Shown here: in pieces, positions 1 through 35,230 of the stretch
How positions within the stretch are numbered: position 1 is the stretch's first letter
Layout: each line of letters begins with the position of its first letter
Origin: an uncultured bacterium
GTDB lineage: Bacteria; Planctomycetota; Phycisphaerae; Sedimentisphaerales; Anaerobacaceae
Length of the DNA: 35,230 bases
Assembly: GCA_913009865.1 (NCBI GenBank)
Contig: CAJVYK010000002.1
Span: 1 to 35,230, forward strand
Direction: 5' to 3'
The notes under the pieces: model-generated
What the model was told of the DNA's origin: nothing
Seen by the model: only the letters and a program-made list of their open reading frames with translations
Databases searched by the model: none
Program-made: the position numbers and the translations under genes

Positions 1-1
1 G

Positions 2-202
2 GCCGGCGCAATGTACGTTAAACACCAGACTTTTGCTATTGCCTATTATGGCGCTTCGATCCTGCTGGTCCTTGCCGCAATAATGGTATTTTTCCTTAAA
101 CCGCCCCATCACATAGAAGAGGTAGAGATTGAGTCTGCCACAGAGATTGAGTCTGCCACAGAGACCGAATCCGAACAACTTGAAATGGTAGCTTCTAAGT
201 AA
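2..202 (+). CDS. C-terminal fragment of a membrane transporter, probably MFS-type (5' end outside window)
   Basis: Frame is open to the window edge (AGAMYVKHQ...). One TM helix (YGASILLVLAAIMVFFLK) is followed by an acidic tail with a duplicated EIESAT motif. MFS assignment is weak. Confidence 0.4.
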   Translation, partial: AGAMYVKHQTFAIAYYGASILLVLAAIMVFFLKPPHHIEEVEIESATEIESATETESEQLEMVASK

Positions 203-225
203 GTGATAAATTTTTGTGATAATAC

Positions 226-266
226 CACTGGCCCGGGCGATAAATATTCTCGGGCCGGTTCTTTAT
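226..266 (+). terminator. Putative intrinsic terminator after the transporter tail
   Basis: GGCCCG (230-235) pairs with CGGGCC (251-256), followed by a short T-rich stretch. Confidence 0.4.
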
Positions 267-430
267 CTGTAGGTTAAAGCAATTTAATTTTTCGTGTTCG
301 CTTTATGCATGTTGCAGCTTCGGCTGGCGGCATCAGATTTGCTCGCAATATTTCAATATCGCTGTGCAATCTTCTTTGCCAGCCTCGTCCTCACGACGGC
401 CTAAATGCGAACAGAAAATATTAAAGTGCT

Positions 431-1522
431 CTAAAGACTATGAATGCCAAAAATATTTTTTTTGACCGCTTCTATTGTGGCCTCTATCGCAGCTGTTACT
501 GTGTCACGCTGTTGGCTGCTTACGACAAGAGCTTTATCTCTTAGCTGGTTTTTTCTGTTGGCATCTGAACCGGCGAGAGTGCTCCATGCAAGCGCCCATG
601 CCTTTATGGTATTATCGATATTATATCCTCCGCCGCCGGTTGCAAGGATGGGTTTATCAAAACTTAACAGATGTTCGATGATGTCAGCGTAGGTATTATT
701 AGTTAAACGCAGATGCGCAAGAGGGTCGCCCGCAAGCCCGTCAGCCCCTAATTCGAAAACAATTACGTCGGGATTGTAAGCTGCAAGCAACGGCAGGGCT
801 ATAGTTTCAAATGCCTTTATGTACGCCTGGTCATAAGTTCCAATCGGCAGTGGGACATTCACACAGTGGCCTTTTCCTTCTCCGGCGCCGATTTCATCCT
901 CGAATCCCGTTCCCGGAAATAATGTCCTGCCATTTTGATGAAACGATATGGTCATTACATCGTTACGGTCGTAAAATGCGTTTGCAACGCCGTCTCCGTG
1001 ATGGACGTCCACATCGAGGTATAAAACTCTTTTTCCTGCTTCAGCTAATATCATACAGGCCAGGGCCACATCATTGATATAACAGAAGCCGGCGGCCAGT
1101 TCCGGCCCTGCATGATGAAATCCTCCTGACGGATTGAACGCAACGTCAGCGGCGCCTGAGAGAATCAGCTTTGCAGCGGTAAGTGTAGCTCCGCAGGCCA
1201 GAACCGGATAGTCATACATATCTTTGAAAATCGGACAATCCGGCGTACCGATTCCCATATTGAGTGCCTCAGCGTTCCAGCGTCCTTTGGCAGCGGTTTT
1301 CAGGGCGTGCAGGTAGCGGGCTGAGTGGAATTTCTTTAGAACAACTCTCTGGGCCGGTGTTGGCGCTGTTTCGCTTCTGTTACCGCCGGAGAGCAGACCC
1401 ATAGAATCTAAAATCTTCCGGGTCTTACCGGCTCGGCTTGTATTAAAGGGGCAGTCCGAAGGGTAAGAATACTTTTCCAACTCCGGCGAATATATAAAAA
1501 CAGCTTTTCTCATCGCAAACAC
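431..1522 (-). CDS. Histone deacetylase-superfamily / AcuC-like deacetylase
   Basis: HDAC signatures GGFHHAGPELAAGFCYINDVALA, VLYLDVDVHHGDGVANAFYDRNDVMTISFHQ, ATGGGGYN. GTG start shares one base with the upstream TAG; alternative ATG gives MRKAVFIYSP. Confidence 0.9.
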   Translation of the reverse strand: MFAMRKAVFIYSPELEKYSYPSDCPFNTSRAGKTRKILDSMGLLSGGNRSETAPTPAQRVVLKKFHSARYLHALKTAAKGRWNAEALNMGIGTPDCPIFKDMYDYPVLACGATLTAAKLILSGAADVAFNPSGGFHHAGPELAAGFCYINDVALACMILAEAGKRVLYLDVDVHHGDGVANAFYDRNDVMTISFHQNGRTLFPGTGFEDEIGAGEGKGHCVNVPLPIGTYDQAYIKAFETIALPLLAAYNPDVIVFELGADGLAGDPLAHLRLTNNTYADIIEHLLSFDKPILATGGGGYNIDNTIKAWALAWSTLAGSDANRKNQLRDKALVVSSQQRDTVTAAIEATIEAVKKNIFGIHSL

Positions 1523-3399
1523 TATTCCTGCTTTTCTTGCCTCGTCAAATCGTATGTTATGCTATAGACTTCGCCGTCAAATTCAATGTTTACCTTGTAG
1601 CCGGAGTTATGAAAGATAGCTAACATTGGCTTATTGGCCGGCAATACTTTTGCATAGAAACGCTTCACGCCGCGCTGTTTAGCAATTTGGGTAATATAAT
1701 CCAGCAGAAAGGTTCCCATTCCCTTTTGCTGCCACTCATCGTGCACAACAAAAGCTACCTCAGCGGCACCTGTCTTTGGGTCGAGGAAGTATTGTGCAAG
1801 GGCAACTATTTGCTCATCAGAAGGGCCTGGAACTATGCCAACGATAGCAAGGTCTTGATAGTAATCAATATTAGTCACTCGCTGAATATCTTTATGTGAA
1901 AATGTCATCTTATCGGTAAAGTACCGGGTTCTGACGGAAGCTTCGCTCAGCGAATACAGCATAAGCACCAGTGCCGGCTCATCGGTAGGCTTAACAGGCC
2001 TGAAGAATATTTCCGTGCCGTCACGCAATGTGTCATAGCGTTCCATTTCCTCAGGATAGGTAACCTTATCCCATGCCAGCTCTATCTGGTCCTCATAAAC
2101 ATACTTTTGGGCTTTTGCAGCTTGAATGAGTTCATTCCTGAATTTCGGATGTGCGATATTAATCAGGGCCATGACCCTTTCTCTAATGCTTTTTCCGTGC
2201 AGATATGCAATCCCGTATTCGGTAACTATATAGTGGACGTCTCCCCGGGTTGTAACCACTCCTGCGCCTTCGGTCAGGTGTGGTACAATCCTGCTGACCT
2301 CACCATTCTTTGCGGTCGATGGCATCGTGATAATAGCTTTGCCTGCTCTGCTTCCGGTGGCGCCGCGAATGAAATCCACCTGTCCGCCGATACCGCTGTA
2401 GAACCGATATCCTAATGAGTCTGCGCAGACCTGGCCTGTTAAATCGACCTCCAGCCCGAGGTTAATTGCTACCATTTTATCGTGTTGGCTGATGATATAG
2501 GGGTCGTTGACATACTCGGTGGGATAAAATTCGAAGAACGGATTGTTGTTAATATAGTCATAGAGGCGTCTCGAACCCATGCAGAAACTTGCTACGATTT
2601 TGCCACGATTGACGGACTTTTTTGCACACGTGATAGCACCGCACTCGATTAGGTCGATGATCCAGTCACTGAACATCTCGGTATGAATACCGAGGTCTTT
2701 TTTGTCTTTTAGAAACTCCGCCAGGGCCTGAGGGATTTCTCCTATGCCGCACTCAATAGTGCTGCCGTCCTCGACGAGCCGGGCAATATTCTGCCCGATA
2801 CAGCGTAATGTTTCGTCTGGTTCGGATACTGGAACTTGCGCTATATCCTCATCGAAAGGAACCAACGTATCAATGGTGCTGACGTGAACAAAGCTATCCC
2901 CGAATGTTCGGGGCATACAGCCATTAACTTGCGCTATAACATACCTTGCATTAGCGATTGCGGATTTAACTATATCCACCGAGACGCCAAGACTGCACAG
3001 CCCGTTCATATCGGGCGGCGTTACGCTGACCAGGGCAACATCGATTGGAATTCTTCCGCTCTCGAATTCACCTGGTATCTCTGACAGGAATATTGGCGTG
3101 TAATCTCCAAACCCTTTTTCGACGGCTTCTCGGACGTTGTCACCGATGAAGAAGCTGTTCATTTTGAACTTTTCACGGAACTTCTCGTCGACATACCGAG
3201 CATCTCCTATCGTCAACAGATGGATGATATGAGCGTCGCTAATTCCGGCGGAACGCTCGACCAGCGTGTTGACAAGATGTTGGGGTTGGGCGCATCCTGT
3301 CCCTATAAATATGCTGTTGCCGGACTTAATTAACTTCATCGCTGTCGTAGCGTTGCTTATTTTGTCCTTGTGCTTTTCTTTCCAGTCAAATTCCTGCAT
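1522..3399 (-). CDS. Acetyl-CoA hydrolase/CoA-transferase fused to a C-terminal GNAT N-acetyltransferase domain
   Basis: N-terminal CoA-transferase-like region (SGNSIFIGTGCAQPQHLV, GIGGQVDFIRGA, VTEYGIAYLHGKSIRERVMALINIAHP). C-terminal GNAT region (IFFRPVKPTDEPALVLMLYSLS...VAFVVHDEWQQKGMGTFLLDYITQIAKQRG). Confidence 0.9.
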   Translation of the reverse strand: MQEFDWKEKHKDKISNATTAMKLIKSGNSIFIGTGCAQPQHLVNTLVERSAGISDAHIIHLLTIGDARYVDEKFREKFKMNSFFIGDNVREAVEKGFGDYTPIFLSEIPGEFESGRIPIDVALVSVTPPDMNGLCSLGVSVDIVKSAIANARYVIAQVNGCMPRTFGDSFVHVSTIDTLVPFDEDIAQVPVSEPDETLRCIGQNIARLVEDGSTIECGIGEIPQALAEFLKDKKDLGIHTEMFSDWIIDLIECGAITCAKKSVNRGKIVASFCMGSRRLYDYINNNPFFEFYPTEYVNDPYIISQHDKMVAINLGLEVDLTGQVCADSLGYRFYSGIGGQVDFIRGATGSRAGKAIITMPSTAKNGEVSRIVPHLTEGAGVVTTRGDVHYIVTEYGIAYLHGKSIRERVMALINIAHPKFRNELIQAAKAQKYVYEDQIELAWDKVTYPEEMERYDTLRDGTEIFFRPVKPTDEPALVLMLYSLSEASVRTRYFTDKMTFSHKDIQRVTNIDYYQDLAIVGIVPGPSDEQIVALAQYFLDPKTGAAEVAFVVHDEWQQKGMGTFLLDYITQIAKQRGVKRFYAKVLPANKPMLAIFHNSGYKVNIEFDGEVYSITYDLTRQEKQE

Positions 3400-3468
3400 A
3401 CCATTCCTTTGTGTTAACTTAAACTGACCGATTTGTCTCTAAAAACAGTGTAAATCCGTGTCTGAAAA

Positions 3469-5571
3469 TCAGACTTGTTCCACGCTTATCCTGGCATCGA
3501 CCGCGATTGGTGTGCTGCCTTCAGGGCCGACCATGTACGGATTTATATCCAATTCCTTAATCTGAGGAAATTCTGTAACCAATTGTGAGAGCCTTTGCAG
3601 TCCTTCAGCTATTGCCTCTATGTCCACTCCTTCTTCGCCGCGTACGCCCTTTAATATTTTATACGTCTTCGTATTCACGAGCATTTGTTTTGCTTCGGCT
3701 GCTGTCAGCGGTGCCAGGTGGAAGGATACATCTTTAAGTACCTCCACCATTATCCCTCCCATTCCAAACATCATCAAAGGGCCGAAATGCGGGTCGCGAT
3801 TCATTCCGAGGATAACCTCTTTTCCACTCTTACACATTTCCTGGACAAGAACGCCGAGAATGTTAGCGTTTGGAAGCTTTTTTGGGATTCGATACATCAT
3901 CAGGTCGAAAGCATCCATTATTTCCTGGGTGCTGTTGAGGCCGACCTTAACTCCGCCTACGTCTGACTTATGCAGGATATCCGGCGACCAGATTTTCAAT
4001 ACGACCGGATATCCGAGCTGTTGTGCTATATTGGCCGCTTGTTCGGCTGTGGCTGCGATAGAGCCTCTTGGTGTTACGAAGCCGTATGCTTCGAGTATCT
4101 CCTTTGATTCTGTCTCGCCGATTTCCCGAATCCCCTGTCGCAGATGCCTGTCGACTATTGTTTCGACCTTCCTGCGGTTAACAGGAAACAATTTTACGAC
4201 TCGTTTTGGTCTGGAACGCCATCTGACATAATCAACCATAACTTTGACTGTGGTAACGGCGTTTTCCGGCGAATCATACTGTGGGATTTTGCCCTCTCGT
4301 AAGATTTTTATTGCATCGGCAACTTTGGCGGCACCGAGGAAGCAGGCAAGAATCGGCTTTTCCGGTTTTTGACGAGCTATCTTGACGACTGCCTCAGCGG
4401 TGGCTGCGGATTCGGTCATTGCCTGAGGTGTCAGGAGCATCAGAGCTGTATTAACGTTAGGGTCATCGAGAACAACATTGAGTGCAAATTCGTAACGGTC
4501 AGCTAACGCATCACCTAAAATATCGACAGGGTTATACAAATTCGCAGCGGGCGGTAAGGCCTCGGCCAATTTGCTTATAGTCTTATCGGTCAGTTTTGCA
4601 AAATCGAGTCCCTGTCGTTCGATGGCGTCGGCGGTCATAATTCCCGGTCCGCCGGCATTGGTAATAACAGCAACGCATGGGCCTTTGGGCAGCGGCTGAT
4701 TGGCAAAAGCCTGGGAGAAATCGAACTGATATTTAATGGAATCACAGCGGATGATTCCTGCTCGTTCGAATGCGGCTTCGTACGCAGTTTCGCCGCCGGC
4801 AAGACTGCCGGTATGAGAGGATGCTGCTTTTGCGCCCGCTGTTGTTCCTCCGGATTTCATCAGTAATATCGGTTTATAATTAGAAATTTTTTCCGCTTCT
4901 CTTACAAAAGCATCACCGTCGCTGATACTTTCAAGATAGCCGGCAATAACCCTGGTGTCCGGGTCGGAACCGAGAGCCTTTATAATATCCAGTTCATTTA
5001 CATCAGCTTTGTTGCCAATGCTCACAAGTTTGCTAAAACCAATGCTGTTGGCGTTAGCCATATCAAGAATAGCAGCCAGTAGTGCTCCCGATTGGGAAAG
5101 ATATCCTGTTGCACCTATTGCCGGCAGGTCTCCACCGAAACTGGCATTTAGCCTGTTTGCCGGCACTATCACTCCCAGGCAGTTAGGTCCGATGACTCTG
5201 ATGCCGGATTGCCTGGCAATTTGAATGACCTGTTTTTCGAGTTCTCTGCCCTCTTTTCCGACTTCTTTAAAGCCGGCGGTTATAATAATGGCCGACTTTG
5301 TCCTGACCTTTGCGCATTGCCGCATTACCGTTGGGACAATTTTAGCCGGCACAATAACAATAACGAGGTCGCAGGGTTCTCCGATAGATTCGAGGTCAGG
5401 ATAGCATTTCAGCCCTTCTATAGTTTGGGCTTTGGGATTGACCGGAAATATCTTACCCTTATACCCCGCTGCGAGCATATTTGTCAGGATTTCGTAGCCG
5501 ACCTTGCCCTTCTGGCGAGAGGCACCTACGATTGCAACAGACTGTGGATTAAAGAAGTTCTCAAGTCCCAT
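3469..5571 (-). CDS. ADP-forming acetate/acyl-CoA ligase, fused alpha-beta subunits (CoA-binding plus ATP-grasp)
   Basis: FNPQSVAIVGASRQKGKVGYEILTNM, SQSGALLAAILD, SHTGSLAGGETAYEAAFERAGI, ATP-grasp YPVVLKIWSPDILHKSDVGGVKVGL. Confidence 0.92.
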   Translation of the reverse strand: MGLENFFNPQSVAIVGASRQKGKVGYEILTNMLAAGYKGKIFPVNPKAQTIEGLKCYPDLESIGEPCDLVIVIVPAKIVPTVMRQCAKVRTKSAIIITAGFKEVGKEGRELEKQVIQIARQSGIRVIGPNCLGVIVPANRLNASFGGDLPAIGATGYLSQSGALLAAILDMANANSIGFSKLVSIGNKADVNELDIIKALGSDPDTRVIAGYLESISDGDAFVREAEKISNYKPILLMKSGGTTAGAKAASSHTGSLAGGETAYEAAFERAGIIRCDSIKYQFDFSQAFANQPLPKGPCVAVITNAGGPGIMTADAIERQGLDFAKLTDKTISKLAEALPPAANLYNPVDILGDALADRYEFALNVVLDDPNVNTALMLLTPQAMTESAATAEAVVKIARQKPEKPILACFLGAAKVADAIKILREGKIPQYDSPENAVTTVKVMVDYVRWRSRPKRVVKLFPVNRRKVETIVDRHLRQGIREIGETESKEILEAYGFVTPRGSIAATAEQAANIAQQLGYPVVLKIWSPDILHKSDVGGVKVGLNSTQEIMDAFDLMMYRIPKKLPNANILGVLVQEMCKSGKEVILGMNRDPHFGPLMMFGMGGIMVEVLKDVSFHLAPLTAAEAKQMLVNTKTYKILKGVRGEEGVDIEAIAEGLQRLSQLVTEFPQIKELDINPYMVGPEGSTPIAVDARISVEQV

Positions 5572-5674
5572 AGTAGTTAACCGGTCCTTTCTAAACCAAT
5601 GCTCCGCTCCACGTAAACGGACATTTTATTCTATGCTGTGTGTAATTGCAAAGTTTTATGATATTATTTGGAAA

Positions 5675-6034
5675 ATGAAAAAAACTAAAAAATTCGTCTT
5701 ACAAAAACATACAAGCCCCGGCGATGCGCACTGGGATTTGATGTTAGAGGCCGGGGGTGTTTTAGAGACGTATCGGCTTGAGTTGCCGCCGGCAAAATTA
5801 TCACAGCAGACAACCACCGCAGTCAAAATTTTCGACCATCCGCTAAAGTTTTTGTCCTACGAAGGAAGCGTAAATAAAGGTAAAGGCAGCGTGAAAATAG
5901 CTGATGCTGGTACATATCAACTGCTAAGCGACTCCGAAGACCGCAGGGAACTTCAACTAAAGGGCGAGATTCTAAAAGGCAAATTCACTCTCACTCATAT
6001 CGAGGACGACAGGTGGGAATTTACTATTTTCTAA
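5675..6034 (+). CDS. Stand-alone LigD-type 3'-phosphoesterase domain protein
   Basis: MKKTKKFVLQKHTSPGDAHWDLMLEAGGVLETYRLELPP resembles the FVxQKH...HxDxxLE core of the LigD PE domain. Start set at ATG 5675 inside the longer ORF 5504-6034. Confidence 0.75.
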   Translation: MKKTKKFVLQKHTSPGDAHWDLMLEAGGVLETYRLELPPAKLSQQTTTAVKIFDHPLKFLSYEGSVNKGKGSVKIADAGTYQLLSDSEDRRELQLKGEILKGKFTLTHIEDDRWEFTIF

Positions 6035-6920
6035 GTTCAGGCGTATCCGGCTCAATATGCACGGTTATATTAACCGGACGGGCAATCTGGGAATGCAGGG
6101 CGTTTTCCAGGCTTTCAGCTATTTCATGGGCGGCGGCTATGTTCAGGTTTGGGTCAACAAGGATGTGCAGGTCAAGGAAGACTTCTCTGCCGACCGTGCG
6201 TGTTCGCAGTTTGTGCCATCGGCGTATCGAACAGTTATCGTTGATTATATGTTTTATGTGTTCGATTGTACCCTGGTCGATGGCGCTTTCGGTCAATTCG
6301 CTAAGACAATCGCTGATTATTCGAACAGCGACCAGGATTATCATCAGGCCAACCACGATAGCGGCTATTCCGTCGCCATAGACAAAGCCGAATTTCAGCG
6401 ATATGAAACCTATTAAGACGACTACCGAACTCAGGGCGTCGCTCCGTTGGTGCCATGCATTGGCGTAAAGAGCGGTGCTATGGGATTTAATGGCAACTCT
6501 TTTAGTTACCCTGCAAAGCAGTTCTTTAACAATGATGGAGATTATCGCAACTATCGGTACTGCTATGTGGAGGCTGCTGAGATTACCTTTGGTTATGTTG
6601 GTAGCGGCGTAGTAAACAAAAGCTGCGCCGATGAAGAGCAAAAGCAGGGCAATAAGGGCTGCCGAGAAGGTTTCGGCTCGGCCATGGCCGTAAGGGTGGT
6701 CTTGGTCGGGTTCTTTTGAACTGAGGTGGAGGCCCAGAAGAACAGCCAGGTCGGTGGTCATATCGGAAAGTGAGTGCATCCCGTCGGCAATCAGGGCTAC
6801 CGAGCCGTACAAGAAACCGACCGAGAGCTTGAAGATAAAAAGAACGGCGTTTGTGACGATAGCAAGATTTGTGACAGATTTTATCTGCTTGCCGGCAATT
6901 TTTTGTTTCGTGTCGTCCAT
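6024..6920 (-). CDS. Cation diffusion facilitator (CDF) family transporter
   Basis: SVALIADGMHSLSDMTTDLAVLLGLHLSSKEPDQDHPYGHGRAETFSA, NAWHQRSDALSSVVVLIG. 3' end overlaps the convergent phosphoesterase gene. Confidence 0.93.
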   Translation of the reverse strand: MDDTKQKIAGKQIKSVTNLAIVTNAVLFIFKLSVGFLYGSVALIADGMHSLSDMTTDLAVLLGLHLSSKEPDQDHPYGHGRAETFSAALIALLLLFIGAAFVYYAATNITKGNLSSLHIAVPIVAIISIIVKELLCRVTKRVAIKSHSTALYANAWHQRSDALSSVVVLIGFISLKFGFVYGDGIAAIVVGLMIILVAVRIISDCLSELTESAIDQGTIEHIKHIINDNCSIRRWHKLRTRTVGREVFLDLHILVDPNLNIAAAHEIAESLENALHSQIARPVNITVHIEPDTPELRK

Positions 6921-6971
6921 CTCAATATTATATAGCCCCCACCCCTGTAGCGGGGGGATTGTTTGTCTTTT

Positions 6972-8375
6972 TTACCCACCCCTGCGGTGTAATATTTCTT
7001 TGCGAATGTTCGAAACCGCATCGATGTATTTTTGCCCGATTGCCTTATTTCTTGCTTCGACTATAATTCTCATTACCGGCTCGGTATTACTGGTTCTCAA
7101 GTGTATCCAGCCGTCGTCGAAATCGAATCGGCAGCCGTCGGTGGTATCCAGCTTTGCATTGGTAAAAAGTTTTTTTGCCGAGTTCAGGATTTGCTGTGCT
7201 TGTGTTTGTTCTACGGCGAATTTGTCCTTGCTCATATAATAGCCGCCGATTTCACTGACCAGCTGGCTTATTGTTTTTTTGGTTTCAGCCATTAACTGCA
7301 GAACAAGTCCGATACCGACAAGACTGTCGCGGACCGGCCCGACTCTCAAGTCAATCACTCCACCGTTACCTTCTCCTCCGATGATACAGTTATGTTCGAG
7401 CATTGCCGCTGCGACATTTGCCTCTCCCACAGCGCTGCGGTAAACCTGCCCGCCGTATCTTTCGGCGATGTCATCGAGCATTCTCGATGTCGAAAGATTT
7501 GTTGCCGCACTGCCGTTTTTTTTGCTGAAGATGTATTTTGCTGCCAGGGCAAGCGTATATTCTTCACCGATATAGGTTCCGTTTTCGTCAACGATTGCCA
7601 GTCTGTCGGCATCGGGGTCCTGAGCGAACCCAATGTCGGCTTGTTTCGTTTTTACCGCTTCACAAAGGCCGGTTAAGTTTTCAGCGGCTGGTTCAGGCCC
7701 GTGAGCGAACAGGCCGGTGGGCTCATCATTTATTGCGGAAACTGCGCATTTCAGTTCAGCGAGCATTTTTTTCGTAACCCGCCCGCCTGCTCCATTGACA
7801 CTGTCCAGGACGACCTTGAATTTTTTTACTGCTATTGTTTCTCTGTCAACGATTGCCAGAACCTTAGCGATGTGGGTGGTATCGGTTTGGTTTTCGGTGG
7901 TTTTCTTGCCGCAGTTAGCCGAATCGACAAAGGTAAAATTTTTATTACAAAAATATTTCTTGATTTGTTCAGATGCCTCTGTCGGCGGAGCGATACCATT
8001 ATCGAGTAATAGTTTTATACCGTTGTATTGAATCGGATTATGGGATGCGGTAATAATAACTCCGCCTGCACAGCCGAGTTCTCTTACCATAATCCCGACG
8101 CCGGGCGTGGTTACTATTCCCAAATCTGTCACGTCAATTCCGACGCCGCACAATCCTGCTGTTACCGCTGATTTCAGCATCTGGCCGCTGGGCCGGGAAT
8201 CGGCGCCGATACACACAGACAATCGTGCCTCGTGTCTCGTGCTCTGTACCCCGAAGTGCCTGTTTCTTAGAAATGCACCGAAGGCGCTTCCGTACTCGGC
8301 GGCGATGGATGCGGTAAGGTTTTCTCCGACGATACCTCTCAATCCACTGATACTTATTATTAATTGCTCAGCCAT
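6972..8375 (-). CDS. glmM: Phosphoglucosamine mutase / phosphomannomutase family (alpha-D-phosphohexomutase)
   Basis: SISGLRGIVGENLT, catalytic ITASHNPIQYNGIKL, metal loop DPDADRLAIVDENG, GGEGNGGVI, RTSNTEPVMRIIVEA. Confidence 0.85.
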   Translation of the reverse strand: MAEQLIISISGLRGIVGENLTASIAAEYGSAFGAFLRNRHFGVQSTRHEARLSVCIGADSRPSGQMLKSAVTAGLCGVGIDVTDLGIVTTPGVGIMVRELGCAGGVIITASHNPIQYNGIKLLLDNGIAPPTEASEQIKKYFCNKNFTFVDSANCGKKTTENQTDTTHIAKVLAIVDRETIAVKKFKVVLDSVNGAGGRVTKKMLAELKCAVSAINDEPTGLFAHGPEPAAENLTGLCEAVKTKQADIGFAQDPDADRLAIVDENGTYIGEEYTLALAAKYIFSKKNGSAATNLSTSRMLDDIAERYGGQVYRSAVGEANVAAAMLEHNCIIGGEGNGGVIDLRVGPVRDSLVGIGLVLQLMAETKKTISQLVSEIGGYYMSKDKFAVEQTQAQQILNSAKKLFTNAKLDTTDGCRFDFDDGWIHLRTSNTEPVMRIIVEARNKAIGQKYIDAVSNIRKEILHRRGG

Positions 8376-8385
8376 ACCAAATGTT

Positions 8386-8415
8386 GTATTGCGTATATCG
8401 TATTGCGTATTGCGT
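8386..8415. repeat. 7-nt degenerate tandem array (GTATTGC family)
   Basis: GTATTGC|GTATATC|GTATTGC|GTATTGC|GT. The same 30-bp string recurs at 27444-27473. Confidence 0.9.
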
Positions 8416-8606
8416 TAAAGCTTCTTAAGGAGATTTGAAATCATTCGGCAAATATGATCCAATTTCTCAAGCAATACTGTTTCTTTGTCTTCTTGTATAT
8501 ATTGTAACTTTTTTGCTATTGTTATTTGTGTTTCCAGTTCTGCACAACTTCCCAACGATATGTACAAAAATTGATTGTATTCCTTTACGCAATACACATC
8601 ACGCAC
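8415..8606 (-). pseudogene. Truncated four-helix-bundle (S23 / 23S rRNA IVS-type) protein fragment
   Basis: YISLGSCAELETQITIAKKLQYI...LEKLDHICRMISNLLKKL matches the C-terminal half of S23-family proteins. The N-terminal half is absent and the first residues are encoded by repeat sequence. Confidence 0.75.
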
Positions 8607-8621
8607 GACGCAATACGAGCG
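8587..8621. repeat. 7-nt degenerate tandem array (ACGCAAT, inverted GTATTGC family)
   Basis: ACGCAAT|ACACATC|ACGCACG|ACGCAAT|ACGAGCG, opposite orientation to 8386-8415. Confidence 0.85.
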
Positions 8622-8622
8622 A

Positions 8623-10212
8623 TCAGTTCAGCTTGCAGACGTAAATTTCGTTTACGAAATCAAGTTTGCCGAGTTCTTCAATGGCTTTTGCATCGGGTTC
8701 CCTGTCGAGACTGACGGCAAGAATGGCCTTTTGCTCCGCCGGCTTTTGTCCTACTCCCATTGTGCAGATATTGATATTATGCTTTCCGCAGACGGTTCCC
8801 ACCGCCCCTATAACGCCGGGCTTATCATCGTTAAAGATAACCAGTACCGCTCCCTGCGGAGTGACTTCTATATTGAAGCCGTCGATTTCAATAATTCGCA
8901 GTTGTGTTCCGCCGAAGACTGAGCCGGTTACAGTTCGTGTAACTTTATCTGTAACGACCTTTGCGCTGAAACTTGCCGCCACATCCTTGGCCTCGGTGTT
9001 TTTCGTCTCGTCGATGCTTATACCGCGTTCTTTGGCCAGGATAGCGACATTGACCGTATTGAGGGGCATCTCGAAATGCTGCTGCAGCAATCCGATTGCG
9101 AAGTGAAGTGTGACCGGCTCGACCGCCATTTCGGCGATTGAGCCGCGATACTGTACCGCAATATCCTTAATCCTGCCTGCTGCGATAGTGCTGACAAGTG
9201 TACCGATTCGCTGGGCAAGTTCAGCATATTTACTTACAACCGGCGGCATAGCTCCGGCGGCTGCTGGTGCGTTCAGCGCGTTTCTGACCGGCCCATCGCC
9301 GAGAGCATCAACAAGGATTTGAGCGGCCTCGACGGCAACATCGATTTGGGCTTCTGTTGTGCTGGCCCCTAAGTGCGGCGTGACCAGGCAATTTTCAAAT
9401 TCGGTGAATCGGGTATTTGCCGGCGGTTCTGTGGGATAAACGTCTAAGGCGGCGCCGGCTATTGCACCCTCGGCAAGTGCGTTATAGAGTGCATCTTCGT
9501 TGATAATCCCTCCCCGTGCGCAGTTGATTAACCGGACGGTCGGCTTCATCATTTTGATTTGCTCGGCGTCAATCATATTCAGCGTTTGCTCGTTTCTCGG
9601 CACGTGCACGCTGATGTAGTCGGCTTCTTTGAAGATTTTTTCAAGGCCGTCGGTTACTTCGATACCGAGTTTTTCTGCGTCAGCCGGTGCGGCAAGCGGG
9701 TCGAAGCCCATGATTTTCATATTGAATCCTTTTGCCATTTCCGCCACAGCCATCCCGATTCTTCCTAATCCTATCACGCCGAGGATTTTACCGTTGAGTT
9801 GATTTCCCATATATTTTTTTCTGTCCCATGCGCCGGCTTTTAAGCTGTTGCAGGCCGGCACAACATTTCGGCTCATCGCCAGCATTAGTGCTATCGTGTG
9901 TTCTGCGGCGCTGCGTGTATTTCCGCCGGGCGTATTCATAACCAGGATTCCTTTTCTGGTAGCTTCCGGGATATCGATATTATCTACACCGACACCTGCC
10001 CGGGCGATTGCCTTTAGTTTGCCGGGGTTAGCTAAGACTTTAGCGGTAACTTTTGTACCGCTTCGGATAATCAGGCCGTCGTATTCACCGATGATTTTGG
10101 CGAGTTCATCTTCGCTTATACCGGTTTTAACGACAGCTTCGACCCCGTCTGTCGCATTGAGCAGGTCGATTCCCTGCTGTGCAAGTTTATCTGTGATTAA
10201 AATCCTAATCAT
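8623..10212 (-). CDS. serA: D-3-phosphoglycerate dehydrogenase
   Basis: LGVIGLGRIGMAVAEMAKGFNMKIMGFDP, NCARGGIINEDALYNAL, VTPHLGASTTEAQ; C-terminal ACT domain (VIFNDDKPGVIGAVGTVCGKHNINICTMGVG). Confidence 0.96.
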   Translation of the reverse strand: MIRILITDKLAQQGIDLLNATDGVEAVVKTGISEDELAKIIGEYDGLIIRSGTKVTAKVLANPGKLKAIARAGVGVDNIDIPEATRKGILVMNTPGGNTRSAAEHTIALMLAMSRNVVPACNSLKAGAWDRKKYMGNQLNGKILGVIGLGRIGMAVAEMAKGFNMKIMGFDPLAAPADAEKLGIEVTDGLEKIFKEADYISVHVPRNEQTLNMIDAEQIKMMKPTVRLINCARGGIINEDALYNALAEGAIAGAALDVYPTEPPANTRFTEFENCLVTPHLGASTTEAQIDVAVEAAQILVDALGDGPVRNALNAPAAAGAMPPVVSKYAELAQRIGTLVSTIAAGRIKDIAVQYRGSIAEMAVEPVTLHFAIGLLQQHFEMPLNTVNVAILAKERGISIDETKNTEAKDVAASFSAKVVTDKVTRTVTGSVFGGTQLRIIEIDGFNIEVTPQGAVLVIFNDDKPGVIGAVGTVCGKHNINICTMGVGQKPAEQKAILAVSLDREPDAKAIEELGKLDFVNEIYVCKLN

Positions 10213-10356
10213 TGCGAATCTCCAATTTCAACAATCAATTCTAAGTGCCGCTGCCGGCTTCATTTCTGAATTATAACATTGGCGCATACTATTTCAAGGG
10301 GTATGTTTAGTCCTCAGGCCTGCCTGAGGGTTTTATTTTGCCGTGCCAATCTCAAA

Positions 10357-10391
10357 CAATCGTCAATCGAAACTCGTCGATCATAAATCGC
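10357..10391. repeat. 7-nt degenerate tandem array (ATCG core)
   Basis: CAATCGT|CAATCGA|AACTCGT|CGATCAT|AAATCGC. Confidence 0.6.
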
Positions 10392-10507
10392 TTTACCTTG
10401 CAACTTCATCTAAAACCCGTATAATCAAAAATCAGGACACCTGCGGGGAAACACCAGGGCCAAATTAACCAAGAAGATATACGTAGCGAAAATAGACAGC
10501 TTTGCTT

Positions 10508-10530
10508 AGTCACAGAGGGCACAGAGAAAA
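10508..10530. repeat. 9-nt degenerate array (CACAGAGRR)
   Basis: TTAGT + CACAGAGGG|CACAGAGAA directly upstream of the DUF6602-like gene. Confidence 0.6.
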
Positions 10531-10532
10531 AT

Positions 10533-11303
10533 ATGAGTCAAAATAAAAAAAACAACAACACTATTAGGCAATACTTCACAGCTCTTATTAAATCAGCAAT
10601 AGGAAAATCTGATGCTTTATCAAATATAGGGCACAATGTGATTAAGGGGGTCCTTCGTGAATGCCTCATATCTGATATACTGAGCGAAATATTGCCAAGC
10701 CAATTTAGGGTAGGCTCAGGGATAATTGTAAATGCTGATGGAGATCATAGTAGGCAGACAGATATTATTATATACGACAGTCAAATCCTTCCTCCTTTCG
10801 TACAAAAATACACTCCAGCTCTGTATCCTATCGAAAGTGTAATAGCCACAATAGAGGTTAAGACGAGATTATATAAGACGTATTTAGAAAAAGCAAATAG
10901 AGATGCTTGCAAAGTTCATCAGATGTTTAAGCCGCCTGAAAATGTAAAACAAGCTAATAAAAATTGGAAAGAGGTTTATAATAGATTCGGACGCCCTTTA
11001 TGTAGCATCATCGGCTTTTATGGTGAGGGACCGAAAGGTTTGTTAAATCCTAATACCGGGAAAATTTTATTGAATGAAAAAGCCAGTGATCTTTTTGGTA
11101 TTTGTTTGGTTAATCAGTATTCCTGGTTGAACTTACCTTCTCTTGGAGGATGGAAACAACGACTTTGTGATGAGAATACAAACGAGGAAACCAAAAGGTT
11201 CTTCGCTGTGCTTCTTGATAATATTTTAACAATTTCTCGAGCGAGAATTGCAGCCAAAAGGACAGACCATTATGATCTCTACACCGCTTATATAAGAAAC
11301 TAA
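10533..11303 (+). CDS. DUF6602-like protein, predicted PD-(D/E)XK-type nuclease fold
   Basis: LRECLISDILSEILPSQFRVGSGIIVNADGDHSRQTDIIIYDSQ...YPIESVIATIEVKTRL: D...E-V-K arrangement typical of DUF6602-type proteins. Confidence 0.65.
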   Translation: MSQNKKNNNTIRQYFTALIKSAIGKSDALSNIGHNVIKGVLRECLISDILSEILPSQFRVGSGIIVNADGDHSRQTDIIIYDSQILPPFVQKYTPALYPIESVIATIEVKTRLYKTYLEKANRDACKVHQMFKPPENVKQANKNWKEVYNRFGRPLCSIIGFYGEGPKGLLNPNTGKILLNEKASDLFGICLVNQYSWLNLPSLGGWKQRLCDENTNEETKRFFAVLLDNILTISRARIAAKRTDHYDLYTAYIRN

Positions 11304-11460
11304 ATATTGAAGAAGTAACCGTGCTACGGCAGGCTCCGCCCTGACGAGCGGGAATAATAACTTGACGCCTTTGCGCCTTGACGGGAGAAAATTAAAACCA
11401 TCCAGAGCATACTTTTACCTTTTTACTTTCTTCGCTTTGTGCCTTTGTCACTCTTCAGTT

Positions 11461-11517
11461 TTCTGACTTCTGGCTTCTGACTTCTGAATTCTCTTTTATC
11501 TCTGTGTTCTCTGTGGC
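11461..11517. repeat. Composite array: 7-nt TTCTGAC family then 9-nt CTCTGTGTT family
   Basis: TTCTGAC|TTCTGGC|TTCTGAC|TTCTGAA|TTC (11461-11491), then CTCTGTGTT|CTCTGTGGC (11500-11517). Confidence 0.85.
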
Positions 11518-11589
11518 CATTTTTTTCATCTTGTTAATCCTGTAATCCCGTCTAAAAACTTTTCAGCGAAACCAGCGTCTAATTTTATC

Positions 11590-11648
11590 TGTGCCTTTTG
11601 TGCTTTTTGTGGCCAAAAACTCTCTGTGTTCTTTGCGTTCTCTCGCAG
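11590..11648. repeat. Two 9-nt arrays
   Basis: TGTGCCTTT|TGTGCTTTT|TGTGGCC (11590-11614) and CTCTGTGTT|CTTTGCGTT|CTCTCGCAG (11622-11648). Confidence 0.8.
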
Positions 11649-11680
11649 AGTCCCCAGGACTGCGGTAAAATTCTTTTTCT

Positions 11681-11710
11681 TTACGCGATACGCTTCACGA
11701 GATACGAAAT
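11681..11710. repeat. 7-nt array (ATACGAG family)
   Basis: TTACGCG|ATACGCT|TCACGAG|ATACGAA, abutting the lipoprotein stop codon. Confidence 0.8.
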
Positions 11711-12391
11711 TTATTTATTCCAGTTTTGCCAGCCGACGCCGCTTCTGTCGTCAGCAATCTTGAATTTATCCTTCGGACAGTCGTAGAAATATCTGACCAG
11801 ACAATAAGCTGATGCTTCTGCAAGCCGGGTGGTTGCAACTTCTCGGCCGCTATCCTCGATTTCAAAGCCGACTTTAATACTTTTACTTTTTGCAGACTTA
11901 GGCCAGAGTTTCTCCCCGGCTGCCGTATCAAGAAGAACAGCTTGGGTATTGAGGTTGCCCTTGTAATAGCCGGTTTCAGCTATTTCGTTAAGCTGATAAT
12001 CTTCAACCACTACTAACAGGACCATATTGGCGTCTAAGGCCTCGCCCACCTGTATCGGCGGCAGCAGTGAAAAATCGCTTTTGTTAGAGCGAAATTCGGA
12101 CAATTCATTATAGCCGACGAGATACTCAGGCAGAATCCCGATTTTTTTTGTAAGGTACTTATTTATTGTCTCTGTCAGGTAGAATCGCAGGTTTACCTCA
12201 GCGTTGAGATAGGTCGGCTGATTAACAAGTACCAGTATTTTTTGCCCCGTATGTTCGGTAAGATTATATTCAGCGGGGATTTTCTCCTCACTACTTCTGG
12301 TAGTGCCAAGGATACCTACAATTTGGCAGCCGCTGAGAAAAAAAACCACAATTAGTACAGGAAAAATACTTAGTTTTCTCATTTTCTTCAA
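11711..12391 (-). CDS. Predicted lipoprotein of unknown function
   Basis: Signal peptide plus lipobox (LIVVFFLSGC) and a coherent 226-aa ORF. Confidence 0.75.
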   Translation of the reverse strand: MKKMRKLSIFPVLIVVFFLSGCQIVGILGTTRSSEEKIPAEYNLTEHTGQKILVLVNQPTYLNAEVNLRFYLTETINKYLTKKIGILPEYLVGYNELSEFRSNKSDFSLLPPIQVGEALDANMVLLVVVEDYQLNEIAETGYYKGNLNTQAVLLDTAAGEKLWPKSAKSKSIKVGFEIEDSGREVATTRLAEASAYCLVRYFYDCPKDKFKIADDRSGVGWQNWNK

Positions 12392-12855
12392 TAATCAATT
12401 CTAAACGTTCGAGCCAATGTTACCATCCAGCCGGCAGCGATAATAATTATCAGCGCCCAGATTATGTGTTTTACTTTAACTTCGGCAAAGAAGCGTTCAA
12501 GGAAGCCGAAATATACTCCAAAAACAGCTATAGGGAAAGCCAAAAATCCCGCGACGGCCAGCACGCAGCACAATAATGCACCGGCTGGTTGAATATAAAA
12601 CGCTTCAAATATTTTACCGCCGGCAAAGGCAAGTGACGAGGTGGTTACTCCACAGGTCGGGCATGGCAGGTTGAATTGTTGTTTGAAACCGCAGGGGTGA
12701 AACCACAGACTGAGATTGATTTTGCCTGCCGCCGCCAGTGCAAGTGTGCCGAATATTGCAGCCGCCGCCAGAAAAACAAGTCCAGCCAGGAGCCGCTGGC
12801 GGACTGATGCCTTACGGAAAATTTTCGGTTTATTTAACTGTTGGCCTGTTTGCAT
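12388..12855 (-). CDS. DUF2752-family membrane protein
   Basis: LSLWFHPCGFKQQFNLPCPTCGVTTSSLAFAGG motif and multiple TM segments; 4-nt overlap with the lipoprotein ORF. Confidence 0.75.
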   Translation of the reverse strand: MQTGQQLNKPKIFRKASVRQRLLAGLVFLAAAAIFGTLALAAAGKINLSLWFHPCGFKQQFNLPCPTCGVTTSSLAFAGGKIFEAFYIQPAGALLCCVLAVAGFLAFPIAVFGVYFGFLERFFAEVKVKHIIWALIIIIAAGWMVTLARTFRIDY

Positions 12856-12929
12856 AATTACATTAAAATAGGATAATATAATAGTTCTGTCAAGGTCAGA
12901 GAACGAATGTAAAACCTAAAAAGTGAGGC

Positions 12930-12990
12930 GCAGAGATGCAGAGATGCTTTGTCCCTTGCGAAATACGAGATACGCTTCACGAGGTACGAA
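12930..12990. repeat. 8-nt GCAGAGAT array followed by 7-nt ATACGAG array
   Basis: GCAGAGAT|GCAGAGAT|GC (12930-12947); ATACGAG|ATACGCT|TCACGAG|GTACGAA (12963-12990). Confidence 0.8.
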
Positions 12991-12992
12991 TA

Positions 12993-13805
12993 ATGGTATT
13001 AGAGCAGAGAGATTTGAGTCGGCTGTTGGAGACAGCCATTGTGGCGGCCCGGCTGGCTGGGCAGCGGGCGATGGAAGAGCTGGCCTTTATCAAGGTTTCT
13101 ATAAAGAACGGTAATGAGCTGGTAACCCAGGCCGATGCCCTATGTCAGCAGATAATCATCGATAGAATCAAAGAGACTTATCCGGACCATGGCTTTATTG
13201 CCGAGGAAGGCCGGCAGGGCGGGATATTCAAACAGCCGCCGCGGGGTGAGCCTCTCTGGTGGGTTATCGACCCGATAGATGGAACGAACAATTTTGCGCA
13301 CCAGATGCTTTTTTTTGTTGTCAGCATTGCCGTCTGTTATGAGGGCGAACCGATTGTCGGCGTAATTTTTGAGCCGGCCACGGACTCGATGTTCACCGCC
13401 GTCAAGGGCGGCGAAGCGCAATTAAACGGCAGGCGGATAGTCGCCGGCGAGGAAGGAATAGATAAGTTTTCAGGTATTGGCCTGGACAGCCATTTTGATA
13501 ATGGCGTGCCGGCCTGGACCTGCGAGGTTATGCAGCGGACAAGATTTCGCAATTTAGGCTCAACAGCTCTGCAGTTTGCTTATGTGGCGAAGGGAAGTCT
13601 GATTGCCACTATCGCCTTTGACCCGAAGTTATGGGACATAGCGGCCGGGGTACTGATTGCCGCTTCTGCAGGGGCTGTTGTCAGCGATTGGCAGGGCGGA
13701 AAAATTTTCCCTGTCGATTTGGACAGCTACGAAGGCGGAAAACTACAGATAATGACAGCCAATAAAAAAATTCACGCAGAGCTGCTGAACCTTCTAAAAT
13801 CTTAG
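12993..13805 (+). CDS. Inositol monophosphatase family protein
   Basis: EEGRQGGIFKQPPRGEPLWWVIDPIDGTNNFAHQM and LWDIAAGVLIAASAGAVVSDW. ATG 12993 preferred; the upstream ORF extension is encoded by repeat. Confidence 0.92.
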   Translation: MVLEQRDLSRLLETAIVAARLAGQRAMEELAFIKVSIKNGNELVTQADALCQQIIIDRIKETYPDHGFIAEEGRQGGIFKQPPRGEPLWWVIDPIDGTNNFAHQMLFFVVSIAVCYEGEPIVGVIFEPATDSMFTAVKGGEAQLNGRRIVAGEEGIDKFSGIGLDSHFDNGVPAWTCEVMQRTRFRNLGSTALQFAYVAKGSLIATIAFDPKLWDIAAGVLIAASAGAVVSDWQGGKIFPVDLDSYEGGKLQIMTANKKIHAELLNLLKS

Positions 13806-13826
13806 CCGCAAATTCGTTGAAATGCA

Positions 13827-13849
13827 CAATACGATATACGCAATACGAG
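13827..13849. repeat. 7-nt array (ATACGNN family)
   Basis: CAATACGATATACGCAATACGAG; 20 bp is the exact reverse complement of 8386-8405. Confidence 0.8.
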
Positions 13850-16735
13850 TTACCGCGGGTCGGGCACCGGATGCAGCGCACGGACTTTCACATTTCCGAT
13901 TATTCCGCCAGGCCCGTTGGGATACACATCGCTTCTGTCGAGTATTGCGATAACTCTTTTTTGCGGCCCGTTGGCCCCGATGCGAACGAGTATATAAGCG
14001 GTAAAGACATCACTTCGCACGGTAACAAGGTCGCTGATTCGTGAGAAGATTAAATCGCGCTCCTCGAAATCATTCGCTGCTTCATCGCCTAAGCTTCGTT
14101 TGCCGCCATGCGTCAGGTCAGGAAAACTCAGCTGGTCTATACCGTCACGCCAATAGTAGTCAATATTGCCTAAAGAGTTCGGATCGCTGACGACATTGTT
14201 TAACTCACCGATGCTTCTAAAACCTGCTACTGTATTATCTCGATATGTGACTATTGCCTGTGCGAGTTCGTAGTTGATGGGTTGATTTTTTTTCTGTGAG
14301 ACCCACGGCAACTGCGCTATCACGTACCACGGAGCGGTATTGATATTTATTCTGCCCTTTATTCTGGTTTCATTTGGGTCTGGCGTGTATTCTGCCGGGT
14401 CCATCACAGTCAGATATTTGAATAGCTGCTGGTAATAAAGGTTTTCTAAATCAATTCTCACATTGGCCTCGGTGGTATTTTCGTCCCAGGGCAAGTTATA
14501 GACGTCCCTTCTGAAAACCTGCCCTATTTCGCCGACGTTATTAAATCTTCCGAAACGAACCTGAATCGGGTCGGTATTGGGATTAGAATAGGTATTCCGA
14601 TGGCCGAGAGTCTCCTCCCGGAGACTGTTTAATATCGGGTCCCTGTCCCACAAACGTTTTATCCATCTATTCGGTGTAATGTCCCTCTGGAAACTGTGAA
14701 TGGCGCCGTTAGGGTCTGCACTCGAAACCAGCCAGGGCGGCACTATTACCGAATCAACCATAAGGTCATTACCATCAAAACTGCGTATCAGACTTATCTT
14801 GCTGTTGGCATCAAAGATAATGTCGGTATAATTTATATCATAAACATATGAATTGGGTTCAGTTACCCACGTCGTAAATTCCCAGGCCCCGCTGGTGCCT
14901 ATCACGTTGCCGTCATAGACATCATCGATTCGCCAGTAGTAGGTCGTGTTCGTATTCAGAGCGCCGGGAGGAGGACCATAAGGGTCATAAGACGGGTCAT
15001 TGTATGGTTTAGTGATAATGAATTCCGGAGAAGTGGTGTTGGCATCTCTCACATCGTTAAAATCGGTTCCGAAGTACACATCATAAGAGTAGTTTGCATC
15101 AGCTCCCGGCAGCACCGGCCAGCGAAGAACCACATCCGGGTCCACTCCTGTTTCTCCATTTTCAGGGCTGTCATTAAAGTCCACCAATTCCGCCAGCGGG
15201 ACATTCGTGTCTTCGAATACTATTACATTATATCGTTTTGCATCTTTCCCGAAGTCTGTAATAGGAATTGGGTCTATGCCTGAAATGATAAGCTGCCAGG
15301 TATCTGAATTACTGTGAGAATAACGTTTGCGAAGTTCGATTGCATAAGAGCTATAAATTATATTTGGGTCGTTGACGTCCGGCTTGAAACGATATACCAG
15401 TTCAGATATAAAAATACAAGGCTGCTCGAAGCCGTAATAGGTACTGCCGGCCATAGAAATTGTAGCTATATTTGCATCGTTGTCACGAAAGTCTTTGAGG
15501 TTGACAGCCATTTGCGCAGCTAAGGAATCGTCAATGACGCCGGCATCGCCAAGTCCTGCCCGTATAGCGCGATACAGGTCTCCAACGTTGGGATCGACAA
15601 CTGGATTTATTTTATTAACGTTAACCATTTTTCTACCATCCGGCCTGATAATCCTGTCCATATTGTAAATGGTTGATATATGGCGATAGTCATATTCATT
15701 AACATCCCAGGAGCTGTTATTCGCCTTCCAAAACCAACCATTGGGGTCGGTCAACTCGGGATTTTTTGTTCGGGGCATCTCAAGTCCGACGTCATAGGCG
15801 TTTGCCCAGAACTCTTCAATTCTTGTAGTAATCTTGTTGTAATTTAATATGTATCTATTTCGTAATTTCAGTTCATCCGAAATATCAAAAGGCGTATATT
15901 TTCCATTCGGCCTGTCATACCGCCAGACAACATTCCACTCATATGGCGACAAATCATTCAGCTCAGTACCACATCGCTCATCCTGCAACTTGACCGCTGC
16001 CACAGCAAGCGTTCCGTTCGCTCCCCGTTGAGAAAGTGCTGCAAGATTTATCTGCGTTTGGCTTGAGCCGTCAATTCTTGACCGGCCTTCATTGGGGTCG
16101 AATTTGTAAGCGGTGTTGATATTCAGCATCCCGCCGTTATCAATGACCCTGATAGCGGCAAAAATCGGCTTGCCTTTGTTGCTGGTCATATCGTTAAGCA
16201 TTACCCACACAGAATCGGAAACCCCATCGCCGTCGGCATCAGCGGGCAAGCCCTCATTTACCTCTGGTGGTAGCTGATAGTCCGGGATAATTTTAGCAAG
16301 CAGGCCGGGCCGTGGCCCGAATTTTTCATAAATATCACTTATATGTCGCCAGTAATATCCGCCGCCACTATTTACATCGGGTTCAAGCGATGCCAGCCAT
16401 GCGTTGTTGACATCAGGATAGTCATAGTATTCCTGGTTTGGGTCCACTGCGCCGGGGGTATCTAAAACAAGCTGCTGCGATATCTCTGCGATGACCGTAT
16501 CGACGGCTAAATTAAGTTCCTTATTTTCCGATATGGCTGACGTTGATATTTTGTCCACGCGGGCGACCATAAGAAACATCACGCCGATAATGGCTAAAAG
16601 ACTGGTCAGAACCACAGCTAAGATAAGAGCCGAGCCGGCGTTCATTCGTAACTCGTCGCTCCGCCGTGAGGCGTGCTGCGCAGTGACTCGTCGCTCGTTT
16701 TTTGTATTTTGTATGTCGTATTTCGTATGTCGCAT
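13850..16735 (-). CDS. GspK-like type II secretion minor pseudopilin with embedded FN3-like module
   Basis: GSALILAVVLTSLLAIIGVMFLMVARVDKIS N-terminus; GRININTAPWYVIAQLPWV and AQAIVTYRDNTVAGFRSIGELNNV helix-hairpin-like segments. Native start may be ATG 16645 (MNAGSAL...). Confidence 0.8.
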   Translation of the reverse strand: MRHTKYDIQNTKNERRVTAQHASRRSDELRMNAGSALILAVVLTSLLAIIGVMFLMVARVDKISTSAISENKELNLAVDTVIAEISQQLVLDTPGAVDPNQEYYDYPDVNNAWLASLEPDVNSGGGYYWRHISDIYEKFGPRPGLLAKIIPDYQLPPEVNEGLPADADGDGVSDSVWVMLNDMTSNKGKPIFAAIRVIDNGGMLNINTAYKFDPNEGRSRIDGSSQTQINLAALSQRGANGTLAVAAVKLQDERCGTELNDLSPYEWNVVWRYDRPNGKYTPFDISDELKLRNRYILNYNKITTRIEEFWANAYDVGLEMPRTKNPELTDPNGWFWKANNSSWDVNEYDYRHISTIYNMDRIIRPDGRKMVNVNKINPVVDPNVGDLYRAIRAGLGDAGVIDDSLAAQMAVNLKDFRDNDANIATISMAGSTYYGFEQPCIFISELVYRFKPDVNDPNIIYSSYAIELRKRYSHSNSDTWQLIISGIDPIPITDFGKDAKRYNVIVFEDTNVPLAELVDFNDSPENGETGVDPDVVLRWPVLPGADANYSYDVYFGTDFNDVRDANTTSPEFIITKPYNDPSYDPYGPPPGALNTNTTYYWRIDDVYDGNVIGTSGAWEFTTWVTEPNSYVYDINYTDIIFDANSKISLIRSFDGNDLMVDSVIVPPWLVSSADPNGAIHSFQRDITPNRWIKRLWDRDPILNSLREETLGHRNTYSNPNTDPIQVRFGRFNNVGEIGQVFRRDVYNLPWDENTTEANVRIDLENLYYQQLFKYLTVMDPAEYTPDPNETRIKGRININTAPWYVIAQLPWVSQKKNQPINYELAQAIVTYRDNTVAGFRSIGELNNVVSDPNSLGNIDYYWRDGIDQLSFPDLTHGGKRSLGDEAANDFEERDLIFSRISDLVTVRSDVFTAYILVRIGANGPQKRVIAILDRSDVYPNGPGGIIGNVKVRALHPVPDPR

Positions 16736-16790
16736 TTCGTATCTCGTATTTTATTTTCTATGAACTATGAACAATAAACTACGAACTATT
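16646..16790. repeat. Compound 7-nt array region (ACTCGTCGCTC, TCGTATT and TGAACTA families)
   Basis: TTGTATT|TTGTATG|TCGTATT|TCGTATG|TCGCATT|TCGTATC|TCGTATT, then TGAACTA|TGAACAA|TAAACTA|CGAACTA|TT. Confidence 0.9.
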
Positions 16791-17715
16791 CCTCTAAATA
16801 AACAATATGCGTAAACGTCCGCCCTTTCTCTAAAATCCCCTTCGAATCGTACAGCGTAAAGGTAAATTTGAGAGCTTGCGGCCAGTACTCCTTTGGGACG
16901 GCTGGTGTCCAGGATGCTCTATAAATAAAATTCGGCAGCACTGGTAGGTCCTCAATGCTACTATAGTTAGGATCCCCGCTTTTCCGCCACATCCCAAGGC
17001 CAAACCAGTTCAGCGAATTGTCTAAAGGATATATTGTTCCATCCGTCCACTCGATTATAATTTCACCGACATTCTGGCACATCAGGCTCCTGACGCTATT
17101 CGGGTCAGCTTGAATATCTATTGGAATACGAAAAGTATTAGGGTCGAATAAACTGTTAGCATCAGTCCTGGTACTCACCAAATACGTTTTTCGCTCGGCA
17201 TAACTTATATCATTATAATCAACAACTGCCGGCGGGGGCGGTAACAGTATCCCCGGAGTTATCAACTCAACGTCTCTTGCCAGATTCCATTGGCTTATTG
17301 GAATTGGATTTAACGGATTTAAAGAAATGCTGTCGTGTCCGAAATAGACCCGTGCTATATTGCTTCTATAGTAGGGAGGGAACCACGATTGAAAATCGCC
17401 CGTCGTGAAATAATAAATCCTGTCCGCTTCGAAGTCCTTGAAACTTGGTGAATCGTTAAACTGTTTTCTGAGGACAAGCTCTGAATACAGCATCAGGTAT
17501 CCATCTTTCCGCAGGCCCTTGAAGTCTCTGTTGAGCTGGTCGGTGATGGCACGCAAATTCCGCATAATTTCAGCGTTTGCGCTCGATGCGCGGTAGGCAT
17601 TTATGCTGACTTTGAAAATCACGCCTGAGAAGGATATCACCATAGTCAAAAGCGCAACAGCGACTACAAGCTCGATTAGAGTAAAGGCCTTATTAGTTCG
17701 TAGTTTATAGTTCAT
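16786..17715 (-). CDS. Prepilin-type N-terminal cleavage/methylation protein (GspJ-like)
   Basis: KAFTLIELVVAVALLTMVISFSGVIFKVS class III signal peptide. Confidence 0.85.
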   Translation of the reverse strand: MNYKLRTNKAFTLIELVVAVALLTMVISFSGVIFKVSINAYRASSANAEIMRNLRAITDQLNRDFKGLRKDGYLMLYSELVLRKQFNDSPSFKDFEADRIYYFTTGDFQSWFPPYYRSNIARVYFGHDSISLNPLNPIPISQWNLARDVELITPGILLPPPPAVVDYNDISYAERKTYLVSTRTDANSLFDPNTFRIPIDIQADPNSVRSLMCQNVGEIIIEWTDGTIYPLDNSLNWFGLGMWRKSGDPNYSSIEDLPVLPNFIYRASWTPAVPKEYWPQALKFTFTLYDSKGILEKGRTFTHIVYLEE

Positions 17716-17728
17716 AGTTCATCGATTC
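17694..17728. repeat. 7-nt array (GTTCATA family)
   Basis: GTTCGTA|GTTTATA|GTTCATA|GTTCATC|GATTC. Contains the S23 stop codon and encodes the start of the GspJ-like ORF. Confidence 0.9.
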
Positions 17729-18072
17729 AAAGACCGTTTCAAGCCACTTAACATCTTTGACAGGTCTGTTAGGTCATTTTTAAAGTTAATAAATGCTTTC
17801 TGGTTTACATAACATTGTTTGAGTGATATCTGCAGCACTGTAACGCACTCAAAAACTGAACCCCTTGCCATATCTATGAAACGACTGAAGTCTTTTTTGC
17901 TTCGAGCCGATCCTTCCGAGATATTCAATGCTATGGAAACTGCGGCTCTCCTCAATTGGCTTATTAAGCCGAACAATTCATCTTTTGGGAAAGTCTTTGT
18001 TAGTAAATAAATGCTATTAGCCAAATCAATCGCCTTATTATAAACATCGAGGTCTTCAAAATTAAATCCCAT
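17719..18072 (-). CDS. Four-helix-bundle protein (S23 / 23S rRNA intervening-sequence family)
   Basis: FEDLDVYNKAIDLANSIYLLTKTFPKDELFGLISQLRRAAVSIALNISEGSARSKKDFSRFIDMARGSVFECVTVLQIS: characteristic QLRRAAVSIxLNIxEG motif. Confidence 0.92.
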   Translation of the reverse strand: MGFNFEDLDVYNKAIDLANSIYLLTKTFPKDELFGLISQLRRAAVSIALNISEGSARSKKDFSRFIDMARGSVFECVTVLQISLKQCYVNQKAFINFKNDLTDLSKMLSGLKRSLNR

Positions 18073-18086
18073 TGAGTCGTCTTTCT

Positions 18087-18117
18087 ATGAACAACGAACA
18101 ACGAACAATGAACAATT
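18087..18117. repeat. 7-nt array (ATGAACA family, inverted relative to 17694-17728)
   Basis: ATGAACA|ACGAACA|ACGAACA|ATGAACA|ATT. Confidence 0.9.
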
Positions 18118-18119
18118 CG

Positions 18120-18887
18120 TTAAAATCTCATTACTTTCTGATATACGGCTATACAGGGGTATTTGCCGCCGTTGATTGGCGGCGGAACCACCCATACCGC
18201 ATCGGAGCCGCTGCCATCGGAATCCCACCAGGGCCTATCAAGCACAATCGTCTCAGGGTTGTCGGCGTCCCTCTCTAACACCCGATAAATATGGCCGGTC
18301 TTATTATCCACTATCGTATAGCCGTCATTGATGAACGTTCTCTCATCGATACCATCAGTTGGGTAAATATCGTTTATTAAAAGCTTATCGGCATTGGAAG
18401 TCGTCGAGACACGGACCCAAACCGGCACCGGATATAAAGCTGTATCCATAAGCTGGCCGGTAGTTGGGTGCCGGTCCCAATATGTTCTGCCGGCTCCTAT
18501 CCTTCTGCTGACGAAAACCGTCACCTGCACATCAGACCAACCTACTCGCCTGCACAGAGCCGACCAGTAGTATTGCTTCTGGGCAGGGTTCGTATTTGTC
18601 GATGGATATGCAAACTCATCCGGATTAATTAGCGACACATCATTGAAATCAACACTGTCAGTTATTGGAACCGTTGACAGCAATGCCAGGTTAACGCCAT
18701 ACAGCCGTATTTTTGCAAAGGCCTCATCTGCAATTACCGCTGCTTCGGTTCGCTCGGCGGCGGTTGTCGTGAAATAGATACTCACGGGGAATACGCCGGC
18801 TATAAAAATCATCCCGACTGCGAGTATACCGACAGCCATCAGCACTTCGGTAAGTGAAAAACCTGTATTTTTTAGTTTATAATTCAT
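18120..18887 (-). CDS. Prepilin-type N-terminal cleavage/methylation protein (GspI-like)
   Basis: MNYKLKNTGFSLTEVLMAVGILAVGMIFIAGVFPV. Internal ATG 18887 preferred over 18956. Confidence 0.82.
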   Translation of the reverse strand: MNYKLKNTGFSLTEVLMAVGILAVGMIFIAGVFPVSIYFTTTAAERTEAAVIADEAFAKIRLYGVNLALLSTVPITDSVDFNDVSLINPDEFAYPSTNTNPAQKQYYWSALCRRVGWSDVQVTVFVSRRIGAGRTYWDRHPTTGQLMDTALYPVPVWVRVSTTSNADKLLINDIYPTDGIDERTFINDGYTIVDNKTGHIYRVLERDADNPETIVLDRPWWDSDGSGSDAVWVVPPPINGGKYPCIAVYQKVMRF

Positions 18888-19627
18888 CTTTTTATTATTG
18901 TCCCGGTGTACGGGTTTATATAGATAACTTCCAGACCACTTAGATAATCCAACCATCTTCTGTCTATGTCTATCTTGCCAAACTGGACTTTATCATAGAT
19001 AACGAAGCTGTTTCGGCTCGCCTCTTTCTGATAAGAGGGTGATGCGATGAAGAAATCATCTTCAAACATTGGCTTTATGGGTGAGGTCGGGTCATTAAAA
19101 ACTCTATCATAAATATTTTTTCTAAGGACCTGAACATAGTGAATCACCAGCTTGCCGGATGGCGAAAATATAATCGAGAAGGTGGTAGTGTCCTTAACTT
19201 GTGAATCAGTATTGATTAAACTATTGTCATTAATAACTTGGGCTGTGGAACCTAATCTTAAATCCATTACTCCGATTGACTCTGGCAGCTTTATTGGCTG
19301 AATACCTTCAACTGTGCGAAACCCATAAACCACTCGAAATCCACTGGAGTCGTAAAGATTTGGGTCATTCACGATGAAAATCATATATTGATTACCAGCC
19401 AAATCCTCTTGGAATCTGATGCCGGCGTATCTTTGTTCTTTGGCGGCTATGGCACGTGCGGAAGCGAGGGCGGCGCTTATCATAGCCCTTGTGCCGCCTG
19501 ATGTAGCCATCGAGTTAAAGAGCGTACGAATAGCCGGCAGTCCCAGGCCGGTAAGCAGTGCCACCGCAGCGACAACAACTACCATTTCCGTCAGCGTAAG
19601 ACCGGATTGTCTGGGTTTTGCTTTCAT
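18884..19627 (-). CDS. Prepilin-type protein (GspH-like)
   Basis: RQSGLTLTEMVVVVAAVALLTGLGLPAIRTLF. Confidence 0.82.
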   Translation of the reverse strand: MKAKPRQSGLTLTEMVVVVAAVALLTGLGLPAIRTLFNSMATSGGTRAMISAALASARAIAAKEQRYAGIRFQEDLAGNQYMIFIVNDPNLYDSSGFRVVYGFRTVEGIQPIKLPESIGVMDLRLGSTAQVINDNSLINTDSQVKDTTTFSIIFSPSGKLVIHYVQVLRKNIYDRVFNDPTSPIKPMFEDDFFIASPSYQKEASRNSFVIYDKVQFGKIDIDRRWLDYLSGLEVIYINPYTGTIIKR

Positions 19628-19637
19628 TTTTTTTTGC

Positions 19638-19663
19638 CACTAAGACACCAAGACACTAAGGCA
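19638..19663. repeat. 8-nt array (CACYAAGR) with GCCAC lead
   Basis: CACTAAGA|CACCAAGA|CACTAAGG|CA in the gap between the GspH-like and GspG-like genes. Confidence 0.85.
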
Positions 19664-19692
19664 TTATTCTTTGTGACTTCGTGCCTAACTTT

Positions 19693-20358
19693 TTATCTAC
19701 TGCTTATATCATCGATAGTGCCGAACCTTCTGTCCGGCCCAGCCGAGGTTATTACAGGAAAAGTCCTTTTGCCTTCATTTCTCAAGGTGAGGTTAGTTTC
19801 CCATTCGTTATAATAGTCATACCGCAGCGTTATGCCCCACGGGTCGATTATTCTCAAAAGCGGATAAACTTTACTACCAACGGTAATACTCATTTCTCTG
19901 CCATCGGAACCTATATTGGTTATCAGCGAGCTGTCGATTTTATCCAGTGTCTTTCGGCTTTGCGGCACTCTGCTCAGGAAGAAATACATCACCTCGCTTC
20001 CTGAATACTTCGGGTCGTGGCTGCCGGCAAGAGGGTCAATTGAGACTGTCGCACCCAATGCGCTTCCCAATGTTGTCTCAAGGTCAGGATTAGGGAGACC
20101 ACTGAAAGGGTAATTATTACAGTCCAACGGAAAATCGAGGTTAGTGTAATCTGAGGATTGATAGTTATACCCGTAATCGCCGAATTGTTCGAGGGCGGCG
20201 GTAAGGATTGCGATAGTGCTTTCGGTAAGCCGTTCTCTGCTCTGATTATCAGTGCGGGTGGCTACACGGATTACCATTGAGACCAGCAGTGCGATTATAG
20301 CTACAACAACAACCATCTCGATAAGTGTTACGCCGGCTTTGTATTTGCAGCTTTTCAT
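19693..20358 (-). CDS. Prepilin-type protein (GspG/H-like pseudopilin)
   Basis: KAGVTLIEMVVVVAIIALLVSMVIRVATR plus DPWGITLRYDYYN and TSAGPDRRFGTIDDI C-terminal features. Confidence 0.83.
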   Translation of the reverse strand: MKSCKYKAGVTLIEMVVVVAIIALLVSMVIRVATRTDNQSRERLTESTIAILTAALEQFGDYGYNYQSSDYTNLDFPLDCNNYPFSGLPNPDLETTLGSALGATVSIDPLAGSHDPKYSGSEVMYFFLSRVPQSRKTLDKIDSSLITNIGSDGREMSITVGSKVYPLLRIIDPWGITLRYDYYNEWETNLTLRNEGKRTFPVITSAGPDRRFGTIDDISSR

Positions 20359-20375
20359 AGTTTCGGCCTTACTTT

Positions 20376-20435
20376 TTTAGCCACTGATACCACAGATTAA
20401 CAAAGAGTGTAAAGTGCCTAAAAATGCCTAAAGTT
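20376..20435. repeat. About 10-nt array with TTAGCCAC lead
   Basis: TTTAGCCACTGATACCACAGATTAACAAAGAGTG, then TAAAGTGCC|TAAAAATGCC|TAAAG. Confidence 0.6.
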
Positions 20436-20476
20436 TTCAACTTTTAACTTTAGCTCACTTTAGCTTACTCCTCTTC

Positions 20477-21352
20477 TTAATTTCCAAAGTTAGTAATATC
20501 GTCGCTTGTTCCGTATAGCCCGTCCGCTCCGGCTGAAATCAATATGTACGAATCAGCCCTGTAGGGCCAGGGCCTGGCCGTTACTTTCGGGTCTGTTATA
20601 TAATCGTAGAAGTTCTGATACATAACGCCAAGTCTGAGTGGATGTTCCTCGCCGTCTGTCATTCTTCCCAGGGCTATGAGGGCTCTATTATCATAATAAT
20701 TGTAAATCCGGTATTTTGGATCGACGCCTTCTATTGTGTTCTTGGAAGTATTTGCCCTGTAATAAAGAATCGGCGTACCTGCCTTGACAGTTTTTCCTCC
20801 AACCGTTATTTTCTTTGCCCCGAATGAATCGCAGAGTACAAATCTATCAGGATTCAATGGTGCGGAGTTATTAAACAATCCGTACGGATCTTGCGGCCTA
20901 AGCGAATTATCACCCAGTCTAAAAGCATTGGCTGTTGCAACATCCAGATAAGGCCCTACTCTTTCGTTCAAACTGACATCGCCTGGGTTTGGCGGGTCGT
21001 ATGTCCCCTGGCCACCACCTGCATCCAGCCCGTCTGCCCTCCATACTGATTGCGGATGAAATCCCAATAAATCCCAGCCCAAAAGGGCTTCAGTAAGTTT
21101 TTGTGCACCGCAGTAGGGTTGGTTTGTTTGGTCTCGCGGCCCGGACGGCGGATAATCACCGTAATCGCTCCGAAAGGCCATCAATGCCTGGTCTATGGCG
21201 GCAAGCTGGGCCTTTTGCTTCGTTTCTCTTGCAATATTGCGCACCATAGTCAGAGACGGTATCAGTATTCCTGCCAGCAGGGCGATTATCGCAAGAACCG
21301 TTAATAACTCCACGAGCGTAAAGCCGTATTTTTTACATTTCATAGCCATCAC
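20477..21352 (-). CDS. Prepilin-type protein (GspG-like, paralogue 1)
   Basis: YGFTLVELLTVLAIIALLAGILIPSLTMVR...; C-terminus YILISAGADGLYGTSDDITNFGN. Confidence 0.85.
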   Translation of the reverse strand: MMAMKCKKYGFTLVELLTVLAIIALLAGILIPSLTMVRNIARETKQKAQLAAIDQALMAFRSDYGDYPPSGPRDQTNQPYCGAQKLTEALLGWDLLGFHPQSVWRADGLDAGGGQGTYDPPNPGDVSLNERVGPYLDVATANAFRLGDNSLRPQDPYGLFNNSAPLNPDRFVLCDSFGAKKITVGGKTVKAGTPILYYRANTSKNTIEGVDPKYRIYNYYDNRALIALGRMTDGEEHPLRLGVMYQNFYDYITDPKVTARPWPYRADSYILISAGADGLYGTSDDITNFGN

Positions 21353-21394
21353 CTTCTATCCTGCAAGTGGTTATTTTTTTCCTTTTCATTTTTT

Positions 21395-21421
21395 CTCTGT
21401 GCTCTCTGTGTCCTCTGTGGC
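21395..21421. repeat. 9-nt array (CTCTGTGNN) with reverse lead GTGGCTAAA
   Basis: CTCTGTGCT|CTCTGTGTC|CTCTGTGGC|TAAATTTTTTT. Confidence 0.85.
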
Positions 21422-21473
21422 TAAATTTTTTTGTGCCTTTTCTGCGCAGCACGCCTTACGGCGGTGGCCGATT

Positions 21474-22406
21474 TTACTGGAGCCATTCGTCGGCCAATAT
21501 GGCGATATCGTTATAGTCGGCTGCTCCTGCCCGCCAGTCCTGGGCAAGAATTGCAAAGTCAATAAAATTGACGATACCATCGTAATTAAGGTCTGTGGCC
21601 AGTAAGTTACTATCCTGCCCATAGCTATCGGACATCCAGCTATCGGCAAGAACTGCGAAGTCATTAAAATTGACAGTATTGTCGGTGTCCCGGAACAAAT
21701 CATATTTTTCAGCCGGACTTTCAACCAGCCATTGGCCTGCCAGCATTTCCAAATCGAACCAGTCAACATAACAGTCACGGTTAATATCTCCCGGCAAAAA
21801 CCCGAAACCCTCGCAATAAGTATCGAACCGGACAAAATCCCATTGTGTTCGGTAATCGATATATGATGTTTCGCTCACATTTGCTCTTATACCCAATGCC
21901 AATGTGTGTGGACTTGCATCATATATTCCATTAACATCGACAGTTTGGTCAAAGTACTCATCTCTTACATCTGAGCCAACGCTGTTTGACTTCCAGACCA
22001 CCGCTCCGTCAATCAGTATAACCGCTGTGCGTTTCGCCGGATCCCATGGGTCGCCGTATGTAGTGTCCAGTTTTAGGTCAAAGATAATTTGATTAACGTC
22101 TGCCAGATATACCTGCTGAGAAATGGTTGCCGTCTCACCGGCGGCAAATGTTTCGTACGCATTTGTGTAAAGATTCAAATAGTAGTCGCCGTGAGTAGCC
22201 CAATCTGCATATACCGACCCGCTGAATCCGCTTGACGGCATATTAACATCATCCCAGCCGTGAGGTATTTCTGCCGTGATATCTGCTATCGTAGTGCCGT
22301 CATCTTCGAAACTGCCGTTTACAACCACGCTAACGCCGGCCTTTGTTTTATTTGCTAACAGCATCATAATCATCACCACTGCAAGAACTGTTTTTTCCTT
22401 CATCAT
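21474..22406 (-). CDS. Secreted protein with C-terminal dockerin-like repeats
   Basis: Signal peptide; NGSFEDDGTTIADITAEIPHGWDDV N-terminal module; GDINRDCYVDWFDLEMLAGQWL, FRDTDNTVNFNDFAVLADSWM, TDLNYDGIVNFIDFAILAQDW repeats. Confidence 0.8.
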   Translation of the reverse strand: MMKEKTVLAVVMIMMLLANKTKAGVSVVVNGSFEDDGTTIADITAEIPHGWDDVNMPSSGFSGSVYADWATHGDYYLNLYTNAYETFAAGETATISQQVYLADVNQIIFDLKLDTTYGDPWDPAKRTAVILIDGAVVWKSNSVGSDVRDEYFDQTVDVNGIYDASPHTLALGIRANVSETSYIDYRTQWDFVRFDTYCEGFGFLPGDINRDCYVDWFDLEMLAGQWLVESPAEKYDLFRDTDNTVNFNDFAVLADSWMSDSYGQDSNLLATDLNYDGIVNFIDFAILAQDWRAGAADYNDIAILADEWLQ

Positions 22407-22439
22407 CTCCGTCCTTTAAGTAATCATTAAAACGCCCGG

Positions 22440-23369
22440 CTAATTTCCGAAATTGAATACATCGTCATCCGTACCGTACAGACCGTCATATCCGGCGGAA
22501 ATCAGGATATATGAATCTGACCGGCAAGGTCTTTCCATCGCACTAATCTTCTTGTTCCTCGTCTTTTCATAAAATATGCCGGGGTCTGTCGCAACATTGT
22601 CAGGTGTGAGGCCACCAAACGAACTCATAGGATGGTCAAACACGCTTAAAATATTCCATGGCAGACCGAGGTCAATAAGGTCCAGGTTGTCATCGCAATT
22701 GTAGATGTTCGTTGAGTTATCTGCTGAGTATTTATGTAAGGTTTTTGATGTATCTGCCCTGTAGTAGAGTATGGGCATACCGACTTTTTTCCCTGTGGTT
22801 CTGTTTCTTACGCGTGGATACTCATCGCATAAAACAACTCCTCCGTTCGGGTCAGTATTGAAGGTCAGGAAGTTACCCGGGCCGTACAAATCGTACAGTG
22901 TATTTAAGTTGGCCCCTTCGACCGGCAGATACGGCCCTTTTCTGCTTCTCAGGTTCGCTGCATGAACGGGGTCTGTTTGCGGATTAAAAGGGCTGGGATA
23001 CAGGTCATCGTACGGTGGGGTAAGAGCGGGATTTATACCGTCGGCCCTGAAAAGTGAATCCGGGTTAAACCCTAACAAGTCCTGGCCCACCATAGCTTCG
23101 GCAAGCTTCATAGCGCCGGGATACTGTGCACCCGTTGAATCCCATTGGCCTGACGGCGGATAGCCCTCGAACTCGCTATTGAAAAGCTGCATTGCAGCGT
23201 CGATGCTGTGGAACTGGGCATTTTGCTTTACTCTTTTGGCGTATCTCCTGACCATATTCAGAGCCGGCACAAGCAGACTGAAGAGAATCACAATGATACT
23301 CATAACGGTCAGCAGCTCTACAATGGTAAATGCCGCTTTTTTGTTGGATTGTTTGACGATTGATTTCAT
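22440..23369 (-). CDS. Prepilin-type protein (GspG-like, paralogue 2)
   Basis: AAFTIVELLTVMSIIVILFSLLVPALNMVRRYAKRVKQNAQFHSIDAAMQLFNSEFEGYPPSG; C-terminus YILISAGYDGLYGTDDDVFNFGN, paralogous to 20477-21352. Confidence 0.85.
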   Translation of the reverse strand: MKSIVKQSNKKAAFTIVELLTVMSIIVILFSLLVPALNMVRRYAKRVKQNAQFHSIDAAMQLFNSEFEGYPPSGQWDSTGAQYPGAMKLAEAMVGQDLLGFNPDSLFRADGINPALTPPYDDLYPSPFNPQTDPVHAANLRSRKGPYLPVEGANLNTLYDLYGPGNFLTFNTDPNGGVVLCDEYPRVRNRTTGKKVGMPILYYRADTSKTLHKYSADNSTNIYNCDDNLDLIDLGLPWNILSVFDHPMSSFGGLTPDNVATDPGIFYEKTRNKKISAMERPCRSDSYILISAGYDGLYGTDDDVFNFGN

Positions 23370-23423
23370 TTCTTTCTCCTTGAATAGAATAAAAGTTAAT
23401 TAGCCGTTCTATTTATTTGGTTT

Positions 23424-24677
23424 TTATCCGGTAGTGCTTAAGCCCGTGATAACTTGTATCATCGGCAAAAATACCGCCAAAACGATGGTCATAACGATAC
23501 CGCCGAGCACCAGAATCATAATTGGCTCAAGCAGCGACATTAACGAGGCAACCAGCACATCAACCTGCTCATCGTAGTTGTCGGCTACTTTAGAAAGCAT
23601 TTTGTCCAGGTCGCCTGTTTCCTCGCCTACGGCAACCATATTGGTAACAATTAAGTCAACGGTTTTGGACTGTTTTAACGGCCCGGCAAAACTCTCACCC
23701 TGTCTGATGGAATTGTGAACATTGTTGAGCATATTGGAAAAAACTTCGTTTCCTGCTGTCTCGCTCGAAGTCTTAATGGCATCCAGGATAGGCACTCCGG
23801 CGCCAATCAATGTTCCCAGTGTTCTTGTCCACCGTGTAACAGCTATCTTGCTGCTAAGCGGGCCGATTATCGGCACTTTCAACTTGATGGTATCCAGAAC
23901 CAATCTGCCGGCGCGAAACCGCCTTATAGTTCTGAGCAGAAAAATTACCGCAAACGGTATGCCCAGCAGAACGGCCCATCCGTAGTCGTATGCAATCCAG
24001 TCGCTTATTCCGAGCACCGTAGTTGTTACCGGATTCAATTTGCCTTCTATCATTTCCTCAAGCACAGTCTTAAATTGTGGTATTACGAATTTCATCAGCA
24101 ACAAAAGAATAACGAAAGCAGCGCCCAAAACTACTATTGGATAAACCATTGCACTTTTAACTCTGGACTTGAGCTTCTGGGCTTTCTCCATAAATTCAGC
24201 TATACGCGACAGAATCAGGTCCAGCACGCCGCCGGTCTCGCCGGCTGCCACCATATTGACAAACAGCCGGTCAAAAGCCTTGGGAAATCTGCCCAGTGCT
24301 TCCGAGAGTGTCGAGCCGCCTTCGATATCATCAGCTACGTAACCAACAACCTTCTTGAATGTTCCTGCCTTTTGCTGTTCCTCAAGAATCCTAAGCGAAC
24401 GCAATATGGGCAGTCCAGCGTCCTGCAATGTGGAAAGTTGTCTTGCGAACTGGGTTATTAGTTTGACTTTGACCTTGCCGCCGGCGCCTCGCCTGGATTT
24501 TGGCCTTGCAGTCGCTCTTGTCGTCGCTTTTTTCCCTGCACCGTGTACACTGACCTTGGTGGGGAAATAACCCATATTTCGTATCTTGCTTATGGCTTCT
24601 TTTTGACTCAGGGCCTCTATTTCATCTTTTATTCCCACACCCTGTGAGTCCAGAGCTTCATATTTGAAAACAGGCAT
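23424..24677 (-). CDS. gspF: Type II secretion system inner-membrane protein F
   Basis: FARQLSTLQDAGLPILRSLRIL, FVNMVAAGETGGVLDLILSRIAEFMEKAQKLKSRVKSAMVYPIVV, duplicated GspF domains. Confidence 0.93.
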   Translation of the reverse strand: MPVFKYEALDSQGVGIKDEIEALSQKEAISKIRNMGYFPTKVSVHGAGKKATTRATARPKSRRGAGGKVKVKLITQFARQLSTLQDAGLPILRSLRILEEQQKAGTFKKVVGYVADDIEGGSTLSEALGRFPKAFDRLFVNMVAAGETGGVLDLILSRIAEFMEKAQKLKSRVKSAMVYPIVVLGAAFVILLLLMKFVIPQFKTVLEEMIEGKLNPVTTTVLGISDWIAYDYGWAVLLGIPFAVIFLLRTIRRFRAGRLVLDTIKLKVPIIGPLSSKIAVTRWTRTLGTLIGAGVPILDAIKTSSETAGNEVFSNMLNNVHNSIRQGESFAGPLKQSKTVDLIVTNMVAVGEETGDLDKMLSKVADNYDEQVDVLVASLMSLLEPIMILVLGGIVMTIVLAVFLPMIQVITGLSTTG

Positions 24678-24724
24678 CCCGGATACCTCCTTATGAGTTT
24701 GCGGTTATGGATTCATACCACAAA

Positions 24725-26485
24725 CTACATACCTTCTGAAATTGTTTCTTTTGCTACCTCTTCTATGGTGGTAATCCCATTATAGATTGCAACCATGCCG
24801 TTATAGCGCAACATCCTCATACCGGCTTTTTGGCCGGCCGTCCGCAAAACATTTGTCGAAGCGCGGTTCATAATCAGGTCCCGCATTTCGTCATTGAATA
24901 CCATAATCTCAAAAATAGCTATTCGCCCTTTATAACCGGTACTATTGCATTTGTCACAGCCTCGGCCGTAATAGAACTTCTTGCCTTTGACGTCCTCTGG
25001 CAGAAGTGCCAGTTCCATTAGCTGAGCTTCGCTTGGTTCAAATGGTGTTTTGCAATTTTCGCATATCTTTCTGACCAATCGTTGTGCAATAATACCTTCC
25101 AGCGTAGCGGTAAGTAGAAACGGCTCGACGCCCAGGTCTAAGAGCCGGGCTACCGAGCTTGGGGCATCGTTTGTGTGCAATGTGGTGAACACCAGGTGGC
25201 CTGTCAGGGAGGCCTGTGCCGCAATTTCTGCTGTTTCGAGGTCACGAATTTCACCAACCATTACGACATCGGGGTCCTGGCGCAAAATTGAGCGTAAGCA
25301 CCTTGCGAATGTCAGTCCAATATCCGTTTTCATTTGAACCTGAATAATACCGTCGATGTCATATTCTACCGGGTCTTCAGTGGTGATTAGTTTTGTTTCG
25401 ATGCTGTTAAGTTCGTTCAAGGCCGAGTAAAGGGTGGTAGTTTTGCCACATCCGGTGGGGCCGGTAACAATCACAATACCGTTAGGTTTGTGAATGAGCT
25501 GGTGGACTAATTTAAGGTCGTCTTTGCTCATCCCCAATGATTCCAAATTCAAGCTGACCTGGCTTCTGTCCAGAACTCGCAGTACGACACTTTCTCCGAA
25601 CATTGTGGGCAGGACGCTGACGCGCAAATCAATTGGATTGCCCTGGACGGTTAGTGATATTCGGCCGTCTTGGGGTAATCGTCTCTCAGCGATATCCAGG
25701 TTTGCCATAACTTTTATACGCGAGCTAAGCGCCGCAGCGATATGCTTTGGCGGAGGAATCATTTCGTAGAGTATGCCGTCAATGCGGTAGCGCATCTTGT
25801 ATTCATTTTCGAATGGTTCGAAATGGATATCTGAGGCCTTATCGCGAATTGCCTGCAGCAGAACCAGATTCAGCAGTTTTTTGACAGGATTTGACTCGGA
25901 TAGTTCCTTTAGTTCATCCAGGTCGATACTTTGATTTCTGCCCTCGTATTCTGCAAGAAAGCTGTCGTCTTGTATTTCGCTTATCAGCTCGTTGATGTTT
26001 TCTTCTTGTTGTGTCTCGTAATACTTGCTCAAAGCGTTTTCCAGCGCCGGCGGGTCGGTAATCTTGGCGGTAACTTTGAAGCCCATCAGTGTGCTTAAGT
26101 CGTCTGTTGCCCTGAAGTTATCAGGCTTGTCGAGTACAACTTTCAACTCGTTTTGTTCTTTATCATATTCGAGTGGTACGATGCGATATGTCTTTGCCAT
26201 TTGGGCCGGCACTTTCTCGACCACCTCGGGTGGGATATCGATGTCGTCCAGGTTTATGTATTCCATTCCCCGCTGGGCTGCCAGGGCAATCTGAAGTTGC
26301 TTTTCATCAATCAAGCCAAGCTCAAGAAATATCTGACCTATTTGTATAGCTCCGTGCCGCTGCTTCTGGATTTTAAGGCATTCGTGGACCTTCTCCCTAG
26401 TCAAAACGCCCATTTTTATGAGCACTCTGCCAAGGGTCCTGCTCCTTAATTGCTCTATAGGAGGGAAACTTTTTACCGCTTTCAT
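24725..26485 (-). CDS. gspE: GspE/PilB-family secretion ATPase with N-terminal MshEN-type domain
   Basis: Walker A TGPTGCGKTTTLYSALNELN; RQDPDVVMVGEIRDLETAEIAAQASLTGHLVFTTLHTNDA; tetracysteine CENCKTP...CDKCNSTGYKG. Confidence 0.94.
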   Translation of the reverse strand: MKAVKSFPPIEQLRSRTLGRVLIKMGVLTREKVHECLKIQKQRHGAIQIGQIFLELGLIDEKQLQIALAAQRGMEYINLDDIDIPPEVVEKVPAQMAKTYRIVPLEYDKEQNELKVVLDKPDNFRATDDLSTLMGFKVTAKITDPPALENALSKYYETQQEENINELISEIQDDSFLAEYEGRNQSIDLDELKELSESNPVKKLLNLVLLQAIRDKASDIHFEPFENEYKMRYRIDGILYEMIPPPKHIAAALSSRIKVMANLDIAERRLPQDGRISLTVQGNPIDLRVSVLPTMFGESVVLRVLDRSQVSLNLESLGMSKDDLKLVHQLIHKPNGIVIVTGPTGCGKTTTLYSALNELNSIETKLITTEDPVEYDIDGIIQVQMKTDIGLTFARCLRSILRQDPDVVMVGEIRDLETAEIAAQASLTGHLVFTTLHTNDAPSSVARLLDLGVEPFLLTATLEGIIAQRLVRKICENCKTPFEPSEAQLMELALLPEDVKGKKFYYGRGCDKCNSTGYKGRIAIFEIMVFNDEMRDLIMNRASTNVLRTAGQKAGMRMLRYNGMVAIYNGITTIEEVAKETISEGM

Positions 26486-26820
26486 TTTTCCATACCACCA
26501 ATTTAACCTAAATCAGTTCACAACCAGCCAGCTTACATTATACAACATTAAGACCTTTTCGGCAAATAAATTACATACTGGACACTTAGTTATTAAGACT
26601 GCAAAAAGGTGCCCATTTTAACCCTTTGATTACGGTGAGAAATACTTACATCAGAACCCCAAGTTTTTCAATCATAAGCGCAGGTAAACTCGGAAAGGGG
26701 GGTGAAAATGTGTAAAAATTTGGAAAATTTGCAAAAATTCACAGAGATTGGCAGGAAATATGCAAAAATAAATGCTTTTTGAGCAAGTTTTTCTCGGATA
26801 CACGCGCAAATGATTGAAAG

Positions 26821-27735
26821 GATAGCGGGCAGCGGATACCTGTGGCAGAGCTAGCGTATAGGAAAAAAACAAAAACTTAGCCACAAAGAAAGTTAGCGTA
26901 CAGCGGGTAGCGTTTAGCGTATAGACAAAAAACAAAACTCAGACACAGATGAACACAGATGAACACAGATTAAAAAAAAGAAAAAAACAGTGTAAACCTG
27001 TGCCTTGGGTATCAGTGTTAATCTGTGTCGAAAAAAAACAAAAGACAAAAAACAAAACTCAGACACAAAGAAAGTTAGCGTACAGCGGGTAGCGTATGGC
27101 GTATAGACAAAAAACAAAACTCAGACACAGATGAACACAGAGGTTTTTTTAGCCAGCTTGGCGTTGACGGATTAAAAAATTTTGGGTAGTCTGGGGTTTG
27201 AAAGTAAAAAGTAAAAGGTAGCAAAGAAAGAAATGGGTGGCTGTGGGGCTAATTAAATTGTCCCTAATTAAATTTGGACACGAATTAACACAAATCAAAA
27301 AAAGCAAAAACGGATATAATTTAGCCACAGATACCTATGGCATAAATTTACACAGATTAACACTGATTTTTATCAACCGCAGAGAACGCAAAGAACGCAG
27401 AGGTTCAATAGTATTTAGTTGAAAGAAATTGCGGGTTTATTTGGTATTGCGTATATCGTATTGCGTATTGCGTCTGAGGAGGCCTGCGGGCTGTTTTAGA
27501 ATTGACTGATTAGAATCCTTCGGCTATGCTCAGGACTTCCGCTTTGCTCCAGTTTTGGGTAGTCTGGGGATTGAAAGTAAAAAGTAAAAGGTAGCAAAGA
27601 AAGAAATGGGTGGCTGTCCCTAATTATATAATTATACTTAAGAAAGAAATGGGTGGCTGTCCCTAATTATATAAGAAAGAAATGGGTGGCTGTCCCTAAT
27701 TATATAATTATATGTCCCTAATTATATAAACATTC
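26821..27735. repeat. Repeat hub: several 7/9/10-nt arrays plus 77-bp, 65-bp and about 35-bp direct repeats
   Basis: AGCGTAC|AGCGGGT|AGCGTTT|AGCGTAT (26895-26922); ACACAGATGA|ACACAGATGA|ACACAGATTA (26943-26972); 65-bp repeat at 27180-27244 and 27553-27617; AAGAAAGAAATGGGTGGCTGTCCCTAATTATAT x3 near 27599-27712. Confidence 0.9.
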
Positions 27736-28072
27736 CAATAAATTGTTTGTACTGACTACTTGCAATTGGAATATCAATAGAATTAATTCTGAATCCTTCT
27801 TTTTTTACTCTTAAATTAAGAAGTAGAGATAAAAAGCTTATTACTATATTTGCTTCTTCTTCAGGATTACAACCACCACAATCTTCAAAAGTGTTATCAA
27901 ACGAAAATACGGCTTCAGTATCAGTTATTGATATAGATGGAATAGATTGTAATTGATATCTACCGAATGTAATTTTTGATACTCTAGGTGGAAACCTTTT
28001 AGAGAGTATTATTTTTCTTTCGATTAACATCCTTTCAGCCATGAATACTCCGATTCCTTTACTACCTAACAA
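27722..28072 (-). CDS. Hypothetical protein
   Basis: 116-aa ORF (MLGSKGIGVFMAERMLIERKIILSKRFPPR...) with no recognised family; 3' end abuts the repeat hub. Confidence 0.5.
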   Translation of the reverse strand: MLGSKGIGVFMAERMLIERKIILSKRFPPRVSKITFGRYQLQSIPSISITDTEAVFSFDNTFEDCGGCNPEEEANIVISFLSLLLNLRVKKEGFRINSIDIPIASSQYKQFIGMFI

Positions 28073-28089
28073 TAATTATACAGTCTGTA

Positions 28090-28135
28090 CCATAAACCGC
28101 GTAGGGTTTATGGTGGTGAACCCTGCATGGTTCAC
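28090..28135. terminator. Two adjacent perfect hairpins, possibly a terminator or REP-like element
   Basis: CCATAAACC-GCGTAG-GGTTTATGG (28090-28113) and GTGAACC-CTGCAT-GGTTCAC (28116-28135). Confidence 0.5.
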
Positions 28136-28188
28136 TATAAACCGGGTCAAAGCCCATCGACCGGGCTGCGAACACCGTGGCCGCGCGG

Positions 28189-29016
28189 CTATTGCTTGTC
28201 GCTGTCTACGTTCTTGTTAGGGGGTTCTTCATCAATGGGATCGATTGCAGCCGGAACTTTCCGCCCGACGATAGATATTAAGCAGCCAAGGAGAGCTAAT
28301 ATGACGAACAGCGCCACCAAAGCAAAAAATGGGCGCATAGTCGGAACGCAGATGTATCCGACAATGACTATGATACCGATGACGAGGAAGGTGGTAATAT
28401 CGACAGCTGTAGCCGAGCGTGACCTCGTCAGTCGAAGCATGCGATTGAGATGTCTTTGATCGGATGTGGGAGAGCTCTGGCGCGACGGCTCTTGCGCTCC
28501 CTTAATTCTGCCTTCAACCCAGATTCTTGTTCTCTCGTGTCCGTTGTGTACTACTTGGACGAGAGCACCATCGCCGCGGTCGAGAAAGTCGAAAGTAATG
28601 GGAATGGAGGTGAGGCCGTTCTGATCCCTCTGAGGTTTGCCAATCTCGAATTGGTTAGCGGTATCGGTGTGCTTCAACACCGATGCATTCAGGACGTTAA
28701 CCCCTTCCTTAACAACAATGACCAGTGGCTTTGCTTGTGTAATGTCATGACGAACAATGGTCTCAGTTCCGTGGTTCCAAAAGGCAACTTTGGCAACGGT
28801 GATGACTTTTTGCTCGACTCCGTTGAAGTGAACGGACAGTCCAGGGAGAAATGGTGCGCTATTCTCGATGATGCTCTGTCGGGCGACGCTGTAGTACGGC
28901 AGCTTCTCACGGCGAGACTTCCGATAGAACACGAAAACCATAACAAGGCTAATGGTAGTGATAACAATATTCGTGAGTGAAAACCAAGGGTTACCAGTAA
29001 TCGTCTCGATCGTCAT
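28189..29016 (-). CDS. Hypothetical membrane protein
   Basis: N-terminal TM (FSLTNIVITTISLVMVFVFY), soluble middle, two C-terminal TMs (ITTFLVIGIIVIVGYICV, FFALVALFVILALLGCLISIV). Confidence 0.7.
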   Translation of the reverse strand: MTIETITGNPWFSLTNIVITTISLVMVFVFYRKSRREKLPYYSVARQSIIENSAPFLPGLSVHFNGVEQKVITVAKVAFWNHGTETIVRHDITQAKPLVIVVKEGVNVLNASVLKHTDTANQFEIGKPQRDQNGLTSIPITFDFLDRGDGALVQVVHNGHERTRIWVEGRIKGAQEPSRQSSPTSDQRHLNRMLRLTRSRSATAVDITTFLVIGIIVIVGYICVPTMRPFFALVALFVILALLGCLISIVGRKVPAAIDPIDEEPPNKNVDSDKQ

Positions 29017-29115
29017 TTCTACTCTTCCCCTAACAATGATTATCCAGTCTCTATAAAACTCCTAAAGACAGACTGTTTCTTTCTGTATAATAAGTTCCCG
29101 TTGCTTCTTCAATAT

Positions 29116-30090
29116 TTATCCACCTATGGTGGACTCGCCCCTAGTTTTCCCGACTTTTTTTGATCGGGCCATGAAATCCCTCTGGTGTTGTGTCAAGCTA
29201 TCATCATCTTTCTCTGTGAAGTAAAATTTCAATCTTTCAATTTCTTCTGGTTTTGTTGTCACAACAACATAGTGAGAGTCCGAAGGTTCTCTTGGCGGTA
29301 CTTGATTATTGAATAGATTGCCAAGAAGTATATTTTGTGCTTCTCTTGATAGATCACTTACAAAGCAATATCCTTCTAAATTTGCTTCTGTATAGGAATT
29401 AAAACTATGTTCAATTGCTTCAAGATCCTGCTGGATAGGACTTTTAACATGTTTAATGTTCACTCCCAATTGTTCTTGTCTTTCTTTGGAATCGTCATGA
29501 GGCAAATAAGCGAATATTTGCCTCTGGAATTCTAAATACGCTTCCGAAATTAATTGAAACGCAGATGCTAAGGCTGTTCTAAATATTTCTATATTCTTAT
29601 CCACTATTTCATATTCTGCGAGTTTGTTCATCAATTGAGCGAGAGAGCGTAACATGCGTGAATGAGCATCGCTTAATTCTGTGTATTTTGTATAAATCTT
29701 AGGAGATGGATTGCTATTAGCATCTTGGCAAATAACACAGTTATGATATTGTAGCATCAATGAGTTAATTAGGATTTGATTTTCTTCATAACTTTGCATT
29801 GCACAACTGACATACTCTGAAATCTCTTTGTAAACCTTTAACTTCAGTTCTTCTTTGTGATTAGATAATTGCAGTAGATAATTATCTTTATGCTGGCGTT
29901 CCATCTGATAAATTACCATCACCACACTAACAAGCAATGCCGAAATTCCAACAAGCAGTGTAACAATCTTATCTATTTCCTTTACAGATAACATTATTAT
30001 GAGTATTCCAGCTAAAATACCTGCCAATAAGCCTGTGAGAAATAATAGAAACAAGTCACACTTCGTATATCTCAGTTTTTGCTTATCCAT
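29116..30090 (-). CDS. Hypothetical membrane protein with two N-terminal TM helices and long helical cytosolic domain
   Basis: LFLLFLTGLLAGILAGILIIML and IVTLLVGISALLVSVVMVIYQMERQHKDNY, followed by a charged helical region. Confidence 0.7.
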   Translation of the reverse strand: MDKQKLRYTKCDLFLLFLTGLLAGILAGILIIMLSVKEIDKIVTLLVGISALLVSVVMVIYQMERQHKDNYLLQLSNHKEELKLKVYKEISEYVSCAMQSYEENQILINSLMLQYHNCVICQDANSNPSPKIYTKYTELSDAHSRMLRSLAQLMNKLAEYEIVDKNIEIFRTALASAFQLISEAYLEFQRQIFAYLPHDDSKERQEQLGVNIKHVKSPIQQDLEAIEHSFNSYTEANLEGYCFVSDLSREAQNILLGNLFNNQVPPREPSDSHYVVVTTKPEEIERLKFYFTEKDDDSLTQHQRDFMARSKKVGKTRGESTIGG

Positions 30091-30115
30091 AATAGATTTT
30101 CAATCTTGTGAGTTT

Positions 30116-30301
30116 TTAAGCAAAACTCTCTATCTTCTCCGTGCAGATTTTTTTGGTTAATCTTTGCAATAGCTTCACACGCTTGGCTAAATACTCTAAT
30201 TGCTTCTTTGTAATCTTATAATCCTTTTTATATCTGGCGTCGATGTAAGCCTTCTTTAATAGTTTAAAAGCTTTTGGCAGAGGTGAAAGTGATTTTCTCA
30301 T
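30116..30301 (-). pseudogene. C-terminal fragment of a HEPN-domain protein
   Basis: FKLLKKAYIDARYKKDYKITKKQLEYLAKRVKLLQRLTKKICTEKIESF resembles HEPN C-termini; an in-frame TAA lies just upstream of the ATG and the N-terminal half is missing. Confidence 0.55.
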
Positions 30302-30363
30302 ACGGCGATATTATGCAGAACAGTTGTTGGAGAGTAAAGGGGAAAATGGAAGGGGGTAAAAAT

Positions 30364-30407
30364 AGCGGTTAGCGTATAGCGGATAGGAGAAGCCAGAAGT
30401 CAGACAG
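30364..30407. repeat. Two 7-nt arrays
   Basis: AGCGGTT|AGCGTAT|AGCGGAT|AGG and AGAAGCC|AGAAGTC|AGACAG. Confidence 0.75.
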
Positions 30408-30414
30408 TAAAAAA

Positions 30415-30452
30415 AATATCCAATATCGAACAAGGAATTTCGAATTACGAAG
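30415..30452. repeat. 7-nt array (AATATCG/AATTACG family)
   Basis: AATATCC|AATATCG|AACAAGG|AATTTCG|AATTACG|AAG. Confidence 0.75.
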
Positions 30453-30544
30453 TGAGTATTACGTCGCCGTGCCGGCGACGGTGAAAATATAACCCCGCCC
30501 GGATAACTCCCTGCGATGCAAATAAGAAAAACCCAAAGGAAACC

Positions 30545-30564
30545 CCCTCAAATAAATTCGAGGG
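30545..30564 (-). terminator. Putative terminator after pilT
   Basis: On the minus strand CCCTCGAATTTATTTGAGGG followed by GGTTTCCTTTGGGTTTTTC. Confidence 0.35.
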
Positions 30565-30587
30565 CGAAACCAGTTGTTTGATACCAG

Positions 30588-31721
30588 TTACGTTCTTAAA
30601 ATCGGGCCCATGTCCTCGGCCTCCTTCTTCAAATGTTTTGCCTTCGTTCCGTGTAGTTTGGCCATGGCCTTGTCCTGCAACGCACCCGGCTGACGAGCTT
30701 TGTCCAGCATCTCCTCTAAAGTTATCTTGCCGGTATTATAAAATTTCCAGAGGTGCTCATCGAGAAGCTGCATCCCTAATTTCTTGCCAGTTTGAATACT
30801 CGAATCAATCCGGTAAGACTTGTTCTCGCGGATAAGATTGGCAATGGCGGGGGTTACAACCATAAACTCATAGGCGGCAATTCTTCCTTTGCCGGTGGCT
30901 AAAGGACAAAGGGCCTGGCTGAGAACCGCTATCAGGTTACTGCTTAACTGAGTACGAATCTGCTCCTGCTGGTTCGGGGGAAAAACGTCAATAATCCTTG
31001 TAATCGTGCCGGCGGCACTTGTCGTGTGCAATGTGCTGAAGACAAGGTGGCCGGTTTCGGCGGCTCTTACGGCTGATTCAATTGTCTCAAGGTCACGCAA
31101 TTCGCCTACTAAAATCACGTCAGGGTCCATTCGTAAAACACGTCTCAACGCCTCGCCAAAACTTGGAACATCGATACCAACTTCCCGTTGATTAACAATA
31201 GACTTTTTATGCTTGTGATAGTATTCTATCGGCTCCTCAATGGTTATAATATGACGGTCAAAATTCTCGTTAATATAGTTCACCATAGAGGCAAGAGTGC
31301 TCGTTTTGCCACTGCCGGTCGGGCCTGTTACCAAAAACATTCCCCTCGGCCGGCGGCACAAAGCGGCACAAATTTCGGGTAAACCTATTTCCTCAAAACT
31401 CATAATTCTCGTCGGGATAAGACGCAAGACTAAAGTGATATTACCTCTTTGTTTGAAAACAGACACACGAAATCTCGCTTCATCGCCATAAGCAAAGCCA
31501 AAGTCGGTACCGCCTTCCTCCTGAAGTTCCTGTTGATTTCGTTCGGGTGTGATGCTTTTCATTAAAGCAACCGTGTCATCAGGCTCGAGAACCTTTGTTT
31601 CCAGAGACCTAAGACCGCCATGAATCCGAAATACAGGCGATCTGCCGACTGTAAGGTGTATATCCGAGCCGCCCTGCGCAATGCAGGCCTCCAATAAGCG
31701 ATCCATATTAACTGTTGCCAT
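30588..31721 (-). CDS. pilT: PilT-type retraction ATPase
   Basis: LLEACIAQGGSDIHLTVGRSPVFRIHGGL; TGPTGSGKTSTLASMVNYIN; RMDPDVILVGELRDLETIESAVRAAETGHLVFSTLHT. Confidence 0.94.
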   Translation of the reverse strand: MATVNMDRLLEACIAQGGSDIHLTVGRSPVFRIHGGLRSLETKVLEPDDTVALMKSITPERNQQELQEEGGTDFGFAYGDEARFRVSVFKQRGNITLVLRLIPTRIMSFEEIGLPEICAALCRRPRGMFLVTGPTGSGKTSTLASMVNYINENFDRHIITIEEPIEYYHKHKKSIVNQREVGIDVPSFGEALRRVLRMDPDVILVGELRDLETIESAVRAAETGHLVFSTLHTTSAAGTITRIIDVFPPNQQEQIRTQLSSNLIAVLSQALCPLATGKGRIAAYEFMVVTPAIANLIRENKSYRIDSSIQTGKKLGMQLLDEHLWKFYNTGKITLEEMLDKARQPGALQDKAMAKLHGTKAKHLKKEAEDMGPILRT

Positions 31722-31751
31722 TTGAAAATCCTCAGTAACTTATAATTGTGC

Positions 31752-33518
31752 CTAATCCAGAACTACGTTTTCCGCTTGCGAAAGCCGGGCGATTTCTTCC
31801 GGCGTAGTTATGCCTTTGAATATTTTGATTTTGCCATCGTTTATCAGCATTCTCATTCCGCCTGCTATCGCCGCCTTTTTCAATTCGGTGGTAGGCGCCT
31901 TGGCAAAGGCTAATTCTCTTATTTCGTTGTTTAGCTCTATCATCTCAAATATACCGATACGGCCTCTGAAGCCGGTACCCTGGCAGTGACTGCATTTGGC
32001 GCCCTTGTAGATGGGATGTTTTTCAATATCTTCAGGGGTAATATCGAGCAATCGTAAAAAGTGCGGGTCCGGATTTTCATCAATTACCTTGCAGTGGTTG
32101 CAAATGACCCTTACAAGTCTCTGTGCCATAATGGCTTGTATCGAACTGGCCACAAGGAACGGCTTAACGCCCATATCTATCAGACGGGTAATCGCACTAA
32201 GAGCGTCATTGGTGTGCAATGTGCTGAAAACCAGGTGGCCGGTAAGCGCTGCCTGAATCGCAATATCGGCTACAATGCCGTCTCGAATTTCGCCGATGAG
32301 TATAATATTAGGAGCCTGCCGAAGCATTGCCCTGAGAATGTTGTCAAATGTCAAGCCGATATCCTCTCTGATTTGACACTGATTCATCCCAGCAAAATTG
32401 TATTCCACAGGGTCCTCAGCTGTGATGATTTTCTTGTCCGACTTGTTAAGCTCCTGCAAAGCCGCATACAACGTTGTGGTCTTGCCGCTACCGGTCGGAC
32501 CTGTAACCAGAAAAATGCCATTGGGTCTTTTGATTATCTGTTGAAATCGCTCATAATCATCCTGTTCAAAACCCAGAGACTGAATACCGATGTTGACCGC
32601 ATCAGGACGCAGGATTCGCAATACCATGCTTTCTCCGTGATTGCCCGGCAGAGCTGAAACACGGAAATCAATATTCTGGTCGCCAATGGTACGTTTAATG
32701 CGGCCGTCCTGCGGCAGTCTTTTCTCGGCAATGTCCATGCCGGATAGGATTTTCAGGCGGGTAAGCATCGGCGCCTGCATGTTCTTGGGAACGTTGTCTT
32801 TTTCCAAACAGACACCGTCAACACGATATCTTATGCGTACCCTGTCGGCCATCGGCTCAATGTGGATATCGCTGGCCCGCATATAGTAGGCATTATCTAT
32901 TATGAGATTCACCAGCTTGACAATGGGGCCGTCATCGCCGCTACCTGCGGCCTGGGCCCGGAGAGCCTCGGCCTGTAACTCGTGGCCGGCCTCGGTAAGT
33001 TCGGCGGCAGTTGCGTCGATGCTGTGTTTCAGCTTGTCGTCTTCTTCTCTGCTTGCTTTGTCAAACGAATCCTGGATGTAGGAACGAATTTTCGAAGGGC
33101 AGGCAAGACAGTAGTCCAATTCAGTATTCAAGCGAAACCGAATCACGTCCATCATATCCAGGTTCAACGGGTCGCTGATAATCAGTTTCAGTCTGCCGTT
33201 GTTCATACCCAGCGGCAGGATACTATGCCTTTTTATGAGGTCTTCAGGGATGAGCTTCGCTACGTCAGCCGGAATGGTAGTTTGATCTAAATTTACGTAT
33301 TCTAATCCAAATTGCTTGGCGATTGCCTTGGTTAGAGTCTCTTCGTTCACAAGACCCAGGTCGAGCAGAACCTGGCCGAGACGTTTATTACTGGCTTTCG
33401 AAGTTTTAATCGCCTTGATGAGCGCCTGCTTCTCGACCAGACCGGATTTGTAAAGTATTTCACCTAAATGTCTTCGCTTCTTTGCCATATCTATCCTGTA
33501 TTCTGTTAACTTCGGCAA
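31752..33518 (-). CDS. GspE/PilB-family secretion ATPase (second copy)
   Basis: TGPTGSGKTTTLYAALQELNKSDKKIITAEDPVEYNFAGMNQCQIREDIGLTF; CNHCKVI...CSHCQGTGFRG tetracysteine; N-terminal MshEN-type domain. Confidence 0.94.
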   Translation of the reverse strand: MPKLTEYRIDMAKKRRHLGEILYKSGLVEKQALIKAIKTSKASNKRLGQVLLDLGLVNEETLTKAIAKQFGLEYVNLDQTTIPADVAKLIPEDLIKRHSILPLGMNNGRLKLIISDPLNLDMMDVIRFRLNTELDYCLACPSKIRSYIQDSFDKASREEDDKLKHSIDATAAELTEAGHELQAEALRAQAAGSGDDGPIVKLVNLIIDNAYYMRASDIHIEPMADRVRIRYRVDGVCLEKDNVPKNMQAPMLTRLKILSGMDIAEKRLPQDGRIKRTIGDQNIDFRVSALPGNHGESMVLRILRPDAVNIGIQSLGFEQDDYERFQQIIKRPNGIFLVTGPTGSGKTTTLYAALQELNKSDKKIITAEDPVEYNFAGMNQCQIREDIGLTFDNILRAMLRQAPNIILIGEIRDGIVADIAIQAALTGHLVFSTLHTNDALSAITRLIDMGVKPFLVASSIQAIMAQRLVRVICNHCKVIDENPDPHFLRLLDITPEDIEKHPIYKGAKCSHCQGTGFRGRIGIFEMIELNNEIRELAFAKAPTTELKKAAIAGGMRMLINDGKIKIFKGITTPEEIARLSQAENVVLD

Positions 33519-33548
33519 AATCCATTATAACATTATTGGGATGTGTAG

Positions 33549-34853
33549 TCAAATCTGCAATTTTAACCGGAGCATATTCAGAGCTGTTTGTGCTGCCTGG
33601 AGCCGTATGAAGTCTCTATCCCTTCGCTTGGCCCGATTGGATGCGTGAGAAAAAATAAAGCGCTTAGTCTCACAACCATTAGCCGAATCTACACAAATAT
33701 ATACCAGGCCGACGGGCTTTTGTTCACTGCCGCCAGATGGGCCGGCTATGCCGGTTACGCCAATGCCAAAAGCAGATACAGCCTTCTTTCTGGCACAGCG
33801 GGCCATAGCTGCTGCTGTCTGCTCACTGACAGCGCCATAATTTTCAATCAAATCGGCCGGTACGCCAAGCTCGCTGATTTTGGCGGCGTTGCTGTAAGTA
33901 ATCCAGCCGTGTGTGAAATATCCGCTTGCGCCGGGAATATCGGTCAGAAGCTTGGCTAACGTGCCGCCTGTGCAGGATTCTGCGACGGCGAGTGTCTTGT
34001 TCTGCTGAGCTAATTTTTCACCCACCACTTCGGCCAAAGTCTGCCGGCCAGTACCGTAAACCAACTCTCCAAGCAATTCGGTCAGTAATTTTTCATCTTT
34101 TTCGGCCATCCGTTGTGCCCCTTCGACTTCGCTCAGGGCAGGATTGTCTCTATCTTCGGCCGTTGCGATAATGTGCAGGGTAATTACGCCGTATGACGCC
34201 GTGCAGTTAATCTGTGGATTCCGCCCTCTGTTCATCAGGCTGCCAAGCATCTCTGCTATATTTGATTCACCTGTGCCGAAGCATCTTAACTTTTTGACTA
34301 CCACGGCCCGGCCATCTAACAATTGCAGCAGTTCAGGTAAAACCAGTTCTTCGAACATTTGCTTCATTTCCGACGGCACGCCAGGCATAACAAAAAACAA
34401 TCTGCCACTTACTTCGGCCATAATGCCGGGCGCAGTGCCAAGGTTGTTTATGAGTGCCTTTGCACCGGCTGGTATGTATGCCTGAATTTTGTTCTTCGCA
34501 GGCATTTGTAAATTCCGCTTAGCGAAAAAATCCTGTATCTTTTGCAGAAGTTCGTTTTGCAGCAGCAATTCGGTGCCGAGAAACTTCGCAAATGCCTGGC
34601 GGGTCAAATCATCGTCAGTTGGACCTAAACCGCCGGTTATCAGAACCAGCTCAGCATCATCGCTTGCCAACTTTAATGACCGTACAATTGCATCTAAACA
34701 ATCCCCGACAGTGTAGGAGCTGACAACAGGTATGCCGATTGAAAGAAGCTTTCCGCCCAGCCAGGATGCATTAGTATCTATTGTCTGACCGCTGAGAATC
34801 TCATTGCCTATACTGACGATGCTTGCTTTTTTATTTTTTATCTCTTTAGCCAC
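33549..34853 (-). CDS. cinA: CinA family protein (MoCF-biosynthesis domain plus C-terminal amidohydrolase)
   Basis: KASIVSIGNEILSGQTIDTNASWLGGKL, TGGLGPTDDDLTRQA, VAESCTGGTLAKLLTDIPGASGYFTHGWITYSNAAK. GTG start at 34853 falls in a repeat lead motif. Confidence 0.93.
   Translation of the reverse strand: MAKEIKNKKASIVSIGNEILSGQTIDTNASWLGGKLLSIGIPVVSSYTVGDCLDAIVRSLKLASDDAELVLITGGLGPTDDDLTRQAFAKFLGTELLLQNELLQKIQDFFAKRNLQMPAKNKIQAYIPAGAKALINNLGTAPGIMAEVSGRLFFVMPGVPSEMKQMFEELVLPELLQLLDGRAVVVKKLRCFGTGESNIAEMLGSLMNRGRNPQINCTASYGVITLHIIATAEDRDNPALSEVEGAQRMAEKDEKLLTELLGELVYGTGRQTLAEVVGEKLAQQNKTLAVAESCTGGTLAKLLTDIPGASGYFTHGWITYSNAAKISELGVPADLIENYGAVSEQTAAAMARCARKKAVSAFGIGVTGIAGPSGGSEQKPVGLVYICVDSANGCETKRFIFSHASNRAKRRDRDFIRLQAAQTALNMLRLKLQI
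34116..34140. repeat. Short dispersed palindrome-like repeat inside the cinA coding region
   Basis: TGCCCCTTCGACTTCGCTCAGGGCA with inverted ends TGCCC/GGGCA; encodes PALSEVEGA in frame. Confidence 0.65.
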
Positions 34854-34879
34854 GAATTCTCACGAATTTTCACTAATTG
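34848..34879. repeat. 10-nt array with AGCCAC lead
   Basis: CACGAATTCT|CACGAATTTT|CACTAATTG preceded by TTTAGC. Confidence 0.85.
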
Positions 34880-34920
34880 TTTTTCTGTTTTTATTTCTTT
34901 AACCACGAATGTGAATGTTG

Positions 34921-34980
34921 AATTACAAATTTCAAAATTCCCTGTTCGAGATTCATTATTCCTTGTTCGCTTCGTGGCTA
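34921..34980. repeat. 7-nt array (TTC core) ending in reverse lead GTGGCTA
   Basis: AATTACA|AATTTCA|AAATTCC|CTGTTCG|AGATTCA|TTATTCC|TTGTTCG|CTTCGTGGCTA. Confidence 0.8.
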
Positions 34981-35230
34981 AAATTCAATCAGTGCCTTGA
35001 TGACCCCGTCGCGATAGCCGGCAACCATATCGAAGGCCTCTTTAGTTCGCTCAAGCTCGAATCTGTGAGTTATCATAAAATCAACGTCGGCTTTGCCGGA
35101 AGCTATCAAATCAATCGCCGATTGCGTGCAGTTGTTCTGCCTGCGAATGTTTACGATAGTGATTTCTTTCCTGCGTATCTTATCAATAATGAACGAAACC
35201 CGCTCGAATGGCGGGATGCCTATCAGTATC
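34978..35230 (-). CDS. C-terminus of zinc-type medium-chain alcohol/sorbitol dehydrogenase (partial, 5' end outside window)
   Basis: Minus-strand translation ...KEITIVNIRRQNNCTQSAIDLIASGKADVDFMITHRFELERTKEAFDMVAGYRDGVIKALIEF*. Confidence 0.75.
   Translation of the reverse strand, partial: ILIGIPPFERVSFIIDKIRRKEITIVNIRRQNNCTQSAIDLIASGKADVDFMITHRFELERTKEAFDMVAGYRDGVIKALIEF

Follow-up and report, generated by a model that had tools for sequence, protein, structure and literature searches.

The region at positions 8386–8621 of the window, by which we mean the whole 35,230 nt stretch of DNA analysed here, from an uncultured bacterium of the Sedimentisphaerales, is very probably the degenerate remnant of a small mobile element made up of an S23 gene with inverted arms of tandem heptads. 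That the element is a mobile one, with the arms as its termini, we consider highly probable. Within the literature searched, a dispersed S23 element with heptad arms has not been described previously, and we know of no role for the S23 family outside rRNA. S23 elements may explain the origin of many of the 7-nt repeats for which no explanation has been given.

The S23 locus between serA and glmM

The region is bordered by serA (8623–10212) and glmM (6972–8375), all on the minus strand, and S23 is the only ORF content between its two arrays (Table 1). The left array reads GTATTGC GTATATC GTATTGC GTATTGC GT and was assigned a period of 7 by Tandem Repeats Finder, while the right array reads ACGCAAT ACACATC ACGCACG ACGCAAT ACGAGCG, or CGCTCGT ATTGCGT CGTGCGT GATGTGT ATTGCGT on the minus strand where it forms the 5′ arm of S23; the two arrays face each other in inverted orientation. 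The ORF between them (8415–8606, minus strand) is the C-terminal half of S23, with residues 8–57 of the fragment aligning to the positions of the PF05635 profile given in Table 1 (49.1 bits, cut-off 33.8), and TIGR02436 was also matched (51.3 bits, cut-off 24). An earlier note on this DNA had described a truncated S23 gene between inverted GTATTGC/ACGCAAT heptads, and both arrays and the C-terminal half of PF05635 were indeed present; the left array starts at 8386, two bases to the right of the position 8384 given there.

Table 1. Positions of the S23 loci, their arms and a further heptad array in the window
Feature	Position	Strand	Remarks
3′ arm (S23 sense)	8386..8415	-	Four plus-strand GTATTGC-type heptads starting at the S23 stop codon; the sister species G001 has an identical arm
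S23 remnant, C-terminal half, pseudogene	8415..8585	-	PF05635 positions 56–105; full-length orthologue G001:C71:10169-10483
AAGGAATA, putative deletion junction	8578..8585	-	Octamer found twice in the sister copy, directly 5′ of the start codon and mid-gene
5′ arm	8587..8621	-	Five plus-strand ACGCAAT-type heptads; S23-less hairpins L021 and L025 share the unit order
3′ arm, second S23 element	17692..17722	-	TAGTTCA units
Full-length second S23 gene	17719..18072	-	PF05635, 120.2 bits
5′ arm, second S23 element	18086..18117	-	TGAACAA units on the plus strand
GTATTGC-family array without S23 gene	27444..27473	+	Elsewhere in the window

A full-length version of the gene, which the earlier note had proposed to look for at this junction in relatives, was found in the sister species G001 (serA 97% identical), where S23 has its start codon and lies between the same arms, with CGTATTGCGTCGTGCGTGATGCGTATTGCGT 5′ of S23 and CGCAATACGCAATACGATATACGCAATAC directly 3′ of the stop codon. 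The octamer AAGGAATA occurs in two copies in G001 and in a single copy in the window, and comparison of the two sequences suggests that the N-terminal half of the window S23 was lost by internal deletion between these direct repeats. Such a deletion would account for the truncation as well as for the first residues of the fragment, which are read from the array as had been noted, since it would have joined the array to mid-gene sequence. The truncation thus appears to be a secondary event that was not caused by the heptads, with the repeat-encoded N-terminus a probable by-product of the deletion. It may also stem from an assembly error, as the source genome is a draft (1.85 Mb in 210 contigs, ~69% complete, with 11 S23 matches), and the architecture is unaffected either way. 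The arms are nearly identical in the window species and the sister species, and rapid turnover of the repeats was therefore rejected over the short term. In more distant relatives, the serA-glmM junction either was without any array (L088, L091 and L095) or, likewise without S23, contained a short inverted hairpin whose units are quite different (L084 and L093). The glmM coding region itself contains in-frame heptads at 8223–8242 (TCGTGCC TCGTGTC TCGTGCT), of which three units preserve the frame, and another heptad run (GGGCCAC / GAGTCAC) is located at about the same position in glmM of G004 (L084).

The second S23 locus of the window, also proposed earlier, likewise has matched inverted arms, here of the TAGTTCA / TGAACAA type. 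Adjoining arrays of TCGTATT and CTATGAA are located at 16695–16789, with CTATGAA belonging to the family of the arms of the second S23 gene, so that inverted arrays also lie on both sides of the pilin-like gene at 16786–17715. Positions 20410–20469 hold a short pair of inverted 10-nt units (AAAGTGCCTA / ACTTTAGCTC) without S23, and arms built from a similar 10-nt unit flank S23 at locus L121 of the sister species. The repeats of 33–41 nt at 27597–27713 (AAGAAAGAAATGGGTGGCTGTCCCTAATTATATAATTATAT) are unconnected with the S23 question.

Inverted arms at other S23 genes

For each gene, the 5′ flank of 200 bp was compared with the reverse-complemented 3′ flank of 200 bp, using score thresholds of ≥10 and ≥14. 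Within the source genome, 10/11 S23 genes had an inverted match at ≥10, versus 27/334 other ORFs (Fisher p = 6e-10), a control which may include L005, the only S23 gene that lacks arms. Inverted arrays are therefore strongly enriched at the other S23 loci of the assembly and the association is unlikely to be due to chance, both as the earlier note had anticipated. The S23 loci counted in this and the wider samples are partly non-independent of one another: 86% of the 49 loci from the source genome and its relatives scored ≥10 and 51% ≥14 (mispaired flanks 9% and 1.3%), and so did 66/79 and 42/79 loci of a multi-phylum sample that was drawn by a conserved peptide motif and under-represents highly divergent S23 (mispaired flanks 9% and 0.6%; p = 2e-7 versus 22 neighbouring ORFs). 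This last sample covered Nitrospirota, Bacteroidota, Patescibacteria, Omnitrophota, Clostridia, Pseudomonadota, Cyanobacteria, Methanophagales archaea and others. Matched arms were absent at ~14–16% of S23 genes, and the inverted-arm architecture is general, being found at most of the S23 copies examined in bacteria and in some archaea. On a Pseudanabaena plasmid (L292), the genes cas6 and cas4 flank an S23 element that has long arms of TAGCTTT units.

In the source genome, intergenic heptad arrays are frequent, and 86 of 338 control ORFs have one in at least one flank, as would be expected if the arrays were ordinary simple repeats that are born by slippage and fill intergenic regions in which S23 is merely located. 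However, matched inverted arrays on both sides were specific to S23, the arms track the S23 lineage across loci and genera, and two sites without S23 are also without arms. Genes for GIY-YIG nucleases and Y1 transposases in these genomes do have flanking inverted repeats, but without tandem units, which speaks against slippage and also led us to reject heptad arms as a feature of small mobile genes in general. An origin of the arms as ordinary slippage repeats is contradicted at most loci and very improbable. The repeats at the GIY-YIG nuclease genes L237, L240 and L243 of relatives are inverted and non-tandem, of the type TGTCATTCCGAG, and those flanking the Y1 transposase genes are of the AGGGGTCAGGAGC type. 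A V-ATPase-subunit-like ORF between inverted arrays (L034) was discarded as it is not S23, and looks like a case of two adjoining arrays of an AT-rich family.

Among the 83 loci with clear arms, the period was 7 in 63, 8 in 14 and 9 in 3, and the median number of units was 4.9 for the 5′ arm and 4.6 for the 3′ arm. When read in the S23 direction, the 5′ arm contained more G than C in 61 loci and less in 13 (p = 1e-8), indicating that the arms have a constant orientation with respect to S23. Variant units were mirrored in their order between the arms only weakly (p = 0.03), and a strict palindrome with mirrored unit order was set aside, as the arms share a unit motif and are not exact mirror images; what is conserved is this motif itself, which runs in opposite directions in the two arms. 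A division of the unit into 4 conserved and 3 variable nucleotides, clear by eye, was not significant on permuting the phases. The arm sequence varies between loci and tracks the lineage of the S23 protein, with arms shared by 68% of non-orthologous S23 pairs at ≥70% protein identity, by 32% at 60–70% and by ~2% below 50%, versus ≤6.5% in a wrong-orientation control.

The constant orientation would also suit arms that are fixed regulatory parts, for instance a stem processed by RNase III or a control of S23 translation, with the apparent mobility being ordinary horizontal transfer of the gene and its flanks. Predicted RNA folds do pair both arms in a stem that closes around S23, with z = -4.7 for the intact and -2.0 for the truncated copy, and a stem of this kind in the intervening sequence (IVS) of Coxiella is a substrate of RNase III (PMC4990558). 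Yet the mismatches in the arms showed no excess of G-U (109 G-U versus 116 A-C), so that selection for an RNA stem via tolerance of G-U pairs went undetected, hairpins that have the same arms but no S23 are scattered in numerous copies, and a copy of the element is present at a second locus inside one genome. A purely regulatory role of the arms is accordingly an unlikely explanation. The absence of a G-U excess, the weak mirroring and the unit motif shared in opposite orientation make us lean towards recognition of the units by a protein rather than towards a strictly paired stem, and S23 would be the natural candidate for that protein.

Transfer of the element and the part played by S23

Two loci of the source genome share 448 bp at 88%, which comprise exactly S23 and both arms, and their flanks are unrelated. 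Blocks of S23 plus arms that are shared between genera measure 390–470 bp, including 438 bp at 83% that are common to loci in different genera; 470 bp at 85.5% are common to the source genome and another planctomycete, and a similar block at 71% is shared with a candidate phylum (L113 and L155). At two sites, trpG-trpD and topA, S23 with arms is present in the window genome, and neither gene nor arms are present in the sister genome. At the former site the arm provides the stop codon of trpG, replacing the last trpG codons, and 44 bp of a different sequence occupy the site in the sister genome, which means that the insertion was not a clean addition; no target duplication was found at these two empty sites, where the junctions are too divergent to show one. 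A third site has S23 with TAGTATT arms in the sister species and only a short TAGCGTA array in the window genome, and a fourth is occupied in the window genome by a different small ORF, without arms. These sequence comparisons show that arms and gene arrive together. Beside the S23 element at topA there is a dispersed repeat of 52 bp (L002, ~1154–1205), with ~20 copies at 94–98% identity in G001, where it is spread over many contigs.

Arms also occur without the gene. The hairpins L021 and L025 of the source genome (Table 1) are short and lack S23, as do TAGT-type hairpins on C40 and C95 of the same genome. The pattern CGTATTGCGTATTGCG of the GTATTGC family (≤2 mismatches) had 71 matches in the source genome and 223 in G013, the maximum among relatives, counts in which a single array may yield several matches; the reversed control pattern gave 0–8 matches per strand, and CGTATTGCGTATTGCG was nearly absent outside the family to which the window belongs. 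On Nostoc plasmids, four of five tandem-armed hairpins were without S23 and one was with S23, the unit type being the same within a record.

None of the elements examined encodes a transposase, nuclease or reverse transcriptase, and S23 itself had no match to a known transposase or nuclease family in profile searches. The two S23 relatives that have been solved, 2gsc and 2rld, each list five identical chains, and the agreement of about five units per arm with five S23 subunits is an attractive suggestion. An intact element consists of one S23 (four-helix-bundle) gene between two inverted arms, ~390–470 bp in all, with about five units per arm that measure 7 nt, or in some lineages 8 or 9 nt. 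In the mechanism that we propose, the element as a whole would copy or transfer into intergenic gaps, often flush against a stop or start codon, and would leave behind S23-less hairpins and lone arrays. The arms would be the recognised ends, the pentameric S23 protein may bind the repeated unit, and S23 would participate in movement, probably alongside a further factor, from the host or elsewhere, since it resembles no known transposase or nuclease. We put forward only tentatively that S23 both binds the units and acts in movement.

A mechanism that differs only in the role of S23, and is possible to a similar, limited degree, would have the element moved in trans by the enzyme of another element acting on the hairpin, with S23 a passenger or a silencing factor. 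It would fit the lack of enzymatic family matches for S23, the array matches without S23, which far outnumber the S23 copies, and the Y1 transposase genes that were found in 20/26 genomes searched; however, the repeats flanking these Y1 genes are quite different and non-tandem, 6/26 genomes had no Y1 match, and the association of arms and S23 spans many phyla. S23 could also be a relative of Avd that works with a reverse transcriptase, such that the element moves via RNA like a minimal diversity-generating retroelement. The similarity is weak, with bAvd at 15.3 bits (cut-off 40) and the NCBIfam Avd family at 17.9 (cut-off 80), and the sole S23-like matches found by tblastn in phage records were annotated as Avd, an outcome on which a phage origin was dismissed. 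As the similarity stays under the family thresholds and the elements examined carry no reverse transcriptase, we regard movement via RNA as improbable.

Comparison with known systems

Mobile elements that carry S23 inside 23S rRNA genes have long been known, and of the known systems they come nearest to the element described here. The S23 IVSs in the 23S rRNA of Leptospira and Coxiella encode the same protein family and have inverted termini that close a stem, and mobility was proposed for them earlier; in the same manner, the predicted RNA folds of the window element pair its terminal inverted repeats around the S23 ORF. Unlike the 23S IVS, the window element is located between protein genes (serA and glmM) and not in rRNA, and the dispersed elements have many copies per genome, different heptads and S23-less derivatives. 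As part of the explanation that we favour, the 23S rRNA IVS carrying S23 is probably the same kind of element at another location. The dispersed S23 element is kin of the S23 IVS elements, with a fair chance of being a class of its own.

The REP/REPIN-RAYT systems consist of a small gene flanked by inverted repeats, together with many gene-less palindromes of the same family. The S23 element resembles them in having a gene with inverted flanks plus gene-less relatives, and differs in that it contains no Y1 transposase and has tandem 7-nt arrays as its ends, not single palindromes. Like MITEs and other non-autonomous inverted-repeat elements, it is short, transposase-free, intergenic and dispersed, whereas its termini are made of tandem units and the parent element encodes S23 instead of a transposase. 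With regard to the Avd of diversity-generating retroelements, the S23 fragment falls below both Avd cut-offs.

A counterpart of the arrays is given by the heptameric repeats that are over-represented in many bacterial genomes and whose origin is unexplained (PMC4692102). Others are the GGGAATC repeats of Xanthomonas and Nostoc, which in Xanthomonas mostly have four units and are often found as inverted pairs in intergenic regions (PMC4692102), and the heptameric STRRs of cyanobacteria, also unexplained so far (PMC2670836). In the Coxiella S23 IVS, three to four tandem GACAGAT heptamers directly precede S23, and the terminal stem is 28 bp long (PMC4990558). Like STRRs, the window arrays are tandem 7-nt units able to form a hairpin, and on cyanobacterial plasmids all eight S23 genes examined have heptamer arms, with S23-less hairpins present on the same plasmids. 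In contrast to STRRs, which belong to heterocystous cyanobacteria, the window S23 has a Sedimentisphaerales bacterium as its closest named relative (L130). No link between S23 and repeats of the STRR or Xanthomonas type was found in a literature search which covered few subscription journals. The STRRs look like remains of S23 elements, as the GGGAATC repeats of Xanthomonas may also be, and it is likely that S23 elements are a source of heptameric repeats, those of cyanobacteria included. In its widest form, this would make S23 with inverted heptad arms a distinct class of mobile element, almost universal among bacteria and archaea, in which a pentameric S23 without known transposase chemistry reads tandem-unit ends and of which most simple repeats of heptamers in bacteria, among them the STRRs, would be the remains; we offer this as a speculative possibility. 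If the link holds, one small element would account for over-represented heptamers, for STRRs and for S23 outside rRNA, and the role of S23 would become directly testable, by asking whether it binds its own repeats and whether it moves them.
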